NCBI RefSeq assembly: GCF_004151235.1
Contig: NZ_JUIV01000001.1
Location: forward strand, 310,001 to 374,000
Source of the DNA: Flavobacterium anhuiense
GTDB lineage: Bacteria; Bacteroidota; Bacteroidia; Flavobacteriales; Flavobacteriaceae
DNA length: 64,000 nucleotides
Direction: 5' to 3'
In this document: positions 1 to 64,000 of the stretch, piece after piece
How the letters are laid out: each line of letters opens with the position of its first letter
Position numbering within the stretch: the stretch's first letter is position 1
Position numbers and translations under genes: made by a program
The notes under the pieces: generated by a model
Databases searched by the model: none
What the model was told of the DNA's origin: nothing
The model's input: the letters and a program-made list of their open reading frames with translations, nothing else

Positions 1-2
1 GA

Positions 3-209
3 GCAACAATATCAATGGCAGAGGCAGTGCAAAATGCTTATAACCATCTGCATGTATCTGCAGATGAAGCAATAAAAATGGCTTCTACAAGAGTAGCTTC
101 TGCTATTGGCATGCAAGATAGAGTTGGAAAAATTAAATCAGGTTTTCCTGCCAGTTTTGTCAAATTCAATGCAGATTTAAGCGAAATAGAAACACTTAAT
201 TTCTCTTAA
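3..209 (+). CDS. nagA: N-acetylglucosamine-6-phosphate deacetylase, C-terminal fragment
   Basis: The reading frame is open from the left edge of the window, and only the last 68 or so residues are present. The segment SADEAIKMASTRVASAIGM followed by RVGKIKSGFPASFVKFN matches the C-terminal end of the NagA amidohydrolase family, where the chain returns to the small beta-sandwich domain (compare the pattern 'ARAIGV..RLGTLAAGK.A' of E. coli NagA). The enzyme converts GlcNAc-6-P to GlcN-6-P and acetate in the cytoplasm. Its catalytic metal ligands lie upstream of the window and cannot be checked. The product of MurQ, encoded further right, is its substrate, so it may serve the same salvage pathway although it is 15 kb away. 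Confidence 0.8.
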   Translation, partial: ATISMAEAVQNAYNHLHVSADEAIKMASTRVASAIGMQDRVGKIKSGFPASFVKFNADLSEIETLNFS

Positions 210-229
210 ACAGATTCATTTATTTTATA

Positions 230-1138
230 ATGATTAAAGAAAAAAAGCTTCCAATTTTAAGTCGATTAAAAGAATGGAAAATCATTTTTATTGGAATAAT
301 TTTCGCCTTTTTGTGGGCATCTGCGTCCACAGCGACAAAAATCGGACTTCATTCTGCACAGCCTTTTGTGATTTCTATTTTTAGATTTTTAATTGCTGGA
401 AGCATTATGCTTGGTATTTCACATATTATAATGGCAAAACGTCTGCCTCAAAAAAAAGAGTGGATTCAGATCAGCATTTATGGTCTGCTGAATATCACTT
501 TTTATTTAGGGCTGTATGTTATTGCTATGCAAAAAGTATCCGCTGGTTTAGGGAGTTTAGCAGTAGCAACTAATCCGGTTTTTATTGTTTTGATTTCTGC
601 AGTTTGGTTATCTCATAAAATCAATTTTAAAAGTATAATCAGTTTAGTGCTTTGTTTTACGGGTGTTTTTTTAGCGGCCTACCCTTTATTACAAAGCAGC
701 TTTGCAACTCCCAGCGGAATACTCATTTTAATTGTCAGTATGATTGCCTATTCTTTAGGAACTATTTATTACTCGAAACAAGAATGGAGCGGATTACATA
801 TTTTAACAATCAACGGATGGCAGACCATAATTGGTGCCGTATTTCTGCTTCGTACTTTAGTACTGACTTACGAATCTGATAAAAATACTTTTAATGCAGA
901 TTTTTGGTTTTCGACTGCATGGCTAGCAATTGCAGTTTCTATTGGAGCCATTCAATTTTGGCTGTACCTTTTAAAAATTAATCCTTTAAAAGCTTCTTAC
1001 TGGCTTTTTCTGTGCCCGATATTTGGATTTTTAATCGCCTTTTTTGTCGTCGATGAGCCGTTGACTTTATATACGTTTTTTGGAGTTACTTTAGTTATAA
1101 TAGGATTATACATCACTCTTTCAACAAAAGAAGATTAA
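230..1138 (+). CDS. EamA/DMT-family permease
   Basis: This 302-residue integral membrane protein has about ten hydrophobic segments arranged as two five-helix halves, the layout of the drug/metabolite transporter (EamA, RhaT-like) family. The first half has a family-typical early motif (FLWASASTATKIGL) and the second half ends in VDEPLTLYTFFGVTLVIIGLYI, the usual EP...G..LI.G signature of the last two helices. The gene starts 20 bp after nagA and is probably cotranscribed. The substrate cannot be read from sequence. A short lysine-rich N-terminal segment precedes the first helix, which suggests that the N terminus is cytoplasmic. Confidence 0.85.
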   Translation: MIKEKKLPILSRLKEWKIIFIGIIFAFLWASASTATKIGLHSAQPFVISIFRFLIAGSIMLGISHIIMAKRLPQKKEWIQISIYGLLNITFYLGLYVIAMQKVSAGLGSLAVATNPVFIVLISAVWLSHKINFKSIISLVLCFTGVFLAAYPLLQSSFATPSGILILIVSMIAYSLGTIYYSKQEWSGLHILTINGWQTIIGAVFLLRTLVLTYESDKNTFNADFWFSTAWLAIAVSIGAIQFWLYLLKINPLKASYWLFLCPIFGFLIAFFVVDEPLTLYTFFGVTLVIIGLYITLSTKED

Positions 1139-1253
1139 AAAGAAAAAGCATGAAACACCACATAATCATCTAACAAACTAAACATTAAATACTTTTTATT
1201 TATAAAAAACTATTTTTAATATATTTCTAAAATCATACTTTTCTTTCAATAAC

Positions 1254-1284
1254 CTTGTTTTTAAGAATCATATTTATAGTTTTG
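1254..1284 (+). promoter_or_regulatory. Bacteroidota-type promoter for the metallopeptidase lipoprotein gene
   Basis: TTG at 1255-1257, a 19-bp spacer and TAGTTTTG at 1277-1284 fit the Bacteroidota -33/-7 consensus (TTG-N19-TAnnTTTG). The predicted transcript begins near 1290, downstream of the in-frame TTG at 1255. Translation must therefore start at 1318 or 1321, just ahead of a clear lipoprotein signal. Confidence 0.65.
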
Positions 1285-1317
1285 CACCATATTTTAACCC
1301 CCAAACCTACTTACTTA

Positions 1318-2535
1318 ATGATGAGAAAAAAAACTCACTTTTTTGTATTTGCCCTATTGGCAAGTATTCTTTTGGGCTGTAGTGACGATGCCGATTCGTA
1401 CAAGCCAAATTACCTGCCAAGTATTGATGCCACAGCTTTACCTGCAGAAAATAAGCCGATGACCATGTTTGAAGATAGCGAAGATCCTTTAATTATGTAC
1501 AATAAAGCAGATCGTTGGTTTCGAGTAAACGAACCGCTTCAAGTTATCCAGAAAGGAAAAGACTCTGTACAGATTTCTTTGTATTCTCCAGTTGGACTTA
1601 CAAATGTGAAGATTTACGCGAAATTGCCAAATTATGATAAAAAGTTTGTGCTTTATACTTTTTCTAAAATACCGGCTTTTCATCGTTCATTTCATAAAAT
1701 TCCACTAACCGATCAGAAAAACGATTATTTATTAGAAACAGGAAATACAGTAACGATAGATAAAATTGAAGGATTTTCTTCTGGTGCCATTCAATTTTCT
1801 GTAGAGTCGGACGACCCTTTATTTCAAAAATTCAAAAAAATAAAATCAAATCATTTAGTTCAGTTTCATGATGGATACCATATTAATGAATTGGGCAAAT
1901 TTCTTCCTATGAATCCTGCTTTGGCAAAAGAAGCCATTACCATGATTATCAATTATTCTTATGCTTTGAGCCATCCAATGTATTACAGTACATTCACCAA
2001 TTTTGACAAATACAAACAAGAACAGGCAGCTGCAGCAGGAACAGGAATAAACGGAGCTTTGAACTGGCACGGAAATGCTGATGATGTTGACGGTGTTTAC
2101 GATTATTATTCGAAAGAGGAAATCGAAAAAATATACTGGAATTATCTAGATAAGAGAACTCTTTGGATGGCAATGGTTGGAGGAGATTCTGCTTGGGGCG
2201 GAGGAAATCTAGCATCGCAATGGGAATCGGGATATGTAACTGGACATTGGGTTGGAGAAATGTCTGTTTGGTCGCACGAATACTCACATCATATTGGTTT
2301 CAGCCATAGCAGTAATTTGGCAAATAGCGGAGAAGGCGGAGGCCAGCAGGAAATGCTGACAGATTTTTATAAATACTTGATTCATTTAAATGATCTTCCT
2401 TTTACAGATCCAGACGTTTTGAAAACGTATGAAAAAGCAGCTTACGTAAAAGGAACTTATAAAAAACCAGTGTTTAAAATTAATCCGAAAAATCCATTTT
2501 TAGTCAAATATAAAGGCGAAGGAAAATGGAATTAA
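1318..2535 (+). CDS. Putative zinc metallopeptidase lipoprotein with a metzincin motif
   Basis: The protein has about 405 residues from the ATG at 1318 (a second ATG follows at 1321). It begins with a lipoprotein signal peptide whose lipobox is ILLGC followed by SDDAD. Late in the chain the segment SHEYSHHIGFSHSSNL contains HExxHxxGxxH, the three-histidine zinc site of metzincins, here HEYSHHIGFSH. The region before it is rich in Trp, Gly and Tyr and resembles no family I can name with certainty. It overlaps no other gene and is followed 15 bp later by another lipoprotein, so the two are probably one transcript and may act together on the cell surface or in the periplasm. The substrate is unknown. 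The zinc-peptidase call rests on the motif alone. Confidence 0.7.
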   Translation: MMRKKTHFFVFALLASILLGCSDDADSYKPNYLPSIDATALPAENKPMTMFEDSEDPLIMYNKADRWFRVNEPLQVIQKGKDSVQISLYSPVGLTNVKIYAKLPNYDKKFVLYTFSKIPAFHRSFHKIPLTDQKNDYLLETGNTVTIDKIEGFSSGAIQFSVESDDPLFQKFKKIKSNHLVQFHDGYHINELGKFLPMNPALAKEAITMIINYSYALSHPMYYSTFTNFDKYKQEQAAAAGTGINGALNWHGNADDVDGVYDYYSKEEIEKIYWNYLDKRTLWMAMVGGDSAWGGGNLASQWESGYVTGHWVGEMSVWSHEYSHHIGFSHSSNLANSGEGGGQQEMLTDFYKYLIHLNDLPFTDPDVLKTYEKAAYVKGTYKKPVFKINPKNPFLVKYKGEGKWN

Positions 2536-2549
2536 AATATAAATTACAC

Positions 2550-3554
2550 ATGAAACATATCCTGCCCCTAATTCTAGCACTTTGTTTGCTTACAAATTGC
2601 AGTAAAGACGACGCAGCATCTAAAGACTATACGTATTATTATCCAACAGATGAAGCTTCTATTACTAACGAAAATATTCCAGGAAGCACAGAAGCTTTTG
2701 ATCCGAAGGGAATTGCCATTTCAAAAGAGAAACTCTATGTGGTGAACGGGAATGTTTTGGAAGTTTTTAATGCTGTGACATTAGCACACATTAAAACGAT
2801 AAAAGAATACACAAAAGGAACTACAACCATTCCGTTGGTTAGTCTTACATCTGTTTCTGTTGACAACGACCGTATCTATGTAGGAAGTACAGAATCTAGA
2901 TTATTTGTTTTTGATGAAACTACGAATGCCGGAATCAGTACGGTTGGAAACGGACAATGGTGGCAGACTTTTGTACACGTTTTTGGTGTGGTAGCAAAAG
3001 ACGGATTGATATTTGTTAAAGAAAAAGAAAAAAGCATAAAAGTTTTTGAAGCTTCTCAAATTACCGAGACAAGCGATTGGAACTTAAAACCTATTGCCAA
3101 ACTAAATACTCTTAACGGATATACCGAACTATATTCAATGGATGTTTTAGACGGAAACTTGGTTGTGGGCGGAAGAGATGCGAAAAGTTATCTGCAATAT
3201 AATATTGCCAATATTAAAGCCAATGCAGCAAATTCGCTGACAACTCCTATTGAGCCAGAAAAAGTGCAATTTGTAGACATAAAACCAATTGCAGTATCTT
3301 TCAGTAAAGATTTTGCTGTTACTTCAGAAAATGTTGGAAGTGTGTCTTACGTAAAATTATATCCAAAAGCGGAATTTATTAAGATGAACTACAAAGCAGT
3401 TCTAAGTGTTTCTGATATTTTAGGACAGAATGCATTTGGAACAATTGTAAGCACTGCACAGCTTGATGATCGCATTTTCTTATCGGATAATACGAATAAG
3501 AAAATCAGAATTGTAAAACTGAATAAATCTACGATTGCAGAACAAAACAACTAG
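2550..3554 (+). CDS. Beta-propeller-like lipoprotein
   Basis: The longest open frame begins at 2526, inside the preceding gene. The ATG at 2550 gives MKHILPLILALCLLTNC, a complete lipoprotein signal with lipobox LTNC, so I choose 2550 (334 residues). The mature part has repeated short strands of the kind IAISKEKLYVVNGN, SVDNDRIYVGST and MDVLDGNLVVGGRD, spaced about 40-60 residues apart, as in NHL or WD-like beta-propellers. There are no catalytic motifs. It follows the metallopeptidase lipoprotein by 14 bp and ends at a strong terminator. It may be a binding partner or a scaffold for that enzyme. The function is not known. Confidence 0.65.
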   Translation: MKHILPLILALCLLTNCSKDDAASKDYTYYYPTDEASITNENIPGSTEAFDPKGIAISKEKLYVVNGNVLEVFNAVTLAHIKTIKEYTKGTTTIPLVSLTSVSVDNDRIYVGSTESRLFVFDETTNAGISTVGNGQWWQTFVHVFGVVAKDGLIFVKEKEKSIKVFEASQITETSDWNLKPIAKLNTLNGYTELYSMDVLDGNLVVGGRDAKSYLQYNIANIKANAANSLTTPIEPEKVQFVDIKPIAVSFSKDFAVTSENVGSVSYVKLYPKAEFIKMNYKAVLSVSDILGQNAFGTIVSTAQLDDRIFLSDNTNKKIRIVKLNKSTIAEQNN

Positions 3555-3573
3555 TTTTAAATACCAATATTTT

Positions 3574-3615
3574 AAAATCCAAATTCCAAACTAATTGGAA
3601 TTTGGATTTTTTTTT
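3574..3615 (+). terminator. Rho-independent terminator after the lipoprotein pair
   Basis: A perfect 16-bp inverted repeat (3574-3589 with 3595-3610) has a 5-base loop and runs into nine T residues. The stem core is AATCCAAATTCCAA / TTGGAATTTGGATT. Confidence 0.9.
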
Positions 3616-3719
3616 GAATTGAAATAAGATTTGGGACTTGGGATTTTAAAATAACCTATTAAATTGATAGGAAAATAAAAGTTTTAACGATTTATAGGTT
3701 AAAATTGGAAATAACTATT

Positions 3720-3727
3720 TAAATTTG
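3720..3727 (+). promoter_or_regulatory. -7 element of the metNIQ leader transcript
   Basis: TAAATTTG matches TAnnTTTG exactly. No convincing -33 TTG lies at the normal spacing (the nearest, 3705-3707, is only 12 bp away). Transcription would start around 3733, a few bases before the first ATG of the short leader ORF. Confidence 0.5.
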
Positions 3728-3756
3728 CACTCGCTATGAAGAAAGAGAACCAGAAA

Positions 3757-3825
3757 ATGAATAATTATTATCGTTGCAGTATGATGTACTGTGTTGCTGT
3801 AATGGCGTTTATTGATCTGGCTTAA
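3757..3825 (+). CDS. Short Met/Cys-rich leader peptide upstream of metN
   Basis: A 22-codon ORF (or 29 codons from an in-frame ATG at 3736) lies between the -7 element at 3720 and a terminator-type hairpin at 3851-3893. From the 3757 start the peptide contains Met at positions 1, 9, 10 and 16 and Cys at 7 and 12, with the core RCSMMYCVAVMAF. Met and Cys are rare residues, so a Met/Cys-rich micro-ORF followed by a terminator just ahead of a methionine importer has the layout of a translation-controlled attenuator. I prefer the 3757 start because the 3736 ATG would be almost at the transcript end. This is inference from arrangement and composition, and no antiterminator pairing is obvious by eye. 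Confidence 0.45.
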   Translation: MNNYYRCSMMYCVAVMAFIDLA

Positions 3826-3850
3826 TATATAAAATGATAAAATTTATTTC

Positions 3851-3893
3851 GAAAGAGCCTTTCAACTAATTTATGAAAGGCTTTCTTGTTTTT
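3851..3893 (+). terminator. Hairpin and T-tract between the leader ORF and metN (possible attenuator)
   Basis: GAAAGaGCCTTTCA (3851-3864) pairs with TGAAAGGCTTTC (3874-3885), with one bulged A, and is followed by TTGTTTTT. The hairpin sits 25 bp after the leader stop codon and 12 bp before metN, where a simple end-of-gene terminator would make no sense unless it is regulated. Confidence 0.65.
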
Positions 3894-3905
3894 AAACCGT
3901 AAAGA

Positions 3906-4937
3906 ATGATTGAATTAAAAAATGTAACCAAAACGTTTCATCAGAAAGACAGAATTGTTGCTGCTTTATCTGATGTTTCTTTAAAGGTTCCTGAGGGAAA
4001 AATTTTTGGTGTAATTGGAACTTCCGGAGCGGGAAAAAGTACGCTGATTCGTTGCGTGAATTTGCTGGAAAGACCAACTTCTGGCGAAATTATTGTTGAT
4101 GGCAAATCTTTAATGCAATTATCAAACGCAGAATTGGCAATTGAGAGAAGACAAATCGGAATGATTTTTCAGCACTTCAATCTGCTTTCTTCAAGAACAG
4201 TTTTTGATAATGTGGCTTTTCCGTTAGAATTGACTGGAACTTCAAAAAGCGAAATCAAAACGCGTGTTTTAGAATTATTGCAATTGGTTGGTTTGGCAGA
4301 AAAAGCAAATGATTATCCTGCAAGTCTTTCTGGAGGACAAAAACAAAGAGTTGCCATTGCAAGAACTTTAGCCAATAATCCGAAAGTGCTTTTGTCTGAT
4401 GAAGCTACAAGTGCGCTTGATCCTGCAACAACAAGATCGATTTTAAATTTATTGAAAGACATCAACAAACGACTAAATATTACCGTTTTGCTGATTACGC
4501 ACCAAATGGAAGTGGTAAAATCGATTTGTGATGAGGTTGCAGTAATCAGTCACGGAAAATTGATAGAGCAGGGAAGTGTGGGTGAAATCTTTGCAGATCC
4601 GAAACATGAATTGACAAAAGAATTTATTTCTTCTTCGCTTCATATTGAAATTCCGTCTGTTTATCAGGAGAAATTGCAAAAAGAAGATGACGGGAGTTTG
4701 AATCCGTTATTGAAGCTGGAAATGACTGGAAAATCGGTTAACGAGCCTGTTATCTCAGAAGTTTCAAGACTTTTTGATACCGATTTCAAAATCGTAAGCG
4801 CACAAATGGATCAGGCTGGCGAAGTGAATTTTGGCGTGATGCTGATTGAACTTTCAGGAAAACGCGAAAATTACGATGCGGCGATTCAATACTTTAATTC
4901 AAAACATATTAAAACAGAAATTTTAGGTTATGTCTGA
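3906..4937 (+). CDS. metN: D/L-methionine ABC importer, ATP-binding subunit
   Basis: This 343-residue protein is the full length of MetN. It has Walker [10 protein letters not shown] at about 38-46, the ABC signature LSGGQ at 141-145, Walker B with [11 protein letters not shown] at about 162-172, and the family-typical [19 protein letters not shown]. Residues from about 265 to the end form the C-terminal NIL domain that senses methionine and inhibits transport in E. coli MetN. The gene overlaps metI by 8 bp, and metQ follows, so metNIQ forms one operon. The encoded complex imports methionine across the inner membrane using ATP. Expression probably depends on the leader and hairpin just upstream. 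Confidence 0.95.
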
Positions 4938-5583
4938 TTCTCTTATAGATTTATTGTTAAAAGGAACATGGGAAACCATTGTTATGACTTTTGTATCGGG
5001 CTTTTTTGGTTTTTTATTAGGATTGCCAACAGGAATTTTACTGTTCTTAACCCGTAAAAATCAAATTCTGGAACAGCCTGTTTTAAATAGAACATTATCG
5101 GTTGTAGTGAACGTTTTTCGTTCTATTCCGTTTATTATTCTAATCGTTTGGATGATTCCGTTTACACGTGCAATTGTTGGAACTTCAATTGGCGTTAGTG
5201 CGGCTTTGGTTCCGTTAAGCATTGGTGCAGCACCATTTATTGCCCGATTGGTAGAAAACAGTTTGCTAAGTCTTCCATCAGGATTAATTGAAGCGGCAAG
5301 AGCATTGGGCGCAACGCCTTTGCAAATTGTGTACAAAGTATTATTGCCAGAAGCTTTACCTTCTTTAATCAACGCGGCTTCAATTACTTTAATCACACTT
5401 GTAGGCTATTCTGCAATGGGCGGAGCTGTTGGAGCAGGAGGTTTAGGACAAGTTGGTTATCAATACGGATATATTGGTTACGATGCTGTGACAATGAATT
5501 CGGTTTTGGCTTTATTGGTCATCTTGGTATTTGCGATTCAGTTTGCGGGAGACAGATTATCAAAACGATTTGATCATCGATAA
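4930..5583 (+). CDS. metI: Methionine ABC importer, permease subunit
   Basis: This 217-residue permease has five hydrophobic segments and the EAA loop that contacts MetN ([20 protein letters not shown] at about 120-139). It shows the MetI-type pattern [19 protein letters not shown] and [13 protein letters not shown]. It overlaps metN by 8 bp and precedes metQ by 43 bp, which is the usual metNIQ order. It forms the inner-membrane channel as a homodimer. Confidence 0.95.
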
Positions 5584-5626
5584 TTAATTAAAAATTTAGA
5601 ATTAAAAATTAAAAAATAGAACAATC

Positions 5627-6439
5627 ATGAAATTAAATATTTTAAAAACTATCGGGATATTTGCTTTGTCTTTTGTTTTGGTTAATTGCGGAAACAAAAA
5701 AAATAATGATCCTCATTTTATAAAAGTGGGAGTTGCTTCTGGACCAGAATTGAAAGTGGCTGAAGCAGCTAAAAAAGTAGCAAAAGAAAAATTCGGATTG
5801 GAAGTAGAATTGGTTTCTTTCAACGATTACGTAATTCCAAACGAAGCTTTAAGTCAAGGCGATATTGACGCAAATGCTTTTCAGCACAAACCATATTTGG
5901 ATGAGCAATCAAAACAAAGAGGTTACAAATTAGCCATTATCGGAAATACATTCGTATACCCGATTGCTGGTTATTCTAAAAAAATAAAAAGCCTTTCTGA
6001 ATTGAAAAACGAAAGCACGATTATTATTCCAAATGATCCAACAAACGGTGGACGTTCGTTATTGCTTTTACAGAAAAATGGATTATTGAAATTAAAAGAT
6101 GGCGTTGGTTTATTGCCAAAAGTAACAGATATTGTTAGCAATCCTAAAAACTTAAAAATTTTAGAATTAGAAGCGCCTCAATTGCCAAGAGCTTTAGATG
6201 ACCAAAATGTTTCTATCGCGATTATCAACAATACTTTTGCTTCTGCAGCTGGATTGGTTCCTTCTCGTGACGCTTTGTTTGTTGAAGATAAAGATTCGCC
6301 TTATGTAAATTTGGTAGTAAGCCGTGAAGACAATAAAAACGAAGAAAAAGTAAAACAGTTTTTACAAGCTTTTCAATCTCCAGAAGTGGAGAAAGCAGCT
6401 GAGCAAGAATTTAAAGGCGGTGCTGTAAAAGGCTGGTAA
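5627..6439 (+). CDS. metQ: Methionine-binding lipoprotein
   Basis: This 270-residue NlpA/MetQ family protein has an N-terminal lipoprotein signal with the lipid-attachment cysteine at 21 (lipobox LVNC). The mature protein has family motifs such as KVGVASGPE, NAFQHKPYLDEQ, the IPNDPTNGGRSLLLLQ ligand loop, and a final GGAVKGW. It is periplasmic and membrane-anchored, and delivers methionine to MetI. It is the last gene of the metNIQ operon. Confidence 0.95.
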   Translation: MKLNILKTIGIFALSFVLVNCGNKKNNDPHFIKVGVASGPELKVAEAAKKVAKEKFGLEVELVSFNDYVIPNEALSQGDIDANAFQHKPYLDEQSKQRGYKLAIIGNTFVYPIAGYSKKIKSLSELKNESTIIIPNDPTNGGRSLLLLQKNGLLKLKDGVGLLPKVTDIVSNPKNLKILELEAPQLPRALDDQNVSIAIINNTFASAAGLVPSRDALFVEDKDSPYVNLVVSREDNKNEEKVKQFLQAFQSPEVEKAAEQEFKGGAVKGW

Positions 6440-6449
6440 TTTTTTTTAA

Positions 6450-6610
6450 GTTATGAATTATGAGTTATGAATTATGAGTGTGATGACACTTGTAATTCAT
6501 AGCTCATTTTTTTTTGTCGTATAGCATATATTCAAACATAGCCCGTGGTTTCACCACGGTAAACACAATGTTATTTCATAACTCATAACTCATAACTCAT
6601 AATTCAAAAT
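6450..6610. repeat. Tandem heptamer tracts and a small hairpin between metQ and ku
   Basis: A tract of GTTATGAATTATGA-type repeats at 6451-6479 is the inverted complement of CATAACTCATAACTCATAA repeats at 6577-6604, so the two tracts could pair over the roughly 100 bases between them. A 7-bp hairpin (CCGTGGT-TTC-ACCACGG, 6543-6559) lies inside. The arrangement may end transcription on both sides, but no T-run directly follows a stem on the metQ side apart from the tract near 6510. Confidence 0.5.
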
Positions 6611-6692
6611 TATATAAAACAAACTGTTGATTTTGTAAGGCTTACGTTTTTTTGTTGAACTAAATTTAATGTTCAATTTTAAAACAAAAGCC

Positions 6693-7472
6693 ATGAGATC
6701 AATTTGGACAGGTTCGGTAAGTTTTGGATTAATTAATATTCCGATAAAAATGTTTTCGGCAGTGCAGGAAAGCAGTTTGGATATGGATATGCTTGACGCG
6801 AAAGATCATGCGAATATCAAGTTTAAACGCGTGAATGAAAATACGGGAAAAGAAGTAGATTTTGCCAATATCGTAAAAGGATATAATCTGGATGGAAAAT
6901 ATATTATTCTGGAAGATTCCGATTTTGAAGCGGCAGATGCCATTAAAACCAAAACAATCGATATTGAAAGTTTTGCTTTCGAAAAAGAAATTCAAAGTAT
7001 TTATTACGAACAGCCGTATTATCTTGAACCCGATAAAGGCGCAATGAATGCGTACGGATTACTTCGTGATGCGCTTGAAGCTTCAGGAAAAGTTGGTGTT
7101 ACGAGATTTGTTTTAAGAAACAAAGAAAGTCTGGCGATTTTAAAACCGTATAAAAATGTCATTGTTTTAAATCGAATTCGATTTGAACAGGAAATTCGAA
7201 GTACAGCGGAATTGAAACTGCCGCCAATGTCCAAAAAATCAACAAAAGAAATGGATATGGCCGAAAAACTAATCGATCAGCTGACGGAGAAATTTGATAT
7301 TTCTGGTTTTAAAGACGAATATACCGCCAAGCTTTTGGACATCATTAAAAAGAAAGCCAAAGGAAAACCGCAAAAAGCGGCTCCAAAATTAAAAGTCGTG
7401 CACAAACAAAGCGACGATTTAATGGAAATGCTAAAAGCAAGTTTAGAAAACAAAAAGAAAAAATCGTCTTAA
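6693..7472 (+). CDS. ku: Ku DNA-end-binding protein (NHEJ)
   Basis: Bacterial Ku binds double-strand DNA ends as a homodimer and recruits LigD. The open frame begins at 6669, but the family N terminus is [20 protein letters not shown], so the ATG at 6693 is the likely start (259 residues, typical for bacterial Ku). The core has the expected ...[13 protein letters not shown] and [14 protein letters not shown] segments. The tail is lysine-rich ([14 protein letters not shown] and a final KKKKSS), as in other bacterial Ku proteins. The gene faces ligD and the two coding regions overlap by 4 bp at their 3' ends. Confidence 0.93.
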
Positions 7473-10030
7473 CTGTTTTGGCTATTTTCTAGTTTATGGA
7501 TAATCTTCTTAATATTTGCCCCTTTAGATAAAACAGGTTTCCACAAATCGCCTTTTTTCTCAAAACGGCTTAATACATTTTTGATAGTAAATTGTGACGG
7601 ATGCAGTTTTTCGTCCACTTCGCTCCATTCTAAAGGTGTAGAAACTGTTGCGCCAGGTTTTGGACGAACAGAGTACGGCGCCGCCAAAGTTTGTCCGCGT
7701 CGGTTTTGCAAAAAATCAATATACAATTTGTTGTTTCTTTTTTTAATGCTTCTGTCAACTGTAGTACTATCAGGAAGTCTGGATTGCACTTCTTTGGCAA
7801 TCAATTCGCCTAGAATTTTAATGGAATCATAATCATATTTCGCGCCAAGCGGAATATAAATATGCAGTCCAGAAGCTCCGGAAGTTTTGCACAAACATTC
7901 CGTTTCCAATTCATCTAAAACTTCTTTTACGACCAAAGCAGTTTGAACGACTTGTTTAAAATCGTCTTTTGCAGGATCTAAATCAATTACGAGCCAATCT
8001 GGATTCTGAATGTGTTTGGTGGTCGAATTCCACGGATTCATTTCAATGCAGCCCAAATTTGCCATATAAAGCAAAGTCTCTTTATTATTGCAAATAAGAT
8101 AATCAATATCGGCATTGTTGGATTCTGAGAAGATTTTTTTGGTTTTAAGCCACTTCGGAATTTTATCCACATCAACATCTTTCTGATAGAAACTAGGCGA
8201 ATCAATTCCGTTCGGGAAACGATTCATCGATTCTGGACGGTCTTTTAGATACGGAAGAATGAGTTCTGAAACTTCGTTGTAATACTGCACAATATCACCT
8301 TTTGTAATGCCGTCTTTAGGAAAATATACTTTGTTCTGATTCGTCAGATGCAATACCGTTTTTCCGACTTTTAGATCGTAATCGTTTTCTGTTTTTTTCT
8401 TTTTATTTTCTCGTGTAATTGTCATTTCATCTAAATTAAATTGAGCGGTACTATCATTTTTAAAAGACAAAAAAACATCTTCAGCTTTTTTGTCCATTCT
8501 GGTTCCGAGGTAAACGGGATGTCGTAAGTGTTGATCTTGAGTCCATTCTGAAAATTTAACCTGACAAACCACTTTTGGTTTTACCCATTGAATTTTATCT
8601 CGAACTGGGATTTTTTCGTCAAGCAGAGATTTGTCAATGAAATAAGGTTCTAATTGAGTATAAAGGTCTTTTAAAACAGTTTCTGTAAAACCTGTTCCGC
8701 ATTTTCCAATATATTGCAGTTTTTTGCCATCATATTGTCCGAGAAGAATAGCGCCGAAATATTTCCTCGAGTTTTTAGGTTCGGTAATTCCGATAATTAT
8801 AGCTTCTTCTTCATTTGCAGTTTTTATTTTGAGCCAGTTTGTACTTCTGCGATTGCTGGTATAAGTACTGTCTGCTCTTTTGGCAATAATGCCTTCGGTT
8901 TTGTTTTTAATGGCTTTTTCAAATTGTTTAATTCCGTTTCCAACAGTATGTTCAGAATAAAAAACATTCGAAAAATGATATTTATTAAAGAGAATTTTGA
9001 GTAGTTCTTTTCGTTCCAAAAGCGATAATTCCGTAATCAGATTTCCATCCAAATTCAATAAATCAAAAACATAATATTTTAGATTTCCTATTCCCGTTTT
9101 CATGTAGTTTTGAAGCAATTGGAAATCGGCTCTTCCAGCATCATTTTCCACGACAATTTCGCCATCGAGAACTACAGTATGATCTATTTGTTTTAATTCG
9201 TCGGCAATGGGTTTGAAATTAGCATTAAAAGAAATTTCGTTTCTGCTAAATAAATCGACTTGCTGTGCATTAATGACCGCAATAGTTCTATAACCGTCAT
9301 ATTTATTTTCAAAAATCCATTCGTCATCATCAAAAGGTTTTTCGCGAACGCTGGCTAGCATCGGTTTTATAAATTTGGCTATTTCAACTTTTGGATTGGA
9401 CTTTTTTTTTATTGCTTTTTTCTCAATCGTTTTTTCCTCTGTTTTTGAAGTCAGTTTTTCAGATTTTTCTATTAGCTGTTCCAAACTTCTTTTAGAAATA
9501 ACCGATTTGTTTTCTTCTAAAATATCTTCAGTAGAAGCATATTTATCATTTTTCTTGATTAAAAGCCAAGCATTTTCCTGTTTTCCGTGAAGTTTGACTA
9601 ATGAAAATTCGCCTTTCAGTTTTTTGCCTTTTAGAACAAAACTCAAACGTCCTTTTGCCAGATCGCTTAATAACTGTTTTTCGTCAGAAGCTGTTTTTTC
9701 GTCAGAAGTATACGTTCCGTTGTCCCAGACAATTACATTTCCAGCGCCATAATTTCCTTCTGGAATTGTGCCTTCAAAATCTTTATAACTGTACGGATGA
9801 TCTTCGACCATCATGGCGAGACGTTTTACTTCGGGATCCATTGACGGACCTTTTGGCACTGCCCAGCTTTTTAAAACGCCATCCATTTCTAACCTAAAAT
9901 CATAATGAAGATGCGACGCGGCATGTTTCTGTACGACAAAAATCAATTCGTTAGCCGATTTTTCGATCTTTCCTTTCGGTTCACGAGTTTGTTTAAAATC
10001 TCTTTTCTGATTGTATTTAGACAGTGACAT
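7469..10030 (-). CDS. ligD: Multidomain ATP-dependent DNA ligase LigD (PE-ligase-polymerase)
   Basis: The 853-residue protein has three domains in order. Residues 1-190 form the 3'-phosphoesterase domain (metal ligands H36, H42, D44, R46 and probably H78, from [16 protein letters not shown] and EDHPY). Residues about 215-525 form the ATP-dependent ligase (catalytic K243 in [28 protein letters not shown]). Residues about 560-840 form the primase/polymerase domain (DLDP at 683-686, [24 protein letters not shown]). This PE-LIG-POL order resembles Pseudomonas LigD; mycobacterial LigD has POL first. It repairs double-strand breaks with Ku. It converges on ku with a 4-bp overlap and overlaps the next upstream minus-strand gene by 14 bp, so those two genes are likely cotranscribed. 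Confidence 0.95.
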
Positions 10031-10499
10031 AAGCTTTTAAAAGAATTATAATGGTTAATATAATAGAGTAAAGCACTGTTGCCGTTACCGCAAAAATAAT
10101 ATGGGCAAAGAACAGCTGAATGTAATAACCTTTAAAGTCAATTGGGGGTTGATGGTCGGTCATTTTAAAAATAACTATCCAGCTGAGTATTCCAATTACA
10201 CCACTGATAACGCCTAATATAAGTGCACTGAGTGGCGAAATTGGTAAAATATTCTTTACCCATACCATATGATATCCCATAACAAATAGAAAACCAATAA
10301 TGTAATGTATCAGCCATCCCCAAGTTTTCTGGGATTTTTCTGAAAGGCTGATTTTTGTTTTTCTTAAAGCAAAACTCAATAAAACAGGTTCTTTATACAA
10401 TTCTCTAAAATTTTCAGACATGGCATAACTAAACCAAGTCATGGCCGATGTCGCCCCAATAGCAACTAAAATTAATTGTACAATGATGAAAAAAATCAT
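10017..10499 (-). CDS. Small membrane protein of unknown function
   Basis: This 160-residue protein has four strongly hydrophobic segments (about 3-25, 63-80, 90-112 and 127-153) joined by short loops, with a conserved-looking HYIIGFLFVMGYHMVW stretch. I do not recognise the family. It overlaps the start of ligD by 14 bp on the same strand, so it is probably translated from the same transcript. Whether it takes part in end joining is unknown, and cotranscription may be incidental. Confidence 0.65.
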   Translation of the reverse strand: MIFFIIVQLILVAIGATSAMTWFSYAMSENFRELYKEPVLLSFALRKTKISLSEKSQKTWGWLIHYIIGFLFVMGYHMVWVKNILPISPLSALILGVISGVIGILSWIVIFKMTDHQPPIDFKGYYIQLFFAHIIFAVTATVLYSIILTIIILLKAYVTV

Positions 10500-10679
10500 A
10501 GTCCTTTTTATTGATTAAAACTCTATTTCAAAGTTAGTTTTAGAAAGTTCTTTTTCGTTATAGGATTACTGATTTGTAATTATATAATTATCAGTAAAGT
10601 GCTGATTTTCATTTTAGTTGTCATTAGAATGTTATAATCCTTATGGTTAATTGTATAATTTTTAACCTGAAAAGCGCCC

Positions 10680-10687
10680 TAAATTTG
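10680..10687 (+). promoter_or_regulatory. -7 element upstream of the catalase gene
   Basis: TAAATTTG matches TAnnTTTG, 82 bp before the catalase ATG. The -33 region holds only a T-rich run (10659-10663), so the promoter is only partly supported. No OxyR-like palindrome was recognised by eye. Confidence 0.4.
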
Positions 10688-10769
10688 TTGACCTATTTTA
10701 GAGAAATGTCTCACAAACCAAAATAGAATTTATTAGTTCATGGAATGATAAATGTAAAATCAACAAAAA

Positions 10770-12911
10770 ATGAAAAATTCGAAGAAAACAAACCAAGACA
10801 ATTCTGATGGCAAACAGAATGATTTAGAATTTAATAAATCAAGTGCTGAGAATGAGTTTTTAACTACCAATCAAGGAGTTAAGATAAATGATAACAACAA
10901 TTCTTTAAAATCTGGAGAAAGAGGGCCATCTCTTTTAGAAGATTTCATATTGCGAGAAAAAATTACGCATTTTGATCACGAAAGAATTCCAGAGCGTATT
11001 GTTCACGCAAGAGGTTCTGGTGCTCATGGATATTTTGAATTGTATAAGACAATGGAAAAATATACTAAGGCAGGTTTCTTAAACGACACCAGTATTAAGA
11101 CACCTGTTTTTGTTCGTTTTTCTACTGTAGCTGGTTCACGAGGCTCTACAGATTTAGCTCGAGATGTTCGCGGTTTTGCTGTAAAGTTTTACACTCAGGA
11201 AGGGGTTTTTGATTTGGTTGGAAATAATATGCCTGTATTTTTTATTCAGGATGCCATGAAATTTCCAGATTTAATTCATGCCGTAAAAGCAGAACCGCAT
11301 AATGAAATTCCGCAGGCCGCTTCTGCACATGATACCTTTTGGGATTTTATTTCTCTAATGCCCGAATCGATGCACATGATTATGTGGGTAATGAGCGATA
11401 GAGCGATTCCGAGAAGTTTAAGAATGATGGAAGGCTTTGGAGTTCATACTTTTAGATTTGTAAATGATAAAAATGAATCGCATTTTGTAAAATTTCATTG
11501 GAAGCCAAAATTAGGTACACACGGAGTTGCATGGGATGAAGCACAGAAAATATCAGGGAAAAATTCAGATTTTCATAAACAGGATTTATGGGAAGCCATC
11601 GAGGCAGGAAATTTTCCAGAATGGGAATTGGGCGTGCAGATTATTCCTGAAAGCGACGAACATAAATTTGATTTTGATCTTCTTGACCCGACAAAATTAG
11701 TTCCAGAAGAATTGGTTCCAGTAACGATTATCGGAAAAATGGTTTTGAATAAAAATCCGGATAACTTTTTTGCAGAAACAGAACAGGTGGCTTTTCACCC
11801 AGGACACATTGTTCCAGGAATTGATTTTTCAAATGATCCTTTATTGCAAGGAAGGTTATTTTCTTATACCGATACGCAATTATCAAGATTAGGAAGTCCA
11901 AACTTTCATGAAATTCCAATTAATAGAACCATTGCACCAATGCACAACAATCAGCGCGACGGACATATGCGCCAAGAAATTGCAACTGGAAAAGTAAGTT
12001 ATCATCCAAATTCTTTAGGTGGCGGATGCCCATTTCAAGCCAAAATGGATCAAGGTGGATTTGTGAGTTTTAATGAACGTGTTGACGCTCATAAAGTACG
12101 AGCAAGAAGCACCAGTTTTTCAGATCATTTTAGTCAGGCCGCACTGTTTTATAATAGCCAGACACCTATAGAACAAGGTCATATTGTGAGTGCCTTGTCT
12201 TTTGAATTGGGGAAAGTAGAAACCGTGTCGATTAGAGAAAGAATGCTCGGACTTTTAAATCAGGTAAATGCTGATTTGGCAGCAAAGGTTGCTAAAAATT
12301 TAGGAATTCCAGTTCCAAAAAATATCGAAAAACCAATTAATCATGGAGTTGGAGCAGATGATGAAGGAAATCAAGAACCTTCAAAAGCAAAACCAAACAT
12401 AGGGAGTTCTGATGCTTTGAGTATGCTTAAAAATCCAACTGTTTCAGATCCAATTGCGACAAGACAAATAGCTTTTTTATGTGCTGACGGTGTAAGTGCC
12501 GATTCAATAAAAGTAATGAAAACAGCTTTGCAAAATGCGGGTGCGAAAGCGGTTATTATAGCACCGCATTTAGGAACCATTGTTTCACAAGAGGGAACGG
12601 AAATTTTGGTGGACCAAACTTATAAAATTGCTGCTTCTGTACTTTTTGATGGGGTCTTTATTCCAGCTGGAAAAGGAATTGCCGATCTTTCAAAAATCAA
12701 AGAAGTAAAAGAGTTTTTAAATGATTCATACCATCATTGTAAATTTATTGCGGCTGAAGCCGAAGGAGTGCAGATTATTAAAAACAACAGCGATATAAAT
12801 AAAGATCCTGGAGTTTTGATGAGCGAAAATAACTCAGATAAAAACTTAAGCGTTTCTTTTATAAAAGCTTTGGGAAGACATCGTTTTTGGGAAAGAGAAA
12901 AAAGTTTGTAA
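10770..12911 (+). CDS. katE: Large-subunit (clade 2, HPII-type) heme catalase
   Basis: This 713-residue catalase converts hydrogen peroxide to water and oxygen. The distal histidine is H79 in RIVHARGSGAHG, the distal asparagine is N152/N153 in VGNNMPVFFIQD, and the heme-ligand tyrosine is Y366 in RLFSYTDTQLSRLG. About 150 residues at the C terminus (from about 560: QIAFLCADGVSADSIKVMK...) form the flavodoxin/DJ-1-like domain found only in large-subunit catalases. The N-terminal 50 residues are polar and disordered, as in HPII. It is a monocistronic gene between its own promoter element and a bidirectional terminator. Confidence 0.94.
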   Translation: MKNSKKTNQDNSDGKQNDLEFNKSSAENEFLTTNQGVKINDNNNSLKSGERGPSLLEDFILREKITHFDHERIPERIVHARGSGAHGYFELYKTMEKYTKAGFLNDTSIKTPVFVRFSTVAGSRGSTDLARDVRGFAVKFYTQEGVFDLVGNNMPVFFIQDAMKFPDLIHAVKAEPHNEIPQAASAHDTFWDFISLMPESMHMIMWVMSDRAIPRSLRMMEGFGVHTFRFVNDKNESHFVKFHWKPKLGTHGVAWDEAQKISGKNSDFHKQDLWEAIEAGNFPEWELGVQIIPESDEHKFDFDLLDPTKLVPEELVPVTIIGKMVLNKNPDNFFAETEQVAFHPGHIVPGIDFSNDPLLQGRLFSYTDTQLSRLGSPNFHEIPINRTIAPMHNNQRDGHMRQEIATGKVSYHPNSLGGGCPFQAKMDQGGFVSFNERVDAHKVRARSTSFSDHFSQAALFYNSQTPIEQGHIVSALSFELGKVETVSIRERMLGLLNQVNADLAAKVAKNLGIPVPKNIEKPINHGVGADDEGNQEPSKAKPNIGSSDALSMLKNPTVSDPIATRQIAFLCADGVSADSIKVMKTALQNAGAKAVIIAPHLGTIVSQEGTEILVDQTYKIAASVLFDGVFIPAGKGIADLSKIKEVKEFLNDSYHHCKFIAAEAEGVQIIKNNSDINKDPGVLMSENNSDKNLSVSFIKALGRHRFWEREKSL

Positions 12912-12914
12912 TAC

Positions 12915-12950
12915 AAAAAAAATTGGCTGTCGCAAAAGACAGCCTTTTTT
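12915..12950. terminator. Bidirectional terminator between katE and the MocR gene
   Basis: GGCTGTC (12925-12931) and GACAGCC (12938-12944) form a stem with a 6-base loop. It is flanked by an A-run on the left and a T-run on the right, so it can stop the two convergent genes. Confidence 0.88.
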
Positions 12951-12965
12951 GTTTCCAATAAGCAA

Positions 12966-14456
12966 TTATTTCTCTAGAATAATTGCCAAACTTTCACTCA
13001 AAATAGAAACCGCTTTTTCCATTTCTTCTTTTTCCAAATGCCCAAATCCTAAACGAGTTGCGGTAAGATTTTTGGTTTGGTATAAAATGGTCTTTGGCAG
13101 AAATAAACCTTGTTTAGAACATTCTTTTTGAAATTGAATCAGATTAAAATGATCTAGCCATTCAACCCAAATGGCCAATCCTCTTGGTGGCACTTTAAAG
13201 TTGATTTTGCCTTTTAGCTTTTCGTTTAAAAGTGACACAAAATAATCGCGGCGTTCTTTATAGGTTTTTTTATTTTTTTTAGAAAGCCGATGCACTTCAC
13301 CTTCTGTAATCCATTCGGTTAAAACTTGTTCCTTTATGACATCAATTCTAGGTTCGAGAATGTTCTGATGTTTTTCTAGTTCTTTAATGAATTCTGCAGG
13401 AGCGGCCACAAAACCATAGCTAAATCCTGACGGAAGAGATCTTCCAAAAGAACCGATATAAACCACTTTTTGGTTGGAATCGAAAGCGGCTAAAGGAAGA
13501 ACTGGATTATTGTCGTAATGAAAATCAAAATCGTAATCGTCTTCTAAAATCACAAATCCGTATTGATTGGCCAAATCCAGAACTTCGATTCTTTTTTTAG
13601 CGCTAAGCGAAATTGTGGTTGGATAATGATAATTAGAAGTCAGATATAAAACCCTGATTTTTGATGTTTCGCAAATTTCTTTTAGTTTTTTGGTGTCAAT
13701 TCCGTCTTCATTTACCGGAATAGAAATAATCTGCGCTCCCGTATTGGTCAGCGTCATATTGGACATATAATAACCTGGGGAAGCTACAACGACTTTATCG
13801 CCAGGCGTAATAAGTACTTTTGTAACTAGATATAGAGCGATTTCGTGACTACTAACTGTAAGAAGGTTAGAAGTCGAAATACGAACTCCGCGAGTAAGAT
13901 TGAGATAATTCGAGAAATGCGTTTTAAAGTTCAAATGCGAACGCATTTCTATTTGTTCGTAGGTTTTAGATGTTTTCCTTCTTTTTAATTTAGAAACATA
14001 CAATCTTGCCAGAACATCGGTTTGAACCAATCGCAGATCGGGCATTCCGTCATTAAATTGATACGGCAGATTACTGATTTCTATTGGACTTTCAAGAATC
14101 GTAGAACGCTGAAAATTAAAACCGATATTATCTGGAGATACATTCTGTTCTTTCAAAGAAACAAATTCAGCTTTGTTTTTTTGTTTTTGCTGCGATAAAA
14201 TAAAAGTTCCTTTGTTCGGAAGTGTTTCAATCCAACCTTGCGATTCTAAATCTTGAAAGGCTTTGATTAAAGTGTTTCGGTTAACAGAAAGCACTTTACA
14301 TAAAATTCTGGTGCCGGGAAGTTTGGTGCCTTCGGGAAGAAAACCAGTTTGTATGGCTTTGATAAATTCAAAAACAAGCTGCAGATAAATAGCAGTGCTT
14401 TCTTCTGGTTTTAGCAGAATGAAGCTTTTAAAAGGAATTTCAACCGGACTATCCAT
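12966..14456 (-). CDS. MocR/GabR-type regulator (GntR HTH fused to an aminotransferase-like domain)
   Basis: This 496-residue protein has an N-terminal GntR winged helix (about 18-90: LPGTRILCKVLSVNRNTLIKAFQDLE...LPNKGTFIL) joined to a fold-type I aminotransferase domain (about 140-496). The aspartate that binds the pyridine nitrogen is present (ILEDDYDFDFHYD at about 303-315). The segment that normally carries the PLP Schiff-base lysine reads YIGSFGRSLPSG, with arginine (R339) in the lysine position, and the nearby TSNYHYPTT also departs from the family's SHQ(F/Y)P(T/L)G. It may bind another ligand, or PLP non-covalently. The gene is transcribed away from a motif at 14473-14501 that recurs upstream of the TonB receptor at 42.1 kb. 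Its target genes are unknown. Confidence 0.85.
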   Translation of the reverse strand: MDSPVEIPFKSFILLKPEESTAIYLQLVFEFIKAIQTGFLPEGTKLPGTRILCKVLSVNRNTLIKAFQDLESQGWIETLPNKGTFILSQQKQKNKAEFVSLKEQNVSPDNIGFNFQRSTILESPIEISNLPYQFNDGMPDLRLVQTDVLARLYVSKLKRRKTSKTYEQIEMRSHLNFKTHFSNYLNLTRGVRISTSNLLTVSSHEIALYLVTKVLITPGDKVVVASPGYYMSNMTLTNTGAQIISIPVNEDGIDTKKLKEICETSKIRVLYLTSNYHYPTTISLSAKKRIEVLDLANQYGFVILEDDYDFDFHYDNNPVLPLAAFDSNQKVVYIGSFGRSLPSGFSYGFVAAPAEFIKELEKHQNILEPRIDVIKEQVLTEWITEGEVHRLSKKNKKTYKERRDYFVSLLNEKLKGKINFKVPPRGLAIWVEWLDHFNLIQFQKECSKQGLFLPKTILYQTKNLTATRLGFGHLEKEEMEKAVSILSESLAIILEK

Positions 14457-14463
14457 AATTTAT

Positions 14464-14501
14464 AAACTGACACTTTTGTTGGTACGGCAAGATACTGCTT
14501 T
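14464..14501 (+). promoter_or_regulatory. Candidate MocR operator upstream of the regulator gene
   Basis: The 18-mer TTTGTTGGTACGGCAAGA (within 14474-14493) lies about 20-35 bp upstream of the MocR start codon. The same sequence with one change (C to T) occurs at 42015-42033 before a TonB receptor, and the flanks are also conserved. TGGTAC resembles the TGGTAT (ATACCA) half-site known for GabR, a MocR-family member. Assignment as operator is inference. Confidence 0.45.
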
Positions 14502-14598
14502 TCTTAAAATTTTTAGAAAAAAAGAAAAGTGATCTTTACATAAGTGTTAGAACGATGACCAAATCAAACTATTAAGTCCGGCTGAAATTATTTAATTC

Positions 14599-14830
14599 AT
14601 TCCGTAGGAATGTCTCGTCGGTAGAATTAAATTTGAATTGCAATTATAAGTTCCGTAGGAACGTTTGATTTATAAAACAGAACCCTGTTGCATAAAATCA
14701 GGTGTTCCTCTGGAACACGATGCAAAATGGTATATTCTTTTTCTACCGATCAGATATTCCTACGGAATATTAAATTGTAACTCGTTGTGGTAATTCATTG
14801 TAATTTTAATTACACTTTAAAAATCAGTTT
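14599..14830. repeat. Palindromic (REPIN/MITE-like) element, copy 1
   Basis: This is a 170-bp unit (14599-14768) with 28-bp inverted ends (14599-14626 and 14741-14768, 25 of 28 paired). Each end contains the small palindrome ATTCCGTAGGAAT. Two more internal palindromes, GTTCCGTAGGAAC (14650-14662) and GTGTTCCTCTGGAACAC (14702-14718), give a multi-hairpin structure. A further 62 bp (14769-14830) is a copy of the segment that follows copy 2, including the last codons of the nagX-like gene. No transposase is present. Confidence 0.75.
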
Positions 14831-14894
14831 TTTTGTAGATTTTCTTTTGCTCAGTTTATGCCAATTACGTTTTATATATTCTCAGAAACAATAC

Positions 14895-15126
14895 ATTCCG
14901 TAGGAATGTCTCATCGGTAGAATTAAATTTGAATTGCGGTTATACGTTCCGTAGGAACGTTTGATTCATAAAACACAGCGCTGTTTTATAAAATCATGTG
15001 TTCCTCTGGAACACGATGCAAAATGGTATATTCTTTTTCTACCGACCAGATATTCCTACGGAATATTAAATTGTAACTCGTTGTGGTAATTCATTGTAAT
15101 TTTAATTACACTTTAAAAATCAGTTT
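14895..15126. repeat. Palindromic (REPIN/MITE-like) element, copy 2
   Basis: This is a second 170-bp unit (14895-15064) plus 62 bp of shared flank. It is collinear with copy 1 at an offset of exactly 296 bp, with about a dozen mismatches and no gaps by eye. It lies directly downstream of the nagX-like gene and runs into its stop codon and last codons (15106-15126), so copy 1 looks like a tandem duplicate of the gene's 3' end plus the element. Confidence 0.75.
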
Positions 15127-16377
15127 CTTTTTATAGAAAATCCATAAGATAAACGACCAGAAAACGGCATAAGACAAGGCGTAAGCGAGTGATGCATTTA
15201 ACGGGTTTTCAAAACAAGGAACAATTCCATGATTATAAATATAGGCTTGAAGACCAATTTCTTCGCCAGCTTTTTCAGGATCTGCTACTTTTATCGCGCT
15301 CAAAACTCTCGGAATTATTCCAGAAAAGAAAAACACAATCATTGGGTTTACTCCCCAAATCAGGAATAATTTTGTCCATTTTTTATGCCCTTTAATATCA
15401 ATTATGTAATACAATAATGTTAAACATAACGTTGCAATTCCAGCTGTATATAAAACATAAGAACTTGTCCAAAGTGATTTATTAATAGGGAAGAAGATGT
15501 TCCAAATTAATCCTCCAATTACCAAAGCAGTTCCTGCAATTGCTGTCTTTTTTACGATTTCCATTTTATCAACAGATAAGTTTAAAAGTTGGCCAATGTA
15601 CATTCCTAAAATTCCTGTTCCAATTGCTGGCAAAGTGCTTAAAATTCCTTCTGGATCCCAAGTTTTAGACGATGCCCATAAATGACCGTTCAAAAGTGTA
15701 TCGTCTATCCAAGCAGCAAGATTGGTTCCTTTGTCAAAATTGGCTGGGCCAAATCCGGGAACGGGAACAAAAGCCATTACGAGCCAATATCCAATTAAAA
15801 GCGTGGCTAAAACTAAAAGCTGTGTTTTTAAATTAGTCTTTAAATATAAAATTGAAGTAAAGAAATACACAATTGCAATTCGCTGTAAAACGCCTGGAAT
15901 TCTCGTGTCTTCAAAATGCTCAAGTCCGCTAAATGATAATGAGATAAGGATTAAAAATACGCCAACGGCAAGAATAGTTTTGACTTTCATGGAAAAGTTT
16001 CCTAAAAGGGCATAAGCAACTGCAAAAGCAATTATCAATCTCAATCCTAATAGTGGAATTCCTTCCAAACCAAATAAATGGATTCTGCTGAAAACGCTTA
16101 AAAATAATCCTAGACAGAAAATTCGAAGCGAGCGGACTAAAATTTTATTGAAAACACTTCCGTCAAAATGTTTTACAGGCATTGCAAACGGAATTGCAGT
16201 TCCCATTATAAATACAAAAAATGGGAAAACTAGGTCAGTAGGCGTACAACCATGCCATTCGGCGTGTTCTAGGGGCGGATAAATAGATGACCAGCTTCCC
16301 GGATTATTGACAATCGTCATTAAGAGAATAGTAAATCCTCTAAAGACATCGAGTGAAGTTAAACGTTCTTTTGTCAT
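15106..16377 (-). CDS. NagX-like multipass membrane protein (DUF5009/HGSNAT-like acyltransferase family)
   Basis: This 423-residue protein has about ten to twelve membrane segments. The N terminus RLTSLDVFRGFTILLMTIVN and the following HAEWHGCTPTDLVFPFFVFIMG are diagnostic of the DUF5009/YeiB/heparan-alpha-glucosaminide N-acetyltransferase-like family, known as NagX in GlcNAc-utilisation loci. The conserved histidine in EWHGC matches the region used for acetyl transfer in the eukaryotic relative. It may acetylate or transport amino sugars or their oligomers across the inner membrane; the exact role of bacterial NagX is not settled. It is the last gene of the minus-strand salvage operon, 99 bp after the NagZ fusion gene. 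Confidence 0.8.
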   Translation of the reverse strand: MTKERLTSLDVFRGFTILLMTIVNNPGSWSSIYPPLEHAEWHGCTPTDLVFPFFVFIMGTAIPFAMPVKHFDGSVFNKILVRSLRIFCLGLFLSVFSRIHLFGLEGIPLLGLRLIIAFAVAYALLGNFSMKVKTILAVGVFLILISLSFSGLEHFEDTRIPGVLQRIAIVYFFTSILYLKTNLKTQLLVLATLLIGYWLVMAFVPVPGFGPANFDKGTNLAAWIDDTLLNGHLWASSKTWDPEGILSTLPAIGTGILGMYIGQLLNLSVDKMEIVKKTAIAGTALVIGGLIWNIFFPINKSLWTSSYVLYTAGIATLCLTLLYYIIDIKGHKKWTKLFLIWGVNPMIVFFFSGIIPRVLSAIKVADPEKAGEEIGLQAYIYNHGIVPCFENPLNASLAYALSYAVFWSFILWIFYKKKLIFKV

Positions 16378-16476
16378 TGGGTTTGATAGTTTAGATTTTT
16401 TTTAAAGATGCAAGAAGCAAGATTATAGATTTTTGTTTTTTGGAATTTGTTTTTTGGAATTTAAATTTTGGAATTT

Positions 16477-19473
16477 TTATTTCATAATTGCATCTTGAAT
16501 GATTTGTTGAATTTTTTCTCGGATTTTTCCTTTTGCTAATTTATTTTCGTCATTTACTACTTCTGGATAGGTTCTGTTGGATAAGAATACGTACACAATT
16601 TCGGTTTCTGGATCTGCCCACGCCATGTTTCCTGTAAAACCTGTGTGACCGAAACTTGATTCAGAAACACAATCGCAAGTTGGTCCGCCTTTGTGTACTC
16701 TTTTGTCAAATCCTAAACCTCTTAGAACGCCTTGATTTTTGTAGTAGCAAGTATTAAAAGCATCAAAAGTTTGTGGAGAAAAATATTGAATGCCGCCGTA
16801 ATTTCCTTTTTGTAAAAACAGCTGCATCATTTTGGCAACATCCATCGCATTAGAAAAAATTCCCGCGTGACCAGCTACTCCGCCTTCCATAGCTGCGGCC
16901 ATGTCGTGTACATAACCTTGAATTACCTGATGTCTGAAATAGTTATCAATTTCAGTTGGGGCAATATTGCTCTTGTCAAATCTGTCCAACGGATTATAAA
17001 GCGTATTGGTCATTCCTAATGTGCTGTAGAAATTTTCTTTGCTCAGTTCTTCCAGTTTTTTATGTGTTTTTCTTTCTAAATATTCTTTTAAAATGATAAA
17101 AGTAAAGTCGCTGTATTTGTATTCTTTTTTTAGCGCTACAGGACTTTCTGCAATGATTTTCATAATGGTATCATGATAATCGTTTCGAATGTAAAGGTTC
17201 TCAGCAACTTTTGTTGTAAAACCGGTTTCGGCTACTTTACGATAATATTTTTCAGAAGGCTGATTATTGCTGTCTAAAGTTGCTTTGTAAAACGGAATCC
17301 ACGCTTGAAGTCCTGCAAAATGATTTAGCAGATCTTTGAAAGTGATGTTTTCTTTGTTGGTTTTAGCAAAGAGTGGCAACATATCTTTCAGTTTGGTATC
17401 TAGCTCTACTTTGTTTTTATCGTACAATTGCATGACATTGGGTAATGTCGAAATCATTTTTGAAATCGAAGCAACATCATATAAATCGGTATCAGTGACT
17501 TTTTTTCCATTATCATAAGTCTGCGCTCCGTAAGATTTCTGAAAAATTACATTTCCTTTTCTAGCAACCAAAACCTGCATTCCTGGAGTCATTTTTCCGT
17601 CAATTGCTTTTTGTGCTACGGCGTCAATTTTTGATAAAATTGCCGGATTCATTCCTGCATTTTCTGGAGCTGTAAAGGCCAGACGATTTAGTTTTTCTGT
17701 AGTTAAACCATCATTGACATGGAAAGCATCATTTATAGAAACAGGCAATTTCCCTTTAGCTTCGATTGCTCCAAAAATTAATTCTGCCGAAACCACTTGA
17801 CTGATGTCAGAGTTCTGGTAAGAAACTACTAATCCTTCGATATCATCAAAATTTGAAATGGATAGAAGCGAATATGGTTTTGCAAAAATGTCTAAAATTA
17901 CTTTGTTGTGTTTGGCAATTTCCTTCAGCCAAAGCATTTCTTGCAGGGTAAATTCTTGTTTTTCCCAAGCTTTATTTACTTTGTGATAACTGATAATAAC
18001 CTTGTCAAACTTTTTCAATTCTTTGTTCAGACTGTCAAGATTGGTGTCTTTAACTTCTGTGATTTCGGTATATTTTTTAAGCGTAGAAATAAATGTGCTG
18101 TTGGTATCTTCACCCAGTTTTATGTAGGCAATTTTTTCACTTAAATCTTTTATCGGAAGAATTTCTTTTTCGTTTTTTAGAACTGTAATTGCATTTTCAT
18201 ACAATTTATAATGCAAAGCATCATTTTGCGTTGGATTTAAATCATTGTATAAATTGTTTAAATCAATCGGCTTGTATTTGTTTAGTCCCGCTTTGTATTT
18301 AAAATCAAGAATTTTTTTAACAGAATGTGCTAATCTTTCTTCAGTAATCACTTTTTCGTTGTACGCTGCTTCCAATTTCTGAAACGCAACTGGTACATTT
18401 TCTGGACAAAGTAAAATATCATTTCCAGCCAAAATAACTGCGATTTCCAAATCTCCAGGACCTTTAAAATTGGCTGCGCCTTTCATCGCCAGACCATCCG
18501 TAAAAATCAATCCGTTGAAACCTAATTCTTTTTGAAGCAGATTGGTCACCACATTATAAGAAGCCGAAGATGGACAGTTTGGCTGTGATTCTAAACTCGG
18601 AATATTAAGATGCGCTACCATTACAGAAGCCAAACCTTCATCGAATAATTTTTTGTACGGATATAATTCGACTAATTCTATACGATCTTTAGAAAAATTA
18701 ACGGTAGGCAAGGCGTGGTGCGAATCGGTTGAGGTGTCTCCGTGTCCCGGAAAATGTTTTCCTGTGCAGAAAACGCCATTTCCTTGAATTCCTTTCATTA
18801 AAGCAATCGCTTTTTCGCTCACATTAACTTTATCTTCACCAAAAGAACGGTTTCCGATAATTGGATTTTTAGGATTGGTATTAATATCCAAAACAGGTGC
18901 AAAATTAAAATGAACGCCGATTCGCTTGTTTTCGGCTGCCATATTTCTTCCCACATTTTCAATTAAATTTAAATCCTGAATCGCACCTAAAGTCATATTC
19001 CACGGATAACGGTATGTTGAGTCTAAACGCATTGCCAATCCCCATTCGGCATCGATTCCGATCATCAAAGGAACTTTTGCTTTTGATTGGTATAAGTTTG
19101 TTAATTTCGCTTGACGAACTGGTCCGCCTTGAAAGAAAATAACGTTTCCTATTTTATAATCTTCAATCAGTTTACTAATCTGATTAACGTGTACAGAATC
19201 TTTGTTGGAATAAGCCGAAACCATAAACAATTGCCCAATTTTTTCCTGCACAGTCATTTTGTTATAAATGCTGTCAACCCAAGCCGTTTCTTGATCAGAA
19301 TCTTTGAAAAAAGTCTTTTTCTCTGAAGTATTTTTTGGTACGTAAACAACATTGTCTTTTAAAGGAATATCCTTTTTGTCATCTGTTGCTCCATTATTTT
19401 TTTTGGATGCGCAATTGGTAATTAAAAATATAAAAGCGGCGTATAAACTAATTTTTATGAATGGATTTTTCAT
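16477..19473 (-). CDS. nagZ: Lipoprotein fusion of GH3 beta-N-acetylglucosaminidase (NagZ-like) and a beta-lactamase-family hydrolase
   Basis: An open frame runs from 19533, but the ATG at 19473 begins a lipoprotein signal (lipobox LITNC, cysteine 21), giving 998 residues. The N-terminal half is GH3/NagZ: KHFPGHGDTSTDSH at about 239-252 carries the NagZ-type catalytic Asp-His pair, and the nucleophile is D326 in IFTDGLAMKGA. From about 600 a class C beta-lactamase-like domain follows, with SxxK = SISK (about 668-671), YSD and a C-terminal FGHTGFTG. In Bacillus the equivalents YbbD (NagZ) and YbbE are separate neighbours of namZ and murQ; here they are joined. The enzyme should remove GlcNAc from peptidoglycan fragments outside the inner membrane, while the second domain may cleave peptide or ester bonds. 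Confidence 0.9.
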   Translation of the reverse strand: MKNPFIKISLYAAFIFLITNCASKKNNGATDDKKDIPLKDNVVYVPKNTSEKKTFFKDSDQETAWVDSIYNKMTVQEKIGQLFMVSAYSNKDSVHVNQISKLIEDYKIGNVIFFQGGPVRQAKLTNLYQSKAKVPLMIGIDAEWGLAMRLDSTYRYPWNMTLGAIQDLNLIENVGRNMAAENKRIGVHFNFAPVLDINTNPKNPIIGNRSFGEDKVNVSEKAIALMKGIQGNGVFCTGKHFPGHGDTSTDSHHALPTVNFSKDRIELVELYPYKKLFDEGLASVMVAHLNIPSLESQPNCPSSASYNVVTNLLQKELGFNGLIFTDGLAMKGAANFKGPGDLEIAVILAGNDILLCPENVPVAFQKLEAAYNEKVITEERLAHSVKKILDFKYKAGLNKYKPIDLNNLYNDLNPTQNDALHYKLYENAITVLKNEKEILPIKDLSEKIAYIKLGEDTNSTFISTLKKYTEITEVKDTNLDSLNKELKKFDKVIISYHKVNKAWEKQEFTLQEMLWLKEIAKHNKVILDIFAKPYSLLSISNFDDIEGLVVSYQNSDISQVVSAELIFGAIEAKGKLPVSINDAFHVNDGLTTEKLNRLAFTAPENAGMNPAILSKIDAVAQKAIDGKMTPGMQVLVARKGNVIFQKSYGAQTYDNGKKVTDTDLYDVASISKMISTLPNVMQLYDKNKVELDTKLKDMLPLFAKTNKENITFKDLLNHFAGLQAWIPFYKATLDSNNQPSEKYYRKVAETGFTTKVAENLYIRNDYHDTIMKIIAESPVALKKEYKYSDFTFIILKEYLERKTHKKLEELSKENFYSTLGMTNTLYNPLDRFDKSNIAPTEIDNYFRHQVIQGYVHDMAAAMEGGVAGHAGIFSNAMDVAKMMQLFLQKGNYGGIQYFSPQTFDAFNTCYYKNQGVLRGLGFDKRVHKGGPTCDCVSESSFGHTGFTGNMAWADPETEIVYVFLSNRTYPEVVNDENKLAKGKIREKIQQIIQDAIMK

Positions 19474-19547
19474 ATCATTTTTTTTAAGAATCAATTTGAA
19501 TTTAATGCTCTTAGACTCAAATTGATTCATCAATAGTAATAACTGAA

Positions 19548-21056
19548 TTAGAAACTTATTTCTTTTTCACTGCGTGAACTGGTAATAAATAATCCTAAAT
19601 AAGTAATTAATCCGTTTAGTATAATTAATTCATTATCAAAAACATATACTGCAAATAAAACTTTAGAATACTCATTGATGAAATAGGTAAACAACGGTGA
19701 AAGCAAACAGATAAACGGAACCAGTTTGTCATTTACATGTCTTGATTTTTGAAACAAACCAAAAGCGTATAATCCTAATAATGGTCCGTAAGTGTATGAA
19801 GCAACTTTAAAGATCATTCCTACTACCGAACTGTCATTGATGGAGTTAAAAATTAGGATGATAAAAAAGACTAAAACTGAAAAACTGACATGAACTAAAT
19901 GTCTAATTTTTACGGTGTTTTTCTTATGGCTGTTTTCTGCTTTGTCCATTCCTAAAAAGTCAACACAAAAAGAAGTTGTTAAGGCTGTTAGGGCAGAATC
20001 TGTGGTTGCAAAAGTTGCAGCAATAATTCCTAGTAAAAATACAATTGCAGGAACAAGCGCTAAGTGATTTAAGGCAATTTCAGGAAAAAGTAAATCGGTT
20101 CTTGGTTTTCCTGTAACTAAATCGGTTGGAACAGCAATTCCGTTTTTGTTTGCATAAATATATAATAAGGCTCCAACGCTCAAAAAGAAAATATTGATGA
20201 TGACAAATATTCCTGTAAAAGTGAACATGTTTTTTTGCGCTTCACCAATGTTTTTACAGCTTAGGTTCTTTTGCATTAAATCTTGATCAAGACCCGTCAT
20301 GGCAATGGTTACGAACATTCCGCCAAGGATTTGTTTTACAAAATGGAATTTACTTCCCATGAAATCATCAAAGAAAAAAATCTTAGAATAATTGCTGTTT
20401 TTTACTTCTTCAAATGCGCTGATGGCACCTAAATCCATTCGGTCGCAGATGAAATAAATGGTTAGGAAAACAGAAGTTACTAGAAAGAAAGTCTGTAAAG
20501 TATCGGTAATAATAATCGTTTTCAATCCGCCTCTATAAGTGTAAGAGAAGATTAGCAACAGCGAAATTAAAACAGTAAACGCAAAAGGAATATGATAAAA
20601 ATCGAACACAAAACGCTGTAAAACAATTACAACCAAATACAATCTGAAAGCAGAACTTATTGTACGGCTGATTAAGAAAATAGAAGCTGCTGTTTTATAG
20701 CTGAAAAAGCCCATTCTTTGCTCAATGTATCCATAAATCGAAGTCAAATTCATTCGATAATATAGAGGCAGTAAAAGCTTTGTAATGACAATAAATCCAA
20801 GTGCATTCCCCAAAACAAACTGAAAATACTTAAATTGTTCACCGCTTGGTGCTCCAACTTCTCCAGGAACAGAAATAAAGGTTACTCCAGAAAGAGCCGT
20901 TCCAATCATTCCGAATGCCACTAAATACCATTTTGAATTTTTATTGGCTGTAAAAAATGCTTCATTTCCGCTGTCTTTCTTACTGACTCTGTGGGATATA
21001 TAGAATAATGTTCCGAAATAAATGATAATAAGGAGAAGGATGGTACTTGGTGTCAT
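19548..21056 (-). CDS. Sodium:solute symporter (SSS family), probable MurNAc/amino-sugar importer
   Basis: This 502-residue protein has about 13 hydrophobic segments and SSS family hallmarks, including NSKWYLVAFGMIGTALSGVTFISVPG near the N terminus, the FSYTYRGGLKTIIITDTLQ segment, and ATFATTDSALTALTTSFCVDFLG in the region of the conserved sodium site. It lies between murQ and the NagZ fusion gene. The locus has no PTS permease (MurP), so this protein is the obvious inner-membrane importer for MurNAc or a GlcNAc-MurNAc product, as proposed for the symporter (MurT) of Tannerella. Substrate assignment is by context only. Confidence 0.83.
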   Translation of the reverse strand: MTPSTILLLIIIYFGTLFYISHRVSKKDSGNEAFFTANKNSKWYLVAFGMIGTALSGVTFISVPGEVGAPSGEQFKYFQFVLGNALGFIVITKLLLPLYYRMNLTSIYGYIEQRMGFFSYKTAASIFLISRTISSAFRLYLVVIVLQRFVFDFYHIPFAFTVLISLLLIFSYTYRGGLKTIIITDTLQTFFLVTSVFLTIYFICDRMDLGAISAFEEVKNSNYSKIFFFDDFMGSKFHFVKQILGGMFVTIAMTGLDQDLMQKNLSCKNIGEAQKNMFTFTGIFVIINIFFLSVGALLYIYANKNGIAVPTDLVTGKPRTDLLFPEIALNHLALVPAIVFLLGIIAATFATTDSALTALTTSFCVDFLGMDKAENSHKKNTVKIRHLVHVSFSVLVFFIILIFNSINDSSVVGMIFKVASYTYGPLLGLYAFGLFQKSRHVNDKLVPFICLLSPLFTYFINEYSKVLFAVYVFDNELIILNGLITYLGLFITSSRSEKEISF

Positions 21057-21117
21057 TTTATAGTTTTGGTGATTTTTGGTTTTTATAAATTATTTAAAGC
21101 CATTGGCTGCAATTATT

Positions 21118-21257
21118 TTAACACATAGAAACATAGTTTTTCAAAATTTTAAAAAGCCGTTTCACTAATTCTAAGTAAACATAGGCTAACCTATGTGTGG
21201 AAACTAGTTTCTTTTATTTCCTTTTTTTACACAAAAATCTATGTTTCTATGTGTTAA
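21118..21257. repeat. 140-bp element with perfect 19-bp terminal inverted repeats
   Basis: TTAACACATAGAAACATAG (21118-21136) is exactly inverted at 21239-21257. The inside contains further partial repeats (ACATAGGCTAACCTATGTG near 21180-21200). There is no coding potential. It fills most of the 338-bp gap between murQ and the symporter gene. A diverged relative lies in the next gap upstream (22322-22490). It may be a MITE or a long transcript-processing hairpin. Confidence 0.75.
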
Positions 21258-21281
21258 ATAACAAAAAACTATTTCTTAATT

Positions 21282-21314
21282 AGACCTAACAGTTTTTTAA
21301 AACCAGTTAGGTCT
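21282..21314 (-). terminator. Hairpin downstream of murQ
   Basis: AGACCTAAC (21282-21290) pairs with GTTAGGTCT (21306-21314), with partly paired T/A tracts between. It belongs to a hairpin family (CCTAACAGGTTTT...) found at four other gene ends in the window. On the minus strand it follows murQ by about 80 bp and would reduce read-through into the symporter gene. Confidence 0.55.
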
Positions 21315-21394
21315 TCGTTAAAAACTCCAAAAAATGAATTTATTCAGCTTTTGAATTTGTATAAATCTATAAAAAGATTTTGATAGTGTGGTTT

Positions 21395-22222
21395 TTAGTT
21401 TTCCTGATTTTTGCTGTGAGCCAATAGAACAGCTCTTACGCTTTTATGTTTATGCAATAATTCTTCGGCAACTTCATATTCAATAGCAAGTTCTTCCATA
21501 ATCATCTTGATGCCGCGTTTTACCAATTTTTCGTTAGACAATTGCATGTCAACCATTTTGTTGCCTTTTACTTTTCCTAACTTGATCATTACCGAGGTAG
21601 AAATCATGTTCAAGGTTAGTTTTTGAGCTGTTCCTGCTTTCATTCTCGTACTTCCTGTTAAAAATTCAGGCCCCACGATCAATTCAATCGGGTAATCAGC
21701 TTCTTGAGCGATAAGTCCGTTACTGATACAAGAAATACTTCCTGTTTTAATATTGTGTTCTTTAGCTTTTTTAAGTGCTCCTAAAACATATGGCGTGTTT
21801 CCAGAAGCAGCAATTCCGATGATCATATCTAAACTAGAAATTTCGAATTTGGCTAAATCTTTCCATGCTTGTTCCGTATCATCTTCGGCATTTTCTACTG
21901 CTTTTCTGATTGCGGTGTCACCACCAGCAATAATTCCGATAATCATATCATGCGAAACACCAAAAGTTGGAGGACATTCCGATGCATCTAAAATTCCGAT
22001 TCTCCCAGAAGTTCCAGCTCCAATATAAAATAATCTTCCGCCCAATTGCATTTTTTTTACAATGGCTTTAACCAGTTTTTCTATTTTAGGAATTTGCTCT
22101 TCAATAATATGCGGAACTTTTTTGTCTTCTGTATTAATGTTTGTAAGAAGTTCTTTCACGCTCATTTGATCCAAGTCTTTGTACAAAGATTCTTGTTCAG
22201 TTTCAGGATTTTTATTTTTCAT
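21395..22222 (-). CDS. murQ: N-acetylmuramic acid 6-phosphate etherase
   Basis: MurQ cleaves the lactyl ether of MurNAc-6-P, giving GlcNAc-6-P and D-lactate. The open frame reaches 22339, but the extra N-terminal residues are low-complexity; the ATG at 22222 gives 275 residues, the normal MurQ length. The SIS-domain signature is clear: RLFYIGAGTSGRIGILDASE followed by CPPTFGV, then IGIAASGNTPYVLGALKKA and the C-terminal FLTGSTRMKAGTAQKLTLN. The glutamate in DASECPPTFG matches the family's catalytic position. The gene lies between namZ and the symporter gene. MurQ needs a phosphorylated substrate, and no MurNAc kinase is present in the window. Confidence 0.96.
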   Translation of the reverse strand: MKNKNPETEQESLYKDLDQMSVKELLTNINTEDKKVPHIIEEQIPKIEKLVKAIVKKMQLGGRLFYIGAGTSGRIGILDASECPPTFGVSHDMIIGIIAGGDTAIRKAVENAEDDTEQAWKDLAKFEISSLDMIIGIAASGNTPYVLGALKKAKEHNIKTGSISCISNGLIAQEADYPIELIVGPEFLTGSTRMKAGTAQKLTLNMISTSVMIKLGKVKGNKMVDMQLSNEKLVKRGIKMIMEELAIEYEVAEELLHKHKSVRAVLLAHSKNQEN

Positions 22223-22321
22223 TTTTCTTTTTTTTTGATTTTTGATCCTAAAATTTTTCAATTTCAGGATCTCTATTTTTACATTAATAGTTTGCTGTTT
22301 CTGTCTGGAATGGAATTTAAT

Positions 22322-22490
22322 TTTAAAACATAGAAACACAGGTTTGATTTTTATTTAAAAAGGTAACCAATCTTTAAAAAGAAAACCAAAGAGAACTACA
22401 TTTCTGCCATAGCAATATATATGTGTGTATGTTTATGCTAATGAAACGCTTTTTTGTAAGTCTATCAAAGTCTATGTTTCTATTGTTTAA
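22322..22490. repeat. Diverged relative of the 140-bp inverted-repeat element
   Basis: TTTTAAAACATAGAAACAC (22320-22338) is imperfectly inverted by CTATGTTTCTATTGTTTAAA near 22471-22491, the same end sequence as the 21118-21257 element. The 300-bp gap between namZ and murQ is mostly this element and has no gene. Confidence 0.55.
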
Positions 22491-22522
22491 AAATTAATTT
22501 TAAGGGAACTGAATTAGAAATG

Positions 22523-23725
22523 TTATTTATAAATCAGATATTTTGTTCGCATTTTTTTGAAAGCTTCTAGGTCTTTTTGCCAAGTCTTTCTGATCTCACT
22601 TTCAGAAACACCACTTTCTATTTGCTGCTGCAGTTTTTTTGTTCCTGCGAGTTTGGTAAAAAATCCGTTAAAGAATTTTGTCTTGTCGCTGGTATTCTGG
22701 TACGCTTTAATAAGCCATTTCAATTCTAATTGCTTCAATCTTGGATAAGCGGTCAAATCTTCACCAAAACATTCTTTTCCGTTGTATAAAGGATCTTTTG
22801 CTCCAAAATTGGGTTTTGGAGTAAAACTGAAATTCGTTTTAGTTAAATATGGCGAACCGTAGATTTGAAATTGTTTTTCAGTTCCGCGTCCCATACTCAC
22901 ATTTGTTCCTTCAAAAAGGCATAAACTGGCGTACAGATTTATAGATTGATCATTTGGTAAATTCGGAGACGGTTTTACCAATAAACTGTATGGCATTGTT
23001 CTACTGTAGTCTACACAAGGAATAACGGTCAGTTTACATTGAACGCCATCTTTAAGCCATTTTTCACCATTTACCATTTGCGCATATTCGCCAATTGTCA
23101 TTCCGTGCAGAAGCGGAATAGGGTGCATGCCGACAAAACTTGTAAATTCTTTTTCTAAAAGCGGTCCGTCTACGATAGAACCATTCGGATTTGGACGATC
23201 AAAAACAATAAGCGGAACGTTGTTTTCTGCACAAGCTTCCATTACATAATGTAAAGAAGAAATGTAGGTATAGAATCGTGCACCAACATCTTGCAGGTCA
23301 AAAATCATGACATCAATTCCAGATAACTGCGCTGGTTTTGGTTTTTTGTTATCACCGTAAAGTGAAATAATTGGCAAACCTGTTTTCGGATCTTTCCCGT
23401 CAACGATATGTTCGCCGGCATCGGCTGTTCCTCTAAATCCGTGTTCTGGAGCAAAAATGGTCTGAATAGCAATTTTTTTCTCCAGTAGGAAATCGACCAC
23501 ATGTGTTTTATTGGATAAAATTCCAGTTTGGTTGGTTACGATTCCAACTTTTTTATCTTTTAAAAGCGGTAAATATTTTTCGTAATTATCGGCTCCCGTT
23601 TTTATAACAGCGTTTTTGTTTTCTATTGAAATAACGGTTTTATTTGGCTGAATGACTGCCGAATATGACGTAGCATGAAACAGAAATGCTGTAACAAAAG
23701 CACTTTTTGCTATAAATTTTATCAT
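22523..23725 (-). CDS. namZ: Exo-beta-N-acetylmuramidase, NamZ/DUF1343 (GH171) family
   Basis: This 400-residue protein has an N-terminal signal peptide (MIKFIAKSAFVTAFLFHATS) and the DUF1343 core: KVGIVTNQTGILSNKTHVVD, IFAPEHGFRGTADAGE, MIFDLQDVGARFYTYISSL, IVFDRPNPNG and NLYASLCLFEGTNVSMGRGT. The Bacillus YbbC and Tannerella members of this family release terminal MurNAc from peptidoglycan glycan chains. The glutamate in APEHGFRG is a conserved active-site candidate. It is probably periplasmic. It lies downstream of susCD, behind a strong hairpin, and upstream of murQ. A decayed piece of a second copy is present at 41822-41934. Confidence 0.92.
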   Translation of the reverse strand: MIKFIAKSAFVTAFLFHATSYSAVIQPNKTVISIENKNAVIKTGADNYEKYLPLLKDKKVGIVTNQTGILSNKTHVVDFLLEKKIAIQTIFAPEHGFRGTADAGEHIVDGKDPKTGLPIISLYGDNKKPKPAQLSGIDVMIFDLQDVGARFYTYISSLHYVMEACAENNVPLIVFDRPNPNGSIVDGPLLEKEFTSFVGMHPIPLLHGMTIGEYAQMVNGEKWLKDGVQCKLTVIPCVDYSRTMPYSLLVKPSPNLPNDQSINLYASLCLFEGTNVSMGRGTEKQFQIYGSPYLTKTNFSFTPKPNFGAKDPLYNGKECFGEDLTAYPRLKQLELKWLIKAYQNTSDKTKFFNGFFTKLAGTKKLQQQIESGVSESEIRKTWQKDLEAFKKMRTKYLIYK

Positions 23726-23897
23726 TTTAATACAGTTATTAGTTAAAGACGAATTGGACTAATAAAATTAAGATTTTATCGGAGTATATGAATGTTTTAG
23801 GCAGATTTGGGGAATCTAAAAACTAACAAGATAACCTGCATGAATCAGGATTAATTTTTCTTTTTATTAGTCACAGTCTTTACAAAGAGTATTTAAA

Positions 23898-23936
23898 AAT
23901 ACTGCCTCCTAAAAGTCTCACGTAGGAGGCAGTATT
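23898..23936 (-). terminator. Terminator after susD
   Basis: A perfect 13-bp inverted repeat (AATACTGCCTCCT at 23898-23910 with 23924-23936) is followed on the minus strand by a short T/A run. It separates the susCD transcript from namZ and would make susCD more abundant than the downstream enzymes. Confidence 0.8.
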
Positions 23937-23966
23937 ATAAGATGTGGTTTTTCAGTGGTTACCGAA

Positions 23967-25700
23967 TTACCAACCTGGATTTTGTTTTAATTCTACACCT
24001 TCTGCAGCGTATAAATTGATATCATTTGTTGGTATAGCACTTAAGTAATTTTTTGGCGAAACAAATGTTCTTGCAACACCAGCAGCATAAGGAATTACAT
24101 ATCCTTCTGCGTTTACTTTTGTTTTAGAATTAGTTCCTATTAGATCCACTATTTTAGCTCCTAAAGCAACATCAGGATTAGCATTTGTGTCTAAATAATC
24201 TCCTTTTTTCCAACGCATTAGATCTTCTTTTCTCATGGTAGTCCAGCTCATAAACTCGATTCTGCGCTCACGACGAATCTCCCATATAATTGGATTAACA
24301 ATTCCTGAAATTTGTTCTAATGCTGCTGTTCTTTGCGGATCATCTATCTGTACGCCATTAGCAGATGCATTTACGCCATCTGTGGTCAAAGTTGCAATTC
24401 CAGCACGTGTGCGAACTTTATTAATAGATAAATTAAGATCTGCAGTAGTGATAGTTCCTAATTCTGCACAAGCTTCAGCATAGTTTAAATAAACTTCACT
24501 TAGTGTGAAAACTGGAGCGTCAATTTGATTTTGACCAATTGTGGTAACCTCTGTGCCTGTTGTAGCAGGATTGTTATATAACTGGAACACATAACCAGTA
24601 ATAGATGTCAGACCAGTATAAGGTTTATCAGAATAAGCATAATCTACATTGCTAAATGCTTTAGCAAATCGAGGGTCTCTGTTGGCAAAGGTATTGGCAA
24701 TAGTGTTATCGCCTAAATATTGAGTATTGCCAGCTTGTTTAATAGGTAGTCCATTAGTAGTTACATAACTTTGTGCTGCAAATTTTGTCAATCCGTTTTG
24801 AACAGTGGATGTATTAGTGTAAGCTTGGATTCCATTTCCTAAAACACCTTTTATGTATCTTTTTGTTAAGATTACTTCAGTATTTCCTAATAATTCGACA
24901 GAATTGTAAAGAGATTTCCAATCAGCGTTTAATTTGTAAGCGTTGTTATTCATTACGGCTAAAGAAGCTTCTTTTGCTTTCTGAAGATAAGCATTTCCAT
25001 TTTGCCCTCCATTGTATTTTCTGTAAGTGCCTTCACTTAAACACACTCGGCTTAATAGAGCATAAGCAGTAAATTTATTAACAGTAACATTGCTGTCATC
25101 AACGTTTAGTAACATCGGAATTGCTTCTTCCAAATCTTTAATTACATTGTCAATAACTTCTGCTCTTGATAAAGCTGGCTTATATACTTTAGCATCATTT
25201 TGAACTAAATATTCATCTGTATAAGGAACATCGCCAAACTGCTGTGCTAAACGGAAATAAGTATGCGCTCTAAAGAATTTAGCAACACCTATGTAGTGAT
25301 TTTTCTTTGTCTGATCCATTGGCACATTAGGTACTCTTGCAAGCATAAGATTGCAACGACGAACCAAAGTGTAGTATTCGTTCCAGTTTGCATTTGTTGC
25401 ATTTGGAGCCGTTGGAAAGTTTGTAAAAACGTTATTAGCTAGGTTGTCATCTATTAACCCTGTTCCTGAATGGAAGTAGAAGTCAGCTGTAGTACCTGCA
25501 TTATTTCCATAACCGTTAAAGGTATTGTAGTTCAACCAAGAGAATGTTTTTACGTTATTTTCTGAAGTCCAAAAATTGTCATCTGTAAAAACATCTTCAG
25601 GTGGTGTATCCAAAAAATCTGAACAGCTAACCGTTACACTTGCAATAGCAAATAAGGCAACTGTTAGTTTTATCCTAGAGTTTGTTATATATTTTCTCAT
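23967..25700 (-). CDS. SusD/RagB-family outer-membrane substrate-binding lipoprotein
   Basis: This 577-residue protein has a lipoprotein signal (lipobox VTVSC, then SDFLDTPPEDVFTDDNFW, the standard SusD N terminus). SusD-type TPR helices follow, with segments such as VAKFFRAHTYFRLAQQFGDVPY and RRIEFMSWTTMRKEDLMRW near the C terminus. It caps the SusC barrel at the cell surface and gives glycan specificity. The gene follows susC by 33 bp on the same strand. Next to namZ, murQ and nagZ its likely ligand is a peptidoglycan-derived glycan or muropeptide. Confidence 0.93.
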   Translation of the reverse strand: MRKYITNSRIKLTVALFAIASVTVSCSDFLDTPPEDVFTDDNFWTSENNVKTFSWLNYNTFNGYGNNAGTTADFYFHSGTGLIDDNLANNVFTNFPTAPNATNANWNEYYTLVRRCNLMLARVPNVPMDQTKKNHYIGVAKFFRAHTYFRLAQQFGDVPYTDEYLVQNDAKVYKPALSRAEVIDNVIKDLEEAIPMLLNVDDSNVTVNKFTAYALLSRVCLSEGTYRKYNGGQNGNAYLQKAKEASLAVMNNNAYKLNADWKSLYNSVELLGNTEVILTKRYIKGVLGNGIQAYTNTSTVQNGLTKFAAQSYVTTNGLPIKQAGNTQYLGDNTIANTFANRDPRFAKAFSNVDYAYSDKPYTGLTSITGYVFQLYNNPATTGTEVTTIGQNQIDAPVFTLSEVYLNYAEACAELGTITTADLNLSINKVRTRAGIATLTTDGVNASANGVQIDDPQRTAALEQISGIVNPIIWEIRRERRIEFMSWTTMRKEDLMRWKKGDYLDTNANPDVALGAKIVDLIGTNSKTKVNAEGYVIPYAAGVARTFVSPKNYLSAIPTNDINLYAAEGVELKQNPGW

Positions 25701-25733
25701 TTTGATTAATTTTTTAATTTTTAAATACCTTTT

Positions 25734-28700
25734 TTAGAAAGCAAGTTGAATACCAAATGATATCGTTTTAGAATAAGGGAAAGTTCTTCCCCAAGCTGCT
25801 TCAGTTTCATTAATCTCAGGATCTACTGGTAATTTACTGCTTTTCCAAGTCGCTAAGTTTAAGCCAGAAACGTACGGTCTAATTTTATCGATTCCGATTT
25901 TTTCGGTAATGCTTTTAGGAAAAGTGTATCCAATCGTTACAGACTTTAAGCGTAAATAAGACATGTCTAATAAATAACGTGACTGTGCCACAAAGTTGTT
26001 AGATCCAGGCGCATAAGTTCCAAAAGCGTTTCCAGCATGGTTAGGGTACGGATTAGGGAAATAAGCATCTGTGTTTTCTGGTGTCCAGTAATCATTCTGG
26101 TTTACATACATAGCATCTGTTCTATTGTAGAATGGCAATACTAAATCAGAAGTCGCCCAGTATTCACGTTTACCAACTCCTTGAAAGAAAGCATCAATGT
26201 CAAATCCGTATAAAGCACTTCCTAAACGAATTCCATATTGGTAACGAGGAGTTGTATTACCAATAACTTTTAAATCTCCTGGTTTAAGAGCTGTTCCATC
26301 TCCTCTTGAGATTACACCATCGCCATCTAAATCTTTATACATTACATCTCCAGGGCCAAATTTAAAAGCACCTGTTCTAATATTTTTATAATCAACACCA
26401 TTTATGATTAATCCTGTTGCATCAATTTGATCTGTAGTTTGAATCAAACGGTCTGTTTCCAATCCCCAGATTTCGCCAAGTTTTTGACCTGCGTAAAAAG
26501 ATGAAGTTGAGATCAGTTTAGCAGAGTTGTTCCATTCTGTTACTTCAGTAGTATTGTCTGAAAGGGTAAGATCTGCATAAACACTAACGTTTTGGTTAAT
26601 TTGTTTGTTAAAGTTAAGAGCAAGCTCCCAACCTTTTGTTCTTAAATTTCCTGAGTTTGTATTGGCAGCAGCCTGACCAAATGAACCTGGAAGTGTTTTA
26701 CCTGGAGCCAACATTCCTTTAGTATCTCTTTGGTAATAGTCAAAAGTTAATCCAAGCATATTAAAGATACGAATATCGATACCAATATCCTGAGTAGTTA
26801 CTTTTTCCCAAGTTAAATTCGGATCAACATTTGTTGGCTGATTCACAGTAGGAGGAATGGTTGAACCACTTCCTATCCAATACGGGTTAGGATTAGTAGT
26901 AACATTAGTCATAACAGGTAAAAAGGCATTGTTAGCAATATTCTGATTTCCAATTGAACCAACAGATCCTCTAATTTTCAAATCATTTAACCAGCTTTTT
27001 GTACCTTCCATGAAAGCTTCTTCCGAAATTCTGTATCCAACAGAAGCAGAAGGGAAGAATCCCCATTGCTCATCTGTAGGGAATTTTGAAGAACCGTCAT
27101 AACGTCCGTTTACTTCCAAAAGATATTTTCCTTTGTAGTCATAATTCACACGTGCAAAGAATCCAGCAATAGCATATCTTGATAAACCTGGATTTAAGAT
27201 ATCATTAGCCACAAGAGGTGCAGTAAATTGATCACCAATAGCTAAATTAAATTCTGGTTTGCTTTTGTCTAAAAGTGTATTTCTACGAGCATAGGTTCTT
27301 TCTTGATCGTACCACTCAGTGTTTAAACCTCCTAATACTTTAAAGTTATGGTTTTCACCCAATGTTTTAGTATAATTTGCATAAATATTGGCTACATTTC
27401 TAGTGTAAGATGTTTTGGCTTGTGCAACAAAATCATTTGCAGTTTCCATAGATGTCGGTTTGCCCGCAACTAAGTCAGCAGCACTTGTCCACCAATCCCA
27501 AAGTGGCACTTGACCACCATTCATTTTAAGGCTTGAAAAATTAGTATTGATACTATATTCTCCAATAAGATTAAAGTCTTTTGTAATTTGAGCAGTAAGT
27601 TTTCCGCTTATCCTCATATCATTTGACTTATTCTCGTTCTGAGATGCATTTGCCATATAACCTGGAGCATGTCTGAAGTAAGTCCCATTGTAAGTCCCGT
27701 ATGGGAAATAAGATCCCCAACGCATGTAGTATCCAAAATAACCATTACCAGCAGTATCCACACCATTGTTATAGTAGTTAAAAGGAGAATCATATTCTTG
27801 GAAAGTTCCCAATACTTTAAAATCTCCAGTAAGCCAGTTTGTTAATTGAGTAGTCATACCCATATTAAGACTGAATCTTTTATTGGTTTCGGTATTAATT
27901 TTCATTACACCATCTTGATTAGCAAGACCTAACGAAACAATAAATGAGCTTTTTTCTCCCAAAGAACCTTGAGCTGATAAATTATGAAGCGTTTGTATAG
28001 AATTCTTTTTTAGCATTTCATCATGCGGATTCCAGATTCTATAAAAATATTCTCTGCCGCCAATCACGTCAAAATCCTCTCCTAAAATCATGTTTTTATC
28101 ATTAGGATTTCTTGTAGCAGCATATTTTTCTTTCCAGTTAATAATACCCGGCAATAATGTCTTGTAGTTCATACCAAAAGACTCTGGATTGGCGTTACCC
28201 GCTCTAGCTTGTGCCTCGATCATTGCAGGTAGCTCTACTGTAGGATCATTAAATTGAATCAACGAAATTGGGTTGCTAATACCAGTATTTACGCTATAAG
28301 CAAATCGTACTTTACCTTTTGCATTTTTACCGCTTTTAGTGGTAACTAATATAACTCCAAATGCAGCACGTGCACCATAAATAGAAGCAGAGGCTGCATC
28401 TTTAAGAACAGACATCGATTCTACATCTTCTGCATTTAATAAAGAAAGGTCGCCTGGTACACCATCAACTAAAATAAGTGGAGATCCTGAAACCTCTCCG
28501 TTTACAATAGTTCCGGCTCCACGAATATTAATTTTTGATTGTTTACCGATACTACCTGAATTATAAGTAATATTAAGTCCTGGCGTAGTTCCCTGTAAAC
28601 CTTTTGTAATATCTGTAACAGGAATGCTTCCTAAAGCTTTTTTAACATCAACTTTAGCAACTGCACCTGTAAGATTTACTTTCTTTTGCGAAGAGAATCC

Positions 28701-29018
28701 CACTACAACTACTTCATCTAACTTTGCGGCACTTTCTGCCATATCAATGTTGATTTTCTGTTGTCCATCAACTTTCACTACTGCAGTTTCAAAACCCATG
28801 TAGCTAAAGCTAAGGCTTCGTCCAGGAGCAACACTAATGCTGTATTTTCCATCAAAATCTGTAGTTGTGCCATTTGATGTTCCTTGAATAAGGACACTAA
28901 CTCCAGGAAGAGGAAAGCCATCCTTCTTGTTTTTTACAGTTCCAGTAACCGTTTTTGTTTGTCCAAATGCTGCTTGAATGCACAAAAACAACACTGAAAT
29001 AAAGAGTAATTTTTTCAT
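25734..29018 (-). CDS. SusC/RagA-family TonB-dependent outer-membrane transporter
   Basis: This 1094-residue protein has a signal peptide (MKKLLFISVLFLCIQAAFG), an N-terminal carboxypeptidase-D regulatory-like domain (GTVKNKKDGFPLPGVSVLIQ...DFDGKYSI), a TonB box/plug start (LDEVVVVGFSSQKKVNLTGA) and the SusC signature SVLKDAASASIYGARAAFGV. The remaining 850 or so residues form the 22-strand barrel, ending in an aromatic terminal strand (KTISFGIQLAF). It imports oligosaccharides using TonB energy, with the SusD partner just downstream. It is divergent from the deoR-type gene, with predicted operators between them. Confidence 0.95.
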   Translation of the reverse strand: MKKLLFISVLFLCIQAAFGQTKTVTGTVKNKKDGFPLPGVSVLIQGTSNGTTTDFDGKYSISVAPGRSLSFSYMGFETAVVKVDGQQKINIDMAESAAKLDEVVVVGFSSQKKVNLTGAVAKVDVKKALGSIPVTDITKGLQGTTPGLNITYNSGSIGKQSKINIRGAGTIVNGEVSGSPLILVDGVPGDLSLLNAEDVESMSVLKDAASASIYGARAAFGVILVTTKSGKNAKGKVRFAYSVNTGISNPISLIQFNDPTVELPAMIEAQARAGNANPESFGMNYKTLLPGIINWKEKYAATRNPNDKNMILGEDFDVIGGREYFYRIWNPHDEMLKKNSIQTLHNLSAQGSLGEKSSFIVSLGLANQDGVMKINTETNKRFSLNMGMTTQLTNWLTGDFKVLGTFQEYDSPFNYYNNGVDTAGNGYFGYYMRWGSYFPYGTYNGTYFRHAPGYMANASQNENKSNDMRISGKLTAQITKDFNLIGEYSINTNFSSLKMNGGQVPLWDWWTSAADLVAGKPTSMETANDFVAQAKTSYTRNVANIYANYTKTLGENHNFKVLGGLNTEWYDQERTYARRNTLLDKSKPEFNLAIGDQFTAPLVANDILNPGLSRYAIAGFFARVNYDYKGKYLLEVNGRYDGSSKFPTDEQWGFFPSASVGYRISEEAFMEGTKSWLNDLKIRGSVGSIGNQNIANNAFLPVMTNVTTNPNPYWIGSGSTIPPTVNQPTNVDPNLTWEKVTTQDIGIDIRIFNMLGLTFDYYQRDTKGMLAPGKTLPGSFGQAAANTNSGNLRTKGWELALNFNKQINQNVSVYADLTLSDNTTEVTEWNNSAKLISTSSFYAGQKLGEIWGLETDRLIQTTDQIDATGLIINGVDYKNIRTGAFKFGPGDVMYKDLDGDGVISRGDGTALKPGDLKVIGNTTPRYQYGIRLGSALYGFDIDAFFQGVGKREYWATSDLVLPFYNRTDAMYVNQNDYWTPENTDAYFPNPYPNHAGNAFGTYAPGSNNFVAQSRYLLDMSYLRLKSVTIGYTFPKSITEKIGIDKIRPYVSGLNLATWKSSKLPVDPEINETEAAWGRTFPYSKTISFGIQLAF

Positions 29019-29050
29019 GATTAATCTGGTTTTTTATGGTTGTTGTTGAG

Positions 29051-29058
29051 CAAATATA
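29051..29058 (-). promoter_or_regulatory. -7 element of the susC promoter
   Basis: The plus-strand CAAATATA reads TATATTTG on the minus strand, an exact TAnnTTTG. Transcription would start near 29044, 26 bp before the susC ATG. A TGCRTT-N4-TGCRTT motif begins 10 bp upstream of it, between the -7 and -33 positions, which is suitable for repression. Confidence 0.6.
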
Positions 29059-29067
29059 TTTAATTAT

Positions 29068-29083
29068 TGCATATAAATGCATT
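29068..29083 (+). promoter_or_regulatory. Predicted DeoR operator 1 (susC promoter)
   Basis: TGCATA-TAAA-TGCATT has two hexamers with a 10-bp period. It is one of four such motifs in the window, all within 500 bp of the deoR-type gene on either side. Confidence 0.5.
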
Positions 29084-29117
29084 TTTGCGTGTTTTTTTTC
29101 TAAAAATAATTTAAAAA

Positions 29118-29133
29118 AACGCAAAATAACGCA
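29118..29133 (-). promoter_or_regulatory. Predicted DeoR operator 2 (susC-deoR intergenic)
   Basis: AACGCA-AAAT-AACGCA on the plus strand reads TGCGTT-ATTT-TGCGTT on the minus strand. It is a perfect direct repeat with a 10-bp period, inside A/T runs. Confidence 0.6.
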
Positions 29134-29234
29134 TTTTTTAATGAAAAATAAGAATTGAATTTGTTTTGAAAATCTTACTAATGCATGATTTTGCAGTTTT
29201 TAAGGCTTTTTCTAATATGGAATGAAATATTTGA

Positions 29235-29242
29235 TATATTTG
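29235..29242 (+). promoter_or_regulatory. -7 element of the deoR-type gene
   Basis: TATATTTG is an exact TAnnTTTG. The start of transcription would fall near 29248, so translation from the ATG at 29269 is favoured over 29185 or 29245. The -33 region is only T-rich. Confidence 0.55.
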
Positions 29243-29268
29243 TGATGAATTTTAACTTTTATAAAAAC

Positions 29269-30018
29269 ATGCTGAAAGCCGAAAGACATAAATATATAAT
29301 GACTAAACTTATTGAAGACCAAAAAGTTGTTACAACAGATTTAGCTTTGGCTCTCGATTTGTCTGAAGATACAATAAGAAGAGATTTGAACGAATTGGAC
29401 AGTAAAAAGCTGTTAGAGAAAGTATACGGCGGTGCGGTTCAAGTTAAAGAGAAATCTTCAAATGTATTTGATATAGCAATAGCTGCAGAAGAGCAGAAAA
29501 AGCAGATTGTGACAAAAGCATTGTCTCTACTTCATGATGATCAGGTTATTATAATGAGTGGAGGAAGCACCAATTTAGTTTTTGCAAAGTTAATTCCGGC
29601 CGATTTAAAAGCTACAATATATACATATAGTTTGCCAATAGCGATGCAATTGTCTCAGCATCCCAATATCGATTTGATTTTTATTGGAGGAAAAATGCAG
29701 AAAAATGCAATGGTAACCATTGGTATGGATGTGATTCAGGTCGTTTCTAAAATTAAGGCCGATATTTGCTTCATTGGCGCCAGCAGTATAAGTGTGAAAC
29801 AAGGTCTTACAGAAGTGGGCTACGAAATTTCAATTGTGAAAAAAGCCATGATAGAAGCTTCTGATAGAGTAGTTTCCATGTTTTCTTCGGATAAATTGAA
29901 TACTAAAATGCCTCACAGCGTATGTGATCTTAAGCAGCTCGATACTATCGTAACTGAATTAGATCCAGAAGATGAAAGACTAGATGAATATAGGAAATCT
30001 GGAGTGTTTATCTTATAA
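29269..30018 (+). CDS. DeoR/GlpR-family transcriptional regulator of the salvage locus
   Basis: From the ATG at 29269 the protein has 249 residues, the standard DeoR length, and begins MLKAERHKYIM, the family's usual start. The winged HTH spans about 6-60 (VTTDLALALDLSEDTIRRDL followed by NELDSKKLLEKVYGGA). Residues 75-235 form the sugar-phosphate isomerase-like effector domain (IIMSGGSTNLVFAKLIP, DICFIGASSISVKQGLTE, DRVVSMFSSDKLN). The gene is divergent from susC and followed by the dehydrogenase gene. Likely effectors are MurNAc-6-P or GlcNAc-6-P. Operator-like repeats lie on both sides, so it probably represses susC, itself and the dehydrogenase gene. Confidence 0.9.
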   Translation: MLKAERHKYIMTKLIEDQKVVTTDLALALDLSEDTIRRDLNELDSKKLLEKVYGGAVQVKEKSSNVFDIAIAAEEQKKQIVTKALSLLHDDQVIIMSGGSTNLVFAKLIPADLKATIYTYSLPIAMQLSQHPNIDLIFIGGKMQKNAMVTIGMDVIQVVSKIKADICFIGASSISVKQGLTEVGYEISIVKKAMIEASDRVVSMFSSDKLNTKMPHSVCDLKQLDTIVTELDPEDERLDEYRKSGVFIL

Positions 30019-30043
30019 TTTTAAATTTATCTAATATTAATTT

Positions 30044-30059
30044 TGCGTTTTGTTGCGTT
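30044..30059 (+). promoter_or_regulatory. Predicted DeoR operator 3 (upstream of the dehydrogenase gene)
   Basis: TGCGTT-TTGT-TGCGTT is a perfect hexamer repeat with a 10-bp period. It lies just after the deoR stop codon. Confidence 0.6.
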
Positions 30060-30082
30060 ATTTAAAATTTATTATGTTAAAA

Positions 30083-30098
30083 AACGCAAAATAATGTA
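30083..30098 (-). promoter_or_regulatory. Predicted DeoR operator 4 (upstream of the dehydrogenase gene)
   Basis: AACGCA-AAAT-AATGTA on the plus strand is a second, slightly weaker copy in the opposite orientation, 20 bp before a TATATTTG promoter element. Confidence 0.5.
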
Positions 30099-30117
30099 TT
30101 CGTATGCTTTTTGTATT

Positions 30118-30125
30118 TATATTTG
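30118..30125 (+). promoter_or_regulatory. -7 element in the deoR-dehydrogenase gap
   Basis: TATATTTG matches TAnnTTTG. It lies 222 bp before the dehydrogenase ATG, so the transcript would have a long leader. Apart from this element and operators 3 and 4 I see no gene or structured element in the 328-bp gap 30019-30346. Confidence 0.4.
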
Positions 30126-30346
30126 TTAAAACTAATTTTTATTAGTCAGATATATTTATGAAAAATACACCTCAGTAGGCTTGTCATTTTTTGGCGCATT
30201 TAGGAAGTTCAAAGCTTTAAAATAGGAATTTTAATAAATATTGAGTTCTAATAGAATTTAGAATGTATTGTTTTTGTCAAATAGCTTTTTAGCGAAGTGC
30301 AGAAATAAGACATGTATTAAAAAACCAAAAGCAACAGAACCATTAA

Positions 30347-33262
30347 ATGTCCGATTCTCTCCAACTACAAGAATTAGAAACTTCATTAGAAGGAAACCTT
30401 TTTTATGATGATCTTCATAAAAAAATATACGCCACAGACGCCTCTGCTTACAGAATTATGCCGCTTGCCGTGGCCATTCCGAAATCAGAAAATGATATTA
30501 TCAATATTATTCGTTTTGCCTCAAAGAATAAGATTTCAATAACGCCAAGAACGGCTGGAACTTCTTTGGCAGGCCAAACCGTTGGTAGCGGAATCATTGT
30601 AGATGTTTCTAAGCATTTTAATAAAATTGTTTCTTTTGATCCTAAAAAGAAAACCATAACCGTTCAGCCAGGAGTAATTCGCGATGAACTGAATTTATAT
30701 TTAAAACCGCACGGACTGTTTTTTGCTCCAACAACATCAACTACCAATAGATGTATGATTGGCGGAATGGTCGGAAATAATTCGTCAGGAACAACCTCAA
30801 TTCGTTACGGAGTTACCCGAGATAAAATTGTAGAAATAAAAGCCGTTTTAAGCGACGGAACTACAGCAGTATTTAAAGATTTAACTTCTGAAGAATTTAT
30901 CGAGAAAACCAAAGGAGATTCTTTAGAAAATAAAATTTACAAAACGATTTACGAAGAACTTTCGAACAAAGAAAATCAGGAAGAAATCTTAAAAGAATTT
31001 CCAAAACCAGAAATTCACAGAAGAAATACAGGTTACGCAATTGATGTTTTACTGAAATCGAAACTTTTTTCAGGAACAGAAGATACCATCAATTTAGGGA
31101 AATTGCTTTGCGGAAGTGAAGGAACACTGGCATTTACTACAGAAATTACTTTAAAAGTAGACGACTTGCCACCAGTAAACAATATTATGGTGGTAGCGCA
31201 TTTTCATACCATTCAAGAAAGTTTAGAAGCCGTTGTCACTGCAATGAAGCATCATTTATTCACTTGCGAAATGATGGACGACACGATTTTAGACTGTACC
31301 AAAACCAATAGAGAACAGGCTAAAAATAGATTCTTTATTGTAGGCGAACCAAAAGCTGTTATCATGCTTGAAGTTGGATCGCACATTAGCATGGAAGATG
31401 CCGAATTGCAGGCCGATGCTTTGATTAAAGATCTCCAAATTAATGGTTTCGGATATGCCTTGCCAAAAATCTATGGAGCAGATATTGACAAAGTAAACGA
31501 AGTTCGAAAAGCAGGTCTTGGGCTTTTAGGAAGCATTGTAGGAGACGATAAAGCAGCCGATTCTATTGAAGATACAGCCGTAGAATTAAGTGATCTTCCA
31601 AATTATATTGCCGATTTTGCAGCGATGATGGAAAGACATGGACAAAGTGCCATTTACTATGCGCACGCTGGAGCGGGAGAATTGCATTTGCGTCCGAAGA
31701 TCAATTTGAAAACAAAAGAAGGATTACACCAATTTAGAAATTTATCTACTGAAGTGGCGCATTTGGTAAAAAAATATAGAGGCTCATTGAGCGGTGAACA
31801 TGGAGACGGAATTCTGCGTGGAGAGTTTCTGCCATTTATGATTGGCGATAAAAACTATGAACTGCTGAAACGAATTAAAAAAGCATTTGATCCTGATACT
31901 ATTTTGAATGTTGGGAAAATTGTAAATGCTTCTAAAATGGATGAAAACCTGCGTTTCGAAGCAGGAAGAGTTGAACCTGAAATAAAAACGATTCAGGATT
32001 TCTCCGACAGTTTAGGAGTTTTGCGTGCCGCAGAAAAATGTAACGGTTCGGGCGATTGCCGAAAAATGCCTTCGGCGGGTGGAACTTTATGCCCGAGTTA
32101 TCGTGCTACGAGAAATGAAAAAGATACTACACGAGCACGTGCCAACGCCTTAAGAGAGTATCTGACAAATTCTGAAAAAGAAAATAAATTCGATCATGAA
32201 GAATTATACAAAGTTTTCGAATTATGCGTGAGCTGTAAAGCTTGCGCGAGCGAATGTCCAAGTAATGTAGACGTAGCGACTTTAAAAGCTGAATTTTTAT
32301 ATCAATATCAAAAAGCAAACGGATTTTCTTTCCGAAATAAAATATTCGCTTTCAATTCGAAATTGAATGAATTGGGAAGTTTTGCGCCGTCTGTTACCAA
32401 TTGGGTTTCCAATCTTTCATTCGTTAAAAAAAGAATGGGAATTGCGCCTGAAAGACAAGTACCGTTATTAGCTCCAAAAACATTTAGAAAATGGTATGAA
32501 AAGAACAAGAAACGTAACACAAACAGCTCTTTTGAGAATGGAAGCATTTATCTTTTTTGTGATGAATTTACCAATTATTACGATGTTTCAGTTGGAATTG
32601 ATGCCTACGAACTCTTAACAGAACTAGGTTATAGAGTAATTGTAATCGATCATGAAGAAAGCGGAAGAGCTTTTATTTCAAAAGGTTTTCTGGAAGAAGC
32701 GCAAGAAATTGCCAATAAGAATGTCAATACCTTTAAAAATATAATTTCTGAAAATACACCTTTAGTCGGGATTGAACCTTCGGCTATATTGACTTTCAGA
32801 GATGAATACATTCGATTGGCTTCGGACAAAGAAAGCGCTGAAAAATTAGCTAAAAATACTTTTACGGTTGAGGAGTTTTTCAAAAGAGAAATCGGAAACG
32901 GAAAAATTCACGCAGATCAATTTTCTGAAAAAGAGAAAAATATCAAAATTCATGGGCATTGCCATCAAAAATCATTAAGCTCTGTTGAGGCTTCTTTTGC
33001 GATGCTGAATGTTCCTAAAAATAATAAAGTTACGATTTATAATTCGGGCTGCTGCGGAATGGCAGGTTCATTTGGTTATGAAAAAGAGCATTACGAAATC
33101 AGCATGAAGATGGGAGAAGATACTTTGTTTCCGAAAATCAGAGCTACAGAACCATCAACAGAAATTGCGGCTGCAGGAACCAGTTGCCGACATCAGATTT
33201 TTGACGGAACGAGCAGAAAAGCAATGCATCCCGTGACTATTTTGAAAGATTGTTTGAAATAA
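30347..33262 (+). CDS. FAD- and [4Fe-4S]-dependent D-2-hydroxyacid (probably D-lactate) dehydrogenase
   Basis: This 971-residue fusion resembles E. coli YdiJ or GlcD plus GlcF. The FAD-binding PCMH domain (about 20-270) has TPRTAGTSLAGQTVGSG and GGMVGNNSSGTTSIRYG. The FAD-oxidase C-terminal domain (about 270-545) has YYAHAGAGELHLRP and SGEHGDGILRGEF. Iron-sulfur motifs follow: CNGSGDCRKM...CPSYR near 565 and CVSCKACASECPSN near 627. A cysteine-rich reductase domain ends with NSGCCGMAGSFG near 902. MurQ releases D-lactate, and this gene lies behind the DeoR-type gene and its operators, so oxidation of that lactate to pyruvate at the membrane is the best guess. D-2-hydroxyglutarate is an alternative substrate, since YdiJ relatives use it. 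Confidence 0.85.
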   Translation: MSDSLQLQELETSLEGNLFYDDLHKKIYATDASAYRIMPLAVAIPKSENDIINIIRFASKNKISITPRTAGTSLAGQTVGSGIIVDVSKHFNKIVSFDPKKKTITVQPGVIRDELNLYLKPHGLFFAPTTSTTNRCMIGGMVGNNSSGTTSIRYGVTRDKIVEIKAVLSDGTTAVFKDLTSEEFIEKTKGDSLENKIYKTIYEELSNKENQEEILKEFPKPEIHRRNTGYAIDVLLKSKLFSGTEDTINLGKLLCGSEGTLAFTTEITLKVDDLPPVNNIMVVAHFHTIQESLEAVVTAMKHHLFTCEMMDDTILDCTKTNREQAKNRFFIVGEPKAVIMLEVGSHISMEDAELQADALIKDLQINGFGYALPKIYGADIDKVNEVRKAGLGLLGSIVGDDKAADSIEDTAVELSDLPNYIADFAAMMERHGQSAIYYAHAGAGELHLRPKINLKTKEGLHQFRNLSTEVAHLVKKYRGSLSGEHGDGILRGEFLPFMIGDKNYELLKRIKKAFDPDTILNVGKIVNASKMDENLRFEAGRVEPEIKTIQDFSDSLGVLRAAEKCNGSGDCRKMPSAGGTLCPSYRATRNEKDTTRARANALREYLTNSEKENKFDHEELYKVFELCVSCKACASECPSNVDVATLKAEFLYQYQKANGFSFRNKIFAFNSKLNELGSFAPSVTNWVSNLSFVKKRMGIAPERQVPLLAPKTFRKWYEKNKKRNTNSSFENGSIYLFCDEFTNYYDVSVGIDAYELLTELGYRVIVIDHEESGRAFISKGFLEEAQEIANKNVNTFKNIISENTPLVGIEPSAILTFRDEYIRLASDKESAEKLAKNTFTVEEFFKREIGNGKIHADQFSEKEKNIKIHGHCHQKSLSSVEASFAMLNVPKNNKVTIYNSGCCGMAGSFGYEKEHYEISMKMGEDTLFPKIRATEPSTEIAAAGTSCRHQIFDGTSRKAMHPVTILKDCLK

Positions 33263-33318
33263 TTTTTTGTATTTTCCCTGTGCTTTTCAGAAATATTATT
33301 TAAAAAAAAACATCAATT

Positions 33319-34146
33319 ATGAAAAAAACAATTTACTCAATCTTAGTATTGCTTTTCTTTTTTACGGCTAAAGCGGCTAAGGTTGATACATTACAGGTTT
33401 TTAGTCCTTCGATGCAGAAGAATATTAAAACTTGCGTAGTAGTTCCCGACAATTATAAAAAGAGCAAGAAAGCATTTCCGGTGGTTTATCTGCTTCATGG
33501 CTACAGCGGAAATTATGGTTCTTGGGCAAAAGATTTTAAGGAATTAGGAAAACAGGTGGATCAATACGGTTTTATAGTGGTTGGAGTAGACGGAAATTAC
33601 TCAAGCTGGTATTTTGATAGTCCGATAGATCCAAGTTTTAAATATGAAACTTATGTAGTAAAAGAATTAGTTCCTTTTATAGATAAACAATACAGAACAG
33701 TTACAGACCGTACAGGAAGAGCCATTTCTGGTTTGAGCATGGGCGGACATGGCGCTTTGTACTTATCATTCAAACATCAAGATGTATTTGGCGCGGCAGG
33801 AAGTATGAGCGGAGGAGTAGATTTTCGTCCGTTTCCTGAAAATTGGGACATCAAAAAACGTTTAGGAACAATTACGGAACATCCAGAAAATTGGGATAAA
33901 AATACGGTTACCAATATGTTAGATTTGGTAAAGGACAATAAATTAAAACTGATTATTGACTGTGGAGTCGATGATTTCTTTATGACAGTAAACAGAGAGC
34001 TTCATGCAAAAATGCTGGCTCAAAAAATAAATCACGATTATATTGAACGCCCAGGAGAGCACAATCTCAAATACTGGGAGAATTCATTAAAATATCAACT
34101 TTTGTTTTTTCATGATTTCTTCAACGAAAATATAAAAACAAAATAA
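33319..34146 (+). CDS. Secreted alpha/beta-hydrolase, esterase-D-like
   Basis: This 275-residue protein has a signal peptide (to about residue 20) and the putative-esterase fold. Visible elements are YLLHGYSGNYGSW at about 57-69, the nucleophile elbow GLSMGG with S140, an acid candidate in DCGVDDFF, and H in RPGEHNLKYW near 253. The family includes S-formylglutathione hydrolases, acetyl-xylan/feruloyl esterases and mycolyl transferases. It is probably periplasmic and may remove acetyl or other ester groups from cell-wall glycans (O-acetyl MurNAc would fit the locus). The substrate is not proven. The gene is 56 bp after the dehydrogenase gene. Confidence 0.75.
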   Translation: MKKTIYSILVLLFFFTAKAAKVDTLQVFSPSMQKNIKTCVVVPDNYKKSKKAFPVVYLLHGYSGNYGSWAKDFKELGKQVDQYGFIVVGVDGNYSSWYFDSPIDPSFKYETYVVKELVPFIDKQYRTVTDRTGRAISGLSMGGHGALYLSFKHQDVFGAAGSMSGGVDFRPFPENWDIKKRLGTITEHPENWDKNTVTNMLDLVKDNKLKLIIDCGVDDFFMTVNRELHAKMLAQKINHDYIERPGEHNLKYWENSLKYQLLFFHDFFNENIKTK

Positions 34147-34203
34147 CGTTAAGTGCATTGCGAACTACCGATAATTTGTAATGCATAAATTTTGGTTGGT
34201 TAT

Positions 34204-34239
34204 CCTAACAGGTTTTAAAAACCTGTTAGGTATTTTTTT
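34204..34239 (+). terminator. Terminator after the esterase gene (CCTAACAGGTTTT family)
   Basis: CCTAACAGGTTTT (34204-34216) is perfectly inverted at 34218-34230 and followed by TATTTTTTT. The same stem recurs at 36169, 36256 and 53447. Confidence 0.85.
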
Positions 34240-34317
34240 GCCAAAGAATTACAACTAACATACCTTAAACGCCATTAGATTCTAAATAAATTATAGTTTA
34301 ATTAAATAAAATTACCA

Positions 34318-36153
34318 ATGAAAAATCTATTTTCCAGAATACTGCTAATTTTTGTAATCACAACAAGTTTTGCTCAAAATATAGAAAAATCAGAACAGAT
34401 CAAATTTGTGCAGCTCACAGATTTACACGTTTCAGTAGGAAATGAAAATGATTTTTTGTTGCAAGATATTGTAAAAGAAATCAATAATTCAAATTTCGAA
34501 TTTGCGGTTGTAACTGGTGATTTGACCAATAGAGGTGCCGATGACGAATTAAAACAAGTGCATTCGATTCTCTCTAAATTGAAAATTCCGTATTACGTCA
34601 TTTCAGGAAATCATGAAACTAACTGGAGCGAAAGCGCTGGCTTGACTTATAAAAAAATATTTGGTGAAGACCGTTTTGTGTTTTCAAAAGGTGATTATGT
34701 TTTTATTGGCTTTCCGTGCGGACCTTATATGAAAATGGGAGATGGTTTTGTAAAACACGAAGATGTGCTTTGGCTTGATAAAACCCTAAAAGACAATCTT
34801 AAAAACAATAATAAAAAAGTATTGAATTTTGCTCATTATCCGTTAGATAACAGCGTGAGCAATTACAAAGAAGTGCTTTCTGTTTTAGAAAAATACCCAA
34901 CCGTCGCTACTTTTTGCGGTCACGGACACACCTTACGCAAATATGATTTCTCTGGTTTGAGCGGTATAATGGGAACATCAATAACTTCTCTGGACGGAAA
35001 AACAAAAAGTTATAATCAAGTAATTATCAGTAGAGACAGTATCAGTATCTATCAAAAAGAAATAGATAAACCTGGAGTTTTTAAATTTTCGGTTCCGTCA
35101 AAACCTTCCAAAATTGTAATTCCTAAAGATAGTTTGGCAATGCAATCTCCTTACATAAAAGATATTGCCTCAATTTACAGCCTTCCAGCATTTGACAAAA
35201 AGAGTGTTTATTTTACGAATTCTATCGGCGAAATAAAATCTATAAACCTTAAAAACAAATCTTTAAATTGGAAAACCGAGACAGGAAATTCAATTTATTT
35301 TTCGCCAATCATCGTAAAAAATAATTTAGTTATCGGTACAATAGAAGGAAACCTAGTAGGATTTGACACACAATCTGGCAAACAAAAATGGACAATCCCT
35401 GTTGGCGGCGTTTTGGTAGGCTCGCCAATTTCAGAAAACAATAAAATTTATACGGCGAGTTCTACAGCATTTATTTGTGCAGATGCTGTGACTGGAAAAG
35501 TAATATGGCAGAATAATTTGCCAGCGTCATATTCGCAAGGAACACCGTTAATTCAAGGCGATAAAATAATTTTTGGAGTTTGGGATTCGTATGTGTATTG
35601 TCTGGATAAAAACACAGGAAAATTGATCTGGAAATGGAATAATGGCAACGACAAACAAATCCTTTATTCTGCTGGAAATGTCAATATGGTTTCAACAAAA
35701 AACCGACTTTACTTTGTGACTCCGCAACGTTTTCTGACCATTTTGGATATTGAAACAGGAAAAACACTTTTAAGAACTCAGAAATGGAAAATCAGGGAAT
35801 CGATGGGAAAAAGTCAAGACGGGAAATGGTTTTATGGTAAAACAATGGACGGTTTACTTTTAAGATTGCCTCTTAGCGATGATCTTGAACTTACAGAAGA
35901 AAATCTGGTGAACCAAAGCAAAGTGCTAGATTTAAAACTTGGATACGAACACAATCCAGCAGCAATATTAGAAAACAGAAACAAAATATATGTAGGAAGC
36001 AGAAAAGGAGAAGTTTTGATTGTAGATGCTTCTAAATTTGAGATTATAAAGCAAATTAACCTAGGAAGTTCAAGCGTAAATGGTTTTACAATTGATGATA
36101 AAGGACAAGTCTGGGCATCACTTATAGAAGGCGGAATTTATTTATTAGAATAA
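34318..36153 (+). CDS. Secreted metallophosphoesterase with a PQQ-like beta-propeller
   Basis: This 611-residue protein has a signal peptide (to about 20). An N-terminal calcineurin-like phosphoesterase domain (about 25-270) carries the metal motifs DLHVS, GDLTNRGADDE, GNHET and GHGHT. Its C-terminal half (about 280-611) consists of PQQ/quinoprotein-like blades (SGKQKWTIPVGG, TGKVIWQNNLP, TGKLIWKWNN). It may hydrolyse phosphodiesters or phosphomonoesters released from cell-wall polymers such as wall teichoic acid or nucleotides. The link to amino-sugar salvage is only positional. Confidence 0.8.
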   Translation: MKNLFSRILLIFVITTSFAQNIEKSEQIKFVQLTDLHVSVGNENDFLLQDIVKEINNSNFEFAVVTGDLTNRGADDELKQVHSILSKLKIPYYVISGNHETNWSESAGLTYKKIFGEDRFVFSKGDYVFIGFPCGPYMKMGDGFVKHEDVLWLDKTLKDNLKNNNKKVLNFAHYPLDNSVSNYKEVLSVLEKYPTVATFCGHGHTLRKYDFSGLSGIMGTSITSLDGKTKSYNQVIISRDSISIYQKEIDKPGVFKFSVPSKPSKIVIPKDSLAMQSPYIKDIASIYSLPAFDKKSVYFTNSIGEIKSINLKNKSLNWKTETGNSIYFSPIIVKNNLVIGTIEGNLVGFDTQSGKQKWTIPVGGVLVGSPISENNKIYTASSTAFICADAVTGKVIWQNNLPASYSQGTPLIQGDKIIFGVWDSYVYCLDKNTGKLIWKWNNGNDKQILYSAGNVNMVSTKNRLYFVTPQRFLTILDIETGKTLLRTQKWKIRESMGKSQDGKWFYGKTMDGLLLRLPLSDDLELTEENLVNQSKVLDLKLGYEHNPAAILENRNKIYVGSRKGEVLIVDASKFEIIKQINLGSSSVNGFTIDDKGQVWASLIEGGIYLLE

Positions 36154-36168
36154 TATAGAGGCATTTAT

Positions 36169-36195
36169 CCTAACAGGTTTTCAAAACCTGTTAGG
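36169..36195 (+). terminator. Terminator-type hairpin of the CCTAACAGGTTTT family
   Basis: CCTAACAGGTTTT and AAAACCTGTTAGG enclose a one-base gap, and the sequence then runs TATTATATT. A weaker T-run follows than at 34204. Confidence 0.65.
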
Positions 36196-36255
36196 TATTA
36201 TATTAGAATGGAGCTCAAGTTCTAATTCTAACTTTGTATAAATATCAATTAGAAA

Positions 36256-36281
36256 CCTAACAGGTTTTTAAACCTGTTAGG
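36256..36281. repeat. Second hairpin of the CCTAACAGGTTTT family upstream of the GHL10 gene
   Basis: CCTAACAGGTTT...AAACCTGTTAGG lies only 26 bp before the GHL10 start codon and 60 bp after the preceding copy. No T-run follows, so it may not terminate and could instead protect or structure the mRNA 5' end. Confidence 0.6.
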
Positions 36282-36306
36282 ATGATCAACCAAAAAATAC
36301 AACCTT

Positions 36307-37788
36307 ATGAAAAGTCTAAAATTACTAATCTTAATATTGCTGATTCATTCCCAAATTTTCAGTCAGCAGTCTCCAAAAAGAGAAATGCGCGCTGCTTGGA
36401 TTTCTACTGTAGAAAATATCGACTGGCCTTCTAAATCTGGTTTATCAGACAAAGAAATGAAGAACGAAATGATTGCCATTTTGGATAATTTACGTTCTTA
36501 TAATTTGAATACTGTCATTTTTCAAATTCGTCCAACTGCCGATGCGTATTACAAATCGACAAAAGAACCAGCATCGCATTGGATAACAGGAACTCAAGGT
36601 GTTGCTCCAGGTTTTGATCCGTTGCAGATGATGATTGATGAAGCAGGAAAACGTGGTATGAACGTGCACGTTTGGTTAAATCCGTATCGCGTTCAGAAAG
36701 ATACAGCAAGAGATGTGCTTTCAAAAAATCACTTATATTTTAAGAGACCAGACCTTTTTCTGACGTACGGGAAAACCAGATATTTTAATCCAGGATTGCA
36801 GGAAACAAGAAATTTTGTTGCTTCTGTAGTGGGCGAAATCGTTAGAAATTATGATATTCAGGCCGTTCATATGGACGATTATTTTTATCCGTATAAAATT
36901 GAAGGTCAAGAATTTCCTGATGATAAAGCTTTCGCTAAAGAACCGCGCCAGTTTAAAGACAAAGACGATTGGAGAAGAGACAATGTCGATTTAATTATCA
37001 AACAAATAAGAGATACTATAATAGCCAATAAACCTGAAGTAGAATTCGGAATTTCGCCTTTTGGAGTATGGCGAAATATTGCCAAAGACTCGCAAGGTTC
37101 TAATACAAGAGCAGGTGCAACCAATTATGATGATTTATATGCGAATATTTTAAAATGGCAAAAAGAAAACTGGATTGATTATGTAACGCCTCAATTGTAC
37201 TGGCACATTGGTTTTGACCGAGCCAATTTTGAAGTTTTGGCAAAATGGTGGGCAGAACATAAATATGGAGCAAATGTTTACGTTGGTCACGGCGATTACA
37301 AAATTTCTAATGCAGCTAAAGAACCAGAATGGAGAAGTCCCAATCAAATCGTGAAACAGATTGAAATGATTCGTAAAATGCCTCAAATAGATGGTTCTAT
37401 GCATTTTACTGCTTCTACTTTTCTGAAAAAAGGAGATACACTTAGAAATCCTCTTCTTCAAAAAGAATACAAATACATTGCTTTAACTCCAGAAGCAAAC
37501 AGAATTACGAGATTAAAACCAGAACCGCCAACAAATGCTGTGATTGCCAAAAAAGGCGATAAAGCGGTTTTAACATGGAAAGCGGCATTAAATGACAAGA
37601 AATATGTGATTTACAGATTTCCAAAAGGAAAAATAACCGATTTTTCAAATCCTCTGAATATTTATTATGTGACAACGGCTCTAAAACTAGAAGTGCCAAA
37701 TGCCGGTTTGGAAAACTTCATTTATGCGCTTACCGCTTTGAGTCAAACCCAAACAGAAAGCAGTCCGATTGAATTTTCAATAAAATAA
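36307..37788 (+). CDS. GHL10/DUF187-type secreted glycoside hydrolase (YngK-like)
   Basis: This 493-residue protein has a signal peptide (to about 20). The core opens with REMRAAWISTVENIDWPS, then NTVIFQIRPTADAYY, HVWLNPYRV, the acidic MDDYFYPYK, ISPFGVWRN and DYVTPQLYWHIG, all typical of glycosyl-hydrolase-like family 10 (YngK, DUF187). Acidic residues in the DDYFYPY and PQLYW strands are candidate catalytic groups. A fibronectin-like tail follows (from about 410). The gene ends 12 bp before the GH20 gene, so they form one transcript. Related proteins occur in peptidoglycan-degradation loci, but the bond cut here is not established. Confidence 0.8.
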   Translation: MKSLKLLILILLIHSQIFSQQSPKREMRAAWISTVENIDWPSKSGLSDKEMKNEMIAILDNLRSYNLNTVIFQIRPTADAYYKSTKEPASHWITGTQGVAPGFDPLQMMIDEAGKRGMNVHVWLNPYRVQKDTARDVLSKNHLYFKRPDLFLTYGKTRYFNPGLQETRNFVASVVGEIVRNYDIQAVHMDDYFYPYKIEGQEFPDDKAFAKEPRQFKDKDDWRRDNVDLIIKQIRDTIIANKPEVEFGISPFGVWRNIAKDSQGSNTRAGATNYDDLYANILKWQKENWIDYVTPQLYWHIGFDRANFEVLAKWWAEHKYGANVYVGHGDYKISNAAKEPEWRSPNQIVKQIEMIRKMPQIDGSMHFTASTFLKKGDTLRNPLLQKEYKYIALTPEANRITRLKPEPPTNAVIAKKGDKAVLTWKAALNDKKYVIYRFPKGKITDFSNPLNIYYVTTALKLEVPNAGLENFIYALTALSQTQTESSPIEFSIK

Positions 37789-37800
37789 AATATAAAAAAG

Positions 37801-40302
37801 ATGAAAAAAAGTATTCTTCTATTAGCCATATTTCTAAGTTCGCTTAGTATTGTACAAGCCCAAAAATTAGACATAATTCCAAAACCTGTATCAGTTCAGC
37901 AAAGTGCAGGGCAATTTGTTTTTCCTTCGCCATTAAAAGTTATTGTAGACAAAAAGCTAAAAAATAGCACCAGTTACATCACGGCAAGCATTTCAAAAAA
38001 TACAGGAATTAACCCAATTGTTTCGATTGGAAAAAAACACGGAAAAAATAACATTTCATTTCTAGTCGATAAGAAATTAGATCTTCCGAACGAAGGTTAT
38101 CAATTGGAAATAAACCAAAGCGGAATTTTCGTAAAAGGAAAAACAGAGAAAGGAGTTTTAAACGGCTTCCAAACTTTGCTTCAAATCTGTTCTGCAAAAG
38201 AAGTTAAAAAAGGAACTCTTCCGTTTGTGAAAATAGAAGATTATCCTCGTTTTGACTGGCGCGGAATGATGCTCGATTGTTCAAGACAATTTTTCGACAA
38301 ACAAACTGTAAAAAATTATATCGATTGGTTGGCTGCTCATAAAATGAATGTTTTTCATTGGCATTTAACGGATGATAACGGCTGGAGAATCGAAATTAAA
38401 TCGTTGCCAGATTTAACTTTAAAAGGCGCTTGGAGAGGTCCTGGCGAAGTTTTGCTTCCATCTTATGGTTCAGGAGATAAACGTTACGGAGGTTTTTATA
38501 CACAAGAAGACATTAAAGAAGTGGTAGCTTATGCTGCGGATCGCGGTATTTCGGTTATGCCAGAAATTGAAATTCCGGGACATTCGCGTGCTGTAACGGC
38601 TTCGTATCCGGAAGTGGGGTGTGTGATAACGCAGGAACTTAAAAGTGTTCAAGGCGAAGTGAAAAATGTTTGGTGTGTAGGACGTGAGGAAAATTATGAT
38701 CTTCTGGATTCGATTATTAGAGAAGTTTCGGGCCTTTTTCCTTTTGAATACATTCATGTGGCAGGAGACGAAGTCAATCGTGCCAATTGGGAACATTGCC
38801 CAAAATGTCAAGCTTTGATGGCAAAAGAAGGATTTACAGATAGTTTTCAGCTTCAGAATTATTTCTTTAAAAGGGTTCAAAAAATTGTAGATAAATACCA
38901 TAAAAAAACAGATGGTTGGAACGAAATTCTGAAAGGCGGAGAAATTAATCCAAATACACTTATTTCTGCTTGGCAAGGAATCAGTTACGGAATTGAGTCG
39001 GCTAAAAAAGGATATAAAACCATCATGATGCCGGGACAATTTACGTATTATGATATGGCACAATCTGAAACAGAACGTGGTCATCGTTGGGCGGCAATTA
39101 CGGATACAAAAAGAGCGTATTCGTTTGAACCAATTCCTGATGCAGACTTAACGCCAGAAGAACAAAAAAATATAATTGGAGTTCAAGGCGCTTTGTGGAG
39201 CGAATATTTGGATCGTCCTGCAAGAATTATGGAATACCAAAGTTATCCGAGAATCAGCGCTTTGTCTGAAATTGGCTGGTCTAAAAAAGAAGATAAAAAC
39301 TGGGATGATTTTTATGGAAGATTAACCAACAGCCATTTGAAAAGATTGGCCGATATGGGAATCGCTTTCAGAGATTTTCCTCCAACAGCCATTTATAAAA
39401 ACGGAACAATCACTGTAACTCCACCTTATGAAGGTGCTGTTGTACGTTTTGACAAAGATGGAAATGAGCCAACAAGACAATCGCCTTTCTATACTGGACC
39501 AATTCAGACAAAAGATTACGAAAATTATATGTTCAGAGTTTTTTATAATGAATATTCAGCAAGTCCAGCAGTAAAAGCTGAAAAACTGCCAGTTGCCAAT
39601 TGGGATACATCTAAAGCTGAAGTTCTTACTATTTCTGAAAACATCTCGGAACATGTAGATAAAAAAGGAATCTGGTATTTGACTTTCAATCCAACAGATG
39701 ATGGAGCAAATGGAACAATCAAAAATGTTTCACTGTTTGAAAATGATAAATTAGTGCAGGCTTACGCAGATGAAAAAGCATTAAAATCAAAACCTCGTTT
39801 GAGATTTTTGATTGATAATTACAGTGAAAAAAATACGTACAGATTAGATTTTACAGTTGAAAATAAAGAAGATAAAAAGTCTGCAGCAAACGTAAAATTC
39901 ACTTGTTCGCCTTATCAGGAACCAGAAGTGAAAGTAACTTCGTCGATGGCAGAAAATCCGAAGTTTCCAATTGCGAATCTGCAAGATTACAATGAAGAAT
40001 CCTATTTGCGTACCGATGTTGCCTGCAAAGACGGGGATTGGATTCTGTATACTTTTACGAATCCTGTAACTTCTTCTAAAATTGATGTTTTAACTGGAAT
40101 TCCGCATCATCCGAGATTTATAATAAATAACGGTTTTGTAGAGTTTTCATATAATGGAACTGATTTTATAAAAGGCGATAATTTTGATTATGGAAACGCA
40201 TCAATTTATCCGAAACAGCCTGTAAAAGCTGTTAGAATACAAATTACAGGAACCAATAATGAGCCTTTAATGGCAGGGCAAGACTTAAAAATTAATCCAT
40301 AG
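37801..40302 (+). CDS. GH20 beta-N-acetylhexosaminidase
   Basis: This 833-residue protein has a signal peptide (to about 20), a GH20b N-terminal domain (25-145) and the GH20 catalytic barrel (about 148-500). Visible elements are FDWRGMMLDCSRQF, VFHWHLTDDNGWRIEIK, VMPEIEIPGHSRA and the catalytic Asp-Glu pair D323-E324 in HVAGDEVNRANW. The C-terminal 300 residues include a chitobiase-like immunoglobulin domain and a discoidin/CBM32-like module. The enzyme removes terminal GlcNAc or GalNAc from glycans in the periplasm or at the surface. It sits between GHL10 (12 bp) and a beta-lactamase-family gene (4 bp), so it is in the middle of one transcript. Confidence 0.92.
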   Translation: MKKSILLLAIFLSSLSIVQAQKLDIIPKPVSVQQSAGQFVFPSPLKVIVDKKLKNSTSYITASISKNTGINPIVSIGKKHGKNNISFLVDKKLDLPNEGYQLEINQSGIFVKGKTEKGVLNGFQTLLQICSAKEVKKGTLPFVKIEDYPRFDWRGMMLDCSRQFFDKQTVKNYIDWLAAHKMNVFHWHLTDDNGWRIEIKSLPDLTLKGAWRGPGEVLLPSYGSGDKRYGGFYTQEDIKEVVAYAADRGISVMPEIEIPGHSRAVTASYPEVGCVITQELKSVQGEVKNVWCVGREENYDLLDSIIREVSGLFPFEYIHVAGDEVNRANWEHCPKCQALMAKEGFTDSFQLQNYFFKRVQKIVDKYHKKTDGWNEILKGGEINPNTLISAWQGISYGIESAKKGYKTIMMPGQFTYYDMAQSETERGHRWAAITDTKRAYSFEPIPDADLTPEEQKNIIGVQGALWSEYLDRPARIMEYQSYPRISALSEIGWSKKEDKNWDDFYGRLTNSHLKRLADMGIAFRDFPPTAIYKNGTITVTPPYEGAVVRFDKDGNEPTRQSPFYTGPIQTKDYENYMFRVFYNEYSASPAVKAEKLPVANWDTSKAEVLTISENISEHVDKKGIWYLTFNPTDDGANGTIKNVSLFENDKLVQAYADEKALKSKPRLRFLIDNYSEKNTYRLDFTVENKEDKKSAANVKFTCSPYQEPEVKVTSSMAENPKFPIANLQDYNEESYLRTDVACKDGDWILYTFTNPVTSSKIDVLTGIPHHPRFIINNGFVEFSYNGTDFIKGDNFDYGNASIYPKQPVKAVRIQITGTNNEPLMAGQDLKINP

Positions 40303-40306
40303 TACT

Positions 40307-41611
40307 ATGAAAAATATTGGTGTAAAAATTATAATGGTTTCATTGATTTTTTTGGGAGCGAAAGGTTATTCTCAGAAAAAAGCAAAACAATCTTTTGATC
40401 TAAAAAGAACTGAAGTTTACATCGATTCGATGATGACAAATGCACTTGAAAAAGGCTTTTTTCCTGGTGCCCAGATTATTGTTGGAACAGGAGCTTCTAA
40501 CTTGATAACTAAAAATTATGGTTATCATGATTATACCAAAAAGCAATTAGTAAAATCAGATGACGTTTTCGATTTGGCTTCAATGTCTAAAGTTTTAGGC
40601 GCGACACTTGTAATAATGCGCTTGGTTGGCAATGGAGAATTGAAACTTACTGATCAAGTCGGCGAAATTGTTCCGATGTATAAAAACACAGCTATTTCAG
40701 ATTTAACGCTTTTTGAATTGCTAACGCATACTTCTGGATTAACGCCAAGTATTACTTTTTATCAGGTATTGCTTTCTACGTCAGATAATTCGCCTTTTTT
40801 GAGTAATCAAAAATCGGAGCAATATGTTGAGCCTTTTGATAATATGTTTGTCAACAAAAACATTGTTTACGATTCGAAATATCTTTCTTTTGAACCAAAG
40901 GAAAATTGGGTTCAGATTTATAAAAACATGTGGCTGAATCCTGAATTTTATCCATCGGTTTATGAAAGGATTGCGAAGGCAAATACAAATCCAAGAGGAA
41001 AATATCTGTACAGCGATTTAAACTTGCTTTTGGTGAAGCAAATGATTGAAACCAAAACAGGAAAAAAACTCGATCAGTTTACCAATGAAATTTATACTGA
41101 ATTAGGCATTTCAAAAATTGGATATAATCCGTTAAAATGGACTTCGATAGATAATGTAATGCCAACGGAAGTGGATAATTTTTTCAGAAAAGATACTGTA
41201 AAAGGTTATGTGCATGATGAAGCAGCAGCGATTTTCGGTGGCGTTTCTGGAAATGCAGGTCTGTTTGCCAATGCTGAATCGATAGCTATAATCTGTAAAA
41301 TGCTTATGAATAATGGTAATTATAAAGGAAAACAGATTCTAAAAGCGAATGTCGTAAAAGAGTTTACTGATTCTCCGCTTGCAAAAGAAGGCATTTACAG
41401 AGGTTTAGGTTTTGATAAAAGAAAACCAGACGAGTTTTTTACAAAAGACGATTTTGGACATACAGGTTTTACAGGAACTTTTTTCTTTATGAATAGAAAT
41501 ACAAATCGATTTTTAATTATTCTGACCAATCGTGTAAATCCAACGAGAACGAACAGATTAATGTACAAGGATGATTTTAGTGCTAAAGTCTGGAGGCAAA
41601 TTAATAAATAA
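40307..41611 (+). CDS. Beta-lactamase-family serine hydrolase (paralogue of the NagZ-fusion C-terminal domain)
   Basis: This 434-residue protein has a signal peptide (to about 22) and an AmpC-like fold: SxxK in DLASMSKVLG, Y-SD in GKYLYSDLNLL, and the C-terminal FGHTGFTG in place of KTG. Segments VKGYVHDEAAAIFGGVSGNA and YRGLGFDKR match the C-terminal part of the NagZ fusion (VQGYVHDMAAAMEGGVAGHA, LRGLGFDKR), so the two are paralogues. In Bacillus the homologue YbbE accompanies namZ and nagZ. Possible reactions are D-Ala or ester cleavage on muropeptides. The gene begins 4 bp after the GH20 gene. Confidence 0.85.
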   Translation: MKNIGVKIIMVSLIFLGAKGYSQKKAKQSFDLKRTEVYIDSMMTNALEKGFFPGAQIIVGTGASNLITKNYGYHDYTKKQLVKSDDVFDLASMSKVLGATLVIMRLVGNGELKLTDQVGEIVPMYKNTAISDLTLFELLTHTSGLTPSITFYQVLLSTSDNSPFLSNQKSEQYVEPFDNMFVNKNIVYDSKYLSFEPKENWVQIYKNMWLNPEFYPSVYERIAKANTNPRGKYLYSDLNLLLVKQMIETKTGKKLDQFTNEIYTELGISKIGYNPLKWTSIDNVMPTEVDNFFRKDTVKGYVHDEAAAIFGGVSGNAGLFANAESIAIICKMLMNNGNYKGKQILKANVVKEFTDSPLAKEGIYRGLGFDKRKPDEFFTKDDFGHTGFTGTFFFMNRNTNRFLIILTNRVNPTRTNRLMYKDDFSAKVWRQINK

Positions 41612-41613
41612 AG

Positions 41614-41804
41614 TTTGCCACGAATTACACGAATTTCCACGAATTAATTTTCTCAATCTGTAAGGAAAGTTTAGCCACAGATTAAAAGGATTAAAAAGAT
41701 TTTTTTTTACATAAAATATGTAAAAAAAAAAAGAATTAGTGAAAATTCGTGCAATTAGTGGCAAAATAAAAAAGAAATCTGTGATAATCCTTTTAATCTG
41801 TAGC
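41614..41804. repeat. Two interleaved inverted repeats after the beta-lactamase-family gene
   Basis: TTTGCCACGAATTACACGAA (from 41614, about 33 bp) is inverted at 41733-41765, and a second arm (CCACAGATTAAAAGGATTA, about 41675-41693) is inverted at about 41776-41804. The arms alternate (left 1, left 2, right 1, right 2), so both cannot fold as simple nested stems. The gap 41612-42064 holds these repeats, a namZ remnant and the TonB-receptor promoter. Confidence 0.6.
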
Positions 41805-41821
41805 AAAAAGTAAGCGTGGTC

Positions 41822-41934
41822 AAAAAAACTAATAATCAGATTGAGGCTGGAATTTCAGAAGAAGAAATCAGAAATAATGGGAAAGAAAGTGTTGCATTAA
41901 AAAAATGCATGCTAAATATCTGATTTATAAGTAA
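41822..41934 (+). pseudogene. Frameshifted C-terminal remnant of a second namZ (DUF1343) gene
   Basis: The frame starting at 41822 reads KKTNNQIEAGISEEEIR, matching KKLQQQIESGVSESEIR near the end of the intact NamZ at 22.5 kb. The frame then fails in an A7 run (41899-41905). One base over, KKMHAKYLIYK followed by a TAA stop at 41932-41934 matches the intact KKMRTKYLIYK end. The rest of the gene is gone; the preceding bases belong to the inverted repeats. A copy of namZ was therefore once present directly after the GH20/beta-lactamase genes. Confidence 0.85.
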
Positions 41935-42002
41935 TATCTCTCAGTTTTGCTTGATTTTTGATCAAATCGAGCATAAATTCATCCGGACTAGGTGTAATTA
42001 TA

Positions 42003-42043
42003 AAACTGGTATGCTTTGTTGGTACGGTAAGAGATTACTTTTG
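42003..42043 (+). promoter_or_regulatory. TonB-receptor promoter with candidate MocR operator
   Basis: A -7 element TACTTTTG (42036-42043) follows TTTG at 42015-42018 with 17-bp spacing. Overlapping it is TTTGTTGGTACGGTAAGA (42015-42032), nearly identical to the sequence before the MocR gene at 14.47 kb. A further upstream CTGGTATG (42006-42013) gives two TGGTAY half-sites in direct orientation, about 14 bp apart. Confidence 0.5.
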
Positions 42044-42064
42044 CCAAAAAAATAGTAAACCAAA

Positions 42065-43927
42065 ATGAAAAAAATCTATTTTGCTGCCTTTGCAGTAATT
42101 TGTACCAATTTTTACGCACAGACAAAAAAGGATTCCATTAACCAAATGGATGAAGTTATTATTAATGAAGGCCGTTTTAACACGCCAATTTCTAAGCAAA
42201 ACAGAAATGTATATGTTATTTCGAGCGAAACCATAAAAAAACTGCCAGGAAGAACATTACAGGAAGTACTACAATATGCCAACGGAGTCGATATCAGACA
42301 AAGAGGACCTTTTGGAACTCAAGCGGATATTAGTGTTGATGGAGGAAGTTTTGAGCAGACTGTTGTTCTGTTAAACGGAGCAAAAGTAATCGACTCGCAA
42401 ACGGCTCATAATATGCTGAATCTTCCTCTTCCGGTTGAAGCAATCGAAAGAATCGAAGTAGTTCGCGGTCCGGCAGCAAGAATTTACGGAATCAACAGTT
42501 TAACAGGAGCGATTAACATTATTACAAAAAAGCCAACTGATTCTGGATTTTTAGTAAGCACTTATGCAGGTTCTAACTTCGAAAAAGACACTCAGGATAC
42601 AGGTGATACTTTTTACGGAACAGGAGTTCAAGCGGGAGCTGTTTTAGGAAAAGAAAAACAACAGCATTTGCTTTTTGCTTCGCATGATAAAAGCAACGGT
42701 TACCGTTACAATACAGCTTTCGAAAACAATAAAATTTTCTATCAGGGAAATGTGCAGATCAATGATAAAAATGAAATCTTAGGTTCTGCAGGTTATATCA
42801 AAAACGGATTTGGAGCAAACGGATTTTACGCTGCACCAGGAGATAAAAATTCTACAGAAATTGTTCAGACTACATTCGCCAATCTTCAGTCTAATCATCA
42901 AATTACGGACAGTTGGAAAATCATGCCGAGAATAACATATCGTTACAATTATGATGATTATCGTTATTTAGGAAATTCAAATTTGGCTGTTGGAAGAAGT
43001 CAGCATTATACTAATTCTATCGCAGGAGAATTGAACTCTACGGTTAAATTGTCTAAAGGGGAAATTGGTTTTGGAGCTGAATTTAGAAATGAAAACATTC
43101 ATTCTTCAAACATTGGAGATCACGATCGCGAGAATGTTGGACTTTATGCAGAATACAGAAGAAGCTTTACTGAAAAATTAGACGTAAATATCGGAACGTA
43201 TTTGAACTACAATTCAGATTATAAATGGCAGATTTATCCAGGAATCGATGCAAGTTATGCTATTACCGATGCCTTTAAAATTATTGGAAATGTGGGAACA
43301 AGCCAAAGAATTCCATCATTTACAGATTTGTATTTGAAACAAACAGGAAATATTGGAAATCCAGATTTAGATTCAGAAAATGCTTTTCAGAGCGAAATTG
43401 GATTTAAATACAACAAAAGAGCTTTAAGCTTGAATGCCAATTATTTCTACAGAAAAATTGACAATTACATTGATTGGATGCGCAATCTTACTACCCAACC
43501 TTGGCAGAGTCAGAATACGGGAGATTTAAATACAAACGGAATGAATTTACGTGGAAATTACAGATTTGATTTCTCTAAAGATTCAAGATTAAGCATTCTT
43601 TTGGCTTACACCTATTTAGATTCTGAGTTCAAAAGTGCACGTACAGAAACGTATTCAAAATATGCAATTTCGTCATTAAAACACCAAATTACCAATACAA
43701 TAGATTATCAGTTTAAAAACTTATCTGTAATGTTTGCAACTCGTTTTAACGAAAGAATTACAGGACCATCTTATTGGGTAAATGATTTTAGAGTAAGTCA
43801 GGCGATTAACAAGTTTACTATTTTCTTAGATGGACAGAATATTTTTAATGCCACTTATTATGAAGTAGGAGCAGTGCCATTGCCTTCACGCTGGTTTACT
43901 TTAGGAGTTAAATTGGTAACTTTTTAA
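42065..43927 (+). CDS. TonB-dependent receptor, BtuB-like (non-SusC)
   Basis: This 620-residue protein has a signal peptide (to about 19) and no carboxypeptidase-like extension. It has the plug-domain landmarks MDEVIINEGRF, KKLPGRTLQEVLQYANGVDI, QADISVDGGSFEQTVVLLNG and IERIEVVRGPAARIYGINSL, then a 22-strand barrel ending VPLPSRWFTLGVKLVTF. The small size and the plug resemble vitamin B12 (BtuB) and catecholate-type receptors. No cobalamin riboswitch is visible upstream. The promoter shares a long motif with the MocR gene, so uptake of a vitamin, amine or amino-acid derivative under that regulator is possible. Confidence 0.88.
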   Translation: MKKIYFAAFAVICTNFYAQTKKDSINQMDEVIINEGRFNTPISKQNRNVYVISSETIKKLPGRTLQEVLQYANGVDIRQRGPFGTQADISVDGGSFEQTVVLLNGAKVIDSQTAHNMLNLPLPVEAIERIEVVRGPAARIYGINSLTGAINIITKKPTDSGFLVSTYAGSNFEKDTQDTGDTFYGTGVQAGAVLGKEKQQHLLFASHDKSNGYRYNTAFENNKIFYQGNVQINDKNEILGSAGYIKNGFGANGFYAAPGDKNSTEIVQTTFANLQSNHQITDSWKIMPRITYRYNYDDYRYLGNSNLAVGRSQHYTNSIAGELNSTVKLSKGEIGFGAEFRNENIHSSNIGDHDRENVGLYAEYRRSFTEKLDVNIGTYLNYNSDYKWQIYPGIDASYAITDAFKIIGNVGTSQRIPSFTDLYLKQTGNIGNPDLDSENAFQSEIGFKYNKRALSLNANYFYRKIDNYIDWMRNLTTQPWQSQNTGDLNTNGMNLRGNYRFDFSKDSRLSILLAYTYLDSEFKSARTETYSKYAISSLKHQITNTIDYQFKNLSVMFATRFNERITGPSYWVNDFRVSQAINKFTIFLDGQNIFNATYYEVGAVPLPSRWFTLGVKLVTF

Positions 43928-43961
43928 GGATAATTTTTTTTCAGAACTTTAGATTGTTAGA

Positions 43962-44000
43962 AACAGCCTGTAAGCCTTGTGTTTGCGGGCTGTTTTGTTT
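43962..44000 (+). terminator. Terminator after the TonB receptor
   Basis: AACAGCC (43962-43968) pairs with GGCTGTT (43988-43994), with a partly structured loop, followed by TTGTTT. Confidence 0.7.
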
Positions 44001-44180
44001 CTAAATGAATTTAAAAGCAGATTTTTTCAAAAATGTTAATTTTTTTGTAATTGGGAAATCATATAAGCTTTTTTAAAAATGATATAATAATTTTATGGTT
44101 TAATTTGTTGAATTTTACTGAATTACGAATGAAATGATAATCAAGCTTTCAATTTTAAGAAAGTGTAAAACAGAAAAAAA

Positions 44181-44447
44181 ATGGATACAAAAAACGAACA
44201 AAACGATTTATTCCAAGAAGGAATTGATCGTACTCAGGAATCAAATTGGGATCCAATTTTAGGATATCATATGTATTTTCCGCATGAGGAAAGCATAGAT
44301 GGAGATTTACAGGAAAGAAACGATGCTGTTCAAAAACCGAATACCGGAGATTGGGGAGATGATAGCGATTATGAAGAATTAAGGCATAAAAAGAGTTCTG
44401 ACATGAATATTAGCACTTTTGGAAATGAAGGCACAAAAACAGATTGA
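44181..44447 (+). CDS. Small acidic protein of unknown function
   Basis: This 88-residue protein is highly acidic and polar (about 25 Asp/Glu), with no signal peptide or membrane segment. It contains WDPILGYHMYFPHEESIDGD and a GDWGDDSDYEEL stretch. I do not recognise a family. It is monocistronic, ends 11 bp before a perfect 12-bp terminator stem, and lies next to oxidative- and stress-type genes. Strong disorder is likely. Confidence 0.6.
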   Translation: MDTKNEQNDLFQEGIDRTQESNWDPILGYHMYFPHEESIDGDLQERNDAVQKPNTGDWGDDSDYEELRHKKSSDMNISTFGNEGTKTD

Positions 44448-44458
44448 TTTTAAAGAAT

Positions 44459-44496
44459 AAAGGCTAACTTGAATATAAGTTAGCCTTTACTTTTTT
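44459..44496 (+). terminator. Terminator after the small acidic protein gene
   Basis: A perfect 12-bp stem (AAAGGCTAACTT at 44459-44470, AAGTTAGCCTTT at 44477-44488) has a 6-base loop and is followed by a T6 run. Confidence 0.88.
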
Positions 44497-44537
44497 GGAA
44501 CAGTTTAGATGAAATGAATGTTTAATTTGGCAGCATA

Positions 44538-44572
44538 TAAAAAAAACATCTGCAGAATTTTGTACAGATGTT
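44538..44572 (-). terminator. Terminator of the Rieske/FAD oxidoreductase gene
   Basis: The 8-bp stem AACATCTG (44545-44552) / CAGATGTT (44565-44572) is followed on the minus strand by a T8 run (complement of 44538-44546). Confidence 0.8.
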
Positions 44573-44606
44573 TTCAAGCTAAAAAGAAAATGAAAAAGTG
44601 GAGGTA

Positions 44607-46187
44607 TTATTTTATATGAAGATTGCTTAAATTGCTTTCAGCGGGACCATTCAATACCGTGCCGTCGGTGGCAAATCTTGAACCATGACATGGACAGTCA
44701 AAAGATTTTTCGTCTGAATTCCATTGTACAATGCAGCCTAAATGCGGACAAACAGCAGAAAAAGCATGGAGTGTTTTGTCGTAATCTCGGTAAACTGCTA
44801 CTTTTCTTAATCCGAAAGAAAGAATACCGCCATCTCCAGGTTCTAAATCGGCAGTATTGTCAAGATCAGATCCTGAAATCCAGTCAAGATATTGTGAGGC
44901 CATATTTCCAGCCTCTTTTATATAATCGCTAATTGCTTTAAATGTAATTCGCGACGGACTATACAAATCCTGCCATTTATTGTCGATTCCCTGAATCATA
45001 TCAGAAATAAGCATAGCGCCAATGGTAGCGTGCGTCATTCCGTTTCCAGAATCTCCAGTAATTATAAATACATTTTGATCGCCAGGATTTCGACCAAGAA
45101 AACCCAGAGAATCAAAAGGTTCCATAACTTGTCCGGACCATTTATAACTGATTTCATCTAATAGAGGGAAATATCTTTTAGCCCAAATTTCCAATCGTTC
45201 ATAACGTGAAAATGCAGAAATTCCTTCCTCATCAGCTTGTCCTGTTTTATGATCTTCACCGCCAACAATTAGCAGATCATATTCATCATCAAAATTTTGC
45301 AGTCGTACATAATGATAAGGCTGTGCTACCCATTTGGATTCTGGATCACCTGTATCCCACCATAAGGCATGCGGTAAACTGTCCTTTGGAATTTTTCCTC
45401 CAATAACATATGTTCTGTAAGCATGCTGTTTGGTATGCATAGTCAAAACATCATTAATTGGCGTATTGGTCGCCACAACAATATATTCAGCAGAAAAATT
45501 AAAACCATTTACGGTTGCGCCTTTTTCGGTTATATTTTCGGCATGAGCTTCGGTATAAATGATTCCTCCAAGTTCGATTATGGCTTTTGAAAGTCCTTTT
45601 AAATACTGCAAAACATGAAATTGCGCCTGATTTTTAAATGCGAGACATCTCTGATCTTCTGCTTCTGCCAAGGAAGGAGTATGATTTAAAAGAACTGTTT
45701 CTAATCCTGCATTTTGAGTAGCTTCAGACTCTTTATCGAGATTTTTTTCCTTATCATTCGGATGCAGAAACAAATAACCGTTAACTCTTTCAAAATCACA
45801 GTCAATGTTTAAATCAGTTACTATTTTTTCAATTTCATCAATAGCTGCAGAATGGCTTTCGGCGGCAAGTTTTGCATTTTCTTTCCCAAAAGTACTCTCA
45901 AGATAATAATATCGGTCATCTAATGCGCAAGTTAAATGCGCTGTAGTTCGTCCTGTTTCTCCGCTTCCTATGAAACCGTCTTCTGCCAAAACCACTTTTT
46001 TTCCTGCTTTCAAAAGTTTATATGCAGTTGTAAGTCCGGCAATACCTCCTCCTATAATTAGAACTTCTGTTTTGATATTCTGAGTAGGTTTTTCAAAAGC
46101 AATTATATCGGTAGAATCAATCCAGAATGAAACATTATCGCCAGAAGTGATGCTGCCTTCATTTATATTTTGATTTGAATTTTCCAT
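44607..46187 (-). CDS. FAD-dependent amine/glycine-oxidase-type dehydrogenase with C-terminal Rieske domain
   Basis: The open frame begins at 46214, but the promoter TTG-N19-TAGCTTTG puts the transcript start there, so translation from the ATG at 46187 (526 residues) is preferred. The N-terminal FAD-binding DAO fold shows VLIIGGGIAGLTTAYKLLKA and a GSGETGRTTAHLT loop. The C-terminal Rieske [2Fe-2S] domain shows CPHLGC and CPCHGSRFATDG, which hold the two Cys-His ligand pairs. The overall pattern matches FAD-dependent oxidoreductase/Rieske fusions of the IPR-type 'YhhW/gamma-glutamylputrescine oxidase-like' group. It is a soluble cytoplasmic protein. The substrate is unknown; amino-acid or amine oxidation is likely. 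Confidence 0.87.
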   Translation of the reverse strand: MENSNQNINEGSITSGDNVSFWIDSTDIIAFEKPTQNIKTEVLIIGGGIAGLTTAYKLLKAGKKVVLAEDGFIGSGETGRTTAHLTCALDDRYYYLESTFGKENAKLAAESHSAAIDEIEKIVTDLNIDCDFERVNGYLFLHPNDKEKNLDKESEATQNAGLETVLLNHTPSLAEAEDQRCLAFKNQAQFHVLQYLKGLSKAIIELGGIIYTEAHAENITEKGATVNGFNFSAEYIVVATNTPINDVLTMHTKQHAYRTYVIGGKIPKDSLPHALWWDTGDPESKWVAQPYHYVRLQNFDDEYDLLIVGGEDHKTGQADEEGISAFSRYERLEIWAKRYFPLLDEISYKWSGQVMEPFDSLGFLGRNPGDQNVFIITGDSGNGMTHATIGAMLISDMIQGIDNKWQDLYSPSRITFKAISDYIKEAGNMASQYLDWISGSDLDNTADLEPGDGGILSFGLRKVAVYRDYDKTLHAFSAVCPHLGCIVQWNSDEKSFDCPCHGSRFATDGTVLNGPAESNLSNLHIK

Positions 46188-46220
46188 TTTTATTGGTTCT
46201 TTTATGTAATACATTCATAT

Positions 46221-46250
46221 CAAAGCTACTAAGTAAAAATCAGAGGTCAA
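46221..46250 (-). promoter_or_regulatory. Promoter of the Rieske/FAD oxidoreductase gene
   Basis: On the minus strand TTG (46250-46248), a 19-bp spacer and TAGCTTTG (46228-46221) match the Bacteroidota consensus exactly. It excludes the start codon at 46214 by placing it at the transcript's first bases. Confidence 0.72.
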
Positions 46251-46374
46251 TTACAGTTTTATTTCTAAAATTTTATAGGATTTCCAGTGTGATTTTATAT
46301 AAGAATTATAGTGAATGTTGTAAGTGTAAATGTTTGAATATTAGTTTATTGCTTAAAATTTAAAATGTATGATC

Positions 46375-46665
46375 ATGAAAAAACTAAAAATTTTGATTCT
46401 TATCTGTTTAATAGGAATGTTAAGTTCGTGTAAAAACAATAACGATGGTTATAGTGATGAAATAGAAACCAGTACAACACCTCTTGATACTGGAACCTCA
46501 ATAAAAGATACCGCAAAGAGTATGGAAGCAAAACAGAGTACTGCCGGAACAGGAACTGGACCCAGTGCGAGTGCAGAAGATGGAGCAACTTACACGAGTG
46601 AATCGGGCGTTCAGAAAGATAGCGTGAGAATAAAAAATGACAGTGTTAAAAAGAAAAAGAAATAG
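46375..46665 (+). CDS. Small Ser/Thr/Lys-rich lipoprotein
   Basis: From the ATG at 46375 the 96-residue protein has a lipoprotein signal (lipobox LSSC). It is then a low-complexity chain rich in Thr, Ser, Asp, Gly and Lys ending KKKKK, with no recognisable domain. An upstream ATG at 46369 only adds two residues. A second small lipoprotein gene of similar style follows 106 bp later, which suggests related cell-envelope roles. Confidence 0.6.
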   Translation: MKKLKILILICLIGMLSSCKNNNDGYSDEIETSTTPLDTGTSIKDTAKSMEAKQSTAGTGTGPSASAEDGATYTSESGVQKDSVRIKNDSVKKKKK

Positions 46666-46771
46666 CTGCATTATGTAACAAGTGCTAAAAATTGTGTAAA
46701 GAATACATTTCTAGAAAGAAGTATTTTTATAAAAATTAAAATTTGATAATATTCATTAAAAAAATATAATT

Positions 46772-46975
46772 ATGAAAACGCAAATAATAACTAAAACGGC
46801 TTTCTTGATTCTTCTGGCAGGATTAGCATTTTCTTGTAAAAAGAATGAAAGCACTACAATTGATTCGCATGAAAATGATAGCATTCAAAATACTATGGAT
46901 ACTGTAGGGCCAGAAGTTGATACTATCGGCATAGATACAACAGCTACAGTTAAAACCGATTCTATCAAGCAATGA
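46772..46975 (+). CDS. Small Asp/Thr-rich lipoprotein
   Basis: This 67-residue protein has a signal with lipobox AFSC (cysteine 22). The mature 45 residues are rich in Asp, Thr, Ser and Ile, with repeated DT/DS motifs (DSHENDSIQN, TMDTVGPEVDTIGIDTTA). No domain is recognisable. The gene ends just before an imperfect terminator hairpin at 46992-47027. Confidence 0.55.
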   Translation: MKTQIITKTAFLILLAGLAFSCKKNESTTIDSHENDSIQNTMDTVGPEVDTIGIDTTATVKTDSIKQ

Positions 46976-46991
46976 TTGTTGTCATACATGG

Positions 46992-47027
46992 AAAAAAAAG
47001 CTGAACCTTACGGATTCGGCTTTTTTT
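46992..47027 (+). terminator. Terminator after the small lipoprotein genes
   Basis: An A8 run plus GCTGAACC pairs imperfectly with GGATTCGGC plus a T7 run (one bulge, one G-U pair) across the loop TTAC. Confidence 0.7.
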
Positions 47028-47084
47028 GATGTTATGCCAAGGAAATAAAGACGATTTTTTACTTAAAAATCATTTTAAAGAATG

Positions 47085-47115
47085 TTTAAAGTAAATGCGT
47101 TTTTATTTATATTTG
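47085..47115 (+). promoter_or_regulatory. Promoter of the PAS histidine kinase gene
   Basis: TTTA (47085-47088), a 19-bp spacer and TATATTTG (47108-47115). The -7 element is exact and the -33 element is one base off TTTG. The gene starts 75 bp downstream. Confidence 0.6.
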
Positions 47116-47189
47116 AGAAAGAATTTAACAAATTTGACTTTATTTTGTAAGTTAAGCAGCATTAGAAATTATTTTCACTCAGCAAGATA

Positions 47190-49862
47190 ATGGAGTTAAT
47201 AAATAATTTAGACCTTTTTAAAACTGTTTTTAATGCTGCGCCAAATGGTATTGCAGTTTTAAAATCTTTGTATGATATCAAAAATAGGATCGAAGATTTT
47301 TCTGTAGTGTTGCTTAACAATTACCTTATAAACTGGACTAATAATGAAGACTACAAAGGAAAAAGGTTCAGTGAAGTTTTTTCCAAAATAGAAGGAAAAA
47401 CGATTCTCGAAAATTTTATTGAAACTTTGGAGACAGGCATTCCTGCTAATTTTGAACATTGGTATCGTAATGAAACCGTAAAACATTGTTTTAGATTTAC
47501 GGCCGTGAACCAAGCCGAATTGTTGGTGATTACGATGGAAGATATCACCGAAAAGAAACAAGCAGAAACAGCTTTGAACGAGGCATTGGTCGATGCAGAA
47601 AAACAAAAAAGACTTTACGATTCCATAATAAACAGCACACCCGATCTTGTGTATGTATTTGATCTCGATTATAAATTTACTTATGCAAACAAAGCCTTGC
47701 TCAACATGTGGGGCAAATCGGCAGAAGAAGCTATTGGACGCGGATTAAGAGAAAATGGTTATGAAGATTGGCATGCCGAAATGCACGAACATGAAATCGA
47801 TACTGTAGTTGCAGAAAAAAAATCTATTAGAGGAACTGTTTCTTTTCCGCATGCGGAACTGGGAAGAAGAATTTACGACTATATTTTTGTTCCTGTTTTT
47901 AATGAAAACAGAGAAGTGGAACTTGTTGTTGGAACGACAAGAGATATTACAGAAAGCAAACAGGCAGAAGAAAAACTGCAGCAAAGCGAAAGCCGTTTTC
48001 GTAAAATGATTCATCAGACGCCAGCTCCAACTTTAGTGCTAAAAGGCGATGATCTCATTATTGAGCAGATAAATAAGCATATGCTGCAAATGATTGGACG
48101 TGGTGAGGAAATTATTGGTATGAGATTGATTGATGTGCTGCCAGAACTTGAAGGCCAATATGTGTGGGAACAGGTTTTAAAGGTTTATAATGAAGGAATC
48201 CCTTTTGACCAAAGCGAGGTGCTTGTGCCACACAATAGAACTGGAGAAGTAAAAAACTATTATTATAACTTAACGTACCGCCCGTTAATTGAAGAAGATC
48301 AGATAACGGGAATGATACAGGTGGCAGTCGATGTTACGGAACAAGTTGAGGCTCGTCAGAAAATGGAAAAAAGCGAAAATCGTTTTAGAGCTTTGGTCAA
48401 TGCTTCATCTGATTTGGTTTACCGAATGGATTCTGATTGGATGGTTATGCATAGCCTTGAAGGTGGAGGAAGACTTTCTGGGACTGGAGGACATAGCATT
48501 AATTGGCTGGATAAATTTGTGCATCCTAGCGATTTGAATCAGGCAGTTCATCTTATTTCTAAATCTATAGTAGAAAAAAGCATTTTTGAAATGGAGCATA
48601 GGATTATAAAAGAAGATGATTCTGTAAGATGGGTATTTTCAAGAGTGGTTCCTATATTAGATGAAAACGAAAAGATTGTAGAGTGGTTTGGCGCCGCGAG
48701 TGATATTACTTCACAAAAAGAACTTCAAAATGTTATAGCAGAAAGTGAAGAGAAATTTAGGCAGCTTGCAGATCTTGTGCCTCAAATTATTTGGACTGCT
48801 CAGCCAGATGGGTTTATAGATTATTATAATAGCCGTTGGTATGAATATACGGGGTTTAGCGAACACGAATTTGGAGATTCCAGTTGGGTTCCAGCGCTCC
48901 ATCAGGACGATGTTTACGATGTTTTGCGAACTTGGTACCAAAGTGTTCATGCGGGATCTTCCTATCAGATAGAATTTCGTTTAAAAAATGGAAGTACAGG
49001 AGAATACCGCTGGTTTTTAAGTAAAGCACTTCCCATTAGAGATAAAGAAGGAATAATCACCAATTGGTTTGGTACCTGCACCGATATTCATGAGCAAAAA
49101 TCGATTACAGAAAAGTTAGAAATTCTGGTGGCAGATCGAACCAAAGAATTGCAACGTTCCAATGATGATTTACAGCAATTTGCTCATGTCGCTTCTCACG
49201 ATTTAAAAGAGCCTGTTAGAAAAATAAAGACATTTGTAAGTCGATTAGAAGATCATCTTGAAAATCAGTTAGACGAATCGGCGACTAGATATATAGAAAG
49301 AATTCATGTAGCGGCAGATCGGATGTTTACTATGATTGACGGCGTACTTGCGTATTCAAAAATCAATGCCGACTCGCAAAAAGCAACAATTGTTAATCTC
49401 AATGAAGTGATTAGAAATATAGAAGCCGATCTTGAAATTTCGCTTCAAACAACAGGCGGAAGTATTTACTATCAAGAACTTCCTGTTATTGAAGGAGCTT
49501 CTGTGCTGCTTTATCAATTATTTTATAACCTGATAAACAATTCTATTAAATTTGCTAAAGAAAACATTCCGCCACAGATTACCATTAATGCAAAAGAGCA
49601 ATTTGAAGACGGTAAAAGAATAGCTGTAATTAGGGTAGAAGACAACGGAATTGGATTTGACCTCGATCAGACAGGACGCATTTTTGAAACTTTTACCCGA
49701 TTAAATTCTAAAGATCGTTATGAAGGAACAGGTTTAGGATTGTCTCTTTGCAAAAAAATAGCAGAACGTCACGGAGGAAATATTACCGCCACTGGAATTG
49801 CTGATAAAGGAGCTGTTTTTATTATAACACTTCCATTTGAACAGAAAGAAAAAGACATTTGA
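47190..49862 (+). CDS. Multi-PAS sensor histidine kinase
   Basis: This 890-residue protein has no membrane segment, so it is a cytoplasmic sensor. Five PAS/PAC units run from the N terminus to about residue 640 (recurrent markers: SLYDIKNRIEDF, ITEKKQAE, RDITESKQAE, VDVTEQVEARQ, SDITSQKEL, CTDIHEQKS). The HisKA phosphoacceptor is H670 in HVASHDLKEP. The HATPase_c domain follows, with the N box NLINNSIKFA (about 780-789), the G1 box VEDNGIGFD (about 816-824) and the G2 box GTGLGLSL. It probably phosphorylates the receiver protein encoded 2 bp downstream. The signal is unknown; PAS domains could bind heme, flavin or small ligands. Confidence 0.92.
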   Translation: MELINNLDLFKTVFNAAPNGIAVLKSLYDIKNRIEDFSVVLLNNYLINWTNNEDYKGKRFSEVFSKIEGKTILENFIETLETGIPANFEHWYRNETVKHCFRFTAVNQAELLVITMEDITEKKQAETALNEALVDAEKQKRLYDSIINSTPDLVYVFDLDYKFTYANKALLNMWGKSAEEAIGRGLRENGYEDWHAEMHEHEIDTVVAEKKSIRGTVSFPHAELGRRIYDYIFVPVFNENREVELVVGTTRDITESKQAEEKLQQSESRFRKMIHQTPAPTLVLKGDDLIIEQINKHMLQMIGRGEEIIGMRLIDVLPELEGQYVWEQVLKVYNEGIPFDQSEVLVPHNRTGEVKNYYYNLTYRPLIEEDQITGMIQVAVDVTEQVEARQKMEKSENRFRALVNASSDLVYRMDSDWMVMHSLEGGGRLSGTGGHSINWLDKFVHPSDLNQAVHLISKSIVEKSIFEMEHRIIKEDDSVRWVFSRVVPILDENEKIVEWFGAASDITSQKELQNVIAESEEKFRQLADLVPQIIWTAQPDGFIDYYNSRWYEYTGFSEHEFGDSSWVPALHQDDVYDVLRTWYQSVHAGSSYQIEFRLKNGSTGEYRWFLSKALPIRDKEGIITNWFGTCTDIHEQKSITEKLEILVADRTKELQRSNDDLQQFAHVASHDLKEPVRKIKTFVSRLEDHLENQLDESATRYIERIHVAADRMFTMIDGVLAYSKINADSQKATIVNLNEVIRNIEADLEISLQTTGGSIYYQELPVIEGASVLLYQLFYNLINNSIKFAKENIPPQITINAKEQFEDGKRIAVIRVEDNGIGFDLDQTGRIFETFTRLNSKDRYEGTGLGLSLCKKIAERHGGNITATGIADKGAVFIITLPFEQKEKDI

Positions 49863-49864
49863 TT

Positions 49865-50314
49865 ATGAGTAAGAAGATAATTTTATTAGCCGATGATGAT
49901 AGGGATGATGCAGAAATGTTTTGCGAAGCGTTGGCTGATATAAATGAAAGTATTATTTGTCATTGTGCAGAAAATGGAGATCAAGCATTGAAAATGCTAA
50001 AAAGTCAAGACAAAACTCCTGAAATTGTCTTCTTAGATTTAAATATGCCTATTATGAATGGCTGGGAATGTTTAAAACAATTAAAATCAGAGGAACGTTA
50101 CAAAAATATTCCCGTGATTATGATTTCTACTTCTTCACATAAAAATGATATGGAAGCAGCCGGAAACCTTGGGGCATTCTGTTATTTTGTGAAACCAAAT
50201 AATTTTAACGATTTAAAGCAAGTGCTCGGATTAATTGCTTCTAACCTCGAAAACGGATTTAAAAAACCGCTTTCAGATCTGGAAAAGAATAAATATCTGC
50301 ATATATTCCATTAG
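49865..50314 (+). CDS. Single-domain response regulator
   Basis: From the ATG at 49865 this 149-residue protein is a stand-alone receiver domain without an output domain. Acidic pocket residues lie in LLADDDRDD (D10-D12), the phosphoacceptor is D58 in VFLDLNMP, the threonine/serine switch is in ISTSSH, and the lysine is in FVKPN. An in-frame TTG at 49859 overlaps the kinase stop, but the ATG is the better start. It follows the kinase gene by 2 bp and is cotranscribed. Such Rcp1-like receivers shuttle phosphate to another protein or act through protein contacts. Confidence 0.88.
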   Translation: MSKKIILLADDDRDDAEMFCEALADINESIICHCAENGDQALKMLKSQDKTPEIVFLDLNMPIMNGWECLKQLKSEERYKNIPVIMISTSSHKNDMEAAGNLGAFCYFVKPNNFNDLKQVLGLIASNLENGFKKPLSDLEKNKYLHIFH

Positions 50315-50481
50315 AATTTTAAAATGCATTCTGGCTTTTGAATTAAAAAACGTATGAATTTATTTTATAAATATATTTTGAAAAAGAATAAAAATATGTT
50401 TTGTAATTATTTGATTATAAGTGTTTTACTGGTTTCTGAAAGTGGGTTTAAAAAATAAATTTAAAAAAAACAATTTCAAAC

Positions 50482-50513
50482 TTGACTAATTCGGTAGAAT
50501 TAATATATATTTG
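50482..50513 (+). promoter_or_regulatory. Promoter of the SAM-riboswitch transcript
   Basis: TTG (50482-50484), a 21-bp spacer and TATATTTG (50506-50513) match the Bacteroidota consensus. Transcription would start near 50520, about 20 bp before the riboswitch P1 stem. Confidence 0.65.
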
Positions 50514-50538
50514 TATCGAAGAAAATTTATAACATGAT

Positions 50539-50637
50539 ACTTATCCAGAAAGACTGAGGGAATAGGCCCAATGAAGTCTTAGCAACCTGTTGCCGAATAA
50601 GGTGCTAAATCCTTCCGCTAAATGCGGGCAGATAAGA
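50539..50637 (+). ncRNA. SAM-I-type riboswitch aptamer
   Basis: The conserved SAM-I core is visible: CCAGAAAGACTGAGGGA, then GGCCCAATGAAGTCTTAGCA, ACCTGTTGCC, GGTGCTAAATCC and a final GCGGGCAGATAAG. The outer stem P1 is CTTATC (50540-50545) with GATAAG (50631-50636), and the classic TGAGGGA, AGCAACCT and GGTGCTAAATCC segments are at their expected places. It senses S-adenosylmethionine and normally represses methionine/cysteine metabolism genes. Two AU-rich hairpins follow (AGATTT/AAATCT near 50639-50656 and TTAAGAT/ATCTTAA near 50659-50683), and the second ends 5 bases before a small ORF. Confidence 0.92.
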
Positions 50638-50688
50638 AAGATTTCTCCGTAAATCTGTTTAAGATCATCCAATTAAATCTTAATTAAA

Positions 50689-50769
50689 ATGAAAGCAGAA
50701 TCTATTTTATACGCAGGTTATGAACTCTTGAATTCCATTTTTGAAGAAAACGCTTTTGCTTTTTTCTGA
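50689..50769 (+). CDS. 26-codon ORF directly after the riboswitch
   Basis: An ATG five bases after an AU-rich hairpin opens a 26-residue frame (MKAESILYAGYELL ... ENAFAFF) ending in TGA at 50767. It has no cleavable signal, no cysteine and only the initiator methionine. It could be a leader peptide coupling riboswitch state to the genes 110 bp downstream, or the decayed start of a former target gene. The coding status is uncertain. Confidence 0.4.
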   Translation: MKAESILYAGYELLNSIFEENAFAFF

Positions 50770-50818
50770 ATGCGAAAACAATAGTTTACACCAGATTCTC
50801 CTTGTAAAATAAAATACT

Positions 50819-50840
50819 GCCAATGACTTCTGACATTGGC
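50819..50840 (+). terminator. Hairpin between the small ORF and the thioredoxin-like gene
   Basis: GCCAATG (50819-50825) and CATTGGC (50834-50840) form a 7-bp stem with an 8-base loop. The following sequence (CTGAAATTCTTTTG) is only moderately T-rich, so termination efficiency is doubtful. The 564-bp gap 50315-50878 contains the promoter, riboswitch, 26-codon ORF and this hairpin. Confidence 0.45.
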
Positions 50841-50878
50841 CTGAAATTCTTTTGTCTAATCTTAAAACTAAAAATAAA

Positions 50879-51868
50879 ATGAAAAAAATACTATTAGGTT
50901 TTGCTTTATATCTTGGGGCTCTTCAAACTCAGGCTCAGGAAAATAATTTACAATTGAAAGGAACGGTTGCAGATACCGTAGCACAATACGTTTACTTGCA
51001 GAAGTTTCACAATAAGATGTTTACCACGATTGATTCGGCAAAAGTAAAAGACGGAAATTTTAGTTTTAAAACGAAAGTAAAAACACCAGATTTATACGGA
51101 TTAAGCGTAAATACAGAAAGCTCGCCATTGTATATTTTTCTAGAAAAAAATCCGATTACAGTAAAACTAAGTCCGAAGAAATATTACACAACATCTGTGG
51201 TAGAAGGTTCTGCTTCTCAGGATTTGTTTGAAGCCTACAAAAAGAGCAAAGATGTAGAAATCAGTAAATTCATAATAGAAAATCCAAAATCTATTGTTTC
51301 TGCTTATGTATTGTACAGAAACTGGTCTTATAGATTAACACCTGAACAGATTACACAAAATATTGCTTTGCTAGATAAAAGTCTTCAAAGTACCACTTAC
51401 GTGAAAGAATTAAAAGAACTGGCTATTGTTTTAGACGGATTAGCGGTAGGTAAAAAAGCCCCTGATTTTACCGCCAATGATCCAGACGGAAAGCCAGTTC
51501 GACTTTATGACAATTTGAAAGGCTATACTTTGGTAGATTTTTGGGCTTCATGGTGCGGGCCTTGCCGAAAAGAGAATCCGAATATTGTTGCGGCTTACAA
51601 AGAGTTTCACGACAAGGGATTCAATATTGTCGCAATTTCTTTAGATAAAAAGAAAGAAAACTGGATTAAAGGAATTAAAGATGATAATTTAACCTGGACA
51701 CATGTTTCTGATTTGCTTTTCTGGAACAGCGCTGTTGCAAAATTATACGGTGTAAGAGCCATTCCTGGAAATTATTTAGTGGATTCAAAAGGAGTAATCG
51801 TTGCGAAAAACTTGTATGGAGAAGAATTGCAATCTACATTGAAAAGACTTTTAGAAAATAAAATTTAA
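50879..51868 (+). CDS. Exported TlpA-like thioredoxin with N-terminal DUF4369-type domain
   Basis: The open frame starts at a TTG (50852), but the ATG at 50879 gives MKKILLGFALYLGALQTQAQ, a clear signal peptide (329 residues). Residues 21-185 resemble the DUF4369 domain that often precedes thioredoxins in Bacteroidota. Residues 190-329 form the TlpA/AhpC-TSA-like thioredoxin fold with the active-site WCGPC (C226, C229) in DFWASWCGPCRKENP. It works in the periplasm, reducing disulfides or oxidising substrates. The position after a SAM riboswitch and before a PLP cysteine-desulfurase-like enzyme suggests a sulfur-metabolism context. Confidence 0.88.
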   Translation: MKKILLGFALYLGALQTQAQENNLQLKGTVADTVAQYVYLQKFHNKMFTTIDSAKVKDGNFSFKTKVKTPDLYGLSVNTESSPLYIFLEKNPITVKLSPKKYYTTSVVEGSASQDLFEAYKKSKDVEISKFIIENPKSIVSAYVLYRNWSYRLTPEQITQNIALLDKSLQSTTYVKELKELAIVLDGLAVGKKAPDFTANDPDGKPVRLYDNLKGYTLVDFWASWCGPCRKENPNIVAAYKEFHDKGFNIVAISLDKKKENWIKGIKDDNLTWTHVSDLLFWNSAVAKLYGVRAIPGNYLVDSKGVIVAKNLYGEELQSTLKRLLENKI

Positions 51869-51962
51869 AAAAGAAAAGCACAATCTTGTTTTTCAGATGA
51901 ATGATAAGATTGATAAGAAATACAAATAATACAATATTAGTTAATTTTAAAATGACAAGGAT

Positions 51963-53435
51963 ATGAATGCTATTGAGTCAACAACAAAACCAACAGAACC
52001 TGAGTGTTACTTTTCTAAATTTAGAGAAAATACAGTAGGAATTGATCATACTTTCGAATCGGTTTACGGAGAACAAAATCTAGTTTATGCAGACTGGGTT
52101 GCCAGCGGAAGGTTATACGCCCCAATCGAAGAGATAATGCTCAATAAAATTGGTCCAATGATTGCCAATACGCATTCACTTTCAAGTCAGACAGGAAAAA
52201 CTTCTACTTATGCTTATCAGCATGCGAGAGATATTATTAAAAAATCGGTTAATGCCAACGAATCGGATGTTTTGGTAACTACCGGAAGCGGTATGACAGC
52301 AGCTTTGTCAAAATTGCAGCGTATCATGGCGCTTCGAACAAAAGCTGAAGAAGATAGACCAGTGGTTTTCATCACACACATGGAGCATCATTCCAATCAG
52401 GTTTCTTGGTATGAAACCAATGCAGAAGTGGTTATTCTGCCACCTGATGAAAATAATTTGGTTGACCCAAAAGCTCTTTCGTCAGCAATAAAAAAATATG
52501 CTGAAAGAAGCTTAAAAATAGGTTCATTTACAGCTTGTTCAAATGTTACGGGAATTATTACGCCTTATCACGAATTGGCCAAAATCATGCATCAAAACGG
52601 CGGACTTTGTTTTGTTGATTTTGCAGCTTCGGCGCCGTATGTTAAAATTGATATGCATCCAGAAGACCCAGAAGAACAATTGGATGCGATTTTCTTTTCT
52701 CCGCATAAATTTTTAGGAGGTCCGGGAACTTGCGGTATTCTGGTTTTTAATGAAAAATTATACCAATCTGATTTTCCTGATAATCCAGGTGGAGGAAATG
52801 TAAAATGGACCAATCCGTTAGGGAAATATTGTTACAGCGATGTGATAGAAGTTAGAGAAGATGGCGGAACTCCAGGATTTCTGCAGGTTATTAGAACGGC
52901 ATTGGCTTTAGAATTGAAAGAACAAATGGGAGTGGAGAACATTAAAAACAGAGAAAAAGAACTGCTTGATCTTTGTTTTTCAAGACTTCAAAAAATACAA
53001 GGATTATCTATTTTAGGGGATTTAAAATCAGAGCGAATTGGTTGTGTGTCTTTCATTATTGAAGATATTCATTATAATTTGATTGTTAGGTTGCTAAATG
53101 ACCGTTTCGGAATTCAAGTTCGTGGTGGATGGTCATGCGCGAGCACTTATGCGCATTATCTCTTCAATATTAATGAAAAGAAATCGGCAGAAATTACAAA
53201 TGAATTATTGCAGCGAAATCAGACCAATAAACCGGGTTGGGTTCGTTTGTCATTGCATCCAATTATGAGTAATGAAGAGCTTTTGTATATCTGTGATGCC
53301 ATTGAAAAAGTGGCTCTGAATTATAAAAAGTGGAAAAAAGATTACGTATATAATTCGGTTTCGAATGAATTTGAAAATCCCGAAATTAAAGATACCATCG
53401 CAAGAGAAGTAAATGAATGGTTTAAGTTAGATTAG
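51963..53435 (+). CDS. PLP-dependent class V aminotransferase, cysteine-desulfurase-like
   Basis: This 490-residue cytoplasmic protein has a fold-type I class V core: VLVTTGSGMTAALSKLQR, the THMEHHSNQVSW segment (as in SufS EHHSN..W), the nitrogen-binding D219 in CFVDFAASAPY, and the Schiff-base K249 in FFSPHKFLGGPGTCG. Near residue 390 RGGWSCAST aligns with the position of the catalytic cysteine loop of SufS (RTGHHCAQP), so a desulfurase or selenocysteine-lyase activity is possible. The mismatch with SufS and the long N- and C-terminal extensions make an isopenicillin-N-epimerase-like or other lyase also possible. It is 94 bp after the thioredoxin gene, probably cotranscribed under the SAM riboswitch. 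Confidence 0.85.
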   Translation: MNAIESTTKPTEPECYFSKFRENTVGIDHTFESVYGEQNLVYADWVASGRLYAPIEEIMLNKIGPMIANTHSLSSQTGKTSTYAYQHARDIIKKSVNANESDVLVTTGSGMTAALSKLQRIMALRTKAEEDRPVVFITHMEHHSNQVSWYETNAEVVILPPDENNLVDPKALSSAIKKYAERSLKIGSFTACSNVTGIITPYHELAKIMHQNGGLCFVDFAASAPYVKIDMHPEDPEEQLDAIFFSPHKFLGGPGTCGILVFNEKLYQSDFPDNPGGGNVKWTNPLGKYCYSDVIEVREDGGTPGFLQVIRTALALELKEQMGVENIKNREKELLDLCFSRLQKIQGLSILGDLKSERIGCVSFIIEDIHYNLIVRLLNDRFGIQVRGGWSCASTYAHYLFNINEKKSAEITNELLQRNQTNKPGWVRLSLHPIMSNEELLYICDAIEKVALNYKKWKKDYVYNSVSNEFENPEIKDTIAREVNEWFKLD

Positions 53436-53446
53436 TTAGTAGTAAA

Positions 53447-53478
53447 CCTAACAGGTTTTGAGAATCTGTTAGGTTTTT
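53447..53478 (+). terminator. Terminator of the SAM-riboswitch operon (CCTAACAGGTTTT family)
   Basis: CCTAACAGgTTT (53447-53458) pairs with the imperfect inverse ending CTGTTAGG (to 53473), then a T5 run. It is a member of the same hairpin family as at 34204. Confidence 0.8.
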
Positions 53479-53599
53479 AGTATAAAGTCCAGATTCTGTT
53501 TTAGAAAGATTTTGAAATGATAGTCCTAAAAAGATAGCCAAACTGATTAATGCACTAAACTCATACTTTGTAATACATCATTATTATTTCTGGCAAAAT

Positions 53600-53752
53600 T
53601 AGTTTTGTTCTAATGATAAATACACTTTCGCCATGCATTCAATGGTCTATTTTAATGGATGCTGTAAAATTGAAATAAATTATACGCCGATAACTATATT
53701 TTGATTTCTTTCAAAAATTGCAATGATCTATCTGATTGTTGCAATTTTTTTT
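53600..53752 (+). ncRNA. Possible small RNA or leader transcript upstream of the efflux operon
   Basis: A -7 element TAGTTTTG (53600-53607) is followed about 100 bp later by a perfect 11-bp hairpin (AAAAATTGCAA at 53713-53723, TTGCAATTTTT at 53739-53749) ending in a T-run, a normal terminator. Between them a 21-codon ORF (ATG at about 53614, TAA at about 53678) is possible. No -33 element is visible. A separate 12-bp inverted repeat follows (53779-53812). The 565-bp gap 53436-54000 has no other gene. Confidence 0.35.
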
Positions 53753-53778
53753 GCTTTAAAATAAGCCTTAAAGCCTTG

Positions 53779-53812
53779 AAAATTGTTCCATTTTATAAAT
53801 TGGAACAATTTT
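53779..53812. promoter_or_regulatory. 12-bp inverted repeat upstream of the efflux operon (operator-like)
   Basis: AAAATTGTTCCA (53779-53790) is exactly inverted at 53801-53812 with a 10-base spacer. There is no T-run after it, so it looks more like a dimeric-repressor site than a terminator. No adjacent regulator gene is present. Confidence 0.4.
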
Positions 53813-54000
53813 GAGTGTTTATACTCTAAAGTGTTGAATAATAATTGTTTAAATTTATATCAAAATAATTATTGCAAAGAACAATTTCAGAGTTTACGCC
53901 GTGACTTTTTTATAGAAAGATTTCAAGTTTTACCGAAAGGTTTGTTGAAGAATATTGATTACAAATTCCCAAAAATGAAAAATCAAATCAATATAATCGG

Positions 54001-55344
54001 ATGTGTTATTGGCAATTTAGAGTTTTAAATTTAAAACATTTGACTCTTGTCTTATTGTGCTGCTGTAACTTCATTTTTGCGCAGCAGGATACCAGCAGTC
54101 TTGCATCTGCAAAAAAAATAAGACTCGACGAAGCAATTTTATTAGGCATTAAAAATAACCGGCAATTAAAACTGGCAAATGCTGATTTGGCTATTGCTAA
54201 CGAAAATGTCGGTCAGGCAAAAATTGCAAAAGCACCAAGAATAAGCTTAAATGGCGGATACAATTATATTGGAGATCCTAAACTCTATGAAGGATTCTAT
54301 GCTAGAAATGTTACTGTAGATTATTACGATCATCAGGCTTTTGCCAATATTATTTCTTCACTTCCAATTTACGCAGGAAATGCCATTAATACCAGAATTA
54401 ATCAGCAGGAATTAATTAGCGAGATGCAGGAATCGGCGGTAAAAATGACTGAAGCCGACGTCAAAAATGCCATTACAGAACAATATTTCACACTCGAGAA
54501 GTTATACCGCCAGATTGAGGTTACGAAACAGAATATTATTAATACCGATATTCGAATAAATCAGCTGAAATCTCGTGTAAAGAATGGTCAGAATCTGACA
54601 AGTGATCTTTTGAGAACCGAGTTGCAACAGTCTAATTTTAAGGTTTCGGTTTTTAGAAGCACCAATACCATTCAGCTCATCAGCAATTATTTGGATATAT
54701 TAATCGGTTTTCCAACCAATACGATTCTGAAACCTGAAGTGACAGAAAGTATGATTCCGACAGAAAATATGAACCTGCAGGAAAGTTTAGATGAAGCTTT
54801 TCAAAACAGAGAAGAAATAAAGCGGGCAGGAATAAGAATCAAATTATCTGAATCTTCGCTGAGTTTGACCAAAAGCGGATTTAAGCCCAATTTAAACGCA
54901 AATCTTATTCTGAATACAGAATATCCGGCGCAATGGCCCAATTATGTAAACATTCTCAATTATTGGGCGGCGGGACTTTCTTTAAACTGGGATATTTCGA
55001 GTTTTTATAATTTGAAACATCGTATAAGTGGTGACAAACTGGAAATTGATAAAAGCAATATAGCTCTGGAAGTCACCAAAGATCAGATTACTACAGAAGT
55101 AAAAAATGCATTTGTCAGATATGCTGAAAGCAAAGAAAACATCAAAACCTACAAAAAAGATGTCGAGCTTTCGATGAGCAATTATAAAATTGTAAAAAGC
55201 CGATATGATAACGATTTTGCATTAATCAGCGAAATTGTAGATGCAGAATTACAGCTAAATAACTCCAGAATTTCACTTGTAAACGCCAATTTAGATTTAA
55301 TCATTCAATATTACTCACTTCAATATGCAATGGGCAAACTTTAA
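54001..55344 (+). CDS. TolC/OprM-like outer-membrane efflux factor
   Basis: This 447-residue protein has an N-terminal signal (hydrophobic LTLVLLCCCNFIFAQ) and two OEP repeats of long coiled-coil helices (IRLDEAILLGIKNNRQLKLA..., LQESLDEAFQNREEIKRAGI). It forms the trimeric outer-membrane/periplasmic tunnel of a tripartite pump. The start is uncertain: the ATG at 54001 sits at the beginning of the frame but lacks a promoter element of the usual kind nearby. It is the first gene of a three-gene operon, 11 bp before the membrane-fusion protein gene. Confidence 0.88.
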   Translation: MCYWQFRVLNLKHLTLVLLCCCNFIFAQQDTSSLASAKKIRLDEAILLGIKNNRQLKLANADLAIANENVGQAKIAKAPRISLNGGYNYIGDPKLYEGFYARNVTVDYYDHQAFANIISSLPIYAGNAINTRINQQELISEMQESAVKMTEADVKNAITEQYFTLEKLYRQIEVTKQNIINTDIRINQLKSRVKNGQNLTSDLLRTELQQSNFKVSVFRSTNTIQLISNYLDILIGFPTNTILKPEVTESMIPTENMNLQESLDEAFQNREEIKRAGIRIKLSESSLSLTKSGFKPNLNANLILNTEYPAQWPNYVNILNYWAAGLSLNWDISSFYNLKHRISGDKLEIDKSNIALEVTKDQITTEVKNAFVRYAESKENIKTYKKDVELSMSNYKIVKSRYDNDFALISEIVDAELQLNNSRISLVNANLDLIIQYYSLQYAMGKL

Positions 55345-55355
55345 AATTTCTTGTT

Positions 55356-56420
55356 ATGAGCGAAGCAGATACACAAAATGGAGCAGTTCAGAAAAGTGAA
55401 AAAAAGAGAAACAGCATTCTCACTGTCCTTTCTTTTGTTTTTTTAATTGCAGGAGGATTGTGGATTTTAAGTTTATTCTTTGATTTCAGTTCTTATGAAA
55501 CTACAAATAATGCTCAGGTAGAAGCTTACATCAATAATGTTGCTGCACGTGCAACAGGACATATAAAAGAAATACGTTTTGAAGCTAATCAGCAGGTGCA
55601 TAAAGGCGACACATTGGTTGTTTTAGACGATTCAGAATATATCATTAAAGTCAAACAAGCAGAAGCAGATTTGGCTATAGCCGAAGGAAATCTGCATTCG
55701 TTGCAGCAAAATATAACCACTTCGGTTTCTAATCAGGCTTCGGGAAAAGAAAAGCTGGCTGGTGATTTGGCAAGTTTAGAAAAAGCGCAAAAAGATTACC
55801 AGCGTTTCAAGAATATGTATGCCGATTCGGCTGTGACGCGAAACCAATACGATCAGGTTATTTCTAAATTAAAATCGGAAGAAGCGTATGTTAAGGCAGG
55901 AAGAAAAGGTCTCGAAGCAAGCAGTTCGATTACCAAACAGAGTTCGATTAATCTCGAAGCAGCTATGGCAACCGTTGCCAGAAAAAGAGCCGATCTCGAT
56001 GCGGCAAAATTGCAGTTGTCTTATACGGTTGTATTGGCTCCAGCAGATGGGTTTGTTGGCGAACGAAATTTGTCTATTGGCGAATTAATCAATGCCAATC
56101 AAACCATTGCAACAATTGTACTCACAGAAAAATTATGGATTTCAGCGAATTTTAAAGAAACTCAAATCGAGAAAATAAAGCAAGGACAAGAAGTAACCAT
56201 AACGATTGATGCCTTGGACGGAAAAGAATTTAAAGGAAAAGTGGCTGGTTTTTCTCCTGCTACGGGAGCCAAATTTTCGATGGTTGAACCCGATAATTCG
56301 ACTGGAAATTTTGTAAAAATCACACAGCGCATCCCCGTTAAAATTGAATTTGAAACTCCTGCCAGAGACTTGCAGGAAGTAAGACCAGGAATGAATGTAA
56401 CAGTTGATGTAAAAAAATAG
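55356..56420 (+). CDS. HlyD/EmrA-type membrane-fusion protein
   Basis: This 354-residue protein has one N-terminal membrane anchor (about 22-42: ILTVLSFVFLIAGGLWILSLF), a biotinyl-lipoyl half-domain (TNNAQVEAYINNVAARATGH), a long coiled-coil hairpin (about 100-215) and a second lipoyl/beta-barrel part (VVLAPADGFVGERNLSIGEL). It connects the MFS pump to the TolC-like channel. It lies 11 bp after the channel gene and 3 bp before the pump gene. Confidence 0.92.
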   Translation: MSEADTQNGAVQKSEKKRNSILTVLSFVFLIAGGLWILSLFFDFSSYETTNNAQVEAYINNVAARATGHIKEIRFEANQQVHKGDTLVVLDDSEYIIKVKQAEADLAIAEGNLHSLQQNITTSVSNQASGKEKLAGDLASLEKAQKDYQRFKNMYADSAVTRNQYDQVISKLKSEEAYVKAGRKGLEASSSITKQSSINLEAAMATVARKRADLDAAKLQLSYTVVLAPADGFVGERNLSIGELINANQTIATIVLTEKLWISANFKETQIEKIKQGQEVTITIDALDGKEFKGKVAGFSPATGAKFSMVEPDNSTGNFVKITQRIPVKIEFETPARDLQEVRPGMNVTVDVKK

Positions 56421-56423
56421 GAC

Positions 56424-57992
56424 ATGTTTGCAGGAAAAAAAAGGAGCGTTTTTACATTGGCAGGATTGTATATCCTGACGATTCCTTTTTTTAACGGACT
56501 CAATGTTACAACTTATGACAATTCGCAGATATTAGGACATTTTGGACCTTCTACAACGGCTTTTAGTTATGCGGTTTACATTCCCATTTTTGCAATGTTG
56601 GCTTTTCTGCCTTTAGGCTTGAAATTAGGAAAACAAATTAAAGTTCGCACCATGATTTTATCCGTTTCATTTTTGTCACTGCTTTTCAATACTGCATCCT
56701 TGTTTGCGCCTACTATTGCTTGGTTTGTTTTATGCCGTTCGCTTTTGGCAATGGTTTCCATTATCGGAATATTTGCTTCGATGGTGCCAATTTTACTAAA
56801 GTACAATCCTGCACTAAATATGGCTTTGATGTATGGCATTTTTCAGTTTATTCAAAAAGGAAGCCAGCATTTGTATCAATATTTAGGAGCGCATTTTGTG
56901 AGTTTTCATAATTGGACGTTTGGAATTTATTTCCTGAATGTCAACTTTTTAATCTGTATTATTCTGGCTTGGTATTTTTATAGAGCCGATGTTGCGCCTC
57001 TTAAGACCAAATTTCAATTTGATTGGCGAGGCTGGATTATTCTGATTCTATTTTTTACGATTGTCCTTTTTTTATGTGTCGAAGGACAGACTAGACATTG
57101 GTTTAGCGACCCTAAAATAATGCTTGCTTCAGCAGCTTTATTGATTACAATTGGCATTTATCTGCTGCATGTTCGTTTTACGGCAGAACCTTTAATTAAT
57201 CCTGATGTTTACAAATTTAAGAATGTGATTCCAGGTGCATTTTTGATGTTTTATATCGGAATAATGAACGGAACAGGAAGTGTCGTAACAGGTTATATGA
57301 CCAACATTTTAGGTTTTGATCCTGTTTTGGGAGCAGTAACGCACCTGTCGCTTTTGATTGGGTTATGCATCTCGATTCCGCTTTCGACTTATCTTTTATA
57401 CAAACGCATTTATCTGGCTACCATTTGGGTAATTGGTTTTGCCTGCTACGGAATGTATCATATTATTCTTTTTTTCAGATTCTATCCAGGAATCGACGCG
57501 TCCGATTTTTATCTGCCATTAATTTTTAAAGGGTTAGGAATGGGATTTCTTTTTCCTGTTTCACTACTTTACATTTCTGAGGGAATTCCGCCGTTTCTGA
57601 GCACATCGCGCATGATGACTGGAATTATTGCTCAGGCTGTTTTTGCTTCTTTGCTGGGAAGCGCAGTTTTGGGAACTTTTATTTCTAATATGAATATACA
57701 GCATAAAACAGGTTTAAGTCAGCAGCTTAGTCCGATAAACAAACAAGCTGAACAGCAACTGGAAGATTCGAAAAGGCAATTTTTATATATGGGTTTATCA
57801 GATGCGGAAGCACAGAAAAAAGCCGAAAAAAGCCTTTCTAATCAAACCTCGCAAGCCTCAATATTATTAGCCTATAAAGATATTTATCTCGTCATGTCGG
57901 CAGTCTGTTTTCTGCCCATTTTTATTATAATGATTTTCAAACTTTGGCGTAGACCTATTGGAAGAGTAGAAGTGGAGCCGATACCGATTTGA
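56424..57992 (+). CDS. EmrB-type MFS drug/proton antiporter (DHA2-like)
   Basis: This 522-residue protein has about 14 membrane segments, the size and helix count of DHA2 multidrug pumps. Motifs include FLPLGLKLGKQIKVRT (A-loop) and LGSAVLGTFISNM near helix 14. It lies 3 bp after the fusion-protein gene, so these three genes form an EmrAB-TolC-like system. The substrate is not known. The C terminus is followed by a tandem-repeat tract, not a clean terminator. Confidence 0.88.
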   Translation: MFAGKKRSVFTLAGLYILTIPFFNGLNVTTYDNSQILGHFGPSTTAFSYAVYIPIFAMLAFLPLGLKLGKQIKVRTMILSVSFLSLLFNTASLFAPTIAWFVLCRSLLAMVSIIGIFASMVPILLKYNPALNMALMYGIFQFIQKGSQHLYQYLGAHFVSFHNWTFGIYFLNVNFLICIILAWYFYRADVAPLKTKFQFDWRGWIILILFFTIVLFLCVEGQTRHWFSDPKIMLASAALLITIGIYLLHVRFTAEPLINPDVYKFKNVIPGAFLMFYIGIMNGTGSVVTGYMTNILGFDPVLGAVTHLSLLIGLCISIPLSTYLLYKRIYLATIWVIGFACYGMYHIILFFRFYPGIDASDFYLPLIFKGLGMGFLFPVSLLYISEGIPPFLSTSRMMTGIIAQAVFASLLGSAVLGTFISNMNIQHKTGLSQQLSPINKQAEQQLEDSKRQFLYMGLSDAEAQKKAEKSLSNQTSQASILLAYKDIYLVMSAVCFLPIFIIMIFKLWRRPIGRVEVEPIPI

Positions 57993-58008
57993 GAGTGAGG
58001 AAGATAAA

Positions 58009-58130
58009 AGAAGCAAGAGTAAAGACTGGAGAAGAAAGAAGCAAGAGTAAAGACTTGAGAAGAAAGAAGTAAGAGTAAAGAAGTAAGAGTAAAGAAGTAA
58101 GAGTAAAGAAGCAAGAGTAAAGAAGTAAGA
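58009..58130. repeat. Tandem repeat of a 14-bp purine-rich unit
   Basis: Near-exact copies of GAAGTAAGAGTAAA (variants GAAGCAAGAGTAAA) run from about 58009 to 58130. They are followed by TTTTGGAATTGGAATT-type repeats to about 58245. The tract lies between the efflux operon and the ion-channel gene and is not coding on either strand in a credible way. Confidence 0.8.
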
Positions 58131-58254
58131 ACATAGAAAATAGAACATAGAATTTTTTCCGAGGTTTTGGAATTGGAATTCGGAATTTAGCTTTTGGAAT
58201 TTGCCTTTAGGTTTTGGAATTGGAATTTGGAATTTAGTAATTGGAATTTATATT

Positions 58255-58959
58255 ATGATAGTAAAAAAAGATCGTTTTTTATATCGCTTTTGGACTCAAG
58301 AAAAAGGGCTCAGCGGCATGCTGATATTACTGTTTATCATGCATTTTATTGTTATTCCTTTTTTTGGCAGTTACACGCGTTTTGTGGTTGCTGTCAATAT
58401 ATTTTGGATGCTGTTTCTTTTTGCAGGAATTGTGGCATTATCAAAACATAAAAAACAAGCGATTAGTCTTTCAATAATTCCTATTCTGTTTCTTATCATT
58501 CAATGGATTAATTATTTGAATCACAATGTCTTTATCCTATTTGCCGACCTGATTTTCTCAATCGCGCTCATGCTTCTTCTTATTGCTTTGGTTTTGATAA
58601 AAGTTTTAGAACCTGGTCCAGTGACTACTTACCGCATTATAGGATCTATTGTTGTATATATGCTATTAGTTCATTTTTGGTCAACGCTTTATTTATTTCT
58701 TTTTGAGCATATTGAAGGTTCTTTTCAGATAGCTGAGTCTCAATTTGAGAGTAATAGTGATCAGGCTAGTTTTATGTATTTCAGTTATATCTGCATTACT
58801 TCAACAGGTTTTGGAGAAATCGTCCCTCTTCATCCTTTGGCTCGTTCTTTAGTTCAGATTGAGGTACTTGTAGGTGTTTTGTACCCCGTCATCTTAATTG
58901 GAAGGCTGGTTTCAGATGCCAAGTTTGCTTTTCCTAATAGAGGTAAGAAACAAGAATAA
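58255..58959 (+). CDS. Potassium-channel-like membrane protein (Ion_trans_2 type)
   Basis: The frame begins at 58201, but the upstream residues come from the AT-rich repeat, so the ATG at 58255 (234 residues) is chosen. There are about six hydrophobic segments. The pore region near the C terminus has FSYICITSTGFGEIVPLHPLA, where STGFGE is in the position of the K+ filter TVGYGD. The filter is altered, so selectivity may differ from a strict K+ channel. It is followed 55 bp later by an AI-2E family permease gene. Confidence 0.8.
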   Translation: MIVKKDRFLYRFWTQEKGLSGMLILLFIMHFIVIPFFGSYTRFVVAVNIFWMLFLFAGIVALSKHKKQAISLSIIPILFLIIQWINYLNHNVFILFADLIFSIALMLLLIALVLIKVLEPGPVTTYRIIGSIVVYMLLVHFWSTLYLFLFEHIEGSFQIAESQFESNSDQASFMYFSYICITSTGFGEIVPLHPLARSLVQIEVLVGVLYPVILIGRLVSDAKFAFPNRGKKQE

Positions 58960-59014
58960 TTATCAATTAACAATTTGCTATTAAAAATAACCAATCATAT
59001 AAAAAGCTATAATC

Positions 59015-60106
59015 ATGAAAACAACTTATTCAAATAAAAAGAAAGAACTCTTTGATACTATTTTGCAGTTATTTTTCATATTCCTCCTTGTTGGGTTTTG
59101 TCTTAAATTGCTGTTGCCTTTTTTTATGCCTATTCTTTGGGCTGTAATATTGTCTGTTGTATTTTACCCATTTTTTAATTCGCTGCAGCGAATACTAAAA
59201 GGACGCAAAGCATTGGCATCGGTTGTTATTACTGTTTTGATTATTGCCATTATGGTGTTGCCATTAATTTATTTTTTGAAAGCGGCGACGGGAAATTTTT
59301 TAGAGCTGAAAGACAGCTTTGAAGCGGGAACACTAAAAATTACTCCACCGGGAGCTTCTATAAAAGAATGGCCCATAATTGGGAAACCTCTTTATGAGTT
59401 TTTATTGTCTTTGTCAACAGATCTCGAGCAAAGTGTCATAAAATATCAAGATCAGATAAGGGAATTATCATCTAAAATTATGGCCAGTATTTTGAGTTCT
59501 GGTGCTGCATTTCTTCAGTTTATTTTATCGGTTATTATTGCTGGTGTTTTATTAGTGTCTCCAGGCGGTAAAGCTTTCTTTATGAAATTCCTTAAAAAAA
59601 TAGCAGGAAATGAGGCCGAAGAAATTATGAAAATTTCCGTTTCCACTATTTATCAAGTAGTAAAAGGTATTTTGGGAGTTGCCGTTATTCAGACTATTAT
59701 TCAGGCCGTTGGATTGTTTATGGCAGATATTCCATATGCAGGAATCCTGACTTTGATCTGTCTGATATTTTCTATTTTGCAGATTGGACCCATTATAATT
59801 AATATTGGGGTTATCATTTATCTTTTTTCGACTGGAGATTCTGGTTATGCGATTTTCTGGACAGTGTATTTTATCATTAGCGGACTTTCGGATAATGTTT
59901 TGAAACCGCTGTTATTAGGAAAAGGTGCGCTTGTGCCAATGCTTGTCATTTTTCTAGGTGTAATTGGCGGTTTCATAATGTCGGGTTTCATCGGATTATT
60001 TGTCGGACCAATTGTGTTTTCAATAGGATATAAATTGTTTGTGGCATGGCTAGATGATAATCCCGAACCTGTTGAAGAACCAGCAGATGATATTGAGATT
60101 GTCTAA
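59015..60106 (+). CDS. AI-2E family (YdiK/PerM-like) permease
   Basis: This 363-residue protein has eight or so hydrophobic segments. The family-typical FFMPILWAVILSVVFYPFFN start, central IYQVVKGILGVAVIQTIIQA, GILTLICLIFSILQIGPIIIN and final GFIGLFVGPIVFSIGYKLF are present. Members include the AI-2 exporter TqsA and uncharacterised YdiK. The transported substrate is not known. The C terminus is acidic. Confidence 0.85.
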   Translation: MKTTYSNKKKELFDTILQLFFIFLLVGFCLKLLLPFFMPILWAVILSVVFYPFFNSLQRILKGRKALASVVITVLIIAIMVLPLIYFLKAATGNFLELKDSFEAGTLKITPPGASIKEWPIIGKPLYEFLLSLSTDLEQSVIKYQDQIRELSSKIMASILSSGAAFLQFILSVIIAGVLLVSPGGKAFFMKFLKKIAGNEAEEIMKISVSTIYQVVKGILGVAVIQTIIQAVGLFMADIPYAGILTLICLIFSILQIGPIIINIGVIIYLFSTGDSGYAIFWTVYFIISGLSDNVLKPLLLGKGALVPMLVIFLGVIGGFIMSGFIGLFVGPIVFSIGYKLFVAWLDDNPEPVEEPADDIEIV

Positions 60107-60249
60107 ATTGTGAATTGTAAGATGTAATATGGTAGTATCATTTCATTTCTCATATTTTACATCCCAAACTTTTTACATTTGAATTAACAATTCACAATTT
60201 ATAATTCACAATTAAATAAAGTATTTTTGCAGGATTATAATTCCAGCAA

Positions 60250-61470
60250 ATGAAACGTTCCGGCACGGCAGATCTTCCTTTACATTATGGACATGTTCCA
60301 TTATGGCTTGCTGAGCGAATGTCTAAGCTAGGTTTAGCCATTGTGGAAACGATTGCTATGGAATTTTCTACTGCTGAAGTTATAAGCAAATTAAGCAATC
60401 CGTTTTGGTTTCAAAGTTTTGGAGCTGTTATGGGAATGGATTGGCATTCGTCTGGAATTACAACTTCTGTGCTTGGAGCTTTAAAAAAGTCAGTTAATCC
60501 GCATTCAAAAGAACTCGGAATTTACATCTGCGGAGGAAAAGGCAAACATTCTATGGCAACCCCGCAGGAACTTTTATTCGTTGGCGAAAAAACAGGTCTC
60601 GACGGAATTAATCTTGCCAGCTGCAGCAGACTAACGGCAAAAGTAGACAATACTGCAATTCAGGATGGATTTCAATTGTATCAGCATAATTTTATTGTAG
60701 ATAATAAAGGGCAGTGGGCTGTTATTCAGCAGGGAATGAATCCGAATTCTCGAACAGCCAGAAGATATCATTGGCATTCGCAAGATTTAAAGTCTTTTAT
60801 CAACGAACCGCACACTTTTATTTATGGCGAAAATCAAGGCGCAATTTTAAATCTTACAGCCAATGCAGCCACAAAATCTCGAGAAGGTATTTTAGAATTG
60901 GTAAAAGAATCTCCAGTTAAAATCATAAAAGAAATGCAGCATCTTTCTATGCCCGCGCATCACGATGTGAGAATGGAAGATGTGAATATGAAAAGATTGG
61001 GCGCCATGCTTTGGGCTACTCACGAAAATAAGCCAGAAGATTTTGAAGAATTACTCCTTTTAAAAGGAATGGGACCAAGAGCTTTACAATCTTTAGCTTT
61101 GGTAAGCGAAATCATTTATGGAACTCCAACAAGATTTGAAGATCCAGCTCGTTTTTCATTTGCTCATGGCGGAAAAGATGGACATCCGTTTCCTGTTCCC
61201 GTTAAAATCTACGATGAAACTATTGATACTTTGCAAAGAGCGATTAATCGTGCCAAAATCGGCAATAGCGATAAACTGAGTGCCATTCAGAAACTATCTG
61301 AGATTTCGCGGAAAGCAGAAGAAAGTTTTACTCCAAATTCTAATTTTGATGCTCTTATCCAGAGAGAAAGAGAGGAATCTTATAAATATGGCGGAAAAAC
61401 CGTTTTTGGCGATGCTAAACCTCCTAAAAAGAAACCTGTAAACCCAAACAATCAGCTGGAATTATTTTAA
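60250..61470 (+). CDS. DUF763-family protein
   Basis: This 406-residue cytoplasmic protein begins MKRSGTADLPLHYGHVPLWL, the diagnostic DUF763 start. It continues with FGAVMGMDWHSSGITTSVLG, GICICGGKG-like IYICGGKGKHSMATPQEL and QHNFIVDNKGQWAVIQQGMN. DUF763 occurs in archaea and bacteria and has no settled function. It has no obvious catalytic motif that I recognise. The 143-bp gap upstream contains imperfect inverted repeats but no clear promoter. Confidence 0.85.
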   Translation: MKRSGTADLPLHYGHVPLWLAERMSKLGLAIVETIAMEFSTAEVISKLSNPFWFQSFGAVMGMDWHSSGITTSVLGALKKSVNPHSKELGIYICGGKGKHSMATPQELLFVGEKTGLDGINLASCSRLTAKVDNTAIQDGFQLYQHNFIVDNKGQWAVIQQGMNPNSRTARRYHWHSQDLKSFINEPHTFIYGENQGAILNLTANAATKSREGILELVKESPVKIIKEMQHLSMPAHHDVRMEDVNMKRLGAMLWATHENKPEDFEELLLLKGMGPRALQSLALVSEIIYGTPTRFEDPARFSFAHGGKDGHPFPVPVKIYDETIDTLQRAINRAKIGNSDKLSAIQKLSEISRKAEESFTPNSNFDALIQREREESYKYGGKTVFGDAKPPKKKPVNPNNQLELF

Positions 61471-61514
61471 AAATCATAATTTCTATCAGCCTTTAGTTAT
61501 ATAAAAATCCAATA

Positions 61515-62693
61515 ATGACACAAAACGAAAAATCAATTTATACCTTACAATTCATTTTACTTTGCTTGAGTTCTCTATTATTTTCATCAAGTTTTAATAT
61601 GATGATACCTGAACTTCCTAATTATTTAAGCAGTCTTGGAGGAGCAGAATACAAAGGACTTATTATCTCATTGTTTACATTGACGGCAGCAATTTCGCGT
61701 CCTTTCAGCGGTAAGCTTACCGATAAATGGGGACGTGTTCCTGTTATGGCTATTGGTTCTTCGGTATGTGTGGTATGCGGATTTTTGTATCCAATTTTGA
61801 GTTCTGTTTCAGGGTTTTTATTACTTCGTTTGGTTCATGGTTTTTCAACGGGATTTAAACCAACCTCGACATCGGCTTATGTGGCAGATATTATTCCGCA
61901 ACACAGATGGGGAGAGGCGCTCGGAATGCATGGATTATGTTTTAGTATTGGAGGTGCACTAGGACCTGCGCTAGGAAGTATGATTGTTAATAATTATGGA
62001 ATGAACGTAATGTTTTACTGTTCATCTTTTCTAGCTTTCTTTTCAATTATTATCGTAATGAATATGAAAGAAACCCTTGCCACAAAAGAAAAATTGAATA
62101 GATCCATGTTTATTATTGGCCGAAATGATATTGTAGATAAAAATGTTTTTCCGGCAGGAATTATTACTTTTCTTTCGTACACTGCTTTCGGAATTATTCT
62201 GACCTTAATTCCAGACTGGAGTGAGCATGTTGGAGCAACAAATAAAGGGATATTTTTTACTGCTTTTACAGTCGCTTCGGTTATGGTTCGTTTTGCAGCA
62301 GGAAAAGTTTCAGATAGACACGGACGACCAAAGGTTATTATGGCTGGATTGATCATCACTTCGATTGCTCTTTTTATAATAAGCGTGGGAAGAGATATCA
62401 ATATGTTATTAGTCGGAGCCGGAATTTACGGAGTCGGTACTGGTATTTTGTCGCCAGCAATTAGTGCTTGGACTATTGACATGAGCAATCCTGAACATAG
62501 AGGAAAAGCGGTTGCCACAATGTATATTTCAATGGAACTCGGAATTGGTTCTGGGGCTCTTTTAGGAGGAACTTATTATAACGATAAAATCAATCGTATA
62601 CCACAAATCATTAGATTTGATATCTTGGTGCTAATTCTTGGGATTGTATATCTTACATATTGGGCAAGAAATAAAAAGAGAATTAAAGCATAA
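61515..62693 (+). CDS. MFS permease
   Basis: This 392-residue protein has 12 membrane segments and the MFS loop signatures GKLTDKWGRVPVM (loop 2-3), PQHRWGEALGMHGLCFSIGG (helices 4-5) and GKVSDRHGRPKVI (loop 8-9). It starts 44 bp after the DUF763 gene, so the two may be cotranscribed. The overall pattern resembles sugar or metabolite/H+ exporters (YfkF/YhhS type). The substrate is unknown. Confidence 0.85.
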   Translation: MTQNEKSIYTLQFILLCLSSLLFSSSFNMMIPELPNYLSSLGGAEYKGLIISLFTLTAAISRPFSGKLTDKWGRVPVMAIGSSVCVVCGFLYPILSSVSGFLLLRLVHGFSTGFKPTSTSAYVADIIPQHRWGEALGMHGLCFSIGGALGPALGSMIVNNYGMNVMFYCSSFLAFFSIIIVMNMKETLATKEKLNRSMFIIGRNDIVDKNVFPAGIITFLSYTAFGIILTLIPDWSEHVGATNKGIFFTAFTVASVMVRFAAGKVSDRHGRPKVIMAGLIITSIALFIISVGRDINMLLVGAGIYGVGTGILSPAISAWTIDMSNPEHRGKAVATMYISMELGIGSGALLGGTYYNDKINRIPQIIRFDILVLILGIVYLTYWARNKKRIKA

Positions 62694-62705
62694 TTTTATA
62701 AAGCA

Positions 62706-63170
62706 TTATTCTTTCCGAATATTTAGTTGCACTTTAAAATTGCCATAATAAGAATTGTCGGCCATCAAAGAATGTCCGATTACTAAAATATGAGTTCCTT
62801 TTTGTTTGAGCGGAATTTTCAAGTCCATTCCAAAAGGGCCATCTGAGGTTTTATCAGGAAAAATAATTTGATTAAATCGGATGTTTCCTTTTCCTGTATC
62901 TGGAATAATTTGAGCGTTTAATTCGCCCAAATCTTCATTTTTAAATTGAACATATACTTTTGAATTTAAAGAATCTAAATGGCCTTCAGCTGAAAATATA
63001 TTTTCATCATTCTTATAACTCATAGCGATAGTGTCGCCTATTTGTTTATTTTCCTGTTTTTCTTCTTTTTGAACAACTGGATTTGGTGATTCAGCAGAAG
63101 CTTTTTTGTTTTCCTTTTGCTGACATGAAAAAAAGAAAATTGAAAGTAGAAGTATATACAAATTTTTCAT
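62706..63170 (-). CDS. Hypothetical lipoprotein
   Basis: This 154-residue protein has a lipoprotein signal (lipobox FFSC, cysteine 16, then QQKENKK) and a soluble beta-rich domain of about 115 residues (HLDSLNSKVYVQFKNEDLG..., IRFNQIIFPDKTSDGPFGMD..., HILVIGHSLMADNSYYGNFK). I do not recognise the family. It lies 10 bp after an acidic-protein gene on the same strand and is likely cotranscribed. Confidence 0.65.
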   Translation of the reverse strand: MKNLYILLLSIFFFSCQQKENKKASAESPNPVVQKEEKQENKQIGDTIAMSYKNDENIFSAEGHLDSLNSKVYVQFKNEDLGELNAQIIPDTGKGNIRFNQIIFPDKTSDGPFGMDLKIPLKQKGTHILVIGHSLMADNSYYGNFKVQLNIRKE

Positions 63171-63180
63171 CGCAGTATTT

Positions 63181-63471
63181 TTAGCTTAACATTTCAAAAC
63201 TTCCAGGTGTTTCTTCATTCTCATCATATTCGCCTGCGGGTTTTTCAGTCAAATCTTCTTCTTCCTCCCAATCATTTTCATCATACTCTGAATGGAAATC
63301 ATATTCAAGATTATCTTCCAATTCTCCCAGTTCTAAATTATAATGATTTGAAGCTGCCAGCCTGCTGCTATAATCGCCTTCCAGATAATCGTCATAATTC
63401 AATAATAGCTGTTCCTCATAAGAATTCATTTCAAATGCAAATTCTTCAGATGTGTAATTTTCAGATCTCAT
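63181..63471 (-). CDS. Small, strongly acidic protein
   Basis: This 96-residue protein has more than 30 Asp/Glu residues and several Tyr/Asn (SEYDENDWEEEEDLTEKPAG, EYDENEETPG), no signal peptide and no membrane segment. It has no recognisable domain. It shares acidic composition, but no obvious sequence, with the small protein at 44181. It is followed closely by the lipoprotein gene. Confidence 0.55.
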   Translation of the reverse strand: MRSENYTSEEFAFEMNSYEEQLLLNYDDYLEGDYSSRLAASNHYNLELGELEDNLEYDFHSEYDENDWEEEEDLTEKPAGEYDENEETPGSFEMLS

Positions 63472-63813
63472 ATTAATCGGTTTTAAAGGATGAATAATAA
63501 TTATCTCTAATTCTTCAATTAGATTATTCTAAAATTACAGTCAAAGACCGCTAGCTGTTTTATATAATTTTTTTAGAGTGTTGTCAAATTTTCATTTACC
63601 CTTAAATTTAACTATAAAAAAGCAAAAGTTAGAAAACACGAATTACTTTTTTCAACTATAATGCTGCCGTTCAATATTATTAGGATTAATCATATTGATA
63701 TTTAAAAAATTGCTTTACGAAATCCTTTGCGCTTTTTTTAACTGAATCATCTTTTGGTTTTTAACACTAAAAATGTTTAATATTGTGTTTTTGATCCTCA
63801 CTTTTTATTATTA

Positions 63814-64000
63814 ATGTCTGTTTACCGCAAATATGCTGATCATATTTTATTAAATCTTCTTAAGGAAGATGATCAATTAGCGTATACAGAAATTTTTGAG
63901 AGATATTCCAGACTTTTAGTAAATCACGCTTTCAAAATGATCGGAAATCAAGATGAATCAAATGATGTTGTTCAAGAAGTATTTTTATTTATATGGAACA
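63814..64000 (+). CDS. ECF-type RNA polymerase sigma factor, N-terminal fragment
   Basis: The frame opens at the ATG at 63814 and runs out of the window (62 residues visible). LLKEDDQLAYTEIFERYSRL followed by LLVNHAFKMIGNQDESNDVV and QEVFLFIWN is the sigma-70 region 2 pattern of ECF sigma factors associated with FecR/SusCD systems in Bacteroidota. The 342-bp gap 63472-63813 upstream has no recognisable gene, repeat or consensus promoter. Confidence 0.85.
   Translation, partial: MSVYRKYADHILLNLLKEDDQLAYTEIFERYSRLLVNHAFKMIGNQDESNDVVQEVFLFIWN

Follow-up and report, generated by a model that had tools for sequence, protein, structure and literature searches.

Results and Discussion

Organization of the Region Upstream of metNIQ

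The window analysed in this work, a stretch of 64,000 nucleotides from Flavobacterium anhuiense, contains the metNIQ genes of a methionine ABC transporter preceded by a short open reading frame (ORF) and a predicted intrinsic terminator. The relevant features are as follows (positions are those of the window; the three genes were assigned with NCBIfam models, all above cut-off).

3655–3671, no strand: palindrome CCTATTAAATTGATAGG, candidate operator at about −69 from the predicted transcription start
3720–3727, plus strand: predicted −7 promoter box TAAATTTG, without variation across 61 distinct sequences
3736–3825, plus strand: leader ORF of 29 codons and a stop codon (MKKENQKMNNYYRCSMMYCVAVMAFIDLA), found with 63 of 63 close metN orthologues
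3750–3754, plus strand: segment 1, CCAGA, partner of segment 2 at 3816–3820
3781–3804, plus strand: putative control codons Met16-Met17-Tyr18-Cys19 and Met23 (MMCC in most relatives)
3816–3823, plus strand: segment 2, UCUGGCUU, overlapping the leader stop codon, partner of segment 1 or segment 3
3854–3863, plus strand: segment 3, AGAGCCUUUC, the terminator 5′ arm, partner of segment 2 (antiterminator) or segment 4
3875–3893, plus strand: segment 4, the terminator 3′ arm with its U-rich tail (computed fold)
3906–4937, plus strand: metN, methionine ABC transporter ATPase (TIGR02314, 544 bits)
4930–5583, plus strand: metI, methionine ABC transporter permease (NF008049, 385 bits)
5627–6439, plus strand: metQ, methionine-binding lipoprotein (NF008285, 434 bits)
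50538–50638: SAM-I riboswitch, the sole RF00162 match in the window, preceding ResA-like and SufS-like genes

A first-pass annotation had placed an ORF of 22 or 29 codons between a −7 element and a hairpin with a T-tract ending 12 bp before metN, and these coordinates proved exact: the terminator stem is formed by 3854–3863 and 3875–3884, the T-rich tail runs to 3893, and metN starts 12 bp further on, at 3906. The count of four methionines in 22 residues given there is correct for the ORF read from the internal ATG at 3757, which also contains two Cys codons. The hairpin was not listed by a simple terminator scan of the window, probably because its loop measures 11 nt and the scan permits 8. 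The computed fold of segment 3732–3910 was more stable than that of 200 out of 200 shuffled sequences (z −2.93). Met and Cys together account for 6 of the 28 codons following the start of the leader ORF, as compared with 1.9% in MetNIQ (binomial p 1.3 × 10−5); a stricter control gave a weaker result, at least six Met plus Cys codons being present in 104 of 14,427 open-frame shuffles (out of 200,000).

The sequence TAAATTTG fits the −7 box described for sigma-A of F. psychrophilum, TAnnTTTG, which spans −12 to −5 (PMC9723704). The position of this box places the predicted transcription start at about 3732, and with the ATG at 3736 the 5′ untranslated region would be only about 4 nt long. Leaderless mRNAs are given as 5.5% in F. 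psychrophilum (PMC9723704), so a nearly leaderless start would be uncommon, not odd. In addition, a strong terminator-like palindrome was observed at 3574–3610, 3′ of the preceding gene, which suggests that the leader promoter begins a separate transcript.

Conservation of the Leader ORF in Flavobacterium

Genes for metN were found at E ≤ 1 × 10−120 in 75 of 398 genomes of the genus, and the upstream DNA of 74 of them was examined (G391, whose contig starts 21 nt before metN, was left out). At the named Flavobacterium loci the MetN identity was 91–92%. The leader ORF with the 29-codon start was present in all 63 metN orthologues of at least 90% identity, its ATG always lying 8 nt past the TTTG. 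The internal Met8 is retained in just 36 of the 63, and therefore the conserved start is that of the 29-codon form, the longer of the two versions initially proposed. This conservation is decisive comparative support for the leader ORF being real.

In the alignment of the 63 leaders, the putative control columns were occupied as follows: M17 in 48, M18 in 59, C19 in 60, C20 in 57 and M24 in 57. Conservation of the Met codons, which the first-pass annotation had named as a check on its proposal, was thus confirmed within the genus (Met18 and Met24). The corresponding codons of the window (Met16, Met17, codon 18, which is Cys in most relatives, Cys19 and Met23) form islands of low variation amid freely varying codons. 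The Cys at codon 18 changes silently (TGC in 40 and TGT in 11 of 61 sequences), in agreement with selection on the amino acid. Among the departures, L171, which belongs to the close orthologues, has lost Met-Met and one Cys, and L165, L169 and L170 have lost Met-Met and retained Cys-Cys; Met24 is present in all four. In the Cys20 column, Trp, Arg or Tyr was found in six of the 63. A Tyr codon, of which the attenuation reading developed below gives no account, is conserved in 56 of the 63 leaders.

Upstream of the 11 more distant metN genes of the genus (65–75% identity), no ATG-initiated ORF of 10–50 codons with Met-Met or Cys-Cys was found within 620 nt in any case, and a search for SAM riboswitches before these genes gave none.

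Complementary RNA Segments

For the analysis of pairing, identical sequences were merged, reducing the 63 leaders to 61 (alignment A1). Two elements are invariant in all 61: GGCU at the end of the ORF (3819–3822, within CTG-GCT-T) and GCCUUUC in the terminator 5′ arm, the base preceding the latter being A in 54, G in six and C in one. GGCU is complementary either to segment 1 (CCAG) or to GCC in the terminator 5′ arm. In ten of the 63 leaders the frame stops upstream of GGCU, which is nevertheless retained, and there it is the RNA, not the peptide, that would be under selection.

In alignment A1, 96.7% of the cells of the terminator stem were paired, each of the 61 sequences forming 9–11 of the 11 pairs, and only one pair was changed on both sides (A-U to G-C, in four sequences), a compensatory hairpin change of the kind that had also been suggested as a check. 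For the antiterminator 97.3% of the cells were paired, and no covariation beyond that of shuffled alignments was detected in the Flavobacterium A1 set, because this element barely varies. Pairing between segments 1 and 2 comprised 91.1% of the cells, a value equalled by none of 500 shuffles; three of its pairs were changed on both sides, a number reached by 11 of the 500 shuffles. These counts for the 1:2 pairing cover the Flavobacterium metN leader. All three alternatives of the trp type (1:2, 2:3 and 3:4) are thus possible in the metN leader.

When segment 4 was omitted from the calculation, the GG:CC core of the antiterminator was present in the minimum-energy fold of all 63 leaders. The mean energy of the antiterminator was −6.1 kcal/mol versus −15.0 kcal/mol for the terminator, and consequently the antiterminator would have to win kinetically. 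The leader stop codon begins between −10 and +10 nt relative to GGCU in all 63, and the last Met or Cys codon ends 14 nt before GGCU in 46 of them (range 8 to 26). The footprint of a ribosome extends about 12–15 nt downstream. A ribosome with its A-site codon 14 nt away would just spare segment 2, and one located at the stop codon would cover it. In nine of the 63 leaders a Met or Cys codon ends 8–9 nt before GGCU, and a ribosome stalled there might mask it.

A Second Leader Upstream of metY

In the same genome, a pattern search gave MKTIAKRNMMCCEMMQMCIPICCCQK and a terminator at G000:C2:548954, upstream of a short ORF and metY, which encodes O-acetylhomoserine sulfhydrylase (TIGR01326, 646 bits). 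This second leader is recorded as follows.

L287:2455–2535 (G000:C2:548954–549034): metY leader MMCCEMMQMCIPICCC, followed by a terminator, with a 7-bp candidate antiterminator

A search with the metY leader in 121 genomes of the genus gave matches at E ≤ 0.5 in 37. The leader was present in 28 of the 30 loci read, preceding metY in all 28; L316 and L319 were without the leader peptide. All 21 metN-leader genomes up to G120 were among the metY-leader matches, G042 by a weak match alone at a locus left unread. At the level of the order, matches at E ≤ 0.01 were obtained in 14 of 346 genomes, all from this genus. The 28 loci were merged to 25 (alignment A2) and 27 (alignment A3) distinct sequences. 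In all 27 sequences, CCAAAAG, located at the stop codon, is able to pair with the terminator sequence CUUUUGG, one A-U pair appearing as G-U, and two small inner helices co-vary (A-U to G-C in two sequences and A-U to U-A in two).

The invariant Cys and Met codons of the metY leader (11, 12, 15 and 18) lie far enough upstream to spare segment 2. The last three Cys codons are too near segment 2 to spare it and are more variable; a ribosome stalled on them should mask segment 2, and these would not be activating codons. Both Cys of the MMCC motif are invariant in the metY leaders and the preceding Met is not. The presence of a leader of the same design in the same genome makes the metN leader look like part of a regulon.

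Leaders of Unrelated Sequence in Chryseobacterium and Other Bacteroidia

Leaders of the type MMMY(C/N)CMP were found in five of the 11 named Chryseobacterium loci, and a Met/Cys leader was absent from the other six. In L084, L088 and L094 the leader directly precedes metN; in L085 and L087 it is followed by what we take, from its sequence, to be an EamA-like gene and then by metN. A gene presumably of the same kind follows the leader of L250, which suggests that a second transporter is under the same control. No leader was found within the 500 nt searched upstream of metN at four out of four loci of Dyadobacter, Pedobacter and Apibacter. Six further leaders of the Chryseobacterium type came from a pattern search and constitute a biased sample, the L250 stretch being without metN.

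In the Chryseobacterium leaders, GUGG at the stop codon is complementary to CCAC, which spans the end of the terminator 5′ arm and the loop. The four pairs are present in the aligned register in nine of 11; in L226 the register is shifted by 3 nt, and L238 has three of the four. In L221 the pairing is GGAG with CUCC, two pairs being changed on both sides, and a change of this type was recognized by eye in L359. When the terminator 3′ arm was omitted, the pairing at the stop codon was part of the fold in four of the 11 leaders (L084, L085, L226 and L238); in the other seven the arm paired with a GCCUUU-like sequence just 3′ of the control codons.

In the class-wide sample, metN was detected at E ≤ 1 × 10−100 in six of 395 genomes, and in all six a Met/Cys leader and a terminator lie directly upstream of the gene (four judged by eye). 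L358 and L361 represent another family. The core of L358 is MYMCCFFM, with the candidate pairing CGUAUGA:UCAUACG, and L361 has two tandem leader-terminator units before metN (about 1165–1236 and 1311–1412), each with Met/Cys codons and a candidate antiterminator that overlaps the stop codon (GUAUCGG:CCGAUAC and CCGUA:UACGG, respectively).

For seven leaders, a 21-nt stretch at the stop codon (−15 to +6 relative to its first base) was compared with the terminator 5′ arm, and the longest run of Watson-Crick pairs was taken as the score. The arms were picked by eye, and as the search was confined to this stretch the nearness of the matches to the stop codon (they start 4 to 11 nt before it) is partly by construction. 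The 7-bp matches were equalled by few of 5000 shuffles (metY, 44; L358, 63; first unit of L361, 22) and the 5-bp matches by more (L226, 770; L221, 723; second unit of L361, 590). The pairing at the stop codon in the window, of four Watson-Crick pairs, was matched by 2081 of 5000 shuffles; taken alone it proves nothing, and the argument is the design repeated across leaders. Leaders of unrelated sequence repeat the design of the metN leader with other candidate pairing segments, accompanied by compensatory changes.

A search of the order with the ATGATGTRYTGYTGY pattern gave matches in 97 of 395 genomes. Among 90 loci inspected, 38 had the match inside a longer frame, which in 34 cases measured 151–174 codons and was apparently one protein. 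The 52 shorter frames included only seven leader-like ones with a terminator: five before metN, L250 and L251; a terminator-like hairpin was also seen at L203. In L251 (G765), a Met/Cys-rich frame (MTTNEIISNYSYINIITMMCCCSPIMQ...) with a strong terminator precedes a gene that, from its sequence, we presume to encode a TonB-dependent receptor, and this could be an attenuator of an outer membrane transporter; L251 was dropped from alignment A4.

Proposed Mechanism and Alternative Explanations

The arrangement found upstream of metNIQ contains the elements of an attenuator: a short ORF enriched in the relevant codons (63 of 63, MMCC...M), a predicted intrinsic terminator between this ORF and the first gene, a competing candidate antiterminator that would be reachable on early stalling (the preferred fold in only four of the 11 Chryseobacterium leaders), and a 1:2 pairing for the untranslated leader. 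On the basis of this anatomy and of the comparison between genomes, the metNIQ leader is best read as a transcription attenuator of the trp/his type, mediated by the ribosome and carrying both Met and Cys control codons, a reading to which we assign a probability of about 0.8. It is by far the best interpretation of the data, and the regulatory response itself is a prediction. As originally annotated, attenuation was ascribed to methionine; the attenuator is upheld by the comparison, and the amino acids sensed would be methionine and/or cysteine, given the conservation of the Cys columns (60 and 57 of 63).

According to this model, the transcript would begin about 4 nt upstream of the leader start codon, with the ribosome trailing the polymerase. 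With ample Met-tRNA and Cys-tRNA, the ribosome would reach the stop codon and mask segment 2 (CUGGCUU), so that the 3:4 terminator forms and metNIQ is off. If Met-tRNA or Cys-tRNA were scarce, the ribosome would stall at Met-Met-Cys-Cys or at Met23, leaving segment 2 free to pair with segment 3; the terminator would not form, and readthrough would switch metNIQ on. In an untranslated leader, segment 2 would be sequestered by segment 1 and the terminator would form by default.

Cysteine might be the main signal, with the Met codons secondary. Such a weighting would explain the conservation of Cys19 and Cys20, the persistence of Cys-Cys after the loss of Met-Met in L165, L169 and L170, and the invariant Cys pair of the metY leaders with its variable preceding Met. 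However, Met18 and Met24 are equally conserved, Met24 being kept in L165, L169, L170 and also L171, Cys20 is replaced by Trp, Arg or Tyr in six leaders, and the operon imports methionine; we regard a leading role of cysteine as possible and rather doubtful. An arrest of the ribosome by the nascent MMCC peptide, in response to an effector (methionine or SAM) and not to tRNA starvation, is improbable. Preservation of the core at the amino acid level would fit it, as would the conserved Tyr11 besides the Met and Cys codons and the IPxCCCQK sequence mostly retained in the metY leaders, but the order and spacing of the core differ by family (MMCC, MMMYCCMP, MYMCCFFM and MMAYCCMMM), which suits codons better, the residues directly N-terminal to the core are highly variable, and an abundant effector would switch the transporter on when it is unneeded.

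The palindrome at 3655–3671 is conserved upstream in the 63 orthologues (consensus tCTAtTA..TTGATAGG). The box pattern gave three exact matches in the genome and, with one mismatch, 28 matches versus 14 for a reversed control. The second exact match (L332, near 1501–1515) lies between genes that, from their sequences, we take to be msrA-like and aminotransferase-like. A regulator of the Rrf2 family (CymR-like, below the model cut-off), encoded in a sulfur cluster (L289:2963–3373), may bind this palindrome. Control of the promoter by a regulator acting at 3655–3671, with the leader having no role, would agree with this conservation, with the recurrence beside the msrA-like gene and with related palindromes recognized by eye before metN genes that have no leader ORF. 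It leaves unexplained the conserved ORF, the position of its stop codon and the complementary segments, and is very improbable as a substitute for attenuation, though it may act in addition. The ORF could, finally, encode a functional small protein, for example a metal-binding one, in a unit of its own with an ordinary terminator, metN being expressed from another promoter or by readthrough. The occurrence of the ORF in 63 of 63 leaders and of a terminator after it would be accounted for, but the C-terminal part is disposable (ten of 63 frames stop before GGCU, three of them with an 8-nt alignment gap), GGCU and its distance from the stop codon are maintained despite the shortened C-terminus, and segment 2 is complementary to the terminator in leaders unrelated in sequence. 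A separate unit of this kind is hardly to be expected.

Extending the attenuation reading beyond the window, we lean towards a family of Met/Cys attenuators whose targets would be metNIQ in several Bacteroidia lineages and, in Flavobacterium, metY, with SAM-I riboswitches serving other methionine genes of the same genome. On balance we would also expect that within such a family one leader of the MMCC type reads both amino acids and that the pairing segments have been renewed repeatedly and the leader doubled once (L361).

Comparison with Known Regulatory Systems

The trp and his attenuators of Proteobacteria are ribosome-mediated and consist of a short ORF with control codons, alternative segment pairings and an intrinsic terminator. 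The metN leader resembles them in its control-codon ORF, the stop codon at segment 2, the 1:2, 2:3 and 3:4 pairings and the terminator before the operon. It differs in having Met and Cys codons together, a predicted 5′ untranslated region of about 4 nt, a weak and AU-rich antiterminator and a transporter as the controlled operon, and in its occurrence in Bacteroidota. To our knowledge, no ribosome-read methionine attenuator has been known before, and the Flavobacterium case would make use of a nearly leaderless ORF. A search of the open-access literature, with subscription titles mostly and preprints wholly outside it, found no methionine leader-peptide attenuator.

A Cys-rich leader peptide before sulfur amino acid genes is shared with the cys operons of Actinobacteria, whose leader ORFs carry Cys runs near the stop codon; no conserved terminator hairpin is reported for them, and Rho has been suggested (PMC1262725). 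Assignment of the metN leader to these polycysteine attenuators, as there described, was excluded, since its MMCC is located in the middle of the ORF and an intrinsic terminator follows. The nearest published case is in F. psychrophilum, where operons for amino acid biosynthesis have been inferred to be preceded by leader-peptide attenuators; the main-text section on conserved 5′ elements names pheA and hisG, not met genes, and a met or cys leader is possible among the cases of its supplement (PMC9723704). Short ORFs reminiscent of leader peptides have been mentioned in Bacteroides (PMC7366714).

The metN leader also differs from the Met T-box, which has no ORF. In the Met T-boxes of Lactobacillales met genes the tRNA binds directly to the RNA, by which the charging of tRNA-Met is read. 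A T-box before a methionine transporter has been mentioned, Bacteroidetes not being named in the parts of that article covered here (PMC2965389).

Relation to SAM-I Riboswitches

Most of what is known about methionine control in bacteria concerns SAM riboswitches, Met T-boxes and repressors; the SAM-I riboswitch acts on methionine genes by premature termination. A search of Rfam at 3560–3960, including gathering-level and weak matches (E up to 1), gave nothing credible, neither SAM-I nor T-box. The metN leader was thus excluded as a SAM-I riboswitch (RF00162); lacking a match to the SAM aptamer, it would have the short ORF as its likely sensor. The genome has three SAM-I riboswitches (RF00162), none of which was found before metN or metY. 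One is that of the window, and the other two precede a MetX-like gene and the N-terminal part of a methionine synthase (the ResA-, SufS- and MetX-like and methionine synthase assignments have scores under the curated cut-offs). The coexistence of two mechanisms of methionine control, which the first-pass annotation had proposed, is therefore correct at the sequence level.

A ribosome-read leader would measure charged tRNA, the form in which methionine and cysteine are finally used, and not SAM. In a genome with both kinds of element one could ask directly whether a given gene responds to SAM or to translation, and in Bacteroidota the leaders would be ready-made reporters of starvation for sulfur amino acids. 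They would also offer a well-populated case in which the logic of an attenuator is preserved while its pairing sequences are replaced.

The SAM-I riboswitch at 50538–50638 precedes the ResA-like and SufS-like genes and not a methionine gene, and a short ORF (MKAESILYAGYELLNSIFEENAFAFF, 50689–50769) is located just after it. Matches to the Rfam Flavo-1 RNA were observed near metN and metH regions (L171:364–444 and L288:3879–3958, both on the minus strand).
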